From: a virus
Virus record (IMG/VR): IMGVR_UViG_3300033148_002732
Coordinates: 1 to 42,723 of that record
Length of the DNA: 42,723 nucleotides
Strand: one strand, 5' to 3'
Positions 1-42,723 of the stretch are shown piece after piece (positions within the stretch are counted from its first letter, which is position 1; each line of letters opens with the position of its first letter). Under the pieces are notes generated by a model. The model was not told where the DNA came from, ran no database searches, and saw only the letters and a list, made by a program, of their open reading frames with translations. The position numbers were made by a program, and so were the translations under genes.

Positions 1-569
1 TTATTATTAACTATATCTATCAAAGCATAATGCTTTAACAGATAACATTCCCAGTCTTTTCTATAGTCAACATGCCGCACTTCATATTCAATCACTATAA
101 GCTTTGGCTTGAATACATTAAAATCACATCTTGATAAAACCTTCTTTTCATTAGTCTCTACATCAATATTGACTAAGTCACACTCAAGGTATTCTGGGTG
201 CTCTGAATAAATAGTATAAAGCGTTTTGCAGGGCACAACATATGACTCTTTACCCTGGCTAGCGTAATCTTCTCCTATAACACTTCCACTAATAGCAGTA
301 CTATACATTGTAACTTCACCATCGTAATCACTAACAGCCACAGGAAAAAACTTATCTCGTGGCCTTTTCTTTTCCCATAACTCTTTATAGCCAGGTAATG
401 GGTCAAAAGCTAGCCCGTGCCAACCAAGTTCATAAAAATGAAACGTATTAGAATATGTATGAGGGTCACCTGCTCCTATATCTAAATACAAACCCCTTTT
501 AGCACCGCCTATGTATTTAATTATACGCTCATCCTCATTGCACTGACCATAAAAACCATTAGAAATCAT
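1..569 (-). CDS. FkbM-family methyltransferase, C-terminus cut by window edge
   Basis: A frame opens at ATG 569 and runs leftward off the window after 189 codons. It is a SAM-dependent FkbM-type methyltransferase, a family that O-methylates sugars. The SAM-binding motif I (YLDIGAGDPHTYSN) is near residues 28-41. The final visible residues, DIVNN, match the paralogue at 41987-42592, which has about 12 more residues. The first ~75 residues are nearly identical to that paralogue and the rest is clearly diverged. The start lies 11 bp inside the end of the preceding GT2 gene, so translation is probably coupled. Family is well supported; the acceptor sugar is unknown. Confidence 0.85.
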   Translation of the reverse strand, partial: MISNGFYGQCNEDERIIKYIGGAKRGLYLDIGAGDPHTYSNTFHFYELGWHGLAFDPLPGYKELWEKKRPRDKFFPVAVSDYDGEVTMYSTAISGSVIGEDYASQGKESYVVPCKTLYTIYSEHPEYLECDLVNIDVETNEKKVLSRCDFNVFKPKLIVIEYEVRHVDYRKDWECYLLKHYALIDIVNN

Positions 570-1287
570 TTAATATACTCCTTGGTTGCTTGGGGTCACC
601 AAGCTTCTTGCTCTTAAGCAGGCGAATTGTTTGATTTAAATCTTTCATCATCTTATTATAAATGCCTACACGATCTGGGTTTAGCGGGAAATTGCTTTCT
701 TTCGGGTGCCAGTGATGATAAGAATGCGTTAAGTCTACTGGTAAACAATGTATAACACCCAGAATATGTTTTGCTCTCATATAAAAATCATTATCTTCAG
801 CGCCATATCCGAAGTAACTTTCATTCATACCACCGATACTCCAGAAAAACTCTTTATCTACATACCAGGCTCCTCCGGCAGTTTTAACCTCTTTGTAGTT
901 CTTTTTGCGTGGCTCTGGATTGTCTCTACCCACCTGAAGGAGTATATCTCTATAGCCTACACAGAACTTATTCTTTGGAAACTGATCAAACATCTCCAAA
1001 TAATCCTCTGGAAGCTGCATATCAGCATCTAAAATCACACAATTGTTACTTTTTGCCTGCCGTACGCCTACATTTATACACCAACTCTTGTTAAAAGGCT
1101 TCTCATAGCGAAGAATTATGTGATTATTGAATTTAAAGGGTACTTTGCTATGCTTTTCAAAGAGCTCTTCTACTAAGATAACTTCGTAATCCATATGAGT
1201 CTGGCTAAAGACATCCGCCATAAGACCATAAAATGCTCGTTTTCTAGTAGAATCCCCGTCTGTATATGGTATTATTACACTAATCAT
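559..1287 (-). CDS. Family 2 glycosyltransferase
   Basis: A 242-residue GT-A fold glycosyltransferase of family 2. The N-terminus MISVIIPYTDGD is the usual first strand of the nucleotide-sugar binding domain. VILDADMQLP (about residues 83-92) carries the DxD-type metal motif. GGAWYVDKEFFWSIGGMNE and GYGAEDNDFYMRA resemble the acceptor and catalytic ED region of polypeptide-GalNAc/chondroitin-type GT2 enzymes. No membrane segment is seen, so it is probably cytoplasmic. It overlaps GT10-like upstream by 4 bp and FkbM downstream by 11 bp. Its last ~47 codons recur almost unchanged at the right edge of the window. Donor and acceptor are not predictable. Confidence 0.85.
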   Translation of the reverse strand: MISVIIPYTDGDSTRKRAFYGLMADVFSQTHMDYEVILVEELFEKHSKVPFKFNNHIILRYEKPFNKSWCINVGVRQAKSNNCVILDADMQLPEDYLEMFDQFPKNKFCVGYRDILLQVGRDNPEPRKKNYKEVKTAGGAWYVDKEFFWSIGGMNESYFGYGAEDNDFYMRAKHILGVIHCLPVDLTHSYHHWHPKESNFPLNPDRVGIYNKMMKDLNQTIRLLKSKKLGDPKQPRSILNDF

Positions 1288-2126
1288 AGCTTTTTAATGG
1301 TGCTATATACCTTTGCCCATAATTGGAGTTTATTTAAAATATTATACCGAGCTTCTTCTATAGCTTTTAGATTTGCTATATCACTTTGTACAACCCGTAT
1401 AAGCTGATGACAATCCATGTCACCTATATAAGCAAAGGATTCCTTGGGTATATATTTCTCTAAACCTGTACCGCCCTTATAAAATGGCATACAGTACATA
1501 AGTAGCGCATCAGCAATTCGTTCTGAAAAGTAGTTCTCTGCATAGGCATCAAACTCTAAGGAAAATCCGTAATCAGCTAAGATTTCCTTGCCATACCAAT
1601 GCTCGGTTATATTACCGAGTACACCCCTATATGATTTGGATATTGCACCCGTATGTGGAGTCCTACCATAAACATCAACATTTGCTGGATAGTTCGTACA
1701 AAACTCCTCCATATAAGCAAGGCGATCTTTTTGGTAATCCTGACCGTCTGAAGTAGTCATTATACAAATTAATGGCTTGGTCTTTACAGGACACTTCATA
1801 GCAGAAAGAATATCGTAATCGTAATTGAGCCACCACTCAAGAAACCCAGAAGTATTTTTGTAATTGATACTGGCTATACATTCATCTGGGCTTGGGTCAA
1901 AATAGCCAGGATACCCTGTAGGGTGAGCTGATATATAAATAGCCTTTTTAGGATCGAACTTATGTCTTGTTGTCTTGTCTATGATAATATGAAAATCTGC
2001 TTCGTCAGGATTGGTAACCCCAACCATATCCTTCCATTTACCTGAACGATTAGGCGTCATCTTGCTGTATACTTCTAACGTCTTATCATGTTCCCAGTTA
2101 TCATATATGAAACAGACCTTAACCAA
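1284..2126 (-). CDS. GT10 (fucosyltransferase)-like glycosyltransferase
   Basis: A 280-residue protein whose C-terminal half resembles family 10 glycosyltransferases. YGFSLEFDAYAENYFSERI, followed by DALLMYCMPFYKGG and YIPKESFAYI, follows the GT10 pattern (F-E-N...Y-EK-DA-P-Y-G...IP..SFI). The N-terminal half begins with a Rossmann-like strand (VKVCFIYDNWE). GT10 enzymes move fucose or a related 6-deoxysugar from a GDP-sugar, which fits a GDP-mannose 4,6-dehydratase in the same cluster. Start codon overlaps the end of the 951-residue gene by 8 bp. The family call rests on motif recall, and the exact sugar is inference. Confidence 0.65.
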   Translation of the reverse strand: MVKVCFIYDNWEHDKTLEVYSKMTPNRSGKWKDMVGVTNPDEADFHIIIDKTTRHKFDPKKAIYISAHPTGYPGYFDPSPDECIASINYKNTSGFLEWWLNYDYDILSAMKCPVKTKPLICIMTTSDGQDYQKDRLAYMEEFCTNYPANVDVYGRTPHTGAISKSYRGVLGNITEHWYGKEILADYGFSLEFDAYAENYFSERIADALLMYCMPFYKGGTGLEKYIPKESFAYIGDMDCHQLIRVVQSDIANLKAIEEARYNILNKLQLWAKVYSTIKKL

Positions 2127-4974
2127 TTAAAACTCCTAGGTGTGAAACACCTGCGTAACGAAGTTTAATAATTGTAAAACTCTTAACTCCAGCGTCAGTT
2201 AATTCTTTCCATAGAGAATCATATGTATACCAGCGACGATGTCGTAGGTGCATATAATTATCATCCTTGTAGAAGGTGACATCTTTACTATCTTTGTAAA
2301 TTTCACTTCGATCTTTATTAAGATCCTTCTCTTCTTTTTCAATGGTATCAAACGGAATTACCTCCGGATGATGCCACTCATGCTCCAACGGAACAGTAAT
2401 AACTACACGCTTTGCAACCCTAACAGCCTCTTTAATAGCTTGCTGTGGAGCTTCAACGTGCTCCAATATCTCTCCCAGTATCGCAACTTCAAACTCCTTA
2501 TCTTTAAAAGGTAGCTTTTCAGCATTAGCTTGGACAAAGTTTTCTACATTATGCCAAGTGTCAATATCAACTCGTGTCATGTTTGGGTAGTCTTTAAAAA
2601 GACGACCATTAGCACAACCAATTTCTACAGATTTTGATTTCTTATGCACATGATCACGCATCCATTCCATGCGCCCTTGAACCTTAGTTGATACATCTAC
2701 CGGGAATAACTCTGTATGCCAGTCTGAAGCAACCATACCCCAAGAATTATCAGGTAGATAGTGTTCTGGCACTTCAAATTTTAAGTCACCTTTTAAGGCT
2801 TTAAGAAGCGTTTCCTTGAACTTTTCGTTAGTTACTGCTAACGGGTTACGTTCACCCAGAACATAGGCATCATTAGTCACGGGAATACAACCGCAAGCTA
2901 TGGCTTTTGTTAAAGCAATACAATTGATTTCCCCAGAGTATTCACAAGGGTAAGCAAAGATACCTGCTTTGGAGTATTCTTTGAGTAGTTCTTTATGCCC
3001 TACTCTACCGTGTTCATGTACACCTTCTTGCTGCATTTTCTTAAGCATTGAAGCTTTCCACCCGGTATCACGAAGATCACCAGAAGCAACAGCCCTATCA
3101 TAAGAATTCCATCCATAATAGATATGTAGCTCAGCATCAGATACATCTTTCCTAATGCCCGACCACATATCAAGGATGGTCTCTAAACCCCTATTATAAC
3201 TTGAAGCATAGATAATCCTATGAGGGTTACGGATTTCATCCAGCCCCACAAAGTCTTCCGGTACAATTCCGTTAGTAGAAATAAATATCTTCTCTTTCGG
3301 TACTACATCTGGAAGTAGTGAAGCATGATATTGAGAAAGAACAACTATCTTATCAAAGGATCCCACGGACTCTTTGTCAAAAGGCATATTGAGTGGGAGA
3401 TCGTGAACCCATATAATCTTTTTTCTAGCCTCTATACCATATACAAATATGTTAGTACGCCATGATATTAATATGTTATGAGCATCTTTATTATTAAACA
3501 TAACGGGGTTCTTATAAATAACTCCATCATATTCACCCTCATCATCACCACAGTCACAATATACGGTTACATTATAGCCATGCTTAGTAAGTTCTTTGGA
3601 TAGCTGAATTACAGCCTCTTCAGACCCCCCTATACCGCTATCAACCGATTTTGGTGACCATGACTCCCATGTAGTACCACAGTATATTTCAACATCTTGT
3701 TCTCCCCATTGCTTAATGGGTAAAAAGGCGTTACGTGCTTTAGCAATAGAGTTGTGTTGATAAAGCTCTTTAGGGACACTTTTGACTAGGTCGACAATTC
3801 CATCTGGATTTTTATCCCTAGTAAAAGCCAATAACCAAGTAAAATGTTTTACATACTTATCATGATAATAAGCGTCTTCGAAATTCTTCTCGTTCCGCTT
3901 AATATATTCCATTGTAGGAACATATTTCTTGACCTTCTGGAATAACTTCCACGCCTTTTCAAACTCGCCAACCTGATAATAGCAACAAGCTAGAGACATC
4001 ATGGGTCTCCATGTGCGATTCGACGGGTCTACAATAATATTTGTACGTGGTTCTGGCTTACTGAAACCCATGACAGCCCACTCAATAGCCTTTTTCCACT
4101 TCTCTTGCTGAAAGAATGTATCATGTAATTCAAAATACGCATCTGGATATTCAGGTATCTCTTGTAGAGCTTCAAATGCGCAAGCCGTACTCTGTGCATA
4201 CTCTTTCATCGCCCGATACATATGAGCCATCTGACACCAGCTTAAATATCTATCTTCACTCCAGCCCGAACCTTTAATGTGATGTTCAAGGAAAAATATA
4301 GCCTGCTTAAAATTACCAACCCCCATAAAGGATCTACCGAGATAAGCTATGGTTCTAAGATCAGTTTTTTCCTTGTCTTTATTGTATTCAGCGACGAGAT
4401 ATTTTATATTGCGCTTAACACTATCAAGCGAATGTTTTCTATCTATATGGTGCTCAATTTTCAATGAGTTATCTTGCACCATCACAAAATTAAAATTCTT
4501 CTTGGGTAAAACGTTCTCGTGTATATGTTTATTCCAATAAAGCTGGGAAGAATTTTCTATAATTGTTTCCCTATAATGAGCGGCATTTGTATTTCCCCAC
4601 TCATCCTTAGCATAATCGTAATATGTTGAAATAATAGATATTTTTTCCCTAGCTGCACGATCTACTATTTTTTGTATATTCTCTGGGTTACTAATAGAAT
4701 CATCTGTGTCTAACCGAAAATAATACAGTGTTTCACATTTACTAGCTAAAAAGTTTCTTTTCCTATCAAAAAATATACCACCAAAATCTTTTTCTTCCTG
4801 TGACTGCTCATATTTAAAAATTCTAACTTTGTCGCCATCTAACTCTTTAAATTCATCAGTTAATTCATCAACCGCAATGTGTATAGCTGTAAAATACTTC
4901 TGGTATGAATCAATAATATTTCTAACTTTTCCAATTTCATTCTTTGCAATTACATGCAAGGTTATACCTGTCAT
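2119..4974 (-). CDS. 951-aa fusion: GT2-like, TPR, GT4 glycosyltransferase, methyltransferase
   Basis: A single frame with four recognisable parts. Residues 1-200 are GT2-like (ITLHVIAKNE at the start, RLDTDDS with a DxD at 87-93). Residues 205-365 hold helical TPR-like repeats (NFKQAIFFLEHH, EYAQSTACAFEAL, EFEKAWKLFQKV). Residues 430-755 form a GT4-type GT-B enzyme (GIGGSEEAVI at 446, SSYNRGLETI at 591, and the acidic/glycine region around 677-700 with AIACGCIPVT). Residues 770-951 form a class I methyltransferase (VEIGCANGRL at 783, EILEHVEAP near 835). It could extend and cap one glycan on a single scaffold. It overlaps both neighbours by a few bases. Domain calls are firm; substrates are unknown. 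Confidence 0.88.
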   Translation of the reverse strand: MTGITLHVIAKNEIGKVRNIIDSYQKYFTAIHIAVDELTDEFKELDGDKVRIFKYEQSQEEKDFGGIFFDRKRNFLASKCETLYYFRLDTDDSISNPENIQKIVDRAAREKISIISTYYDYAKDEWGNTNAAHYRETIIENSSQLYWNKHIHENVLPKKNFNFVMVQDNSLKIEHHIDRKHSLDSVKRNIKYLVAEYNKDKEKTDLRTIAYLGRSFMGVGNFKQAIFFLEHHIKGSGWSEDRYLSWCQMAHMYRAMKEYAQSTACAFEALQEIPEYPDAYFELHDTFFQQEKWKKAIEWAVMGFSKPEPRTNIIVDPSNRTWRPMMSLACCYYQVGEFEKAWKLFQKVKKYVPTMEYIKRNEKNFEDAYYHDKYVKHFTWLLAFTRDKNPDGIVDLVKSVPKELYQHNSIAKARNAFLPIKQWGEQDVEIYCGTTWESWSPKSVDSGIGGSEEAVIQLSKELTKHGYNVTVYCDCGDDEGEYDGVIYKNPVMFNNKDAHNILISWRTNIFVYGIEARKKIIWVHDLPLNMPFDKESVGSFDKIVVLSQYHASLLPDVVPKEKIFISTNGIVPEDFVGLDEIRNPHRIIYASSYNRGLETILDMWSGIRKDVSDAELHIYYGWNSYDRAVASGDLRDTGWKASMLKKMQQEGVHEHGRVGHKELLKEYSKAGIFAYPCEYSGEINCIALTKAIACGCIPVTNDAYVLGERNPLAVTNEKFKETLLKALKGDLKFEVPEHYLPDNSWGMVASDWHTELFPVDVSTKVQGRMEWMRDHVHKKSKSVEIGCANGRLFKDYPNMTRVDIDTWHNVENFVQANAEKLPFKDKEFEVAILGEILEHVEAPQQAIKEAVRVAKRVVITVPLEHEWHHPEVIPFDTIEKEEKDLNKDRSEIYKDSKDVTFYKDDNYMHLRHRRWYTYDSLWKELTDAGVKSFTIIKLRYAGVSHLGVLIG

Positions 4975-5462
4975 ATTTTCTCCGGTATAGAGAACGCTGG
5001 AAATGCTTTCATAAATTTCCTCATGTCCTCCTTGGTTGCGAACAGTTTCTCATTATACAGTCTTTTAAAATAAGCCCTTAAATCTTGAAATAGCCTCGGA
5101 GGTAACGATAACCCATACCGCATTGTTTTGGTTTTATTAGCCCCGTGTGCATTAACCCGCTCCTTACGTAACTCTTTATTTTGACGTATTAAAGCGTATG
5201 TATGATCTTTATTATTACCAATCTGTGGGTTGTCACAACACTGAAAAACGCTCTTAAGACAGTGCTCGCATCTTAATATAATCTGTTCTTCATTCTTATC
5301 TTCTGAAACAATATTTTGTTTCTTCAGAACTGGTCTCGGACTCTCACAACAAGGTAAATAATCATGACCACAATTATTACAATACATGGTTGGATCTTTA
5401 AGCCACGTACAAATAAACGCATGAGCCGCTACCATCTTATCATTTGTTTGAACGATTGCCAT
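4971..5462 (-). CDS. Cysteine-rich putative zinc-binding protein downstream of capsid
   Basis: A 163-residue protein of unknown function. Two similar cysteine clusters (CNNCGHDYLPCC and CEHCLKSVFQCC) suggest a duplicated zinc ribbon. The C-terminal 50 residues are basic and helical. The frame is open to 5495, but ATG 5462 has GAGGA seven bases upstream, so it is preferred. That start lies inside the last 23 bp of the HNH gene. It is the last gene before the glycan cluster. In head modules the gene after the capsid often encodes a decoration or completion protein, but nothing in the sequence proves that here. Confidence 0.7.
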   Translation of the reverse strand: MAIVQTNDKMVAAHAFICTWLKDPTMYCNNCGHDYLPCCESPRPVLKKQNIVSEDKNEEQIILRCEHCLKSVFQCCDNPQIGNNKDHTYALIRQNKELRKERVNAHGANKTKTMRYGLSLPPRLFQDLRAYFKRLYNEKLFATKEDMRKFMKAFPAFSIPEKI

Positions 5463-5940
5463 GCTTAATTCCTCTATTATTACGAAATTTGTCAACTATA
5501 CAATGACAATTTTCGCATAGGGTTATACCATTAAAAATATCAAATCTTAGGTGTTTAAACTCTGCAAATGGTAATATATGATGAGCTTCTAGGCGGTCAT
5601 TATTGACACCACACCCACGACAAGAATAATTATCTCTTTCATATACTGCTTTTCTCCAAATGTCATAATCTGAAGATGTTCTTAAGCGTATAGTTTCAGA
5701 AGTTACTCCGCCCTTCCAAGAACCATTTTTACTACCTACATTTTTACCTTTTAAAGATTTTCTTAAAGAATTTTTCCATTTATCAGAAAATGTTTTTCCA
5801 AGATTTGGCTTTCTACCAACACGTGCTTTCTTTAACTTATTCTTATGGGCATCTGATAGAGGTTTACCTTTTTTAGCCATAGACATTTTTTGTAATGTTT
5901 CTTTGCTATATATATTTTTTTTACCTTTATTCCAAACCAT
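5440..5940 (-). CDS. NUMOD3-HNH free-standing homing endonuclease
   Basis: A 166-residue homing endonuclease of the HNH type. Residues 10-75 carry repeated NUMOD3 DNA-binding motifs (SKETLQKMSMAKKGKPLS, SDAHKNKLKKARVGRK, GSKNGSWKGG). Residues 95-155 form the HNH nuclease with paired zinc cysteines (CRGCG, CENCH) and catalytic EAHHILPF. Such enzymes nick DNA near their own insertion site and spread by homing. It is wedged between the capsid gene and the zinc-binding gene, with no sign of its own intron. A GGAGGG ribosome binding site precedes ATG 5940 and is enclosed in a strong predicted RNA structure. Confidence 0.9.
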   Translation of the reverse strand: MVWNKGKKNIYSKETLQKMSMAKKGKPLSDAHKNKLKKARVGRKPNLGKTFSDKWKNSLRKSLKGKNVGSKNGSWKGGVTSETIRLRTSSDYDIWRKAVYERDNYSCRGCGVNNDRLEAHHILPFAEFKHLRFDIFNGITLCENCHCIVDKFRNNRGIKHGNRSNK

Positions 5941-5946
5941 AATACC

Positions 5947-5992
5947 CTCCAGTTAACATTGGGGGAAGGAAACTGGAGTAACCAACCCCCAA
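5947..5992 (-). promoter_or_regulatory. Predicted pseudoknot or paired hairpins hiding the HNH ribosome binding site
   Basis: In the leftward mRNA, TTGGGGG (5992-5986) can pair with CCCCCAA (5965-5959), and CTCCAGTT (5978-5971) can pair with AACTGGAG (5954-5947). The two perfect stems interlock in H-type pseudoknot order. The second stem covers part of the GGAGG just upstream of ATG 5940. Either a pseudoknot or alternating hairpins would limit translation of the endonuclease. The pairing is read directly from the sequence; the regulatory role is inferred. Confidence 0.5.
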
Positions 5993-6027
5993 CATTGATA
6001 TTACTTTACTACAGATTTAAGCAGAAT

Positions 6028-6779
6028 TTATATGTGCTGATCCGCCCAATATCCGCAGTCATAGTGGTGATTTTCCAAGCAGAGTTCACCAACAACGTTT
6101 CCACCAGTGAAGTCACCAGTCTTGGCGATATCCTGTAGGAACGGTTTACGGAGATATGCTATTTTGAACATATCCTCGTTAATACATACAACACCATAGT
6201 TAGTGTCTGTTCCAGATATAGAAACATACCTGTGTGCAAACAACTTAACTACAGAAGCAGCATCTGATTCATATATATCAACCGCATTCACCAATCTGCG
6301 ATCTTTTGCATCAAGGTTCATTGTAGAATTAGCAGTGAAACCACTAATCTTGCGTTTCATATACATAGGACAATATACTGCATTTACCATGGTAGACGTA
6401 TTATCCCAAACTGCCTGAAAATAATCGTTTAACATAGTCTCAGTCATAGATATACCTGACTGGGCGGTCAATAATGACAAGGAAGCTTTTACACCCCTTG
6501 ACTGTCTGGCTACATCACTTTGACCTGATGCTAAAGATCCACGCATCATAGCGTACTCTGCGTCGTTCTTCCACATCTTCATAGCCTTTACTTGCTCATA
6601 GCGATACCTATCATCAAAACCAGCCATATCAGTATCTCTGATTGTATCAGAGACCTTATAGCCTTGCTTAATCAGCTGAGTATAGTTGTTAAGCCTTGTT
6701 GGATCAGTAAGGTTATGATAAGTAACGTCTGCACCTTCAAGCTGTGCGTTTGCTTTCACTGAATTCAACGTGTCAATTA
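6028..6779 (-). CDS. Major capsid protein, SU10/DUF5309 type, exon 2
   Basis: The second exon of the major capsid gene encodes about 250 residues. Features typical of the SU10-type HK97-fold capsid family are DTLNSVKANAQLEGAD at the exon start, YRYEQVKAMKMWKNDAEYAMM in the spine helix, and the C-terminal KPFLQDIAKTGDF with a final GYWADQHI. There is no ATG at the start of this open frame. It continues upstream into the intron boundary and must be joined to 7584-7728. Joining T 7584 to T 6779 gives HEW-L-I-D-T-L in frame and a total of 298 residues. It lies downstream of the scaffold-like gene. Confidence 0.88.
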
Positions 6780-7583
6780 CAACGAAACATATCGTTAGAC
6801 TATATCTTCCACCGTATTATTACGGATAGGATTGGTTTGTAAAAAATACCTTAATTTATATGACATTGAGGGAATAATGTGTTTTTTAATAATTTTAATA
6901 AACTTAATTGAATTTGGTTTATTAAAATATAAACATGGATACTTACCTCCATGTATTAAAACACGAATATCAAGTTCTTCTTGAAAATATCTTTGTATTA
7001 TCTCATTATCTTTTTGTGAAAAAGAACAAGTACAAAGAAATAATTGAGGATATTTTCTATTATTAACTCCCGTTGTTCCATCATCCATAAACCAAGTTGC
7101 TAATCCTAATGAGGTTAATGTATTAAGTAACTTTCTTGATACCCTTTTTTTACCTTCTGGGTAAAACTTCTTTCGCAACATAGTAAAATAAGACAGGTTA
7201 CGGGTTCTTAATGTAAGTGTTGTGTATTCCTTTTTTCTTATTCTATGATAATGCGTTGCTTGTTTTATTCCAGATGATATAGGAGATAAAAAACTTTCTT
7301 TCCACTCCATATATTCCCTTTGTTTAGGTGAATGACATATCATTAAATGATAGTGTCTTGAGTCAGTAGATTTATATATGCCAGCATCACCAAACAAACT
7401 GCCAAAGAGCATTTCTCTTGCTTTCTTCGTTAAAGGATTTTGCATTTCTGCCTCCTTCACTACTAAATAATATTTTTTTAGTCGTTACACCTTCCTACCA
7501 TTGTAGGCTCGGCTCGGGATTACCTGTTAAGGTTTCCCCGAATTTCCAATCTGTTTTACGAAAGGCTAATCATTCTTATGAAA
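6780..7583 (-). mobile_element. Group I intron in the major capsid gene
   Basis: An approximately 804-nt insertion with group I core elements. GGTGTAACGACTA (about 7483-7495) fits the R element (5' strand of P7) and AAGATATAGTC (about 6798-6808) fits the S element (3' strand of P7); GACTA and TAGTC are complementary. A G-rich P3/P4-like region precedes R. The predicted 5' splice site follows a U and the intron ends in G, as group I introns require. The LAGLIDADG gene lies between R and S, in the P8 region. Splice sites are chosen from capsid homology and could be off by a few bases. Confidence 0.8.
6795..7445 (-). CDS. LAGLIDADG homing endonuclease inside the intron
   Basis: A 216-residue double-motif LAGLIDADG endonuclease. 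The two motif helices are LFGSLFGDAG (near residue 14) and GLATWFMDDG (near residue 120), each ending in the catalytic acidic residue. A GTG at 7460 is in frame, but ATG 7445 is preceded by GGAGG at ideal distance and is preferred. The enzyme would cut intronless capsid alleles and allow the intron to home; some also act as maturases. Its last codons (VEDIV then stop) are read from the intron's own S element, so the coding end and ribozyme core overlap. Confidence 0.9.
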   Translation of the reverse strand: MQNPLTKKAREMLFGSLFGDAGIYKSTDSRHYHLMICHSPKQREYMEWKESFLSPISSGIKQATHYHRIRKKEYTTLTLRTRNLSYFTMLRKKFYPEGKKRVSRKLLNTLTSLGLATWFMDDGTTGVNNRKYPQLFLCTCSFSQKDNEIIQRYFQEELDIRVLIHGGKYPCLYFNKPNSIKFIKIIKKHIIPSMSYKLRYFLQTNPIRNNTVEDIV

Positions 7584-7728
7584 ACCATTCGTGACGTATG
7601 GACTTCGCTGTGGAAGTTCCAAGACCACTCAATAATTGCGTCTCCGTTGGACTCAGATTAGTAATTATACTTAATAGATCCTCTCTCAGAGCTTCATCGT
7701 TATAAGTATAAGCAATATCTAGTGCCAT
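7584..7728 (-). CDS. Major capsid protein exon 1 (N-terminus)
   Basis: ATG 7728 opens a frame of 48 codons plus one base: MALDIAYTYNDEALREDL at the start, then SPTETQLLSGLG and AKSIRHEW. In SU10-type capsid proteins this N-terminal segment is followed by two residues and D(T/S)L, which is what the predicted splice to exon 2 restores. Without splicing the frame stops two codons later. It begins seven bases after the scaffold-like gene ends. Confidence 0.8.
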
Positions 7729-7734
7729 TCTATA

Positions 7735-8673
7735 TTACTCCTTTTTGTGCGCCTTAAGTATGGCGTCCAATGCCACCTTGGCATCTTCCACCTTACCTGT
7801 TTCTTTAGCCCTGTCTAACGCTTGCTGATGGGCAGGAGTAGATTGCGGTGAAGATATTCCACCACCCTCAACTAAGGTTTGCCTTTGCAGGCTACCGACT
7901 TTCTCCTTCAATTTCTGCTGCGTCTGTGCGACTTGTCCTTGACCAGCAGCTACTGAATCCGCATATGCCAACTTTGATGCTATGAAGAATTTATCTGGTC
8001 TCTTCTGAAGATCAGGGTCACTAAGGTAGTTAACCATAGCTTGCCCCATAGGATTCTGAAGATTCGGAACAGGGTCACCGTTCTTATCAACCACAAATTG
8101 CCCATTCATTCCCTTTAAAAAAGCATCAGGGAACTTATTGACTGTGTATGAGTTTGCTTGCTGCCGTTTAATAGTATTTTCCTGTGAGGTTTTGAAACGA
8201 GCAAGTTCATCACGTATAACTTGTGTTTGTTCTTCTTTATCCAACTTTCTAATTTCTTCTTTTGCCCAATTAACATATTGCGGATTGTCCGCATACTGTT
8301 CTTGGAAAGCCTCAAGCTGCTGCCTGGAGTAGTGAGGTTTACCATCCTTCTTAGCAATAGCTTCTGCCACTATATTGGGCAGCTTATCCACTAAGTCCTC
8401 AGTCTTACGTTTATATTCCATGGCTCGGTTTTTCCAGGGTACACCATTCTCGTCGTACAAATCCTGGTTACTGCCAGGCTCAGGAGATGGTGTTGGCTCT
8501 GAATCTACCTTTGGCTGTGGGTCGGCGACAGCCGGAGTTGCGACCTCTTTTGATTCTGCTTCTGGAGCTGCTTCTGGAGCTGCTTCTGGAGCTGCTTCTG
8601 GAGCTGCTTCTGGAGCTGGTGCCGGAGTAGGTGTCTCTTCGGCTAGTTTTACACCCTGTTTTGGTTCTGGCAT
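7735..8673 (-). CDS. Putative capsid scaffolding protein
   Basis: A 312-residue hydrophilic protein directly upstream of the capsid gene, the usual place for a scaffold. The first ~70 residues are Pro/Ala/Glu-rich and contain PEAA-type tandem repeats. Residues 100-190 are charged and helical (YSRQQLEAFQEQYADNP, EEIRKLDKEEQTQVIRDEL). The C-terminus is helical and basic (LDAILKAHKKE), as in scaffolds that bind the capsid shell. There is no catalytic motif and no membrane segment. The call rests on position, composition and helical content, not on a recognised domain. Confidence 0.7.
   Translation of the reverse strand: MPEPKQGVKLAEETPTPAPAPEAAPEAAPEAAPEAAPEAESKEVATPAVADPQPKVDSEPTPSPEPGSNQDLYDENGVPWKNRAMEYKRKTEDLVDKLPNIVAEAIAKKDGKPHYSRQQLEAFQEQYADNPQYVNWAKEEIRKLDKEEQTQVIRDELARFKTSQENTIKRQQANSYTVNKFPDAFLKGMNGQFVVDKNGDPVPNLQNPMGQAMVNYLSDPDLQKRPDKFFIASKLAYADSVAAGQGQVAQTQQKLKEKVGSLQRQTLVEGGGISSPQSTPAHQQALDRAKETGKVEDAKVALDAILKAHKKE
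8558..8617 (-). repeat. Five 12-bp tandem repeats in the scaffold gene
   Basis: The unit GCTTCTGGAGCT (+ strand) is repeated five times perfectly. It encodes Pro-Glu-Ala-Ala steps in the flexible N-terminus of the scaffold-like protein. In-frame 12-bp units can change copy number by slippage without breaking the gene. Confidence 0.9.
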
Positions 8674-8709
8674 ATTATGCCTCCTGGTTTTACGCCTCGT
8701 GGGCGATTG

Positions 8710-9141
8710 TTAGTAAGAAAAGGTTCTGTAGTCACCTACATCCCCTTGTTCTTGAACTGCGTTAAAATCAAAAGCCTTCTTTCCTTTTTTCTTAAGCTTA
8801 GTAATCTCTTTTGGTGTGAAATAAAACTGTGCTTTATGCCTTTTTATCGTACCCCTCATTAGACCCGATCCAATAGCTAGTGCCCTCTTATAGGCATTTT
8901 CAGATGCTTTATCGGGGAAGTTACCAGTTATAGCTTGCTGATATAGGTCTGTATTATCTTTTACAGCATAGTACCCTTTTTTGCCAACCTCTTCGAGATT
9001 AATACCAAACTCTTTTGCTTTTTGAGCATCAAGCCTGTTTAAAACAGAGGAACCTATCATTTTCATGGTGTCTTCACCCGTAGAGGCGCCTTCACCATAT
9101 ATAATAGCCGCTAATTGGGCTAAATCTCTATCATCTGGCAT
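8710..9141 (-). CDS. SleB-like cell wall hydrolase / virion lysin
   Basis: A 143-residue protein resembling the SleB cell wall hydrolase family (Hydrolase_2). LAAIIYGEGASTGEDTM followed by IGSSVLNRL is the family signature, with the glutamate of YGEG as the probable catalytic acid. Later KAQFYFTPKE and an aromatic end match the fold. There is no signal peptide. Placed between portal and scaffold, it may be a virion-associated peptidoglycan enzyme for DNA entry, or the endolysin. No other lysin is seen among the lysis-type genes at 25-27 kb, so it may do both jobs. Confidence 0.72.
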   Translation of the reverse strand: MPDDRDLAQLAAIIYGEGASTGEDTMKMIGSSVLNRLDAQKAKEFGINLEEVGKKGYYAVKDNTDLYQQAITGNFPDKASENAYKRALAIGSGLMRGTIKRHKAQFYFTPKEITKLKKKGKKAFDFNAVQEQGDVGDYRTFSY

Positions 9142-9142
9142 T

Positions 9143-9319
9143 TTATCTACCTATCCTTTTAAGTGCCCTTATTGCATCCTTCATAGTCATACCACGACGA
9201 CGTCTACGACCCCTACTAAGACGACGTCTACCCTTACCGCGACCTGATCGGTCTGCTTTTGCAGTTGAATTACAACCCTTACCCCGTCCTAACCTACCAG
9301 TACCATCTTTATTTGGCAT
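9143..9319 (-). CDS. Small Arg/Gly-rich basic protein
   Basis: A 58-residue protein with a strong AGGAGG site nine bases before ATG 9319. It starts MPNKDGTGRLGRGKGC, reminiscent of the short DUF5320-type N-terminus (MP..DGTG..G). An arginine run (RRRLSRGRRRRRG) follows and then a short helix. It probably binds nucleic acid or acidic protein. It ends one base before the hydrolase start and overlaps the preceding small gene by 11 bp. Function unknown. Confidence 0.65.
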   Translation of the reverse strand: MPNKDGTGRLGRGKGCNSTAKADRSGRGKGRRRLSRGRRRRRGMTMKDAIRALKRIGR

Positions 9320-9422
9320 TTTTCCTCCTAATCTTTTTACCGTACTTTTTAACCCACCGCCTATAAAGATTGGGTTTATTTATTTTCATCCACTGAAGTT
9401 GCTTTTTTGATTTAAATGGCAT
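9309..9422 (-). CDS. Small basic phage protein (37 aa)
   Basis: ATG 9422 opens a 37-codon frame: MPFKSKKQLQWM, then NKPNLYRRWVKKYGKKIRR. Small proteins of this pattern (F-S-KQ-W-M...P..Y.RW..KYG) are common beside portal genes in many phages, but their role is not known. It starts two bases after the upstream gene ends and overlaps the next by 11 bp. Confidence 0.65.
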   Translation of the reverse strand: MPFKSKKQLQWMKINKPNLYRRWVKKYGKKIRRKNAK

Positions 9423-9424
9423 TT

Positions 9425-9820
9425 TTATTCTCCATCATAATCTTTTATCACCGCAGCACCTTTACCACGCCAAGCCTTTAACTGTTCTTGTAAGGCTTCT
9501 AATTCTTCTTTGTATTTATCTTTTAAGCTAAGTATGTGCATTGTAGCAAATTTAAGAATCCTAGCTTCTTGTACTTTTATTGGATCTACTAATTCATGCC
9601 ACCTATCATCCAAGTTTTGACGTTGAAGCTCTAAGTCAGCGTGAATAATTTTCCATATACTAGAATTATCAAGTTCATTAACTATCAACTCACAATCTGA
9701 TATTCTTTTTATAAGATCACTTTCATGATCCTCTAATGGAATCTCTACTTTTGGAGCTACCCTTTTCCTGACAACATTCTTACTTCTTGGCTTGGCTTGC
9801 TTTCGCTTTGTTTTCGGCAT
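9425..9820 (-). CDS. Hypothetical coiled-coil protein next to portal
   Basis: A 131-residue protein with a very basic N-terminus (MPKTKRKQAKPRSK) and a long helical rest (LIKRISDCELIVNEL, KDKYKEELEALQEQLKAW). The frame is open to 9874, but ATG 9820 has AAGGAG at good distance and is chosen. It overlaps the end of the portal gene by 41 bp. Its place between portal and scaffold suggests a head assembly role; no domain is recognised. Confidence 0.65.
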   Translation of the reverse strand: MPKTKRKQAKPRSKNVVRKRVAPKVEIPLEDHESDLIKRISDCELIVNELDNSSIWKIIHADLELQRQNLDDRWHELVDPIKVQEARILKFATMHILSLKDKYKEELEALQEQLKAWRGKGAAVIKDYDGE

Positions 9821-11957
9821 GTTTCTCCTTTTGAGCCGCGCTCTCAGCAGCCATATCAAAGACTTTCTTAGCACTTGCTATCCTCTCTGATTGCTGCTCG
9901 GATTGTTTTTCCTGCACTTTAGCTGCGGACTTCAAAGCCCTGCCTTGTGCATCTGGTTTAATTCCATACTTAGCCAATACCTGTGCCTGTTCTGCATCAG
10001 TCATATCTTCTAAGTCAAGCTTAACGGGAGGAGGCGGTGTTTGTCCTTGAGCCCGTTGATACTGCTGGAATAATATTCCTGGATCCTCATGAAGTTTCTG
10101 ATGATCAGGTATTTCAAGAGCCTGGTACATATAGTCATAAATAGCAGCCATATGATAAGGCTTAATAACACCCATCTGTATAGCAGCCTCATTATTAGCT
10201 GACTGATATACCATCTGTGCTTTTTGGAGTCTATTCTGAGGATTTGTATTTTGGTCGTTACCGCGAACCTTGATGTTATACTTACCCTGTATTTCTTCTT
10301 TAGTAAGTTTTATTGGTTCCCAGCCATTAGCACCAAAATAAGCAAATTCATACTCATCTGCTCCATACTGGCACCATAACTCCCATACCCAATTAAATAA
10401 ATCTTGGAATGCAGATCTAAATAAATCAGCATCTAAGGCAAAGACCTGTTGCATATTCTGATTTTGCAGCTGAACTTCACCCAGAGTTCTAGGCTGACGC
10501 TTGTTAATCAGAGACTGGAGTGAAAAATCAACCTGCCCTATTAACTCTTCAATCTTAGTCTCTAAAATCATCTGCTCTCTCTCGTAAGAGAACTCAACAT
10601 TAGGATTGTTATTATTTAGCGGTTTAATTATGTCATCGAGAGACTGCATACCTTGTACTGGTAATGATTGTCCAAAAATAAACTGTATAGCATTTTTGTT
10701 AATCATACCAGCCCTATGTGTATACATAGGCGTATTACGCATGGTCTGCTGATCAAGCTTCTGCATATGTTGCATATCTATTTCTTTAGATATGTCTTCT
10801 ATTAACTCAGGAATCCCTCTATGGGAAAACCACCTATCGTCGGTTAATTCATAGAATAGTTTAACGAAGGGGAATTTTCCTGAATAGAAGGGTAGTGATA
10901 TTTTACGTAGAACCTTATCAAATTCTGGGGCTATAGTGATTACACACTTTTTCAGTTCCCCTGATCCATCAACGTCATACCACCCGTAATATTCCCAAAT
11001 TTTTAATTTATTTGATCTGCTGAGTCGATCTATACCCTCACGCAAATCTTTTTTTGTATCAAGTTCTTTATAGTTCCTATTTCCACTGTTAAAGTCCTGT
11101 GAACTTGTATATCGAGAGTAAATATTGCTTATATCTTCTATGCCGTTAATATCCCATCCCTTGGTTTCACCATTAACTCGAGCTTGGTGCATATCCATTT
11201 CAAACTCATGGACAAGGTAATCAGAGCTCTGGGGATTATAGCCGGCATCGGGGTTAACATATACCCTCTCAGGCTGTGCCAGGGCGACATCCGGATAATC
11301 ATAAAGTACATCCAATACTCTAAGTTTAATAGACGTTTTACCGCTAAGAATATCGGATACAGCTCCATCTATGGCTAGCCGGTTATCCTGCGCAACTTTG
11401 TTGCTTAAATCTATATCAAACTTCTTTATAAGAGCCGCGGCTATCATATCAGGTGAAGTCTGCATGGAATACAATTGACGTGCTTCTTTAATGCTTAAAT
11501 CATCAATAGAATATTCTTCTATTCTTGTTATAATATCTGTGCGCCAATACGGTTTAAATAGGTAAAAGCCTTTTTCCAGAGACCTGTCAATTCCTATGAT
11601 ACTTTTAGCCTTTAAGTCCATAACGTCCATGATTAAATGGTCTAAGAATCTTTCAATCTTATAAGCAGTCTCCCATTGGCCTGAAGGGGTAGGAATAACC
11701 TGGATGATAGGCCTTATTCCAAATATAACATTTGTCAAAGCGGCTTTTAGCTTCCTAATCTTTGTTTCTATGGTAGGCATACGGATATTGGCACAACCCA
11801 CGAATGGGAAGGTTTTAGTCTTTTTTATCCTATACCTCATCTTATACCACTTAACGTTATTCTGTTCCCAAGTGGACGTAAGTGCTGTTGAGTCGTCAAC
11901 CTTCTCTCTTACATAGCTGACTGTATCATTTTTAGTTCTTTTATACTTCTTAGCCAT
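9780..11957 (-). CDS. Portal protein
   Basis: A 725-residue portal protein of the SU10-like type, forming the dodecameric ring through which DNA is packaged and ejected. The N-terminus has the typical pattern TSTWEQNNVKWYKMRYRIKK, FPFVGCANIRMPTIETKIR and LTNVIFGIRPIIQV. The middle holds the wing (PERVYVNPDAG, HEFEMDMHQARV). The C-terminal third has the stem/crown helices and an Ala/Lys-rich tail. Its length is typical of large podoviral portals. It follows the large terminase gene with a one-base overlap. The tail is unusually rich in Gln, Ala and Lys. Confidence 0.88.
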   Translation of the reverse strand: MAKKYKRTKNDTVSYVREKVDDSTALTSTWEQNNVKWYKMRYRIKKTKTFPFVGCANIRMPTIETKIRKLKAALTNVIFGIRPIIQVIPTPSGQWETAYKIERFLDHLIMDVMDLKAKSIIGIDRSLEKGFYLFKPYWRTDIITRIEEYSIDDLSIKEARQLYSMQTSPDMIAAALIKKFDIDLSNKVAQDNRLAIDGAVSDILSGKTSIKLRVLDVLYDYPDVALAQPERVYVNPDAGYNPQSSDYLVHEFEMDMHQARVNGETKGWDINGIEDISNIYSRYTSSQDFNSGNRNYKELDTKKDLREGIDRLSRSNKLKIWEYYGWYDVDGSGELKKCVITIAPEFDKVLRKISLPFYSGKFPFVKLFYELTDDRWFSHRGIPELIEDISKEIDMQHMQKLDQQTMRNTPMYTHRAGMINKNAIQFIFGQSLPVQGMQSLDDIIKPLNNNNPNVEFSYEREQMILETKIEELIGQVDFSLQSLINKRQPRTLGEVQLQNQNMQQVFALDADLFRSAFQDLFNWVWELWCQYGADEYEFAYFGANGWEPIKLTKEEIQGKYNIKVRGNDQNTNPQNRLQKAQMVYQSANNEAAIQMGVIKPYHMAAIYDYMYQALEIPDHQKLHEDPGILFQQYQRAQGQTPPPPVKLDLEDMTDAEQAQVLAKYGIKPDAQGRALKSAAKVQEKQSEQQSERIASAKKVFDMAAESAAQKEKHAENKAKASQAKK

Positions 11958-13414
11958 TATAATCCGTAATTCTCCTGTATTATAGGTTCTGCCGGGAATT
12001 CTGATGTATGCTGTTTTTCGATCTTAAAAGCATATGGCTGGATGATCTGTTCCGCATAACTCATTGCATCAACTAAATCATCCCATCGTGATGAACCTAT
12101 GGTTAAAAGCTCGTCTCGTGCATCAATATGATCTGCATGTATATAATATTTACCCTGCTCAAATAAAGGTTGGAGAGCAGCTATAATTCTTGATTTCTTA
12201 TTCCTGGAGCTCACTTGTGTGGCAGAATTTGTGTACACATTCTTTAACTCTGCCATCGGAGGGTATACTTTTCTCTCATCACACTTCTTCAAAAAGGATG
12301 CAAAAAACCCTTTTTCAGTACCACTATTAGGAACGCCAACCCCAGTAATATGAGCGCGGTGTTGTAAATACATGTTAAGCACCGCGTCTTGAAACTCGCC
12401 GATGGGTTGATGAGTCCTAATATAATGTGCAAGGTAACGATTTGCTGCTTGGTCACATAATATAAGTGCCGCAACCTTATAATCGGCGGTCTGATCGTCT
12501 GAATAAGCAGGGTCAACGGCAATGACAGCGGAATACTGGAATGGGAGTTCTTTCCAGTAGCGGATCTGATTCTCCTTAATTGGCGCGGCTTCATCAAAAA
12601 GAGGATTATTAAGATACTCGGCTGAGAACCTTGTAGATCCTATTTCCCTTTTGCGAACCTGAAGCTTTTCGTGATTCCATAACTCTACCCATAACTCCCT
12701 ACCCTCTTCCTGTATACCGTCATGATACGCCTGGTACTTGCGTTTTTCCCAGCCATTATCCATAGACAACAGATCAGATAACACGCTCAAAGGATGTATA
12801 ACCGTCCCGATTATGACAAACTGGCCTTCTGGGAGCAAAGTATTGAGGCATGCCTTAAATAGCCAGTTCTTTAATTTTTTACGCTGATCTTCACTCTCAA
12901 CTAATTCATCAGTTTCTATATCATCACAGATTATACAATCTGGCCTAGCGCCTCTTACCTGTGACCCCGCCCCCTTAGCCCTTATAGAAACCCCATTATT
13001 TAAAATTATATGGCTTTCAGACCACTTAGAAGACTTTAAATCCCCAAAAAATGTCAAAATACGAGGATTTCCCTCTATTTCCATCTTAACCTTGCGCAAA
13101 AAGTCAACTGCGAAGCTCTCAGATGCGGAAAATATGATAACATCCTTCTTCTTCTTAAAAACCGCTACCCAGAGCACGTAAAATACAGTTACAATTGTAC
13201 TTTTAGCAAAACCACGTGGGGCAGCTAGGACTAACCGCCCCGATTCGTGTATGAGCTTGTAGATTTCCCGGTGAAACTCAGGAATGCTACAGGACAGGAA
13301 GGAACTTAAAAAATATTCTATAAATTCGCCTAAATCAGACGAAAACATCTTGTATAGCTCGTGAACCTCTACAGGTGTCAACTCGGTAGAAGCGGGAACG
13401 TCCTCAGAAACCAT
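11957..13414 (-). CDS. terL: Terminase large subunit
   Basis: A 485-residue DNA packaging motor. The ATPase half has the Walker A-like AAPRGFAKST at 64-73 and Walker B CIICDDIETDE at about 160-170, with a coupling motif in VIIGTVIHP. The RNase H-like nuclease half starts at AVDPAYSDDQTADYK (first catalytic Asp at 301) and ends with WDDLVDAMSYAEQ. Both active centres look intact. ATG 13414 has an AAGGA site. The gene follows a small ORF and precedes the portal, as expected in a packaging module. No intein or insertion is visible. Confidence 0.95.
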   Translation of the reverse strand: MVSEDVPASTELTPVEVHELYKMFSSDLGEFIEYFLSSFLSCSIPEFHREIYKLIHESGRLVLAAPRGFAKSTIVTVFYVLWVAVFKKKKDVIIFSASESFAVDFLRKVKMEIEGNPRILTFFGDLKSSKWSESHIILNNGVSIRAKGAGSQVRGARPDCIICDDIETDELVESEDQRKKLKNWLFKACLNTLLPEGQFVIIGTVIHPLSVLSDLLSMDNGWEKRKYQAYHDGIQEEGRELWVELWNHEKLQVRKREIGSTRFSAEYLNNPLFDEAAPIKENQIRYWKELPFQYSAVIAVDPAYSDDQTADYKVAALILCDQAANRYLAHYIRTHQPIGEFQDAVLNMYLQHRAHITGVGVPNSGTEKGFFASFLKKCDERKVYPPMAELKNVYTNSATQVSSRNKKSRIIAALQPLFEQGKYYIHADHIDARDELLTIGSSRWDDLVDAMSYAEQIIQPYAFKIEKQHTSEFPAEPIIQENYGL

Positions 13415-13509
13415 ATACCGTCCTTTTCATAAATGATAATAGATGGAGTTTTTTCGTTTTTTAATTGAGATTCTAAAAATATTATAGAATTATTAGGAAT
13501 ACTAAACAT
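13378..13509 (-). CDS. Hypothetical 43-aa protein between glutaredoxin and TerL
   Basis: ATG 13509 is preceded by GGGAG at good spacing. The frame encodes 43 residues with beta-rich character (NNSIIFLESQLKN, TPSIIIYEKDGIWFL). It starts 8 bp inside the end of the glutaredoxin gene and runs 37 bp into TerL. The overlaps and ribosome binding site favour a real coupled ORF; no family is recognised. Confidence 0.45.
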   Translation of the reverse strand: MFSIPNNSIIFLESQLKNEKTPSIIIYEKDGIWFLRTFPLLPS

Positions 13510-13729
13510 ATTGCTCCCATCCATCTGGTAAAATCCCTATAAATCGAGCCTCCTCGTTATCCCCTGTAAATATTATAGTTGGAACACTCAAGACATCATA
13601 ATAAGAGGCTTCAGCCTTGCCTGAGACCGTGTCAACGTCAAATTCCTCATACTCACGGTGAGCTAGGGTCTTTTTGACTTTAAGGCATAAGGGGCAAGAT
13701 TTTGAGGTAAATAGTAAAATACGGCTCAT
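13502..13729 (-). CDS. Glutaredoxin/thioredoxin-like protein
   Basis: A 75-residue thioredoxin-fold protein. RILLFTSKSCPLCLKVKKTL carries a CPLC redox motif at residues 12-15, and SVPTIIF supplies the conserved cis-proline loop. The length is that of NrdH or phage glutaredoxins, which donate electrons to ribonucleotide reductase. No reductase gene is in the window, so it may serve the host enzyme or another thiol target. It sits between small and large terminase, an unusual place for a redox protein. Confidence 0.85.
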   Translation of the reverse strand: MSRILLFTSKSCPLCLKVKKTLAHREYEEFDVDTVSGKAEASYYDVLSVPTIIFTGDNEEARFIGILPDGWEQYV

Positions 13730-13825
13730 AGTACCTTTTTTCCGTTTTCAGGGCTTATAACGCCCTTTACGGGCTATTTTAGGGCATCTGAGATGTGGAT
13801 GCCTACCATAATAACCATATCCTAT

Positions 13826-13865
13826 CGTATCAGTTCGTATCGGTTCGTATCGGTTCATATCAGCA
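13826..13865 (+). repeat. Decamer tandem repeat array
   Basis: Four consecutive 10-bp units: CGTATCAGTT, CGTATCGGTT, CGTATCGGTT and CATATCAGCA. The period is close to one helical turn, so the same face repeats, as in protein-binding iterons. It lies between the two terminase genes. Confidence 0.8.
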
Positions 13866-13944
13866 TAGCTTGGGGTTACTGATAAAGTGATAAGGGGAAT
13901 TCTCAAAATTGCTAAAAATTTTGTGTGCACCTTTATAGACATAC

Positions 13945-13999
13945 TAGGGGGGGGGTTGGGGGGTGTGCCACCCCTTGAGGGGAAAACTCTTTTTCCCTG
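13945..13999 (+). repeat. Poly-G tract followed by short hairpins
   Basis: A run of nine G, then TT and six G, then GGGGTGTGCCACCCC (a short hairpin), CCCCTTGAGGGG, and a GGGAAAA/TTTTCCC stem-loop. The strand-biased G runs could form a quadruplex on the + strand. No run of T follows, so these are not standard terminators. Confidence 0.7.
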
Positions 14000-14036
14000 C
14001 CTATAGGGCATCCGCCTATAATAATAATTATGTTAA

Positions 14037-14432
14037 CTACTTTAAGTCCTTGTCATTGTTAGACTTAGAGCGTAATTTCTCCCTTAGCTTAGTACTGTCT
14101 TCAGGTGTAAGGTTGAAAATGGCGGTGTTAACCGTCGCTTTATCCTTAAAAAGACCTCCAATACGGGCTATATTCTCTAATCCTCTGTGTGCGTTGCTCA
14201 TATCCCCTTGTGCCTCTGATAAAGCGCTTAATCTCTGGAATTCAGCCTTGATACCCTCTTCAGAATAACCAAGCTTTTCGAGGTCTTGCCTTAGTCGGTC
14301 TTTAATATTATATATATTACTCTTAGCGGTTGAAGGTGCGTAACCTGCCTTTAAAGCGGCTTCTTTAAGCGACTTGCTAGTAGCAAGGTTCTTTATTAAC
14401 CTCTTACGTCTGATACTATCTCTGTGCTTCAT
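14037..14432 (-). CDS. terS: Terminase small subunit
   Basis: A 131-residue protein that would recognise phage DNA for packaging. The N-terminal helix-turn-helix is clear (TSKSLKEAALKAGYAPSTAK, residues 17-36), followed by a helical oligomerisation region (LSALSEAQGDMSNAHRGLENIARIGG split over residues 68-93) and a charged C-terminal tail for the large subunit. ATG 14432 has GGAG upstream. It is the first gene of the leftward late region, next to repeat-rich DNA that may contain its binding site. Confidence 0.82.
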   Translation of the reverse strand: MKHRDSIRRKRLIKNLATSKSLKEAALKAGYAPSTAKSNIYNIKDRLRQDLEKLGYSEEGIKAEFQRLSALSEAQGDMSNAHRGLENIARIGGLFKDKATVNTAIFNLTPEDSTKLREKLRSKSNNDKDLK

Positions 14433-14475
14433 AGTACTCCATAATCCTTAACTAAGCCTTTCAAACTACCATTGT

Positions 14476-14524
14476 AGTGTTCTTGTAATGTTCTTTAGTG
14501 TTCTTGTAGGAATGTTCTTTAGTG
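14476..14524 (-). repeat. Direct repeats upstream of TerS (candidate pac site)
   Basis: Read leftward, CACTAAAGAACATT...ACAAGAA occurs twice in succession, then CACTACAATGG begins a third copy. The unit is 21-24 bp with small length changes. Small terminases bind repeated sites in or beside their own gene, so this is a candidate packaging site; a late promoter role is also possible. Confidence 0.5.
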
Positions 14525-14535
14525 CTTTCTTATTA

Positions 14536-14582
14536 GAGGGGTTGGGAAACTCTTTATCTTCCCGCGAATTTCAAAGCCCCCT
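14536..14582 (+). repeat. Dispersed hairpin repeat, copy 1
   Basis: GAGGGG (14536-14541) pairs with CCCCTC (14577-14582) around an inner GGGAA/TTCCC stem (14544-14563). The core GGGAAACTCTTTATCTTCCC and following GCGAATTTCAAA recur with changes at 14827-14862 and 16265-16300, and partly at about 13978. Function unknown. Confidence 0.6.
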
Positions 14583-14663
14583 CATACATATTACAGGAAA
14601 TACGGCACATTATGGTACATTATGACACAAACAACAAAAAAACAATTATTTTAAAATAAACTC

Positions 14664-14692
14664 TTGACAATCTTGTCAAAATATGCTATATT
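14664..14692 (+). promoter_or_regulatory. Rightward extended -10 promoter with palindromic operator
   Basis: TTGACA (14664-14669), a 17-bp spacer and TATATT (14687-14692), preceded by TGC as an extended -10. An A/T-rich stretch lies upstream. The -35 box is half of the palindrome TTGACAATCTTGTCAA (14664-14679). The same arrangement occurs on the other strand at 25126-25154. It drives the rightward genes 14732-16246. Confidence 0.85.
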
Positions 14693-14731
14693 ATAATGGA
14701 AGTAAGAGGAGATAAGAAAGGAGGATAATCA

Positions 14732-14827
14732 ATGCCAAATCCAGAACCAACCTATGACGAGATAATGAGCAAGGATAAAGAGATTGAAGAAAAGGAAGAA
14801 GACTCTAAAGCTAAGGGGGAAGAGTAG
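14732..14827 (+). CDS. Tiny acidic protein (31 aa)
   Basis: A 31-residue ORF, first after the rightward promoter, with an excellent AAAGGAGG site before ATG 14732. The sequence starts MPNPEPTYDEIM and continues with a highly charged Glu/Lys helix. No family is recognised. Its promoter-proximal place and acidic nature would suit a small inhibitor of a host protein, which is only a guess. The stop codon overlaps the second copy of the hairpin repeat. Confidence 0.6.
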   Translation: MPNPEPTYDEIMSKDKEIEEKEEDSKAKGEE

Positions 14828-14862
14828 GGAAATCCTTTGTCTCCCCGCAGATTTCAAATGCC
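14827..14862 (+). repeat. Dispersed hairpin repeat, copy 2
   Basis: GGGAAATCCTTTGTCTCCCC followed by GCAGATTTCAAA, closely similar to the copy at 14544-14575. It begins on the last base of the stop codon of the 31-residue ORF. The stretch 14863-15003 then holds no clear gene: it has a GGAGG without a good start and two copies of GCATTTACGAGAT (about 14922 and 14956). Confidence 0.6.
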
Positions 14863-15003
14863 AATAAAGGCAAAGGAGAATAAAAGTTCGTAAACATAAC
14901 GCAAAGGAGGATAACTATATAAGCATTTACGAGATGAAATCGGTCTATTAAAACGCATTTACGAGATAGGATCTACGAGACCAAATCGAAAGGAGGAGAA
15001 ACC

Positions 15004-15402
15004 ATGAAAAAGTTTAAGGGCTTAATGACGTCATTATCACCACATTATGCCACGCCTAAGTGGCTATATGATGAATTGAATAAAGAGTTTAATTTTAATG
15101 ACGACCCTTGCCCCCTACACTCAAAAAATAACGGGCTAAATAGAACATGGAATGAACGAGTATATATTAATCCACCTTACGGCAAAGAACTCCCAAGATG
15201 GATATTAAAAGCTTGGCATGAATACCAACAAGGTAAATTAATAGTAATGTTATTACCAAGCAGAACCGACACCCGTTGGTGGCACGATTATGTTATGAAA
15301 GCAGACGAAATACGTTTTATTAAGGGGAGGCTTAAGTTTGGAGATGCTAAGAACTCAGCACCATTTCCAAGCTGTATAGCCATCTTTAAGGGAGGCATGT
15401 AG
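15004..15402 (+). CDS. dam: Phage DNA N6-adenine methyltransferase (Dam family)
   Basis: A 132-residue phage Dam-type methyltransferase. HYATPKWLYDELNKEFNF is the family start and YINPPYGKELPRW carries the catalytic NPPY. LIVMLLPSRTDTRWWHDYV and IRFIKGRLKFGD follow in the family order. It would methylate adenine in phage DNA, giving protection from restriction. GGAGG precedes ATG 15004. It belongs to the short rightward unit. The length is close to the minimal phage Dam proteins; the target site cannot be read. Confidence 0.9.
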   Translation: MKKFKGLMTSLSPHYATPKWLYDELNKEFNFNDDPCPLHSKNNGLNRTWNERVYINPPYGKELPRWILKAWHEYQQGKLIVMLLPSRTDTRWWHDYVMKADEIRFIKGRLKFGDAKNSAPFPSCIAIFKGGM

Positions 15403-15404
15403 CC

Positions 15405-15539
15405 ATGAAAGTCATACCATCTTTAATACAACACAGAAGGAGAATAAAACGCCAAAAAGATTTCAGGCGCCTGGCACAGGAGGTACATACATTGGAGTTA
15501 ATTGCTTTGTTAAATAAACTGATAAGGAGGAAAAGATGA
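15405..15539 (+). CDS. Small basic protein (44 aa)
   Basis: ATG 15405 has GGAGG ten bases upstream. The 44-residue product is helical and strongly basic (HRRRIKRQKDFRRLAQEV, LLNKLIRRKR). Its TGA overlaps the ATG of the next gene as ATGA, and its end supplies that gene's ribosome binding site, so the two are translationally coupled. Function unknown. Confidence 0.6.
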   Translation: MKVIPSLIQHRRRIKRQKDFRRLAQEVHTLELIALLNKLIRRKR

Positions 15540-16051
15540 AATACATAGTAAAACTAATAATTTGCTTATTATTACTACCTACATTAGTATATGCTGGAGA
15601 ATGGAAACTAAAAGCTGGCTATGTAGCACCAACCTGTAAATATGTAGAGCCAGGAGCCTCTATTGAAGTGGCTTACGAAATCAAATCTCGCTGGGTAGGT
15701 CTTGAAGGTGCTGTAGGCGTAGAAACCCACAAAATAAAGCAGGTAGGACAGTTAAACACCATCCAGTACAACATAATCGGCAAAATATACCCTATAGAAC
15801 GTGCTTATATTGGTGGTGGAGTAGGATATATGAATAACTTTATGCAAGAAGACTATAATGGCCAGGCAGATGTAGACAATGAAAACCAGTGGCTAGGAGT
15901 AATAGGATATAACATTAACGATAATCTGTTTATTGAGGTTGAGGGTAGAATAGCAGATCTAGACATTGAAACAGGTTTAAACTTTGACGCAGACATTGAA
16001 AAACACAGCAGACTAGACAGCGTTATGGCAAAACTAGGTTGGAGGTGGTAA
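15536..16051 (+). CDS. Secreted outer-membrane beta-barrel-like protein
   Basis: A 171-residue protein with a clear signal peptide (MKYIVKLIICLLLLPTLVYA, cleavage after residue 20). The mature part alternates hydrophobic and polar residues in eight or so strands (IEVAYEIKS, WVGLEGAVGV, AYIGGGVGYM, QWLGVIGYNI, LFIEVEGRIAD) and ends in SVMAKLGWRW, an aromatic-terminated last strand as in outer-membrane barrels. It resembles small OmpW/OmpX-size porin-like proteins. In a phage it could change host surface properties, for example to exclude other phages. Expressed from the rightward promoter. The barrel is inferred from pattern. Confidence 0.75.
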   Translation: MKYIVKLIICLLLLPTLVYAGEWKLKAGYVAPTCKYVEPGASIEVAYEIKSRWVGLEGAVGVETHKIKQVGQLNTIQYNIIGKIYPIERAYIGGGVGYMNNFMQEDYNGQADVDNENQWLGVIGYNINDNLFIEVEGRIADLDIETGLNFDADIEKHSRLDSVMAKLGWRW

Positions 16052-16052
16052 A

Positions 16053-16115
16053 ATGACATTCCTACTCATAATCCTGCTCTTCATAGTCCTGACTTTAGAA
16101 AGGATGCCTAAATGA
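16053..16115 (+). CDS. Micropeptide with one membrane segment (20 aa)
   Basis: ATG 16053 follows GGAGG (16041-16045) and opens a 20-codon frame, MTFLLIILLFIVLTLERMPK. It is almost wholly a single transmembrane helix with a basic end. It sits between the barrel gene and the ribbon-helix-helix gene and overlaps the latter by ATGA. Too short to classify, but the spacing and ribosome binding site suggest it is translated. Confidence 0.45.
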   Translation: MTFLLIILLFIVLTLERMPK

Positions 16116-16246
16116 AACGCCTAGTAATCGAACTCAAAAGCCAGGAAGAACTTGACCTGTTCAAGCGTCTTAAGGTCAAAGCGGCAGAGAAGTCCATGAC
16201 TATACGGACACTTCTATTGCTTATTATCAAAGAGTACTTAGGTTAA
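16112..16246 (+). CDS. Ribbon-helix-helix-like DNA-binding protein
   Basis: A 44-residue protein with the pattern of Arc/CopG ribbon-helix-helix regulators: a short N-terminal strand (KRLVIEL), a first helix (EELDLFKRLKVKAAEK), a turn (SMT) and a second helix (IRTLLLLIIKEYL). Such dimers bind palindromic operators through the strand pair. It is the last gene of the rightward unit, so it could bind the shared operator at the two early promoters; this is inference. It starts at ATGA overlap with the micropeptide. Confidence 0.65.
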   Translation: MKRLVIELKSQEELDLFKRLKVKAAEKSMTIRTLLLLIIKEYLG

Positions 16247-16253
16247 AATTGAG

Positions 16254-16484
16254 CTAGTCTTGTTGGGAAACTTTTTTTCTTCTCCCGGATTTTAGCTGAA
16301 AAGCCCTTTGAGTCGCTACTTTATCAATATCCTTTACTGGGACTTCTTTGGTGATAGTGCCATTATCACCAGTCCTAGGCCTAATCCAGTTTACGGCCTT
16401 AATACCTGACTCTTTTAAAATATCTTTTACTTCTTTACAGAGAGTTTTACAAGTCTCTCGCCTTGGACATGTTGCGCATTTCAT
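16254..16484 (-). CDS. Small protein with N-terminal cysteine cluster
   Basis: A 76-residue product, the last gene of the leftward early unit, converging on the ribbon-helix-helix gene. Four cysteines in the first 16 residues (MKCATCPRRETCKTLC) suggest a metal site. A helix follows and the C-terminal half is basic (ATQRAFQLKSGRRKK). No family is recognised. The stop lies 8 bp from the stop of the opposing gene, and hairpin repeat copy 3 lies within its 3' coding end. It overlaps the upstream gene by 4 bp. Confidence 0.65.
   Translation of the reverse strand: MKCATCPRRETCKTLCKEVKDILKESGIKAVNWIRPRTGDNGTITKEVPVKDIDKVATQRAFQLKSGRRKKVSQQD
16265..16300 (+). repeat. Dispersed hairpin repeat, copy 3
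   Basis: GGGAAACTTTTTTTCTTCTCCC followed by GGATTTTAGC is a diverged copy of the elements at 14544 and 14827. It lies just after the rightward gene unit ends and inside the last codons of the opposing gene, so it may mark the convergent transcription boundary. Confidence 0.5.
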
Positions 16485-16783
16485 TTATCCTTTAAATATA
16501 AAGCCAATAAGCAGTTATAATTCGTCTTATCTTCTAAGCTGTCATTCATACTTTCACCCACCTTTGTTTTACCTTTCTTTAGTAGCTCTAATAAACGGGC
16601 TGACTTAACTAAGTCAAATATTAGAAACACCTTTTCTACCGGAACTTCTACGAACTCGGCGATTTTCTTAAAATTAGAAAAGCAGTCTGCGTCTTGGGCG
16701 TAGTCGTGTGCTTTTTTGGTAAGAGTGCCTAAACAGTTATCAAAAAACTCCTTTGCCAGTTTTGCTTCTTGTTTTTGGTTCAT
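16481..16783 (-). CDS. DUF1599/NMAD1-like nucleotide-modification-associated protein
   Basis: A 100-residue, all-helical protein. KKAHDYAQDADCFSNFKKIAEF, VEVPVEKVFLIFDLVKSARL and SMNDSLEDKTNYNCLLALYL (each ~20 residues) follow the phage family DUF1599, linked to nucleotide modification and distantly MazG-like. It has the family's acidic cluster (DSLED) near the C-terminus. It starts by ATGA coupling with the tiny ORF upstream and overlaps the next gene by 4 bp. The biochemical role is unproven. Confidence 0.6.
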   Translation of the reverse strand: MNQKQEAKLAKEFFDNCLGTLTKKAHDYAQDADCFSNFKKIAEFVEVPVEKVFLIFDLVKSARLLELLKKGKTKVGESMNDSLEDKTNYNCLLALYLKDK

Positions 16784-17063
16784 AATTTCCTCGCAAAATT
16801 TTCCATAACACAGTCTTGAACATAGTTTTGAAAGTCACCTTTTGTAAATTGTTCTCCTTTAGCCATCCTGTCACTCCTTTCCGGCGCCAGTAATATTTAC
16901 GCCTTAATAATGATATTTTATAATCCGCCTTCCAGCGGTCTGATTTGTGCAGATTAATATAATTAATACAGGTTTTACAAAGATACATTTTAAAAAGTTC
17001 AAACCAATAAAGATGTCGAATATCATTACAACCCGGGCATTTACACTTTAGCCTAGTTTTCAT
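16740..17063 (-). CDS. Putative zinc-finger protein (107 aa)
   Basis: An open frame of 107 residues with an N-terminal four-cysteine zinc finger (KCKCPGCNDIRH and YLCKTCINY). The rest is basic. The last ~42 codons overlap both a 28-codon ORF with a strong ribosome binding site and the DUF1599-like gene in other frames. Either the overlaps are real, or a frame change truncates this protein near KGVTGW. GAAAGGGG before ATG 17063 supports the start. Confidence 0.55.
   Translation of the reverse strand: MKTRLKCKCPGCNDIRHLYWFELFKMYLCKTCINYINLHKSDRWKADYKISLLRRKYYWRRKGVTGWLKENNLQKVTFKTMFKTVLWKILRGNYEPKTRSKTGKGVF
16780..16866 (-). CDS. Tiny ORF (28 aa) coupled to DUF1599-like gene
   Basis: ATG 16866 has AAAGGAG seven bases upstream, better than many larger genes here. 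The product starts MAKGEQFTKGDFQNYVQ. It ends with TGA overlapping the next ATG. It lies wholly within the 3' part of the 107-residue frame, so one of the two may be spurious. Confidence 0.4.
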   Translation of the reverse strand: MAKGEQFTKGDFQNYVQDCVMENFARKL

Positions 17064-17452
17064 TCTTGCCCCTTTCTATCACTTCTTCTCCTTTAATAAG
17101 GTTTACAACTTGTTATGGTTATTGAAGCAACTAGTTGTATACTTTAATTATGCAATCTGCATAATGCAAAATGCGTAATTGTTACTTTTTTGAAACGATA
17201 CCATTTTTGTAGATAAGTGGTATCATCACGGACTTTATTAATGAACCTTATTAATGAACTTTATTATCCATTATCTAATTTGGAACCTATTTGTAAAGTA
17301 ATCCTTTTCTTATAAGCGTAATTGTAAACTGTCCTATTCTATGGTTAAACTGTCTTATTAGATAGGACAGTGCATATCTTGCACATTTCACTTAGTATCC
17401 CTTTTTGTCTACTATATTCCAATATAGAACATACTCTATATTCATTATGTGT
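17064..17452 (-). promoter_or_regulatory. 390-bp AT-rich region with palindromes and direct repeats
   Basis: No gene is visible. It contains ATTATGCA-atc-TGCATAAT (17147-17165), GATACCA...TGGTATC (17197-17224), the direct repeat TTATTAATGAAC (17235 and 17248) and the triple ACTGTCCTAT element at 17328-17371. Such a density of repeats in an AT-rich gap inside the replication unit suggests an operator region or replication origin. No strong promoter could be fixed by eye. Confidence 0.5.
17328..17371. repeat. Direct plus inverted 10-bp repeats
   Basis: ACTGTCCTAT (17328-17337), ACTGTCTTAT (17349-17358) and its inverse ATAGGACAGT (17362-17371). The first and third form a perfect 10-bp inverted repeat. 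The second and third form a tight hairpin with a 3-base loop and one wobble pair. The two alternative hairpins exclude each other. Confidence 0.75.
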
Positions 17453-17812
17453 TTAATCCCATATAATCTCTAACCCCACAGTAGTCTTGCCCTTCTTATC
17501 CTGCCAGATTTCAAAGTAAGGAACTCTACTGCCTATGCTGGAATAGAGAGTATTGGTATGTATTCCTTTAGAGTTCTTTACCCTGCCTAAGTTGATATGA
17601 AGGCGTTTGTGTCCGCCTATGCTGTGATACTGAAGCTTCGTATTTCCTAATTTAATCTTTTTTGATGTGTTCTTGCCTAATTTAACCTTTTTTGATGTTT
17701 GTTCATTAAGCTTTTTCCTAAGTGAAGACTTCTTCAGTTCTTTTATATGGTCATCTATGCTTTCTACTCTACACACTCTATTAGATGAATTGGTATTTGT
17801 TCTCTTACCCAT
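17453..17812 (-). CDS. Hypothetical basic protein with internal repeat
   Basis: A 119-residue protein. Residues 30-58 are lysine-rich with a duplicated TSKKVKLGKN / TSKKIKLGNT step. The C-terminal half is beta-rich (LQYHSIGGHKRLHINLG, VPYFEIWQDKKGKTTVGLEI). No known domain. The short duplication is mirrored in DNA. It overlaps the preceding 50-residue gene by 49 bp. Function unknown. Confidence 0.6.
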   Translation of the reverse strand: MGKRTNTNSSNRVCRVESIDDHIKELKKSSLRKKLNEQTSKKVKLGKNTSKKIKLGNTKLQYHSIGGHKRLHINLGRVKNSKGIHTNTLYSSIGSRVPYFEIWQDKKGKTTVGLEIIWD

Positions 17813-17916
17813 TCAAGAACCTCCTCTGCGTTTTCAAACTTGTGTCCGTATTTAAGATAACTTGTGTGTTCTGACTTCTCCTTGGGTAAATCAAAAGTTA
17901 TGGTTACTTTTGGCAT
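17764..17916 (-). CDS. Hypothetical 50-aa protein
   Basis: ATG 17916 is preceded by AAGGAGGGAG and shares a base with the stop of the upstream gene (TGATG). The product begins MPKVTITFDLPKEKSEH and ends in an acidic helix (ENAEEVLEWVREQI). The start resembles small phage proteins that pair a beta strand with a helix; no name can be given. Coupled translation is likely. Confidence 0.6.
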   Translation of the reverse strand: MPKVTITFDLPKEKSEHTSYLKYGHKFENAEEVLEWVREQIPIHLIECVE

Positions 17917-18200
17917 CACTCCCTCCTTATCTTCCGTTTATAGGCTTCACTAATAGCTTTGGCTACTTTAAATAATATATGCCAATTCCCTGGGTCTGTA
18001 CCATCATAATTTACTGGTAGTTCTCTTGCTATTATTTTACCTATCTCCTCTTCGCTCATAAGGGATAGGTAGTGGGCTTGGATGGCTTTGAGAGCATTAT
18101 CAATATAACCCCTTCCTTCTTTCACCGTTAATTTTGGATTATGTTGATAAAATAAACGAGCTAATATTACTCTTTCCTCTACCTTCCTAAGTTTTTTCAT
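17916..18200 (-). CDS. Hypothetical helical protein (94 aa)
   Basis: A 94-residue helical protein (KKLRKVEERVILARLFYQ, GYIDNALKAIQAHYLSL, FKVAKAISEAYKRKIRRE). No recognised domain. It starts by ATGA overlap with the DUF1660-like gene and ends by TGATG overlap with the 50-residue gene, so it belongs to a tightly coupled string of small early genes. Confidence 0.6.
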   Translation of the reverse strand: MKKLRKVEERVILARLFYQHNPKLTVKEGRGYIDNALKAIQAHYLSLMSEEEIGKIIARELPVNYDGTDPGNWHILFKVAKAISEAYKRKIRRE

Positions 18201-18355
18201 TGGGGCACCTTATCTTGTTCATATCCACATCTATTACAAAGTAATTTGCCATAGGCACTTCTTTTTGAATACTCATTCCATTTATGACCAAACAATTTGC
18301 ATATTAATTCTTGTATCTTCATCTTCTTCCTCTTCTTAACTTTGTTATTAGGCAT
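18197..18355 (-). CDS. DUF1660-like small zinc protein
   Basis: A 52-residue protein with the short phage pattern ICKLFGHKW then CNRCGYEQD, matching the DUF1660 prophage family (C-x-LFGH-W ... C-x2-C). The cysteines probably hold zinc. Two starts are possible: ATG 18355, which shares TAATG with the upstream stop, and an internal ATG at 18322 with GAGG upstream. The first is listed. Role unknown. Confidence 0.65.
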   Translation of the reverse strand: MPNNKVKKRKKMKIQELICKLFGHKWNEYSKRSAYGKLLCNRCGYEQDKVPQ

Positions 18356-18543
18356 TATTTAGAGTCCTTAGTTATAATAGCTATTTTTTGAAGGGTTTTT
18401 ATGCATTCTTGATTTGTTATTATACAATCACCGTGTGTATTTAAAGTTGCTGCATAAAACATAAGAGTTTTGTTTATTTTCTGTAATTCATAGCCAATAC
18501 CGCAAAAAGCTAATATAATCAAAACAATATAAAATATCTTCAT
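18355..18543 (-). CDS. Small membrane protein (62 aa)
   Basis: ATG 18543 has AAAGGAGAAG upstream; an earlier in-frame ATG at 18591 lies inside the preceding tiny ORF and is less likely. The product starts MKIFYIVLIILAFCGIGYEL, one membrane helix, then a mainly polar domain with two cysteines. Possibly an inner-membrane protein with a periplasmic tail. No family recognised. Confidence 0.6.
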   Translation of the reverse strand: MKIFYIVLIILAFCGIGYELQKINKTLMFYAATLNTHGDCIITNQECIKTLQKIAIITKDSK

Positions 18544-18557
18544 CTCATCTTCTCCTT

Positions 18558-18656
18558 TTAAAGTAACCACGCTACACACCATAAAATACAACCCATTATA
18601 ACTACAGCTAAAAATCCTTCTAAACTTCTAACTTCAAATATTTCGTGTAATCTCAT
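18558..18656 (-). CDS. Tiny membrane protein (32 aa)
   Basis: ATG 18656 has AAGGAAG close upstream, directly after the structured leader RNA at 18674-18769. It encodes 32 residues: a short polar start (MRLHEIFEVRSLEG) and one membrane helix (FLAVVIMGCILWCVAWLL). The leader's position implies this is the gene, or first gene, it controls. Confidence 0.5.
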   Translation of the reverse strand: MRLHEIFEVRSLEGFLAVVIMGCILWCVAWLL

Positions 18657-18673
18657 ATCTTCCTTTCAAAGTA

Positions 18674-18769
18674 AGAGCCTGTGTTTTAACTGATAAGGAA
18701 TTTCACCTTAATATAGACTTTGCTCTTTATACCATCCAGTTCTACCCTCTCCAGGTAGCCACAGGCTCT
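18674..18769 (-). ncRNA. Structured leader RNA candidate A
   Basis: Read leftward, AGAGCCTGTG (18769-18760) pairs perfectly with CACAGGCTCT (18683-18674) to close a 96-nt domain. Inside are CTACC-7 nt-GGTAG, AAGG-7 nt-CCTT and AACTGG/TCAGTT, giving a compact multi-branch fold. It is not a tRNA: no T-arm consensus lies next to the acceptor-like stem. It ends 17 nt before ATG 18656 and is followed by TACTTTGAAAGGAAG. I do not recognise a known riboswitch class. Confidence 0.55.
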
Positions 18770-18783
18770 AATTTGTCAAAGGG

Positions 18784-18939
18784 CTAAAGAGAGTGTGTCT
18801 CTTTCACCCAATCAATTATATCCCCTGTAATATCTTCAGGTATTTCAATTTCACATTCCGAGCAGTAGTGTATTCTTTCGTTCCATCTATGAATACCATC
18901 TTCATAATCCATTTCTTCTTTACATTTAGGGCAAATCAT
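18784..18939 (-). CDS. Zinc-ribbon protein (51 aa)
   Basis: A 51-residue zinc ribbon: MICPKCKEEMDYEDG then HYCSECEIEIPEDI, with two C-x2-C knuckles. The frame is open to 18993, but ATG 18939 starts exactly at the first knuckle and follows a GGAGG 13 bases away and an AGAAG nearer. It lies between the two structured leaders, and TTTGACAAA occurs on each side of the gene. Probably binds nucleic acid or a protein partner. Confidence 0.65.
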   Translation of the reverse strand: MICPKCKEEMDYEDGIHRWNERIHYCSECEIEIPEDITGDIIDWVKETHSL

Positions 18940-18966
18940 TTTCTTCTCTGTGCCTCCTTTGTCAAA

Positions 18967-19045
18967 GTAGGGGGAGCAGGATTTGCGTTGCAACGGTCAC
19001 CTGAAGTTCCTGACTTTTTGTGGGGTTTCCACGCCATCCCCCTAC
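18967..19045 (-). ncRNA. Structured leader RNA candidate B
   Basis: Read leftward, GTAGGGGGA (19045-19037) pairs perfectly with TCCCCCTAC (18975-18967), closing a 79-nt domain. Inside are GTGG/CCAC (19032-19020), GTCA/TGAC (19014-18996), the self-complementary CGTTGCAACG (18995-18986) and CAGGA/TCCTG options. It is followed by TACTTTGACAAAGGAGG, very like the segment after leader A. It begins 4 nt after the upstream stop. A riboswitch, ribosomal-protein-like binding site or attenuator are all possible. Confidence 0.55.
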
Positions 19046-19048
19046 ACA

Positions 19049-19210
19049 TCATTTAAGTTCTTCTTTTATAGGATTTAACTGACTACCACACTTCATACAC
19101 TGACCCCAGTAAGCAGACTCTACCTTGCCACAGTTAGGGCATATCCAATTAAAGTGTGTGCTATCTCTATTATCCCTCCTTGCCTTTATCCAGTCACTCT
19201 TGCATATCAT
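19049..19210 (-). CDS. Zinc-ribbon protein (53 aa)
   Basis: ATG 19210 overlaps the methyltransferase stop as ATGA. The product is 53 residues with a zinc ribbon (WICPNCGKV and QCMKCGSQLNP). Its N-terminus (MICKSDWIKAR) is encoded by the 18-bp repeat that also precedes the methyltransferase gene, so this end may have been created by insertion of that gene. Function unknown. Confidence 0.6.
   Translation of the reverse strand: MICKSDWIKARRDNRDSTHFNWICPNCGKVESAYWGQCMKCGSQLNPIKEELK
19185..19202 (+). repeat. 18-bp direct repeat, left copy
   Basis: TTTATCCAGTCACTCTTG occurs here and, identically, at 19765-19782, on either side of the cytosine methyltransferase gene. This copy lies within the 5' end of the zinc-ribbon ORF. 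Confidence 0.85.
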
Positions 19211-19764
19211 CTAAATAAATCCCCTTGTATATCTCTTTGGCTTTCTTTTAGGATGTGTAAGCCAAGTTCGGGTTCTACCATATTCCTTAGCAGCTTATCT
19301 TTAGCTGATGTTCCTGATAATTTTCTTATGTCCTTACATTTAAATTGTCTATCGTGTATAGTGAAATTACTCCAGATATAGTGCCGTCCAAGTTTAGTGG
19401 GTTTTATAAGCGGCTCATAAAATGATATTACATTTTCAACAGCCCATCTACCCTTAAAGTAATGTTTCAGAAATAATATTTCTTGGTATAATTGTATATC
19501 GGGATAAATTGGGCGTTTCTTACCCCATCCCCAATATCTTGCTCTACTATGTGTCGGACAAGGTGGGCTACTCCATATAAAATCAAACTCTCCAAAGTGG
19601 TCAAGTAAATATTGATGGGCGTCAGCTACTATAACCTTGTCTTTAGGAAAGAAGTCTTGGTATATCTTGGCTATCTTAGGGTTGTTCTCCACAGCAGTAA
19701 CATCTACATCTTGCCAGAGCTTGCGATTACCACCTATGCCTGCATATAAGTTAAGAACTTTCAT
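19207..19764 (-). CDS. C5 cytosine DNA methyltransferase, short form
   Basis: A 185-residue DNA cytosine-5 methyltransferase. LNLYAGIGGN (motif I), VTAVENNPKIAKIYQ (motif II), IVADAHQYL (motif III), WSSPPCPTHSRAR (motif IV with catalytic PC) and WAVENVISFY (motif VI ENV) appear in order. It is much shorter than bacterial enzymes, which exceed 300 residues, so the target recognition domain is minimal or missing. Similar compact forms occur in phages. It would mask phage DNA from restriction. An 18-bp direct repeat flanks it, a sign of recent gain. Confidence 0.88.
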   Translation of the reverse strand: MKVLNLYAGIGGNRKLWQDVDVTAVENNPKIAKIYQDFFPKDKVIVADAHQYLLDHFGEFDFIWSSPPCPTHSRARYWGWGKKRPIYPDIQLYQEILFLKHYFKGRWAVENVISFYEPLIKPTKLGRHYIWSNFTIHDRQFKCKDIRKLSGTSAKDKLLRNMVEPELGLHILKESQRDIQGDLFR

Positions 19765-19782
19765 TTTATCCAGTCACTCTTG
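19765..19782 (+). repeat. 18-bp direct repeat, right copy
   Basis: Identical to 19185-19202. This copy forms the ribosome-binding region (AAGAGTGACTGGATAAA) immediately before the methyltransferase ATG at 19764. Confidence 0.85.
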
Positions 19783-19795
19783 GTTTTTATACTCT

Positions 19796-20476
19796 TTATT
19801 TCATCTCCATCGGAATAACCTGGGCGTTAACTCCTCGTGAAGTAACGCTTACAATACCACACCCCACAATAGGTTTACGCCTAAAGTCTTTTCCATAGTT
19901 AAAAGCGTATGTCTTCCTGTGAATACCACACCCTACACCCATGCCAAACATAATCTGTTTAGAGTTAGCCATGTAATCCACAGCTAAAACAGTGTGTAAA
20001 TGCCCTATAACACACGACTGCCTTGCGTCTAGCGCAGCTTTAATATGCCCAAACTGCCCCGAGTAACCTGTCCCATGCTTATATAGCACGCCGTCAAACT
20101 CCCACTCAAAACCTGTCTTCCATTCATCAGGTAACTTCCACATTTCCTTAAAAGAACGAAAGCATCTACGAGGCAAACCAACGGTCTTGCCTTTTTGGTC
20201 AGGGCGCCGGCAGTGGTTACCTATACAGTAATATAGTTTAGGAAAAGCTTTGAACCAGTGTTTAAGGTGTTTATCTGCCTGCTTCATTTCATTCTCCGGA
20301 GCCCAGCCGTCAGGATCATGGTCATGAAAAGATATAGCATTGTTATCTACAAGATCTCCTAGGCAAATAATACGTACACATTTAAAGGCTTTTTGTATGC
20401 GCCTTATAAAAGATAGATACTTTGGATGTTCAAACGGTGTATGCAGACAGCTAAATACTAAGGTATTTTTTATCAC
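19796..20476 (-). CDS. Calcineurin-like metallophosphoesterase
   Basis: A 226-residue metallophosphoesterase. Motifs in order: FSCLHTPF (first metal site, with Cys where Asp is more usual), GDLVDN (central Asp), GNHCRR (Asn-His), and GHLHT (terminal His pair). A frame is open to 20503, but the GTG at 20476 is preceded by GAGGAGG at ideal distance and overlaps the previous stop as GTGA, so it is chosen. The protein may cut phosphodiesters in nucleotides or DNA; phage members near replication genes are common. The Cys replacing the first Asp of DxH is notable. Confidence 0.82.
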   Translation of the reverse strand: MIKNTLVFSCLHTPFEHPKYLSFIRRIQKAFKCVRIICLGDLVDNNAISFHDHDPDGWAPENEMKQADKHLKHWFKAFPKLYYCIGNHCRRPDQKGKTVGLPRRCFRSFKEMWKLPDEWKTGFEWEFDGVLYKHGTGYSGQFGHIKAALDARQSCVIGHLHTVLAVDYMANSKQIMFGMGVGCGIHRKTYAFNYGKDFRRKPIVGCGIVSVTSRGVNAQVIPMEMK

Positions 20477-20574
20477 TTTGACCTCCTCATAAATATTTCC
20501 CACAACAACACAGCTAATACGCCGCTAAGAGCACAAAGACCTGTTATGTGTGGGGTTGTAGTTTGGATTGTCAT
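20473..20574 (-). CDS. Tiny membrane protein (33 aa)
   Basis: ATG 20574 overlaps the NinG stop as ATGA. The product is one hydrophobic helix (TGLCALSGVLAVLLWEIFM) with a short basic end. Its last codons encode the ribosome binding site of the phosphoesterase gene. Probably real because of the tight coupling on both sides. Confidence 0.5.
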   Translation of the reverse strand: MTIQTTTPHITGLCALSGVLAVLLWEIFMRRSK

Positions 20575-20972
20575 TTTAGCCATTCCTCCACTTTCCGCTT
20601 GTAGTACACAAGCTTTTCTTCTAGTTCATCTAATGTATATTTCCTATTCTCTGCCTTGAGCCTATAAAGCTCATCCACTCTTTCTCTCCCGAAATTATCA
20701 ATCATCCACAGAGCATATATGTCGCCAACTGATTTGTAATAGTTGCAACTAAGGCACTGACCATGTTCGTTATCTTCTATCCAATCTAGTCCATGTATAA
20801 AATGTCCCGAATGAGCCTCCTTCCAGGGGATCGGTTGACCACAAGTTACACAGTGAATATATCCATTACTATCTGAATCTCGGAGTCGTATAAACTTGCT
20901 ATACCAACGCCGTGTTTTGTCATTTTGCTTTTGTAATGGGCTCTTTTCCTTCTTCTTTTTCTTTGGTGACAT
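20571..20972 (-). CDS. ninG: NinG-like recombination protein
   Basis: A 133-residue protein of the lambda NinG (Rap) family, which promotes recombination by resolving branched DNA. The basic N-terminus (MSPKKKKKEKSPLQKQ) is followed by the conserved C-x2-C (CVTCGQPIPW), HSGHFIHG, and a second C-x2-C (CLSCNYYKSVGD), forming an HNH-like zinc site. The helical C-terminus (TLDELEEKLVYYKRKVEEW) is also typical. AGGAG before ATG 20972. It sits next to helicase and replication genes, as in lambdoid nin regions. Confidence 0.85.
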   Translation of the reverse strand: MSPKKKKKEKSPLQKQNDKTRRWYSKFIRLRDSDSNGYIHCVTCGQPIPWKEAHSGHFIHGLDWIEDNEHGQCLSCNYYKSVGDIYALWMIDNFGRERVDELYRLKAENRKYTLDELEEKLVYYKRKVEEWLK

Positions 20973-21156
20973 AAAATCTCCTGTTACGATTAGAAATCCT
21001 TACAAGCGGCTCAAGAGGTAAGTGCTCTCTCTCCTTACAGCTCGCCTGCTTGCACCACTTGCAGAGATTTCCCACCCAAATACCCATTTCTATATACTGA
21101 CTGCAAAGTTTTTTATCCAACCTTAATCCCTCATACTCTTTGATAAGAGTTTCCAA
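20920..21156 (-). CDS. Small cysteine-rich protein after helicase
   Basis: A frame of up to 78 residues from TTG 21156; the true start is uncertain, with another TTG a few codons later close to an AAGG. It has a cysteine group (LCKWCKQASCKERE) that could bind zinc and a basic end. It overlaps the helicase by 34 bp and NinG by 53 bp. The conserved-looking cysteines favour a real gene. Confidence 0.5.
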   Translation of the reverse strand: METLIKEYEGLRLDKKLCSQYIEMGIWVGNLCKWCKQASCKEREHLPLEPLVRISNRNRRFYVTKEKEEGKEPITKAK

Positions 21157-22097
21157 TTTTGGCTCAAATAACCTTCCAAATCGCTAAACCTATAAAACTG
21201 CGGTTCAAAGTTTATCTGCAATTCCCCCACCATGCCATGCCTGTTCTTTTCAACAAACACTGTATAGGTATGTTTTTCAAAATCCCATTGCAAAAGTATC
21301 ACGCTGTCAGAATGCTCCTCTAATATCCCTGCGTGCTTCAACTGGTGCATAAACGGCCTACCCTCTGCACCTGCCCTGTTTATTTGTGAAATCAATATGG
21401 CTCCGAAGTTTCTCTCCTTACCAAGTTTGTGTATCTCTTTCACAAAATCCTCTAGGGCTGCGAGTTTATCTTTAAAGCCCCTAGTAGAAATCATTTGGAC
21501 ATAGTCCACTATCACAAAGTCAGGCTTTACGGCGTCTATAACCTCTAGGATGTTTTTAAAGTAATACCCATTCTGGTCGTCTATAACCAATGGTGCTGTC
21601 TGTAGCCACTCCTTAAAATGGCCTTCTTTCTTGCAGACCAAGTCCCATGCTTGGCCTCGGCGCAGCATTGTATTATCTATCTCACACATATTACTCAATA
21701 GTCTCTCCACAATCTGCTCTTTTGACATCTCTAAGGAAAGCAAAAGCACGACTTGTGAATTCTTCGCCAGATTCTTGGCTGCCTCCAGGGCGAAGACACT
21801 CTTTCCTTGGGACGTCCTTGCTCCCACCGTCAACAGCTCCCTCTTGTGGACTCCCCACGTTATTTCGTCTAAGCCCTTTAATCCAGTCGGGTATTGAATC
21901 ATACCCGTCCTTATTCGTAAATCTTTTTTTAGAGTTTCGTATATGTCGTAGATTGGAACTAACTTCTGCAAGCTCTGTGGCACAATAATCTGAGATAGGT
22001 CTATAGATCCATGGCTTAAAGAGGAATCTGGCTGCCCACCCTCTAAATTGGGAGACATTTGCAGCCCATATTCTTTCGGATCTTTCCCAGTCGTCAT
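21123..22097 (-). CDS. DnaB-type replicative helicase, ATPase domain
   Basis: A 324-residue RecA-fold helicase. LTVGARTSQGKS (Walker A, 89-100), LLLSLEMSKEQIVERL (119-134), DFVIVDYVQM (Walker B, Asp 198), AILISQINRAG and the C-terminal EEHSDSVILL and VFVEKNRHG are DnaB motifs H1-H4. The N-terminal primase-binding domain of DnaB is absent; only ~65 unrelated residues precede the ATPase. It would unwind the phage replication fork. It overlaps the O-like replication gene by 4 bp, so the two are coupled, as with phage initiator-helicase pairs. Confidence 0.88.
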   Translation of the reverse strand: MTTGKDPKEYGLQMSPNLEGGQPDSSLSHGSIDLSQIIVPQSLQKLVPIYDIYETLKKDLRIRTGMIQYPTGLKGLDEITWGVHKRELLTVGARTSQGKSVFALEAAKNLAKNSQVVLLLSLEMSKEQIVERLLSNMCEIDNTMLRRGQAWDLVCKKEGHFKEWLQTAPLVIDDQNGYYFKNILEVIDAVKPDFVIVDYVQMISTRGFKDKLAALEDFVKEIHKLGKERNFGAILISQINRAGAEGRPFMHQLKHAGILEEHSDSVILLQWDFEKHTYTVFVEKNRHGMVGELQINFEPQFYRFSDLEGYLSQNWKLLSKSMRD

Positions 22098-22753
22098 AGA
22101 ACCTTACCTCTATGCTGATTCTCGGGTAGCTGTGTTCTGGATATAATCTTTGGTTTTGGTGGTTCATAGTCTCTCCAGTCTTCCCAGTTATTAAAAAATG
22201 TAGATCCGTGCTTGATAAACTGGTCTTCTGTCTTGTTGACTTCGATGTAAGCCAGATATTTGTCTAAAGCGCTGCTAATTTCGGCGGCGGTAGCACCTCT
22301 CTTTAAAGAGCCTTTAAAAGAAGAGAAGGATTTTTTTTTACCTAATTTCTTTGGATATTTTTTCCAAATAAGCTCAAAGGATTTCCTGTGTTCTTCTTCT
22401 TCTTCTTTTTCTTCTTCTTGCACATCCCGAATTGACTTTTGGGATTTCCCAAACTTGTAGTTATGGAGTTCCTGAAAGTTGACAAAGCTAATTGTTGTAT
22501 CTCCTTTAATCAGTTTAGGATATGTCTCTAAAATCTTTATTAAATCTTTTTCTATTGTATCAATATCCGATATCAAATTGAGTCTTCTGCGTATCCATCT
22601 GCTATCGTTAGGAATAGCATTTTCCGTATCACCTGATAGCAGAATGAGGCAAATGTATAGCAGTTTTTGACTATCGCTTAGTAGATCTGTAAATCTGTAA
22701 TCGCTTAAAAGTTCCAATTTAAGTTTCACCCAGACTATATTTTTATATGGCAT
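22094..22753 (-). CDS. Replication initiator / helicase-loader-like protein
   Basis: A 219-residue protein with the layout of phage O-type or replisome-organiser proteins. A winged-helix-like N-terminus (LLSDYRFTDLLSDSQKLLYI, residues 14-33; IRRRLNLISDIDTIEKDL) is followed by a Glu-rich linker (residues 111-121) and a C-terminal helical part (ELIWKKYPKKLGKKKSFSSF, TFFNNWEDWRDY) common in these proteins. It probably binds the origin and recruits the helicase made from the next gene. RBS GAGG before ATG 22753. The class is inferred from layout and context. Confidence 0.65.
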   Translation of the reverse strand: MPYKNIVWVKLKLELLSDYRFTDLLSDSQKLLYICLILLSGDTENAIPNDSRWIRRRLNLISDIDTIEKDLIKILETYPKLIKGDTTISFVNFQELHNYKFGKSQKSIRDVQEEEKEEEEEHRKSFELIWKKYPKKLGKKKSFSSFKGSLKRGATAAEISSALDKYLAYIEVNKTEDQFIKHGSTFFNNWEDWRDYEPPKPKIISRTQLPENQHRGKVL

Positions 22754-22809
22754 ATTAAATCCTCGCTCTTAAGAATTTGTAAAGTTTTAATTATTAATGT
22801 CTTTGGCAT
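22735..22809 (-). CDS. Possible leader peptide (24 aa)
   Basis: ATG 22809 with GGAG five bases upstream opens 24 codons starting MPKTLIIKTLQILKSED, ending inside the start of the replication gene. It may be a translational leader for that gene. The region 22810-22894 holds no other feature. Confidence 0.35.
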   Translation of the reverse strand: MPKTLIIKTLQILKSEDLICHIKI

Positions 22810-22894
22810 ATAGTCTCCATTTATATGCTTTGCCTGCAAGCGACCCTAAATAGTTAGTTACTCTATAAGGTTTTACAGGCTAGCACCAACTGTC

Positions 22895-23209
22895 CTACTC
22901 TAATGCGTTCTCAACTTTTGTAATCTCCCACTTTCCCTGCCCAACAAGGTGTTTAATAAGTATCGTGTCGCCCTCCTGGAACGGTGAGAGTGCTTTGAGT
23001 AATGCCCACGAGTTAACAGTAATGACTCCTTGATCCGTGTCAACTTCATAACAATACCCTTTATCTTCTCCTTTGGCCATTAACCCGTTGATTTTCTTAC
23101 CATCACCTATGTCTATAGGCGTATTTACCTTTCTTACGTTTTCTATTTTTACTATAGCCTCTTCACCCTGCTTGAGTGATACGAAGTTTCCCTTTTCATC
23201 GTCAAACAT
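22895..23209 (-). CDS. Putative OB-fold / single-strand-binding-like protein
   Basis: A 104-residue beta-rich protein (EAIVKIENVRKVNTPI, GYCYEVDTDQGVITVN, DTILIKHLVGQGKWEITKVE). The strand pattern and position beside nuclease and replication genes suggest an OB-fold, for example a single-strand binding or recombination-associated protein, but no signature is decisive. AAAGGAG before ATG 23209. Acidic tail is absent, unlike typical SSB. Function is inference. Confidence 0.6.
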   Translation of the reverse strand: MFDDEKGNFVSLKQGEEAIVKIENVRKVNTPIDIGDGKKINGLMAKGEDKGYCYEVDTDQGVITVNSWALLKALSPFQEGDTILIKHLVGQGKWEITKVENALE

Positions 23210-23211
23210 AC

Positions 23212-23577
23212 TTATTCTCCTTTTTTTAATCCAAACTCTATGTTCTGCAATTCACTCATCTTGATCCTAGATAAAATCTTAGCTGAGTTAAGCTCGTGTT
23301 CTAACGCCTCGTACTCCTTTAACTTCCTCCTATAAGCCGCCTCCAAGACTATAAGAGCTAAACGTTTTTCATATAGTTCTATGTCATTTAGAACCATATG
23401 CTTTATTTCCGTTGCTGTCTTATGGATATTCCTAGCCTTAAAATCTAGGGATTGCCTAGCCTCGTCTCTTTCATAAGCCTCCTTTTCTGTCTGCCACTTA
23501 AGGCGTAGATTCTCTGCCTCTTGCCCCACATGAGACATTTTAGCTGATGTTTCATTTAAAACAGTATGAATATCCAT
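23212..23577 (-). CDS. Hypothetical coiled-coil protein
   Basis: A 121-residue, almost wholly helical protein (AENLRLKWQTEKEAYERDEA, LYEKRLALIVLEAAYRRKLK, LEHELNSAKILSRIKMSEL) with coiled-coil character. It lies between the Cas4-like nuclease, whose stop it overlaps by one base, and the possible OB-fold gene. The three may act together in DNA end processing. No domain is recognised. Confidence 0.6.
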   Translation of the reverse strand: MDIHTVLNETSAKMSHVGQEAENLRLKWQTEKEAYERDEARQSLDFKARNIHKTATEIKHMVLNDIELYEKRLALIVLEAAYRRKLKEYEALEHELNSAKILSRIKMSELQNIEFGLKKGE

Positions 23578-24230
23578 TATTTACCCTCTATTTTATCACA
23601 TGTATCTTTAAATTGACAATAGGAACAGTCATTCCCATTAAAAGCCCTTGGTATCGCTGGGGGCAGTCTCTCGGCTGCCCAAATACTCTTAAGTGTGTCT
23701 AATTCCTTCATAATGCCACTTCTAAGGGCAGAAACGTCCTGATAATGGAATGCCATATGGTTTTTTGTTAAACTGCCCTGTATGACCCCTACAAGGCAGC
23801 ATTTGGGCTTACCAAGCGTCAAAGCATACCAACCAACTTGTAAATAAGCCTCTTTCTTGTGTTTGATAATGTTTCTGGTGGGAATATCCCAAAACTTGCG
23901 GAATTTCCAGGAGTCGGTAGTCTTAAAGTCATATACACAATCTTCTGCCACCCAGTCTGCGAACCCCAAGACATCATCTGTTTGAATCATAACTTCAGAT
24001 TGACCCTCTGGTATGTATTCTGCCAGAGTCTTGTGGTGTGCTATACCCTCTGCCATGCGGATTAAGCCCCTTATATCCGTTGGATTAGATTGCGGTTCGT
24101 TCTTTCTGTTCCAATATTGGAGCCTATAGCAGCGTCCAAAGGAACTAGGAGAATACTTACCACTGCGTCTCTTAGTCTTTCTCTGCTCTTGTATATATAA
24201 GAGTCTTTCTTTAATAAGCTTATCAAGCAC
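23577..24230 (-). CDS. Cas4/RecB-type PD-(D/E)XK nuclease with Fe-S cysteines
   Basis: A PD-(D/E)XK exonuclease. YSPSSFGRCYRLQYW supplies the first cluster cysteine. GFADWVAEDCVYDFKTT carries the catalytic D...D-x-K. YLQVGWYALTLG is the QxxxY helix. CSYCQFKDTC (C-x2-C-x5-C) gives the other three cysteines of a 4Fe-4S cluster as in Cas4 and AddB. It probably resects DNA ends for recombination or replication. GTG 24230 has GGAG upstream and overlaps the preceding stop, so it is chosen; the frame is open to GTG 24302. No CRISPR genes are near. Confidence 0.8.
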   Translation of the reverse strand: MLDKLIKERLLYIQEQRKTKRRSGKYSPSSFGRCYRLQYWNRKNEPQSNPTDIRGLIRMAEGIAHHKTLAEYIPEGQSEVMIQTDDVLGFADWVAEDCVYDFKTTDSWKFRKFWDIPTRNIIKHKKEAYLQVGWYALTLGKPKCCLVGVIQGSLTKNHMAFHYQDVSALRSGIMKELDTLKSIWAAERLPPAIPRAFNGNDCSYCQFKDTCDKIEGK

Positions 24231-24405
24231 AGATGTGCTCCGTTGTTGGCGGCGGGCAGAGAACTTCCTTAGTAAACCACCCATATTGGAGCTTGTTATC
24301 ACCTATCTGAACCTTATACATAACTGGTGTATTTGCAGCATCTACGGCTATTATTTTACCCATTGGTTCTATATTTACCAAATCATCTACTTGTAATTTA
24401 TCCAT
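24223..24405 (-). CDS. Hypothetical 60-aa protein
   Basis: ATG 24405 has a strong AGGAGG. The 60-residue product is beta-rich (LQVDDLVNIEPMGKIIAVD, MYKVQIGDNKLQYGWFT), like a small SH3- or KOW-type barrel, and ends in a proline run and a His-Cys. No family recognised. It is coupled to the nuclease downstream by overlap. Confidence 0.6.
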   Translation of the reverse strand: MDKLQVDDLVNIEPMGKIIAVDAANTPVMYKVQIGDNKLQYGWFTKEVLCPPPTTEHICA

Positions 24406-24787
24406 ATATCCTCCTATCTTCTTGGTCATAACAAGTCTGTTTTCTCAGTCCCTGGAAAGTCTTTTTACCGGCAATATATTCTAGATCACTAGTACCACCT
24501 ACAAATACTAATTTAATTGTTTCTCGTGTAGTCTGTCTTTTGATATTCTTTAATTGAGGTACCCTTCTAAAGGCTGTCTGTACCCTGTTATGTATAGACT
24601 GTTGCTTTATCCCGAAAATGTCCGCAAGCTCATGTTGTTTTGCTCCGAATAAATAGCATAATGCTATAAGTAGTGTGGCTGTTTTAAGTTTACCCTCTTT
24701 ATTATATCTTGTATTGAGCCAGTTCTTATTTTTTTCGTAATACCTTTTCCAGCTTTTTCTTCTATCTTCGATATTAGCGTATGGCAT
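24398..24787 (-). CDS. Helix-turn-helix protein, early regulator candidate
   Basis: A 129-residue protein with a basic N-terminus (RRKSWKRYYEKNKNW) and a clear helix-turn-helix near residues 40-75 (AKQHELADIFGIKQQSIHNR), similar to sigma region 4 or terminase-like HTHs. GAGGTG before ATG 24787. It is the second gene after the leftward early promoter, a common place for a transcription regulator. It may act on the shared operator; a helper role in transcription is equally possible. Confidence 0.6.
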   Translation of the reverse strand: MPYANIEDRRKSWKRYYEKNKNWLNTRYNKEGKLKTATLLIALCYLFGAKQHELADIFGIKQQSIHNRVQTAFRRVPQLKNIKRQTTRETIKLVFVGGTSDLEYIAGKKTFQGLRKQTCYDQEDRRIYG

Positions 24788-24882
24788 AACACCCACCTCT
24801 CAGGGCTTCTTAAGTCCTTTTATTATACGGTTATAGAAAGTCCCTAGACCCGTAGCGTTGTATGATAGGGTTTCAGGTTAAA

Positions 24883-25083
24883 TTAATATTGGGGAATGGG
24901 TGGTGCTATGGTAGGAGTGAAATAATGTGGGATTAGATTATAATTGGTCTTGTAAAAACCGTCCTTATTTAATCGGCTTGTAAGGGTGCCTCTATAAGGA
25001 TGTTTCTTTTCCCATCGTTTCTGTTTATATTCATGATGCTGCCTATTCTGCCTTGCCAACTGGCTCAATAGGTTCTTTAACAT
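24883..25083 (-). CDS. Small basic early protein (66 aa)
   Basis: First gene after the leftward early promoter, with AAAGGAGG before ATG 25083. The 66-residue product is very basic (LARQNRQHHEYKQKRWEKKH) and ends in an Ile/Pro-rich stretch. It looks like a promoter-proximal host-takeover protein, but no family is recognised. The following gap 24788-24882 holds only the ribosome binding site of the next gene. Confidence 0.6.
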   Translation of the reverse strand: MLKNLLSQLARQNRQHHEYKQKRWEKKHPYRGTLTSRLNKDGFYKTNYNLIPHYFTPTIAPPIPQY

Positions 25084-25125
25084 AAGCGCCTCCTTTCTGA
25101 GGGTTATGGTTTTTATGTCGAATTA

Positions 25126-25154
25126 ATAATATCACATTTTGACAACCTTGTCAA
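25126..25154 (-). promoter_or_regulatory. Leftward early promoter with the same operator
   Basis: Read leftward: TTGACA (25154-25149), 17-bp spacer, TATTAT (25131-25126), with TGA before the -10. The -35 lies in TTGACAAGGTTGTCAA (25154-25139), matching the operator at 14664-14679 except for its two central bases, and AAAATNTG follows in both. It drives the replication unit leftward from 25083. Confidence 0.85.
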
Positions 25155-25165
25155 GAGAATAATAC

Positions 25166-25205
25166 AAAAAAAAAGGGAGTAAGCAAAATTAATTGTTTAC
25201 TCCCC
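25166..25205 (-). terminator. Intrinsic terminator ending the late structural/lysis region
   Basis: GGGAGTAA (stem) - loop - TTACTCCC, followed leftward by nine T. It is a textbook rho-independent terminator for leftward transcripts arriving from the lysis genes. It also isolates the early promoter just downstream. On the + strand the hairpin is followed by CCTTTATT, so weak two-way action is possible. Confidence 0.9.
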
Positions 25206-25220
25206 TTTATTATAAAAATA

Positions 25221-25421
25221 CTACCGATGCTTGTTAGTGACCCAATCATCTCTAAAGGTTTTCACGACGAGCTTTTTGCCTCTCATCTCAAATAACCTAA
25301 AGTGTGTTAATGAACAGTCACAACATTTATCTTGTAGTATCACTGGAAGCTCAAGGATTAATTCTTCACCGTTAATGAAGTGTCTACCTTTTGGCTTCTT
25401 CTTTTTTGATTTTGTAACCAT
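25221..25421 (-). CDS. Small protein with CCDC motif, last late gene
   Basis: A 66-residue product from ATG 25421 (frame open to TTG 25454, which overlaps the upstream gene). Basic start (MVTKSKKKKPKGRHF), then beta strands and a CCDC cluster. Nothing identifies its role. It is the last gene before the terminator. Confidence 0.55.
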   Translation of the reverse strand: MVTKSKKKKPKGRHFINGEELILELPVILQDKCCDCSLTHFRLFEMRGKKLVVKTFRDDWVTNKHR

Positions 25422-25428
25422 CTTCTTG

Positions 25429-25677
25429 TCAATTACGCCACCCAAACAGTTCAATGCCTAACACTCTCCAGCCCTTGTCCTGCTCTATGTTGGTAATTTG
25501 TTCAGCTTTTTGAGTAGTATGAGCTGTCCTTTGACCGAACATCTTATACCATATCCCACCGAGTATAGCTAATACAATTAATATTACTATCACCTGCTGG
25601 GTTAGCTTTCCGAAGATAGCGCCGTTCCAAATTTTAAAACCCCTAATTAATTTGCCAACATCAAATGGCTCACTCAT
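25429..25677 (-). CDS. Membrane protein, possible spanin-like or holin partner
   Basis: An 82-residue protein with one membrane helix (VIVILIVLAILGGIWYKMFG, residues 29-48) and a polar C-terminal part. The N-in, C-out layout and position directly after a holin-like gene suit an inner-membrane spanin or lysis accessory. No lipoprotein partner is visible, so the spanin reading is tentative. It overlaps the holin-like gene by 8 bp. Confidence 0.55.
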   Translation of the reverse strand: MSEPFDVGKLIRGFKIWNGAIFGKLTQQVIVILIVLAILGGIWYKMFGQRTAHTTQKAEQITNIEQDKGWRVLGIELFGWRN

Positions 25678-25834
25678 CTTTGTTCAACCCCAATGTTTTT
25701 ATAAGCCTTAGGATTGCATCAATGATTTTATTATCTACTTCCGTAGGTGTAAGCCTTGCTAAAATACTGGCACCACCCAATATAGCAAGTATACCAGTAA
25801 TTAGTACTTTCCAATTACTTGTTATCCACTCCAT
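25670..25834 (-). CDS. Holin-like small membrane protein (54 aa)
   Basis: ATG 25834 has AGGAGG at ideal spacing. The product has a short start (MEWITSNWKV), one hydrophobic helix (LITGILAILGGASILARL), and the segment TPTEVDNKIIDAILRLI, a pattern common in small phage holin-like proteins. It would permeabilise the inner membrane at the end of infection. Neighbours are further small membrane proteins, supporting a lysis cluster. Confidence 0.6.
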   Translation of the reverse strand: MEWITSNWKVLITGILAILGGASILARLTPTEVDNKIIDAILRLIKTLGLNKDE

Positions 25835-26006
25835 CTGTTACCTCCTGTTTTTGCACTTTGTCAGCGAGTTTCAAGACAGTGTTAAGCTGCCTATTGAAGA
25901 CAAAGTACGTGGTTTTGAACTTCTGTACTGCAATAGCGAACCTCTTTATAGCGTGAAGTTCATCGCTACTTATCATTTCAAAGCCTTCTCTATTTTTGAG
26001 TTCCAT
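25815..26006 (-). CDS. Hypothetical protein in the lysis cluster (63 aa)
   Basis: A 63-residue helical protein without membrane segment (DELHAIKRFAIAVQKF, LNTVLKLADKVQKQ). GGAG lies upstream of ATG 26006; an internal ATG ten codons later also has AAGG. It overlaps both neighbours. Unknown function. Confidence 0.5.
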   Translation of the reverse strand: MELKNREGFEMISSDELHAIKRFAIAVQKFKTTYFVFNRQLNTVLKLADKVQKQEVTDGVDNK

Positions 26007-26196
26007 CTTCTTTGGTCTCCGGTACAGGTGTCACTTTTGGATCTTTGGGTTTATCTTCTTTGATTGGGTTTGCGAATACATTTGCAAGATTTGTTATCAC
26101 CGATGCCTCTGCCGCTACTGACAATTGTCCATTGTAATACTTTGCTAATATCTGATTTAATGCCTTGACCTGATTGTCACTTAATTCATATTTCAT
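25990..26196 (-). CDS. Hypothetical protein in the lysis cluster (68 aa)
   Basis: ATG 26196 has AAGGAGGG; the open frame upstream is ignored. The product starts MKYELSDNQVKALNQILA and ends in a Pro/Lys/Glu tail (KEDKPKDPKVTPVPETKED). Possibly a virion-associated or lysis accessory protein; no family recognised. Confidence 0.6.
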   Translation of the reverse strand: MKYELSDNQVKALNQILAKYYNGQLSVAAEASVITNLANVFANPIKEDKPKDPKVTPVPETKEDGTQK

Positions 26197-26215
26197 ATTA
26201 CCCTCCTTTGTGGGG

Positions 26216-26452
26216 TTAAACTCCAATATATTTTGTTACAAGGCTAAATACCAAGTAACCTACTACTATATATAAACCTATGAGTCCAATCTTAAAATAC
26301 TTCATACGCTCTATATGGACTGCACAGGGTAATTTCCCAAACTCTTTTACAAGCCACTTAACATCAGAACGGACTTCCTTTGCAGCGCTGTCGTGTTGTT
26401 CACGCCACATATCAAAGAGTTCTACTGCTAATTTCTTATCTTCACCATTCAT
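26216..26452 (-). CDS. C-terminal membrane-anchored small protein (78 aa)
   Basis: A 78-residue protein with a helical soluble part (DKKLAVELFDMWREQHDS, SDVKWLVKEFGKL) and a C-terminal membrane helix (IGLIGLYIVVGYLVFSLV). This tail-anchor layout is frequent among phage haemolysin-XhlA-like lysis proteins. Starts by ATGA overlap with the upstream gene. Confidence 0.6.
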   Translation of the reverse strand: MNGEDKKLAVELFDMWREQHDSAAKEVRSDVKWLVKEFGKLPCAVHIERMKYFKIGLIGLYIVVGYLVFSLVTKYIGV

Positions 26453-26694
26453 TCTACTATCCCATTATCTTCTGTTATCTGTGCTTCCTGATTAGCCTTC
26501 ATCTGTAAACCCCGTTTAATATCTCTTACTATATTCCTGCGTATCTTTTCTCTTACCCATTGAGCATTGGTGTATTTAGGTGTAGGTGGCTCATCATTGG
26601 TCATCTCATTATTAGGATATATCTTTAAGAACCCTTCAAGTGCTATTGCTACTTTGTCGCTTGGTATTTTTAAATTAATTTCTTGGTCTGCCAT
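26449..26694 (-). CDS. Hypothetical small protein (81 aa)
   Basis: An 81-residue protein (IPSDKVAIALEGFLKIYPN, WVREKIRRNIVRDIKRGLQ). Similar short proteins are usual between fibre and holin genes of many phages, with unknown role. AGGAGG before ATG 26694. Overlaps neighbours by 4 and 25 bp. Confidence 0.6.
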   Translation of the reverse strand: MADQEINLKIPSDKVAIALEGFLKIYPNNEMTNDEPPTPKYTNAQWVREKIRRNIVRDIKRGLQMKANQEAQITEDNGIVE

Positions 26695-26840
26695 AGTTTC
26701 TTCCTCCTTTTAAGTTCTTTTGCAATATCACTACTACATCTTTCTATGTTAACGCAAGTCCAACCCTTTGGTATGAAAGCTGTCTTGAACTCACAGTTAC
26801 TTCGGCTTCGTTCTAATATCTTTTTAATAGTTTCTTTCAT
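26670..26840 (-). CDS. Small cysteine-containing protein (56 aa)
   Basis: ATG 26840 has AGGAG at good spacing. The 56-residue product (MKETIKKILERSRSNCEF, then IPKGWTCVNIERCSSD) has three cysteines and a basic end. It runs 25 bp into the next gene. The coding pattern and ribosome binding site favour reality. Confidence 0.5.
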   Translation of the reverse strand: MKETIKKILERSRSNCEFKTAFIPKGWTCVNIERCSSDIAKELKRRKKLWQTKKLI

Positions 26841-26885
26841 TATGCTCCTGCTACTGTTTTGCCTACTTTACCATAACGTTGTTTC

Positions 26886-27539
26886 TTAGCTTGCTACACC
26901 TAACTTATTTGAAGTGTAATTAAAACAAACTCCGTGTAGTTCAACACTATCTGAAATCGTATCTTGTCCGTCGGCAGATAATCTTTTTAATCTAAATATT
27001 ATGCTTGCATCTGTTGAGCTTGGAGCGTCAATTCCAGTTATATCTGTTACAACTAATCCGTCTGCTGTTGTTGAAGCTGCATCTACTGCTGTCAATGTTT
27101 CTTCTGCTCCTTGTGTTGTGTCCTCATCTTCACTAAACCACCTATACTCTAACTGCCACTTAACATTTCCTGTTGAGGCAGAACTCCACCCTAATCTTAT
27201 CTTAACTTCTTCGCTTCTATCCATATCATAAGGCGGCGCAACTCTTAAACTTGCTGTCTGCTGGTTTGCTTCTACACCTTCATCTGAAAAACTCCACGCA
27301 GATGTTTCAAGTGTTCCGTGTGATATTTCTGTTGCTGGCTTTGAACCTGGAGCTTTAATTCCAGCTGCATCAATCCATAAATCTCTTAAAACTCTCGCTG
27401 TTCCGTGTAGGTTTATCTCTCCATCTGATTTTATTTCTGTGTAGTTTGTAGTTCCACCATCTCCCGCTTTAACTGTATTGTCAAAAGTATAAGCATCAAA
27501 ATTATATCCAGTCACTTCCGTCAAAGTAGGTTGAAACAT
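26886..27539 (-). CDS. Putative virion fibre / receptor-binding accessory
   Basis: A 217-residue, beta-rich, low-lysine protein with a WQLEYRWFS strand and many Ser/Thr/Asp turns, ending GVCFNYTSNKLGVAS. Such jelly-roll-like proteins occur as tail or fibre accessories. ATG 27539 has AGGGAAAG just upstream; an in-frame TTG at 27554 is less likely. Its start overlaps the fibre gene by 38 bp. No specific domain is recognised. Confidence 0.6.
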   Translation of the reverse strand: MFQPTLTEVTGYNFDAYTFDNTVKAGDGGTTNYTEIKSDGEINLHGTARVLRDLWIDAAGIKAPGSKPATEISHGTLETSAWSFSDEGVEANQQTASLRVAPPYDMDRSEEVKIRLGWSSASTGNVKWQLEYRWFSEDEDTTQGAEETLTAVDAASTTADGLVVTDITGIDAPSSTDASIIFRLKRLSADGQDTISDSVELHGVCFNYTSNKLGVAS

Positions 27540-29106
27540 CTTTCCCTGAGCCAAAACCTAATGGCACGTTATCCTGAACAAGATACAATCCACCAGAGGC
27601 ATTCCAAAACCTGAAAGTATCAGTAGCAATATCAAAATCAAGATATGCACTAACAGCATTGTCTGTGTCAGCAAAATATAACTGTGGGCTAGTATCATTC
27701 AAAATATATAATCTATCATATACACCACCCAAACCAATCCCGAAACTATCATTGAAATTCATCATAACCATACCAATCACTCCACTGAGAAGCTTGTATT
27801 CAAATTCCACATTCGCAGTTGGAACAGCAGAGTTTGGTATGATTTTAACTCCACCTGTAAATTCGTGAAGCCCAGATGAAAAATATTCTAAGTTAGTTCC
27901 GCCGAATTGGAGATAACTATCAGTAGCTCCTGCTTCACCAAGGGCAAGTTTAATATCATCTCCTGAAAGTTTGATTATATCGTTTGTTGTATCAACAATA
28001 AACACATCACCAGCATCAGAGTCTTTCCTAACTAATATTGCTTCTTCATTTGTTGTATCTATCGCTAATTTATTTTTACCTATATATAATCCACCATCAA
28101 GCTTTAACCATCCTTCTTGCCATCTTGAAAGTGTAACATCAACTGCAGAAGCTCCCGAGCCCCAAACCATATCTCCATCTGCTTTTAATCTAAATCTCCT
28201 ATAATTATCCCCATCTACACCACCACTAAAAAGAGCTGTTCCACTACTGGCACCCCATAAATTAAAAAACTCGTTTCCTTCATATCTATTAAAACCACTT
28301 GGAAAAGGTCCCCCTGTTTCACTTCCTCCACCAGATTTTGTAGATAATAAGATAAGATTATCTGTTCCTGTATTATCTCCTGCTGTATCTAATCTTAAAT
28401 AAGAACTTGCTCCATCAATTTTAACACTTCCAGCAACTTCTAACTTCTCAACAGGAACAGCAACCCCTATGCCTACTGCATTATTAGTCCCGTGAACCTT
28501 AAAACAGTTATCATCGGTATTACTTTCAATTCTTACATTGACTGAATTTCCATCTTCATTTATTATGACTCCACCACTATCATAAATTCTCAGAATCTTT
28601 GGGTAGATATTCATATCGTCATCGCTTTCAATCTGAAACTTTATAACTTGGTCTCCATAATCTCCTGCAAGAATATCTGCTCTATCTACCTTAGAGATAG
28701 CAAATCCACCCTCATAACCAAAAGAACTGTTAGTTGTACCTGCGTGTAATCCTGTCGCAACTCCATCTGTTCTTACTGAAACTAAATCTGCTCCTGAACC
28801 TGTGTTTGTTGCTCTTAGTTGGCTAATAGCATTTAATACACCACCACTCCAAGTTAAATTAGCACTGCCGCTTAATCTGTTTGAATTGGAATAAACTACC
28901 TGTGTATCATCTATTGAGGTGTCGGTAAGTCCACCGAAAGAAGAGCCTGTGCCTGTGGTGGTGAGGTTATTAGGGCCTAAGTCAAGATTACCAGTTAGGG
29001 GGTCGTTTGTGGTATCTAAGCGAAGATAAAGAGCATCTAGTTTATCTTCTGCCCACTTAGTATCTATGTCAAACTTACCTGTTATGGCGTTAAATTTAAA
29101 ACTCAT
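27502..29106 (-). CDS. Tail fibre protein
   Basis: A 534-residue fibre-like protein. The N-terminus (MSFKFNAITGKFDIDTKW, LYLRLDTTNDPLTGNLDLG) is a typical adaptor found in phage fibres. The remainder is a long array of short strands with G-x-N and D-x-D turns (INEDGNSVNVRIESNTDDN, LEVAGSVKIDGASSYLRLD) resembling phage tail-fibre shafts. The C-terminus ends FGSGKDVSTYFDGSDWI without an S74 chaperone. It probably binds host surface sugars. Confidence 0.75.
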   Translation of the reverse strand: MSFKFNAITGKFDIDTKWAEDKLDALYLRLDTTNDPLTGNLDLGPNNLTTTGTGSSFGGLTDTSIDDTQVVYSNSNRLSGSANLTWSGGVLNAISQLRATNTGSGADLVSVRTDGVATGLHAGTTNSSFGYEGGFAISKVDRADILAGDYGDQVIKFQIESDDDMNIYPKILRIYDSGGVIINEDGNSVNVRIESNTDDNCFKVHGTNNAVGIGVAVPVEKLEVAGSVKIDGASSYLRLDTAGDNTGTDNLILLSTKSGGGSETGGPFPSGFNRYEGNEFFNLWGASSGTALFSGGVDGDNYRRFRLKADGDMVWGSGASAVDVTLSRWQEGWLKLDGGLYIGKNKLAIDTTNEEAILVRKDSDAGDVFIVDTTNDIIKLSGDDIKLALGEAGATDSYLQFGGTNLEYFSSGLHEFTGGVKIIPNSAVPTANVEFEYKLLSGVIGMVMMNFNDSFGIGLGGVYDRLYILNDTSPQLYFADTDNAVSAYLDFDIATDTFRFWNASGGLYLVQDNVPLGFGSGKDVSTYFDGSDWI

Positions 29107-29441
29107 TATGAATAGTCCTCAGTAGTATGGTCTGTCCAGTTACCATAGGCAATTGTTAACTTTATTAACCTATCAGATTCATCATATTCTAAATAATACA
29201 ATAACCACCCATCGCCATCTTTCGTGCCGCCTTCACCAAGCCCTTTAGGAGCAAAGCCAACATACACAGGTTGCTCATCTGTCCTATCAACATAGTCAAG
29301 GCGCTTCTGCATATTAGACGGGATGTCAGTAATTCTGGTAGCCCATAAGTCTTTATCGTAAGTTTTATTCTCTACATTAGAAGCTTTAGTAGAACCCGAT
29401 ACAGGTTCTTTATCATTTATAAATTGAGAATTTTTAGCCAT
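29106..29441 (-). CDS. Hypothetical virion protein (111 aa)
   Basis: A 111-residue protein beginning MAKNSQFINDKEPVSG with a mixed beta C-terminus (GWLLYYLEYDESDRLIKLTI). It lies directly before the fibre gene with a one-base overlap. Similar short proteins act as fibre adaptors in some phages, but there is no firm match. Confidence 0.55.
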   Translation of the reverse strand: MAKNSQFINDKEPVSGSTKASNVENKTYDKDLWATRITDIPSNMQKRLDYVDRTDEQPVYVGFAPKGLGEGGTKDGDGWLLYYLEYDESDRLIKLTIAYGNWTDHTTEDYS

Positions 29442-29444
29442 TGC

Positions 29445-29810
29445 TTACCTCTCGTACGCTCGCTGTCTCAACTGCATTTCTTTTATATTCTTATGAAGCT
29501 TAAGATAACTCCACATACGATCTAATCTATTTTCCCCGACCGGAGTTGCCCCAAGCTTTAAATCTAAATTATTGAGATAACCCATAATATTACCTATTGT
29601 CTTCTCAGTAAGTTCATCATTAATAATCTCACACATTTCTCTGAGTCGCTTAGTTTGCTGCGGTGTAGCTTCTTCAAGGTGTATTCCATAGTATCTTAAC
29701 AAATCAATAGGAACTCCGTTCCATTCATGATTCATTATTCCATCCGGTGGTTGTACTTGTGGTACTACATCTGTCTGTGGCTGTGCTTCTACTGCTTTTG
29801 CTAAACCCAT
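29445..29810 (-). CDS. Hypothetical helical protein (121 aa)
   Basis: A 121-residue protein with a Pro/Gln-rich start and helical remainder (QQTKRLREMCEIINDEL, NRLDRMWSYLKLHKNIKEM). No domain is recognised. Its location between ejection-like and fibre genes suggests a virion role. Confidence 0.55.
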   Translation of the reverse strand: MGLAKAVEAQPQTDVVPQVQPPDGIMNHEWNGVPIDLLRYYGIHLEEATPQQTKRLREMCEIINDELTEKTIGNIMGYLNNLDLKLGATPVGENRLDRMWSYLKLHKNIKEMQLRQRAYER

Positions 29811-29819
29811 GAGTTCTCC

Positions 29820-31151
29820 TTATATGCTTTCCTTAATCGTTTCGCTACTCTCTTGAGAATTGTTACGAAATACCTTTCTCATAAAACCATAAATAATACC
29901 GTAGCGGATTAGAGTATATATTGCTCGTGCTCCAGTCTTCGTTAATTTCCCTGCTGTAACAGTGTCAACTACACGCTTATATGTGCTAGGGTCTAATATA
30001 GCCTGTAATGCCTTTTTGGTTTCAGCATTGCTGACCATACTCTTTAGACCCTTTACAGTCTTGCCAAATTTCATAATATTTTCTACTGAATTAGTGTAGT
30101 CTTTCATTCTGCTAAATGTAGCATCAGTAAATTTCATCTGTGGAAATGCTGCGTTTCTTGCGCTCTTTAGCGAATTTACAAAAGCTTGAACCTCTCTTGT
30201 AGATGGTTTTACTCCTTTACCAGCCCAATTTGTATCAGATACAGTCTCTTTAATTTGGTTAATTAAATCTTGTGATTGTGGCAATGTAAGTTTTCCACGG
30301 AACTTAGATGCTAACGCCTTTTTAAGTCTAGGTACGTTATTAGCAAGCGTCTTGAATTTCCTGTTATCATCTAGTAATCTTCTAAACCCTTCTAATGATT
30401 CATTTATATCAACACGTTTAGTTGGTTCAGCAGCTTGAAATTTATTAAGTTTTTCACCAAACCACTTAGTTAATTTACCTTTAAACCTACTAAACCCTTT
30501 TCGTACACTAGCACCAGTAGCAAGCTGTGCCTTATCATTAAGAAGATTAGTAAAGTGACTTACTACACCTTGTATAGTACCTATTGCTGCGCCGCCTAAT
30601 CCCGCAAAACCAGCCCTAGCACCTCTTGCACGCCAGTTGTTAAACGCCTCTTCTACCGGAGTAGTTAATCCGGCGGCAGTTCCATATTGAGTAGCACCTC
30701 TTAAAGCAGCGCCACCAATTCCTCTAACCGGTATAGCACCAGCAGCAGCTATTCCAGCTCTCATAGGTACACCACGAACAAAGCCTCCAATATTAGCCAT
30801 AGTATTAAGTAAAGGGGCGATGTTTTTTCCTTGTCTTGAAATACCTACCCTTATGTCAGACTCCGGAGCTTGATAACCCATCCGTCTTAAGGCAACATCC
30901 GGTAGGCCGCCTAAAAGCATATTACCATATTTATAAACAGGAGAAGATAGTTGTTGACCTGTGGCTATAGCAGAAGCAGCCCACGGTGGGTAACCTTTAC
31001 CAACTAATTCTTCTGGAGTGGAAATTTCCCACGCTAACTTTTTGCCAGGCTTAACTTTTTCTTCCATTAATCCGCTAAAGTCATACTTACCTGAAGATTT
31101 CGTTGTGGTAGGTTCTTCTTCCATTAATCCACTAAAGTCATAGTTAGCCAT
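29820..31151 (-). CDS. Putative internal virion / DNA ejection protein (443 aa)
   Basis: A 443-residue protein. The N-terminus holds two copies of YDFSGLMEE (residues 4-12 and 23-31). Residues 110-205 are Gly/Ala-rich and hydrophobic (GIAAAGAIPVRGIGGAALRG, GFAGLGGAAIGTIQGVVS), typical of membrane-penetrating ejection proteins. The rest is helical and basic. Podoviruses carry such proteins inside the head to form the DNA conduit. Role is inferred from composition and position; no family is assigned. Confidence 0.65.
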   Translation of the reverse strand: MANYDFSGLMEEEPTTTKSSGKYDFSGLMEEKVKPGKKLAWEISTPEELVGKGYPPWAASAIATGQQLSSPVYKYGNMLLGGLPDVALRRMGYQAPESDIRVGISRQGKNIAPLLNTMANIGGFVRGVPMRAGIAAAGAIPVRGIGGAALRGATQYGTAAGLTTPVEEAFNNWRARGARAGFAGLGGAAIGTIQGVVSHFTNLLNDKAQLATGASVRKGFSRFKGKLTKWFGEKLNKFQAAEPTKRVDINESLEGFRRLLDDNRKFKTLANNVPRLKKALASKFRGKLTLPQSQDLINQIKETVSDTNWAGKGVKPSTREVQAFVNSLKSARNAAFPQMKFTDATFSRMKDYTNSVENIMKFGKTVKGLKSMVSNAETKKALQAILDPSTYKRVVDTVTAGKLTKTGARAIYTLIRYGIIYGFMRKVFRNNSQESSETIKESI

Positions 31152-32284
31152 TACAATAAACCTCTTTCAATAAGCTTTGCGATAATTTTAACTCTATCAT
31201 ATTTAGGATTATCTTGCTGTGCGTTTTGTATGATAGCTTTTTCTGCTTTATTAAATGTTGAATTTTTAGCAAGCCACTCAAAGCTTCTCTGTGCAGTATA
31301 AGGTTTTGTCATTAAACCCATACCCCTGTACATTACATTATATTTACGAATTAAATTAGCTTCAAATGAGTCCATCTTTTTATTACGTGCCTCATTAGAC
31401 AATGGATTACCCGCAGCATCTAACAATACAGTATTAGCTTTGTTTTTGGTAATAGTAGTTGACATATTTGCAATATCTTCTCTAATATCACCAGAAAACT
31501 GTGCTAATGTAGCAGCGAACCTCTGTGCCATAGCCGCTGATCTAAATGCACCCAGCTGCCTCATCAACTCTGTTCCTAATTCTGGACGTAATCTTTCAAG
31601 TGCAACCATTAACGGAGCGAGCTTTGTTCTGATAGCTACATTTTTAGTACCAGCAGCAATAAGAGCGCTTAAGCCACCTTTTTCAAAATTTAAATTTATA
31701 CCAAATCTCTTAGCTGTATCACGTAACTCCTGGTAGGCTCTACCACCAACTTCCATGTAATTAGCCAATTTAGGAGTTAAAACATCAAATTTAATCTGAC
31801 GATCTACATCTTCTTTAGTCCATTTATTTTCTGCTTTAACTCGTTCTACTGCTTTAGTTTTTGCTATATCTATCCCAGCTATATCCCTAGGGTCAAAAGC
31901 CGTACCCGTAGGCTTAAAAGCTAACCGTGGTGGTTTTATCGCATCTACAGATGGTATATCTTCAGGAGATATTGCCGGTGCTTTCGTAGGGGGAGTCACA
32001 TCATCACCAGCCGCAGCTTGACCCATCTGTTGCATAACCATCATCATAGCCATGGCTTCCATTGGAGATTGGAACTTATTAGCCTGGGCATAAGGATTTT
32101 TCCATTGTTGACCTAAAAACGGTGCTGAAAAACCACTTAACCCTGCTCCAAGTGCCGAGATCCCCCTACCAATAGCATATACTGGGTCTACCTTACCATC
32201 TTTCATTGGTATGGAGTTCCCTTGTAAAAGTGCCATCATTTCTTGTGGGGTCATTTCCCCTGTTGTTTTTTGTTTATTTGGCAT
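31151..32284 (-). CDS. Putative internal virion protein (377 aa)
   Basis: A 377-residue protein with a Gly/Ser-rich hydrophobic N-terminal part (YAIGRGISALGAGLSGFSAP, residues 41-60), a Met/Gln-rich helix (SPMEAMAMMMVMQQMGQAAA) and a helical C-terminal half. Together with its neighbour it looks like a pair of ejection proteins. One-base overlap with that gene. No named domain is recognised. Confidence 0.6.
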   Translation of the reverse strand: MPNKQKTTGEMTPQEMMALLQGNSIPMKDGKVDPVYAIGRGISALGAGLSGFSAPFLGQQWKNPYAQANKFQSPMEAMAMMMVMQQMGQAAAGDDVTPPTKAPAISPEDIPSVDAIKPPRLAFKPTGTAFDPRDIAGIDIAKTKAVERVKAENKWTKEDVDRQIKFDVLTPKLANYMEVGGRAYQELRDTAKRFGINLNFEKGGLSALIAAGTKNVAIRTKLAPLMVALERLRPELGTELMRQLGAFRSAAMAQRFAATLAQFSGDIREDIANMSTTITKNKANTVLLDAAGNPLSNEARNKKMDSFEANLIRKYNVMYRGMGLMTKPYTAQRSFEWLAKNSTFNKAEKAIIQNAQQDNPKYDRVKIIAKLIERGLL

Positions 32285-32492
32285 CTGATAACTCCTTTAT
32301 TGCCTCTATTAACACAGCTAGAATGGGTAGTGGTCTAATACCATCTATCTCTCCATTATTGTTAAAAAATACAGCCTCTGGTATTACTTTAGCCACATCT
32401 TCAGCTATAAGACCTAAGTCTTTTTGACCAGAATCTTTCCAATTAAATGTAACTGCGTTAAGTTTTTTTATGGTATTTATCGCTTTACCCAT
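32274..32492 (-). CDS. Peptidase S74 chaperone domain, separated by frame change
   Basis: A 72-residue ORF matching the C-terminal intramolecular chaperone of peptidase S74: LNAVTFNWKDSG, DLGLIAEDVAKVIPEAVFF, and a final coiled coil (LPILAVLIEAIKELSD). The usual first part of that domain, S-x-R-x-KENI, is at the very end of the upstream protein in another frame. A -1 shift at an A run (32498-32495) would join them. ATG 32492 lacks a clear ribosome binding site. It may be read by frameshift, by coupled restart, or be separated by mutation. Confidence 0.75.
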   Translation of the reverse strand: MGKAINTIKKLNAVTFNWKDSGQKDLGLIAEDVAKVIPEAVFFNNNGEIDGIRPLPILAVLIEAIKELSDAK

Positions 32493-33346
32493 AATTTTAT
32501 GTTTTCTTTGTACCGTTTAGAACTCATCATTCCCATAATAGCAGCGTTTCCTTCAAGATAACCACCATATGCCTGACCAAGATTGCCAGCACCCTGTGTA
32601 AATTGCATAAATGGTGAGGGCATTTGTGCTTGTGCTATGCCCACGTTAGCATTTGTATTATACATTGAAGAATAAGCGCCTGCATAAGGAGCATAACCTT
32701 GCATATTGTAACCCATACTTGTTTGTGGTGTGTAGCCTTGAGTCCACTGGCTACCACTGTATTGTGCGGGGCTAACCTGTGGTGTCTGTACTGTTCCTGG
32801 CTGTGCAAGCGGTTGTCTGCCTGCGGCTGTTAGAGCAAGGTTTCTATAATAATTCTGCCAGTTCTGTTGCTGTTCGAGCAGACCCCTAGATACATAATCC
32901 GCACCTATACCAGATCCTACATTGGTACCTAGCTGCGCACTAAGATTGGATCTATACTGTTCTCTCATCCAATCTGGGACACCTGATTCCATACCTTCTC
33001 GTGCCTGTGCGGCAAGGTTTTCTTGTAACCCAGCAGTTTCAGGATATAGATCCTGTTGGATTTGCTGTTGCAGTTCTGCCATTTGCGGAGCATATTCCAT
33101 CTGCATTTGCATTTGCTGCTCTAGCATCTGTGGAGCATACTGTTGTTGCAAATCCATATACTGTTGCATAAGATTTTTGGCATATTGCCCCTGCATACCA
33201 AGCTGCTGTTGCATTAGCTGTGGTTCATACTCTAATTGTGTTTGATAAATCTGTGGTAAATTCTGCACCCACTCGTCTATGCTTTGAGCTTGTGAGGGCG
33301 GTTGTGGTGGTGTTGGTTGTTGAACATTAATATCGGGACTACTCAT
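32477..33346 (-). CDS. Gln/Met-rich virion protein ending in S74 start
   Basis: A 289-residue protein. Residues 28-112 form a Gln/Met-rich helical repeat (LMQQQLGMQGQYAKNLMQQY, QQYAPQMLEQQMQMQMEY) probably making a coiled-coil bundle. A Tyr/Gly/Ser-rich middle follows (QGYAPYAGAYSSMYNTNAN), and the C-terminus is MMSSKRYKENIKLWVKR. The SSKRYKENI segment is the usual entry to an S74 chaperone, here cut off by the stop at 32477. With the next ORF it would make a complete 360-residue S74 protein. Confidence 0.7.
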   Translation of the reverse strand: MSSPDINVQQPTPPQPPSQAQSIDEWVQNLPQIYQTQLEYEPQLMQQQLGMQGQYAKNLMQQYMDLQQQYAPQMLEQQMQMQMEYAPQMAELQQQIQQDLYPETAGLQENLAAQAREGMESGVPDWMREQYRSNLSAQLGTNVGSGIGADYVSRGLLEQQQNWQNYYRNLALTAAGRQPLAQPGTVQTPQVSPAQYSGSQWTQGYTPQTSMGYNMQGYAPYAGAYSSMYNTNANVGIAQAQMPSPFMQFTQGAGNLGQAYGGYLEGNAAIMGMMSSKRYKENIKLWVKR

Positions 33347-33348
33347 TA

Positions 33349-33771
33349 CTACTTCCTTTCGTTAATATTTAAAACTCTAACTTTATCGTCACCCCTATAG
33401 TGACGTTGGTATAAAATCTTTTTACATCTTGGATTTTTCTTTATAAATATGTTTATCAAATACTTCAATGTTTTAACTGACCTATAATCATTTCTTATAA
33501 CACAATCTAAAACCATTGCTGTTTCGTTGTCTATCCAGTTACCTCTACCTACCGCTACTATTCCTTTTTTATCATTTAATTTAAGAAATGTCCCATATTC
33601 TAAATGTTTTCTAATTATCTTATACAGGTTTTCTTCTGGGATAGTGTTGTAATACTCACCACCATTAAGATAAATGAACTCGACTATTTTCTTTACGTCT
33701 TGTCTACGATCGTTGGTACTAGAACCGTTAATAACAAACCTCCTACTATGTAGGGAATTAGGTTGACCCAA
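33349..33771 (-). CDS. GNAT-like acetyltransferase
   Basis: A GNAT-like protein (EFIYLNGGEYYNTIPEENL, FLKLNDKKGIVAVGRGNWI, VLDCVIRNDYRSVKTLKYLI). Phages often place a GNAT gene among virion genes; the target is unknown. The start is unclear: the frame opens with TTG 33771, deep in the upstream gene, while a strong AGGAGG lies six bases before an in-frame ATT at about 33732. No ATG or GTG is present near the N-terminus. Confidence 0.6.
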   Translation of the reverse strand: MGQPNSLHSRRFVINGSSTNDRRQDVKKIVEFIYLNGGEYYNTIPEENLYKIIRKHLEYGTFLKLNDKKGIVAVGRGNWIDNETAMVLDCVIRNDYRSVKTLKYLINIFIKKNPRCKKILYQRHYRGDDKVRVLNINERK

Positions 33772-34202
33772 GCTAATGGTAGAAATGCTAATACCGTTAA
33801 CACAGCTATTGTTGTTCTTGTTCCTATTGTAGCCGCACGTTCTTTTGCGATCTCAGGATATTGCCTGCCACCACAAAGTTTCCACCATAATCTTCCTAGC
33901 CAGGATCCATTATCCGTACAAGTTCCATCAGCCAAGTAGCTTGGTATACCATACCCTATTCTGAGAATTAGATGAAAAGCTATAGCCATAGGTATAGCCC
34001 ACCAAGTCTTTGACAGTATCGGTAAGCATATAACTAAGGGGCATCCGATACGCCTCCAGTCCTTAGAAGTTCCTTCTGCTCCGCCAAAAGCCCATAAGAG
34101 ACCTGATAGTATTAAAGCGGGTATCGCAAATAACCCCTGGAATAAACACCAGACTACTGAGTGAGCTACTCCTGTTAGGAGTTCTTCTTTATTTAGCTTC
34201 AT
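33693..34202 (-). CDS. Multi-pass membrane protein (169 aa)
   Basis: A 169-residue integral membrane protein with about four hydrophobic segments (WCLFQGLFAIPALILSGLLW, CPLVICLPIL, WAIPMAIAFHLILRI, IAVLTVLAFLPLAWVNLIPY). It has no recognised enzyme motif. Its place between fibre and GNAT genes in the late region gives little hint; it could be a host membrane modifier. The last codons contain the AGGAGG used by the GNAT gene. Confidence 0.65.
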   Translation of the reverse strand: MKLNKEELLTGVAHSVVWCLFQGLFAIPALILSGLLWAFGGAEGTSKDWRRIGCPLVICLPILSKTWWAIPMAIAFHLILRIGYGIPSYLADGTCTDNGSWLGRLWWKLCGGRQYPEIAKERAATIGTRTTIAVLTVLAFLPLAWVNLIPYIVGGLLLTVLVPTIVDKT

Positions 34203-34203
34203 A

Positions 34204-35325
34204 TTATGTCCAAGTTAATGTTTTTGTATTACTACCATCGTAAAACTTTAAGTTTGTTCCATCATACCAAAATTGTCCTTCCACAAGTGAATTTGGGGTT
34301 GTATTCCCAGAAAAATAATAATGTGTTCCACCGTTATTAACACTTGAGGATACTCCTATTTTTCCAGATGGGACATTTTTAATTTCTACTCCGTTGCCTA
34401 AACCAGCATCTATTTCTATTGCACTACCCGTTCCATCATTATCTATTTCTAAAGCTGGTTCAGATGAAGATGCGTGGTCTTGTGTGATTTTCACTACAGC
34501 TTTATCAGCTACATCAACTATACCAGTAGAAGCAATTACCAAACGTGAAGTATCTATAGTCGCAGACGATATAGTAAGTGTATCTGCTGTCTTATCCCAC
34601 ACCATAGCCGCATCACCTGCAATAGAACCACCGTCATTATATTGAACTTGGGTATCAGAACCGCCAACACCTCCAGCAAGTAAATCTGTTGTAGATGAGC
34701 CATCATAAAAGTTAAGAGCAGACCCCGTATACCATAAATCACCATCTACAGGAGAAGCTACTGTTGGGTCGCCTGTTAACCGAAGATGAGACCCGTTTCC
34801 AGTCATTCCAATTTCTATACCTGCAGCAATACCAATATGCGTTACTTCTAAAGTAGGTTCAGTAGAATCAGCGTCTAATTGAGAAAGTTTTGCCAACGCA
34901 GAATCAGAGTTAGTCTGATTAAACCCATCTATAGCTTCAACGTATAGTGTATGTTTACCTTCAGCTAATATTCCACCCTGTATTAAATGTGCGTTATGAT
35001 TAGTCCCATCGTTATCAGATGTTAAAAGAATTGAGTTAGCACCATCATCATTAATTGTTACAGCTTTATTAGCTGTCAGTGCACCGTTTAAGGTCACTGC
35101 ACCACTTGCACTTAAAGTTGTAAAAGCCCCAGTAGAAGCTGAGGATGAGCCTATCGGTATCCCAACAGTTAAATCTAATGTTGCTGTATCTATCAGAGAG
35201 TAAAAATCACTCTTGTCTGACGTATCTGGTAATGTTCCGCCGTGAGTAATGCTCGCAAAGCCGCCTTCTCCTAACTTAGTATTCCATCGTAAAAATGCAC
35301 TAAGCAGCTGTTTTAATATGTTCAT
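34204..35325 (-). CDS. Tail fibre / virion surface protein (373 aa)
   Basis: A 373-residue beta-structured protein with many short repeats. DGDLWYTGSALNFYDGSS near residue 205 and EGQFWYDGTNLKFYDGSN at the C-terminus are similar modules found in phage surface proteins. The N-terminus (MNILKQLLSAFLRWNTKLG) may anchor it. Low Cys and high Asp, Thr and Ser fit an exposed fibre. AGGAGG before ATG 35325. Confidence 0.65.
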   Translation of the reverse strand: MNILKQLLSAFLRWNTKLGEGGFASITHGGTLPDTSDKSDFYSLIDTATLDLTVGIPIGSSSASTGAFTTLSASGAVTLNGALTANKAVTINDDGANSILLTSDNDGTNHNAHLIQGGILAEGKHTLYVEAIDGFNQTNSDSALAKLSQLDADSTEPTLEVTHIGIAAGIEIGMTGNGSHLRLTGDPTVASPVDGDLWYTGSALNFYDGSSTTDLLAGGVGGSDTQVQYNDGGSIAGDAAMVWDKTADTLTISSATIDTSRLVIASTGIVDVADKAVVKITQDHASSSEPALEIDNDGTGSAIEIDAGLGNGVEIKNVPSGKIGVSSSVNNGGTHYYFSGNTTPNSLVEGQFWYDGTNLKFYDGSNTKTLTWT

Positions 35326-35388
35326 TTACTTTCCTCCTATTTGGGAAATGAAAATTTAAGTGACACTCTCTGCATAAAGTGACACCAT

Positions 35389-36939
35389 TTACTCGTTTTC
35401 ATACTGATCAAAATATGTAACAATACTATAATCCAGTATCTTTACATTATCTGACGAAGTTTCATCAAACTTAAACTCTATCTTACGCCATCGTTCGCCT
35501 ATGGAATCAAGGTGAAACTTGCCCTCTACTATTCCTGATTCATAAAACACCACAGGGAACGTGGTTGGATATGTTACGCCACCACCAGTGGTATCTAACG
35601 TGCCAAGCTCAATCCATCCATTATCATCTATCTGATAATAAACAGTTATAGTTCCACCGTTATCAGCACACCTTAAGGTAAGTTCTCCACCAAACTTATA
35701 GTTAAGTGGGAAACCCATATCATGCGCTTTCGTTTCTTCAGTATATTGAATATCGCTTCCATTGTCGTCTGTACCAGTAAATAATCTATAAACTTTACCA
35801 TCCGTAGCATCACCATAATAAAGTCTCTCTTCTCCGTCTACTTTATATTTGGCAAAGCAGGAAGCGTTAATACCTGAAAATATAGTCCATCCTTGAGTCG
35901 TAGGATAATATACCCAAAGCTCATTATTAGTTTCAGACCCATTAACTGGAACGGATATAATATATTTGTTATCAAAAAGTATTGCGCATGCTTTATCTAT
36001 TACATCCCAATTAAGAGAATCAACTGATTCTTTTAAGTTATAACTTAATGGGTAATCTACGCCTAATTGTAATTTATCCTGGAGTGTTCTCTTTAAACTT
36101 CTTACACCGTCCTGTGCTAACCAATAAATATCATCACCAACAGGAACAATGCTATTTTCTGCAACACAACCCACATTAGTAACAAATGGCTGGGGCTGGT
36201 CTGTGGTCGGATCGGGGGTAATAGAAGGAGCTAATGCCCATACTTCTTGCTTTCCAAAAATAACCATACCGCTATCTCTTGTTGGTACAATGCCCATTTC
36301 TTGACCGACAGGCACTCTAAATATATCAGTCGTTCTATCAAATGCTCCTGAGTAATCTGCTGAATATGCGTCAGAAAAAGCTAAAACGTCGTTCTTTAAA
36401 GTCCAAAATCTATTATTATACCAAGCCATTACACGTGTTAGTGGAGGCGAAGTATTTGTATCTCCTAAATCCTGTTCATTTCCATCTGAATCTATCCTAA
36501 AAGCATTATTTGAGCCATCTTGTACTATAACTATATCATCAGGTGATAAACCACTTTCTTTGCCCTGGGTAATACTTACCTTAGTAGCAGCAGTAAAATC
36601 ATCCTTTACAGCAGCCCAATTACCTGACCCAAGCCACTTATGTAAGGTCGTATCTTCAAACATTAATAGCTGATCACCGGCTCCTTGTATTTCATAGTTA
36701 TGAAGCTGTACAGTTGCCACATTACCAACATCATTTCCGATCAATGTAGATCCACTGCGTTTCGACCGTTCTCCCACTACATTAAGCTCAACATTTGTAA
36801 GGGACGTAGACTGAGTGTCTCCTATTCGGGAATCATTCATCCTCGTATTTATGCCAGCAGATATATCACCGATTGTCTTAGACAACTGTTGATCATCTAT
36901 AGCTTGTAACGAGGCAGTCTGTCTGAATTGATTTCTCAT
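35389..36939 (-). CDS. Probable tail beta-propeller / stabilisation protein
   Basis: A 516-residue protein with repeated four-stranded blades: MAWYNNRFWTLKNDVLAFSD, MVIFGKQEVWALAPS, GDDIYWLAQDGVRSL, ELWVYYPTTQGWTIFSG, KVDGEERLYYGDATDGKVYR. This blade pattern is usual for the tail propeller that follows the adaptor gene in podoviruses and closes the portal. ATG 36939 directly follows the adaptor stop (TAAAATG), indicating coupling; the frame open to 37014 lies inside the adaptor. Family name is inferred from pattern and order. Confidence 0.7.
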   Translation of the reverse strand: MRNQFRQTASLQAIDDQQLSKTIGDISAGINTRMNDSRIGDTQSTSLTNVELNVVGERSKRSGSTLIGNDVGNVATVQLHNYEIQGAGDQLLMFEDTTLHKWLGSGNWAAVKDDFTAATKVSITQGKESGLSPDDIVIVQDGSNNAFRIDSDGNEQDLGDTNTSPPLTRVMAWYNNRFWTLKNDVLAFSDAYSADYSGAFDRTTDIFRVPVGQEMGIVPTRDSGMVIFGKQEVWALAPSITPDPTTDQPQPFVTNVGCVAENSIVPVGDDIYWLAQDGVRSLKRTLQDKLQLGVDYPLSYNLKESVDSLNWDVIDKACAILFDNKYIISVPVNGSETNNELWVYYPTTQGWTIFSGINASCFAKYKVDGEERLYYGDATDGKVYRLFTGTDDNGSDIQYTEETKAHDMGFPLNYKFGGELTLRCADNGGTITVYYQIDDNGWIELGTLDTTGGGVTYPTTFPVVFYESGIVEGKFHLDSIGERWRKIEFKFDETSSDNVKILDYSIVTYFDQYENE

Positions 36940-36940
36940 T

Positions 36941-37858
36941 TTAGTATAAATTATCTTTATCGTATGTAGTCGGTGCAAATTGTTGTACACGACCACTTTG
37001 ATTTTCTTGGTCAAATATAAACTCTGCTAACTGTTGAGTAAACATAAGCTCATAATATTGAGCCTTCTGAAATTGTCTCTTATATTTCCAGGCATCTGCT
37101 ATAGCACCGAGTTCAATTAAATCTGCAATATCAAGACGTGGATAATCATACGTCTGTGTTAACGGAAATGGTTTTACTATATATGGTAAATCAATAGTAG
37201 CGGTAGCTGTAGGAACATAGTGTACTTTAAATAGTTTATACCTTGTCTCTAGCCATTCTCTTGGTATGGCCGCATTTGTAACAGCAGCAGAATTAGACGT
37301 AACAGTTACTTTTCCAACTCTTGCGGCAGAAAATGAAATACCTCTAATCTGTGTATAAGAATTGGCTGTGTTTACATCACTTGTTCCATTTAAAGTAATT
37401 TCCTCATAAGTTTCAACAGAGTCCGATATACCTCTAACCTGAACCGTAATAGATGTATCGGAAGCACTGTCTGAAGTAAATGTAAGAACCGATGCAGATG
37501 TTGGCTGAGCCTGGACAAAATCGTCATATATAACACCTCTTTCAACTGAACCCGTTGAAGTAATTTCACTACCATAATTACGGTATAGTTCGTCTAAATC
37601 TATTAATTGTATTTTTACACTATTAGTTGTATCATATGCAGACACTGGCTTGTAAAAATCATCTGGTAAAACATAGTTCTGTGTGCCAGATACCATTGTT
37701 AGAGTATGAGTGACGTTAATTTCTTTCCAGTTTATCGCTCTTAATATCTGGAAGTATCTACGATTTATAAACCTTCCAGTTATAGTTTCAAACGCAGAAG
37801 AAGTATCTTGTACCTCTGCACCTACGTTAGTTTTTAGTTGACTATATGACTTATTCAT
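36941..37858 (-). CDS. Head-to-tail adaptor (tail tubular A-like) protein
   Basis: A 305-residue protein whose N-terminus (SYSQLKTNVGAEVQDTSS, FINRRYFQILRAINWKE) and C-terminal helices (DIADLIELGAIADAWKYKRQ, QKAQYYELMFTQQLAEF) match podoviral adaptor proteins, which dock below the portal ring. A central Ser/Thr-rich beta domain (about residues 115-200) is inserted and may be an Ig-like decoration. It precedes the propeller gene. It is immediately downstream of the glycan cluster. Confidence 0.75.
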   Translation of the reverse strand: MNKSYSQLKTNVGAEVQDTSSAFETITGRFINRRYFQILRAINWKEINVTHTLTMVSGTQNYVLPDDFYKPVSAYDTTNSVKIQLIDLDELYRNYGSEITSTGSVERGVIYDDFVQAQPTSASVLTFTSDSASDTSITVQVRGISDSVETYEEITLNGTSDVNTANSYTQIRGISFSAARVGKVTVTSNSAAVTNAAIPREWLETRYKLFKVHYVPTATATIDLPYIVKPFPLTQTYDYPRLDIADLIELGAIADAWKYKRQFQKAQYYELMFTQQLAEFIFDQENQSGRVQQFAPTTYDKDNLY

Positions 37859-38343
37859 CTTCCTATTATATACTCCTTATTGGAATCTGGTGTTCCCCAG
37901 TCATTTCCGTATGTTAATGTTAAAAATTCTTTTGGGTTGCTTGGAACTTGAAATGTCCCACCTAAAAACTCAATGTGTTCTGTTATATCAAAAAATCTCT
38001 TAGGGTATCGTATGTGTTTATCATAAAACCATTCATCTCCAGTATCACAGAACCACCATATCTCTATCTTCTCTCCGTCTCTTATGAAAAACTGGTCGTG
38101 TAGTGGACACCACTCCCTCTTTACTACGTTGAATCCTAATTCTTTTAATTCTATTACGACTCTATGAATTAACTTATGGTCTGGTGCGAAACAAGCTGTA
38201 TCTACATCAGTGTCCCAGTCTATAAGTTTCTTATCTCTTATTGCTCCCAATAACGTCCCAAATATAAGGACGAACTTAACACCGTGTTTATCCATAACAC
38301 GTTTAAAGTCAATGAGATTCTTCTTCATTACCTCTTGATTCAT
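37855..38343 (-). CDS. LicD-family phosphotransferase
   Basis: A 162-residue LicD-type enzyme. FVLIFGTLLGAIRDKKLIDW followed by DTDVD is the family active-site motif (residues ~25-50). LicD moves phosphocholine or similar phospho-groups onto surface sugars. ATG 38343 has AAGGAAGG and shares bases with the aminotransferase stop; the upstream open frame to 38397 is rejected. Overlaps the adaptor gene by 4 bp, linking glycan and tail genes in one transcript. Substrate unknown. Confidence 0.85.
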   Translation of the reverse strand: MNQEVMKKNLIDFKRVMDKHGVKFVLIFGTLLGAIRDKKLIDWDTDVDTACFAPDHKLIHRVVIELKELGFNVVKREWCPLHDQFFIRDGEKIEIWWFCDTGDEWFYDKHIRYPKRFFDITEHIEFLGGTFQVPSNPKEFLTLTYGNDWGTPDSNKEYIIGR

Positions 38344-39392
38344 TACGCCTTCCTTACGGACTCCGACTTCCCAAGGAACTGTAGTATTTTCTGACATATC
38401 TTATCCACCTCGTTTCCAGTTAAGTCTATTGATGATGGAAGCCATAAACCTCTATCTGATAGTTCTTGTGCTACAGGGAACTTTTTATACTCCCTATAAA
38501 GGTCATTGTGTGGAACGACTGGGTACATTCTTCGTGTTTCAATACCGTTCTCTTTTAAAAACTTTAGTAATTCATCTGGACTATCAACATAGATGTCAAC
38601 CATCCAAGGAGTGAGAAGGTGCTGATACATAATATCACCAAGACATACCCTATATCTTCCATAAGTTAACCTCTTTATCTTTAGTCTATCCTCTAAATAT
38701 TTAAGTTGTTGTAACCCTATAACAGCTTGTAGGTCAGTAAACTTAGCATTAATACCAAACCATCTATGTTCATCTATACCACCCTTAGTCCTACCAAAGT
38801 CTCTTAGGTGTCTGATATGATTCCATATCTCGTCACTGTTGGTTACTATTAGTCCACCCTGTCCAGTGGATATAATCTTATGGGGAGAGAGTGAAAACAC
38901 ACCAACGTCACCTATAGTACCAAGTTTGTAACTTCCTAAAGACTGACAGGCATCTTCTATCATAGGTATCTTCTTGTAGTCGCAGTAGTCTCTAACGTCT
39001 TTAATGTTACCCATTCTCCCGTTAAGAGACACAAACATCACTGCGTCTACTTTCTCTTTGAGTTTATATATATCTAAACAACCCTGTGAGTCTACATCTA
39101 CAAAGATTGGATGAGCACCTACCATAGATATTGCTGTAGCAGTAGCTGCCATAGTCAGTGCAGGACACGCTACGTGGTCTCCTATACCTATTCTACAAGC
39201 CTTTAAAGCCAATATAAGACCCAAAGTACCATTAGGTACGGCACTACAATGTTTTACTTCTAAGAAAGAACTGATTGCCACTTCAAACTCTCTTGTATAC
39301 TTAAACTCCGTAAGCCACGAGCCACTCATAACTAAGTCATAAACGACCTGTGCTTCTTCCATACCAAATAACGGTTTAATCTGTGGTATCAT
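38343..39392 (-). CDS. DegT/DnrJ/EryC1 sugar aminotransferase
   Basis: A 349-residue PLP-dependent sugar aminotransferase. MIPQIKPLFGMEEAQ is the usual start, with PNGTLGLILALKA at the PLP phosphate site, MIEDACQSLGSYK, and FSLSPHKIISTGQGG with the PLP-binding Lys. RHLRDFGRTKGG and GINAKFTDLQAVIGLQQL complete the family set. Together with the GDP-mannose dehydratase it could make GDP-perosamine (PerA-type reaction on the 4-keto sugar). The length is normal. Overlaps neighbours, so co-transcribed. Confidence 0.9.
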   Translation of the reverse strand: MIPQIKPLFGMEEAQVVYDLVMSGSWLTEFKYTREFEVAISSFLEVKHCSAVPNGTLGLILALKACRIGIGDHVACPALTMAATATAISMVGAHPIFVDVDSQGCLDIYKLKEKVDAVMFVSLNGRMGNIKDVRDYCDYKKIPMIEDACQSLGSYKLGTIGDVGVFSLSPHKIISTGQGGLIVTNSDEIWNHIRHLRDFGRTKGGIDEHRWFGINAKFTDLQAVIGLQQLKYLEDRLKIKRLTYGRYRVCLGDIMYQHLLTPWMVDIYVDSPDELLKFLKENGIETRRMYPVVPHNDLYREYKKFPVAQELSDRGLWLPSSIDLTGNEVDKICQKILQFLGKSESVRKA

Positions 39393-39984
39393 ATCCCCAG
39401 TCTATTAACTGTTTTTTGAGTCCTGATGTAAGTACAATTTGTAAATTTTTTGGTAACTCTTTCCAGCTATCTATTGTGCCTGTATTAATGTGACCGTGAT
39501 GCAACCAAGTTTTTCTATCCCAACTTTCAAACGGAACAGTTGTAGTTATTTTTATATTATTAGCTAACTTCTTATTATGTTTTAAATTGGTCTCAGATAT
39601 GATTCTGTTACGGAGGCTGTCCGGAATAGTAATGTTAAAATATGATTCAATAGCAGTAAATAAGTAACTGTAATTATTAAAGAAGTTTTCGTATCTTAAA
39701 AATAGAGCATTAGGGTAAACTTTTCGGTACTTATTTAATATATCAATTTTAGGAATGGTTGATCTAACTATACCAATTATATCATCCCACTTTGGCATTT
39801 CCTTATTATGTATCTTCCAGGCTGATAGTGCGGCAGATCTAAAATCTCTATATACTACTACAACCTTTTTATTGGTAGCTAGGAAGTCGTGCGTTGTATT
39901 AATAGAGTCCCGTTTAAAAATTCTCCAAAGAACTTGATAGATAAATGTACCACCAGATCGAGGTAGCCAATAAAGTAATATCAT
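39376..39984 (-). CDS. Sulfotransferase-like protein
   Basis: A 202-residue protein with sulfotransferase features: LPRSGGTFIYQVLWRIF near the N-terminus (PAPS 5'-phosphosulfate loop) and VVVYRDFRSAALSAWK (3'-phosphate site, R-D..S). NALFLRYENFFNN and the C-terminal KTWLHHGHINTGTIDSW are also usual. It would add sulfate to a glycan using PAPS from the host. Sulfotransferases are rare in phages. The short length is at the small end of the family. Confidence 0.72.
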   Translation of the reverse strand: MILLYWLPRSGGTFIYQVLWRIFKRDSINTTHDFLATNKKVVVVYRDFRSAALSAWKIHNKEMPKWDDIIGIVRSTIPKIDILNKYRKVYPNALFLRYENFFNNYSYLFTAIESYFNITIPDSLRNRIISETNLKHNKKLANNIKITTTVPFESWDRKTWLHHGHINTGTIDSWKELPKNLQIVLTSGLKKQLIDWGYDTTD

Positions 39985-40394
39985 TTTAAAAACTCTTTGT
40001 CAGCCTCTACCCCGACAAAAGTACCGTGCTTAATCTCATAAAATGTTGTATCATCGCACATAACTTTGAAACCATGAAAGCCGTCCAGAAACAAACCCAT
40101 GCTACCGTCATACAGAAGAAAAGAACCAAGCATCTTCTTATCATTGTCATATACTGTAGCCTCTAGGCAACCACTTATAACTACTATTGCTTCTTGAGTT
40201 TTCGGTATTTCTCGCGGCCTAATTTTGTGGCGATGGACTCTAAATAATTTGTCCATATCGTAAGCCATTTTGGAAGCCTGCAAGAAATCTTTTTCTTCCC
40301 CATACCATACCGCCTCATTTTTAAGGTTACCGATATGATCATAGATAGCATAAACTTTGTTGTCTGATTTTATAACTTTCACTTCTTGCTCCAT
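39981..40394 (-). CDS. Cupin-fold sugar-modifying protein
   Basis: A 137-residue cupin. RVHRHKIRPREIPKTQEAI and VVISGCLEATVYD, then YDGSMGLFLDGFHGFKVM, give the two cupin motifs. It resembles WbuC or FdtA-type proteins of O-antigen clusters, some of which isomerise 4-keto sugars. With the dehydratase next door it could isomerise or bind the keto-sugar intermediate. AGG near ATG 40394. It lies 66 bp from the dehydratase gene. Confidence 0.65.
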   Translation of the reverse strand: MEQEVKVIKSDNKVYAIYDHIGNLKNEAVWYGEEKDFLQASKMAYDMDKLFRVHRHKIRPREIPKTQEAIVVISGCLEATVYDNDKKMLGSFLLYDGSMGLFLDGFHGFKVMCDDTTFYEIKHGTFVGVEADKEFLK

Positions 40395-40492
40395 AGGTGT
40401 AGTGCTAAGATAACAATACCCTCAATTACTCGTGCAATAAAAAATATTGTTAATACAGTTCTATTTTCTATTTGATATTTTGACACTGCCAT
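40379..40492 (-). CDS. Tiny membrane ORF (37 aa) between cupin and dehydratase
   Basis: ATG 40492 opens 37 codons with one hydrophobic helix (RTVLTIFFIARVIEGIVILA). It fills the gap between cupin and dehydratase and overlaps both. No good ribosome binding site is seen, so it is doubtful. Confidence 0.35.
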   Translation of the reverse strand: MAVSKYQIENRTVLTIFFIARVIEGIVILALHLWSKK

Positions 40493-41423
40493 CTATCATC
40501 ATCTGAATAAGCGTATCAAAATCTATCTCAGGTTTCCAACCAAGCCTTTTACGTATCTTAGTGGAATCCCCCAGCAACGCTGGTACTTCATTAGGCCTCG
40601 TATAGCTCTCATCAATTACAACGTGTTTCTTAATACTTAAACCTAACTTCTCAAAAACTTTATTTAAAAACTCTTCTACGGAATGGTATTCTCCAGTAGA
40701 TACAACCCAATCATCGGGCTTGTCATGCTGCATAATCATCCAGATTGCTCTCATATAATCCTTTGAATGACCCCAATCCCTAAGAGCTTTTAAGTTACCA
40801 AGATAAAGTTTATCTTGTAACCCAAGCCTTATCTTAACGGCTGCATCTATAATCTTCTTCGTAACAAAATTATGTCCACGCCTGGGAGACTCATGGTTAA
40901 ATAATATCCCATTACAAGCGAACATACCATACCCACTCCTGTATGCTCGCACCATGTGATAAGCATAAAGCTTGGCACACCCATAGGGGCTTACAGGCGA
41001 AAATACGGATGTTTCGTTTTGTGGGGGAGGTGTAGTGCCATACATCTCTGAACTTGATGCTTGATAGAACTTACATCCAGTTCTTCTAACTGCCTCTAAA
41101 AGCTTAGTAACTCCTATAGCGTTAACTAATCCCGTGTAAACGGGAATATCAAAACTTACCCTAACGTGGCTCATAGCAGCCAAATTGTATACTTCATCCG
41201 GCTTTATATCAAGTAACAGGTTATCAATACCTTCTTCTAGCTCACCATAATGTATAAACGCTTTACTTTCTGGAGCGAATAAATGGTCTATACGCTTTGT
41301 TGTAATAATAGAAGACCTACGTATAATTCCATGAACCTCATATCCTTTGCTCAACAATAACTCAGCTAAATAACTGCCATCCTGGCCTGAGATTCCAGTA
41401 ATTAGTGCGACTTTACGCTGCAT
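40461..41423 (-). CDS. gmd: GDP-mannose 4,6-dehydratase
   Basis: A 320-residue short-chain dehydratase that turns GDP-mannose into GDP-4-keto-6-deoxymannose. ALITGISGQDGSYLAELLL is the signature NAD(P)-binding start. YQASSSEMYG (Ser/Glu), VSPYGCAKLYAYHM (Tyr-x3-Lys), FNHESPRRGHNFVTKKI and LRDWGHSKDYMRAIW all match Gmd. ATG 41423 has AGGTG upstream; the GTG three codons earlier is possible. It supplies the precursor for GDP-fucose, GDP-rhamnose or GDP-perosamine; no GDP-fucose synthase is seen here. Confidence 0.95.
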   Translation of the reverse strand: MQRKVALITGISGQDGSYLAELLLSKGYEVHGIIRRSSIITTKRIDHLFAPESKAFIHYGELEEGIDNLLLDIKPDEVYNLAAMSHVRVSFDIPVYTGLVNAIGVTKLLEAVRRTGCKFYQASSSEMYGTTPPPQNETSVFSPVSPYGCAKLYAYHMVRAYRSGYGMFACNGILFNHESPRRGHNFVTKKIIDAAVKIRLGLQDKLYLGNLKALRDWGHSKDYMRAIWMIMQHDKPDDWVVSTGEYHSVEEFLNKVFEKLGLSIKKHVVIDESYTRPNEVPALLGDSTKIRKRLGWKPEIDFDTLIQMMIDGSVKISNRK

Positions 41424-41450
41424 GGAATACACCTAACGTGTCTCTTTTTT

Positions 41451-41993
41451 TCATTTTTTAGCAACAACCCTCAGTATTAATGGGTCTTCATCGCCAAGCT
41501 TGGCTAACCCTGTTGATTTCTTATAATATAATATATCAAATCCACGCTTTAACAACTGTCTTAACAACCAACTTCCATTAACAAGGTTTCTATCATGTTT
41601 ATAAAGCTTGGGTTCATCTCCTATGGAACGGCACTCTGCCATAAAGTATTTAGACGAATTATCCATTATATATCTTATGTCGACCGGACGTATTGAGTGG
41701 AGAAGGAATCTAGAATATATAACGTTTGCTATGTCCCAAAAAGTTATATCTCTAATATCTGACCTAACAAAAGACACCCCGGTAGCGCTTTTAGGCTGAT
41801 TAGCGAAATCAATGCCTATAACGTCTAGTCCCTGTTGAGCCAGATAATAACTGTCCCTCCCATTACCACAGCCGACATCTAATACATGTGATTGTTCTGG
41901 TATGTAACCTAAGCAAAACTTAGCAAACCCAGATTGTTCCTTTGGTATGTTATTTTTTTTATAAAACTCTTCCCAGTATTTCTTATCTACCAT
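41451..41993 (-). CDS. Class I SAM-dependent methyltransferase
   Basis: A 180-residue methyltransferase with HVLDVGCGNGRDSYYLA (motif I, residues 36-52), VIGIDFA (motif II) and VSFVRSDIRD (motif III). WEEFYKKNNIP and the C-terminal LAKLGDEDPLILRVVAKK resemble small sugar or tellurite-resistance-like methyltransferases. It probably methylates a sugar. Overlaps the FkbM gene by 7 bp and precedes the dehydratase. Confidence 0.8.
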   Translation of the reverse strand: MVDKKYWEEFYKKNNIPKEQSGFAKFCLGYIPEQSHVLDVGCGNGRDSYYLAQQGLDVIGIDFANQPKSATGVSFVRSDIRDITFWDIANVIYSRFLLHSIRPVDIRYIMDNSSKYFMAECRSIGDEPKLYKHDRNLVNGSWLLRQLLKRGFDILYYKKSTGLAKLGDEDPLILRVVAKK

Positions 41994-42592
41994 TTCAGCA
42001 GATTTTTCCTAAAGTAAAAAGCGTTATTATTTACGGTATCAACAAGAGCGTAATGCTTTAAAAGATAATGTTCCCACTTTGGTCTTTGGTCTATATGGCG
42101 AACTTCATATTCTACGACAATTAATTTGGGTCTAAAATTAGCAAAATCACACCTTGATAAGACTTTATCCTCATTGGTCTCTATATCAAGGTTCACAAAA
42201 TCACATTCCTTATACTCAGGGTACTTATCTAAGATCGTTGGTATGCTTATGCACTCTACCTTATAAACCTCTTTACCATCCTTAATATACTCGTGTCCTA
42301 TATAGCTTCCTGTAGTAGCTGTATCAACCATATCTACATGCCCATCGTAATTATTAACAGCCATAGGGAAAAACTTGTCTCGTGGTCTCTTCTTCTCCCA
42401 AAGTTCTTTATATCCGGGTAACGGATCAAAAGCTAGCCCGTGCCAACCAAGTTCATAAAAATGAAACGTATTAGAATATGTATGAGGGTCACCTGCTCCT
42501 ATATCTAAATACAAACCCCTTTTAGCACTGCCTACATATTTAATTATACGCTCATCCTCATCGCACCGACCATAAAAACCATTATAAATCAT
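41987..42592 (-). CDS. FkbM-family methyltransferase (second copy)
   Basis: A complete 201-residue FkbM-type methyltransferase. LYLDIGAGDPHTYSNTFHFY is motif I, and FDPLPGYKELWEKKRPRDKF follows unchanged from the copy at the left edge. It diverges after about residue 78 while keeping NLDIETNEDKVLSRCDF and VEYEVRH. It may methylate a different position or sugar from its paralogue. Start ATG 42592 lies 11 bp inside the partial GT2 gene, exactly as in the left copy. Confidence 0.88.
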   Translation of the reverse strand: MIYNGFYGRCDEDERIIKYVGSAKRGLYLDIGAGDPHTYSNTFHFYELGWHGLAFDPLPGYKELWEKKRPRDKFFPMAVNNYDGHVDMVDTATTGSYIGHEYIKDGKEVYKVECISIPTILDKYPEYKECDFVNLDIETNEDKVLSRCDFANFRPKLIVVEYEVRHIDQRPKWEHYLLKHYALVDTVNNNAFYFRKNLLKW

Positions 42593-42723
42593 TTAATATA
42601 CTCCTTGGTTGCTTGGGGTCACCAAGCTTCTTGCTTTTAAGCAGGTGAATTGTTTGGTTTAAATCTTTCATCATCTTATCATAAATGCCTACACGATCTG
42701 GGTTTAGCGGGAAATTGCTTTCT
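42582..42723 (-). CDS. Family 2 glycosyltransferase, partial (second copy, C-terminus only)
   Basis: The last ~47 codons of a GT2 gene enter from the right edge, ending at TAA 42584-42582. They match the C-terminus of the GT2 gene at 559-1287 (ESNFPLNPDRVGIYDKMM, QPRSILND) with only a few changes. The remainder lies beyond the window. Confidence 0.85.
   Translation of the reverse strand, partial: ESNFPLNPDRVGIYDKMMKDLNQTIHLLKSKKLGDPKQPRSILNDL

Follow-up and report, generated by a model that had tools for sequence, protein, structure and literature searches.

The window analysed here, 42,723 nucleotides of a viral record in IMG/VR, very probably carries a mobile group I intron, putatively of the IA type. 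The intron splits the major capsid gene at the site encoding HEWLIDTL and contains a gene for a homing endonuclease. Our reading draws on the exon junction, conserved pairing in the ribozyme core, an intron at the same site in the related contig L004, homology of the encoded protein to LAGLIDADG_2 enzymes and I-SceI, and a patchy distribution.

A split capsid gene and its exon junction

An SU10-type major capsid gene lies on the minus strand, in two pieces. The open reading frame at 6768-6028 matches SU10_MCP (PF17236, E=1.8e-46) and the phage major head family phrog_1328. Both matches start at profile position 54-60; hence, the N-terminus is absent from this frame. The missing part is found upstream, at 7728-7584, and can be aligned to intronless capsid genes (L002, L003 and L096-L116). 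The interruption between the two exons is an 804-nt group I intron. The parts of the locus are as follows.

7584-7728, minus strand: exon 1 of the major capsid gene, codons 1-48 and base 1 of codon 49, ending ...CGAAUGGU
6780-7583, minus strand: group I intron, 804 nt, starting UUUCAUAA and ending ...UUCGUUG, with omega-G at 6780; L004 has an intron at the same site
7576-7578, minus strand: UAA in frame with exon 1 (HEWFS*), read from the sequence
6028-6779, minus strand: exon 2 of the major capsid gene, SU10_MCP (PF17236, E=1.8e-46)

Joining 7584 to 6779 gives the junction ...CGAATGGT^TAATTGACACG, which reads MALDIAYTYNDEALRE...RHEWLIDTLNSV... in translation. Among the junction pairs tried near both ends, 7584/6780 is the only U|...G pair that yields HEWLIDTL; other such pairs leave some frames open, none with the sequence and length of the relatives. 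The last base of the 5' exon, U7584, pairs with G7566 in P1, and the last intron base is G6780. In the intronless relatives L002 and L003, RHEWLIDTL is unbroken at the junction. According to the initial annotation, the major capsid gene is split by a group I intron at 6780-7583 whose removal restores the HEWLIDTL frame; comparison with intronless capsid relatives was named as a check. The boundaries given there prove exact, the same stretch is contiguous in L002 and L003, and both the type of intron and its host gene are supported. Note that the coding sequence at the insertion site is well conserved; its eight-residue window ranks 14 of 290. Among isolated phages, tblastn with the capsid exon found only relatives below 60% identity.

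Translation of exon 1 is halted by the in-frame UAA soon after HEW, upstream of the guide sequence. L004 likewise has an exon-1 stop just inside the intron (HEWLS*). Group I introns of coding genes typically have such early in-frame stops (PMC3073962), which are thought to keep ribosomes off the ribozyme (PMC3073962, PMC3984707).

Phage capsid introns are already known, one of them with a LAGLIDADG gene (PMC3706429). Mycobacteriophage LittleE has a group I-type intron of ~820 bp in its major capsid gene, with a LAGLIDADG-like nuclease, a U preceding the intron and a G ending it, as here (PMC3706429). Its splicing was shown by RT-PCR and protein sequencing, and the efficiency of capsid splicing is presumed in that study to be extremely high (PMC3706429). 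However, the LittleE nuclease is I-CreI-like and on the opposite strand, whereas the ORF here is read in the sense direction and terminates within the core; the capsid family also differs. Lactococcal phage Tuc2009 is cited in PMC3706429 as another case of a group I intron in a capsid gene.

Other features of the window are recorded here for completeness. A short tandem repeat, seen by eye (8560-8630, minus strand, unit like GGAGCTGCTTCT), lies inside a putative scaffold gene (7735-8673) upstream of the capsid gene. Sugar or surface-glycan functions carried by the phage are suggested by genes at 562-4974 and 38346-39392 (minus strand), which resemble those for glycosyltransferases (one of 951 aa) and an aminotransferase.

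Anatomy and pairing of the ribozyme core

The elements of the intron are listed in transcript order, with the endonuclease frame that divides them.

7567-7571, minus strand: P10 guide GAUUA, pairing with the exon-2 start UAAUU (6779-6775)
7559-7566, minus strand: P1 guide GCCUUUCG, pairing with the exon end CGAAUGGU (7591-7584), G-U at the splice site
7546-7551, minus strand: P3 5' strand GAUUGG, 59/60 pairs in ten related introns
7514-7541, minus strand: P4 (7541-7536 with 7519-7514) and P5 (7533-7530 with 7525-7522)
7489-7513, minus strand: P6 (7513-7511 with 7491-7489) and P6a (7507-7503 with 7498-7494), from the fold and the RF00028 alignment
7479-7483, minus strand: P7 5' strand GACUA (R element, GGUGUAACGACUAA), from the RF00028 alignment, invariant in ten introns
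7469-7478, minus strand: putative P7.1 5' strand AAAAAAUAUU, pairing with GGUAUUUUUU (6850-6841) and closing the loop that holds the ORF
6795-7445, minus strand: LAGLIDADG_2 (I-SceI-like) homing endonuclease ORF, 216 aa, stop UAA at 6797-6795
6830-6835, minus strand: P3 3' strand CCAAUC, within the ORF, from the fold and pair counts
6812-6825, minus strand: P8 hairpin CCGUA/UACGG, within the ORF and coding for IRNNT, 50/50 pairs in ten introns
6798-6802, minus strand: P7 3' strand UAGUC (S element, GAUAUAGUC), the last ORF codons (VEDIV*)
6781-6796, minus strand: P9 hairpin AACGA/UCGUU; the L004 sequence differs yet pairs (AAAACUU/AAGUUUU)

A covariance search, proposed in the initial annotation, was partly successful. 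In ~1 kb searched, the Rfam model RF00028 matched the P4-P7 half of the core (7544-7477) with 24.9 bits (E=5.6e-4), below its gathering score of 50, which is an operational cut-off and not a structural feature. Whole-window Rfam scans, at the gathering cut-off and at E up to 0.5, reported nothing, this intron included, and detected no second intron in the window. Both the low score and the miss are likely because the ORF, of ~650 nt, parts the two halves of the core. The upstream introns of L005 and L007 do pass the gathering score.

Ten related introns share one layout, in which P3, P4, P5, P6 and the P7 5' strand are followed by the ORF and then by P3', P8 and P7'. When the cores were folded with a linker in place of the ORF, minimum free energy structures contained P3, P4 and P8 in nearly all ten. 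Paired positions number 59/60 in P3, 60/60 in P4 and 50/50 in P8, with many compensatory changes, and the observed counts were attained in 0 of 20,000 partner shuffles; note that stems were located by hand and by the same folding, so these figures lean towards the structure. In P3, both sides vary at all six positions. P4 and P5 are recovered in the relatives by the folds, with compensatory changes in P4, and the basis for P5 and P6 is folding rather than covariation. An SPO1-type layout, with P3' straight after R and the ORF in P8, was rejected; the P3 complement is downstream of the ORF in 10/10 introns.

The window and L004 differ in sequence in P1, P10, P4, P8 and P9, with pairing kept. 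P1, which has one U-U mismatch, retains its pairs in L004 despite A-U to G-C and C-G to U-G changes. P10 has a compensatory A-U to G-C change, and P8 changes from CCGU/ACGG to CCGA/UCGG. The R and S elements of P7 are as recognisable as the initial annotation had said (R, GGUGUAACGACUAA, 7483-7479; S, GAUAUAGUC, 6802-6798). The GACUA/UAGUC pair is present but invariant in the ten introns; hence, covariation speaks neither for nor against it. The putative P7.1 has 10 bp in both the window and L004, and its one consistent change (U-G to C-G) is weak evidence. Between P7 5' and P3' there is no clear P7.2 helix, and the candidate P7.1 stands alone. With this candidate helix and without a clear P7.2, the intron is putatively of the IA type. 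A blastn search of phage genomes yielded nothing more than 45 nt of matching core, in Staphylococcus phage PMBT8.

The sub-threshold Rfam score might be taken to indicate a degenerate remnant that does not splice, leaving the capsid gene broken or expressed as two pieces. We consider this highly improbable. The core helices are all intact and are kept by compensation in L004, the endonuclease frame is open with both of its motifs, the exon frames are intact and joinable, and a phage needs its major capsid protein. For a functional intron, the expected course would be that the transcript folds, the exon end pairs with the guide as P1, and the ribozyme excises itself and ligates 7584 to 6779 with help from P10, so restoring the capsid frame.

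The endonuclease frame and its overlap with the core

The ORF lies between P7 5' and P3'. Its start is assigned to the ATG at 7445, preceded by AAGGAGG (7457-7451). The GTG at 7460 was set aside; it is only the mechanical start of the frame, and the ATG sits behind the AAGGAGG. From these signals inside the intron, the endonuclease would be translated from unspliced RNA or an intron transcript. The product matches PF03161 (LAGLIDADG_2) with E=1.2e-36 and 126.7 bits, against a cut-off of 25, and also PHROG 11023. Note that a LAGLIDADG_2 protein of PHROG 11023 in a phage intron has already been published (PMC11878797). Both LAGLIDADG motifs are open and have their acidic residues (GDA, MDDG), and the GD and MDDG columns are invariant.

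Among solved structures, I-SceI-type enzymes are closest to the ORF product. Chains of I-SceI match with E~1e-9. Like I-SceI (PDB 1r7m), the product is a two-motif LAGLIDADG protein; homology covers residues 79-199 of the 215-aa query in a single-sequence match, and the full domain with a profile. Some LAGLIDADG proteins, for example I-AniI, are maturases (noted in PMC1995217), and the protein might be required for splicing, instead of or besides acting in homing. With I-SceI-type endonucleases as its nearest solved relatives and both acidic motifs in place, we think a maturase improbable and favour a homing endonuclease.

Unlike I-SceI, the product continues into a tail encoded by the core, and homology ends where this tail begins. 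The residues beyond the match (roughly YFLQTNPIRNNTVEDIV) are encoded by P7.1', P3', P8 and P7'. That I-SceI homology stops before the tail is only suggestive of a tail dispensable for the enzyme. The 3' end of the ORF reads GTG GAA GAT ATA GTC TAA, in which S supplies the last codons. The initial annotation had the ORF end in the core, with S as its last codons, and this holds. However, it understated the extent of the overlap; the last ~20 codons also hold the putative P7.1' (6850-6841), P3' (6835-6830) and P8 (6825-6812).

The shared letters leave a mark on codon use. Where residues are identical, identical codons are used at 13/14 positions in the last 20 codons, compared with 77/134 (~58%) in the ORF body (hypergeometric P=0.006). 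Because of this excess, and the compensatory P8 change inside coding sequence, we conclude that a dual constraint on the ORF end, from protein and RNA, is supported.

Such overlap is a named phenomenon, 'core creep', in which an ORF first occupies a loop and is afterwards prolonged into the core as stop codons are lost (PMC3073962); its novelty was overstated in the initial annotation, as was that of an intron in a phage capsid gene. LAGLIDADG ORFs across P7, P3 and P8 are likewise known (PMC1995217). In the LSU rRNA introns of Synechococcus C9 and C1, such ORFs run through P7, P3 and P8 into P9 (PMC1995217; Table 1 of PMC3073962). There, however, the host gene is for rRNA, the endonucleases have a single motif and the ORF enters from P6 or P8, whereas here it lies between P7 and P3'. 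The T4 td/I-TevI and Pf-WMP3 I-PfoP3I systems are, as here, introns of phage protein genes with endonuclease ORFs overlapping core helices (PMC3073962, PMC3428280). Their enzymes are instead of the GIY-YIG and HNH types, with the ORF in P6/P6a. The stop codons of 18 related ORFs are spread around the start of S, the earliest 56 nt before it and the latest 66 nt after it. Variable stop positions are what core creep predicts. Support in the endonuclease tree is too weak to count ORF-extension events. Here, the ORF would have entered between P7 5' and P3', and loss of stop codons would then have carried it on into P3', P8 and P7'.

Translation as far as the ORF stop would unfold P3', P8 and P7'. 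Hence, splicing and full translation would be mutually exclusive for each RNA, and such competition could limit capsid supply, which the initial annotation had seen as tied to splicing. Together with the location in a late structural gene, and the 'molecular switch' role proposed for other phage introns (PMC11878797), this overlap could be seen as a late-gene switch, in which splicing (for instance GTP-sensed) regulates capsid output and the insertion is retained for the benefit of the phage. This seems unlikely to us, since most relatives, including the nearest (L096), have no intron, which is therefore dispensable. The same distribution fits a mobile element.

Distribution, mobility and capsid genes as possible targets

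L004 shares both the intron and its site, and the two endonucleases are 74% identical. In other capsid genes of the close clade, from viral contigs, the site is uninterrupted. In the capsid tree, the window groups with intronless L096 (support 100/100) and L004 with intronless L097 (96/98). Since each intron-bearing gene pairs with an intronless sister, the tree calls for no fewer than two gains or losses. Such pairing is as homing predicts, and the distribution overall is what one would expect of a homing intron. During co-infection, the endonuclease would cleave the intronless capsid gene of another phage at the same site, and repair of the cut would copy the intron into the intronless allele. 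Between the window and L004, the 5' core of the intron is 85% identical and the adjoining exons are 66-68% identical; this difference may partly reflect ribozyme constraint, not recent transfer. The closest further relative of the endonuclease is in a distant capsid gene (28% identity) of L005, 3 bases off the equivalent position.

The intron family adjoins several head families: phrog_1328 (the window, L005/L018), phrog_267 (L046), phrog_14242 (L084) and, more weakly, phrog_371 (L044). With several head families, at least two introns per capsid gene and, in L005, introns 7 nt apart at HEW, we tentatively propose that the lineage whose LAGLIDADG_2 ORF lies between P7 and P3' has major capsid genes as a preferred homing target and has entered them repeatedly, in phages that are unrelated.

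Several observations concern the relatives. The capsid gene of L004 (3060-4880) has a second group I intron, at about 3120-3780, between LLD and LLTNL codons. The HNH ORF of this intron (3132-3740) extends across P4-P7 5' of the ribozyme that contains it, and the two intron ORFs of this gene overlap their cores from opposite sides. In L005, and also in L006, the distant capsid gene (3512-4785 in L005) is interrupted twice by group I introns, at 3512-3834 (with a 5' end that is not uniquely fixed) and at 3842-4785. They apparently flank a 7-nt exon, CATGAGT, coding for HE(W) of the conserved motif. Related endonucleases or introns in L046, L084, L044, L023, L034 and L061 also flank frames for terminase large subunit, DnaB-like helicase and DNA polymerase. 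In the window itself, an HNH endonuclease gene with a NUMOD3-like motif (5440-5940, minus strand, start near 5462) lies between the capsid gene and the next gene. No intron core was found around it; hence, it is probably free-standing, and it may be a second element that targets the capsid region.

The locus offers a clean case of a mobile intron whose host gene encodes the most abundant virion protein, and in which an RNA enzyme and a protein end share the same letters. With stops that vary over ~120 nt among relatives, the family of ten introns makes core creep testable. Standard Rfam annotation misses introns split by an ORF; hence, in metagenomic phages, major capsid genes could appear incomplete or missing. 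Why introns had colonised core genes of nucleotide and DNA metabolism alone was a question raised in a 2025 survey of one phage subfamily (PMC11878797). If capsid genes are indeed recurrent targets, they would be a counter-example to the view that phage introns belong mainly to nucleotide metabolism.
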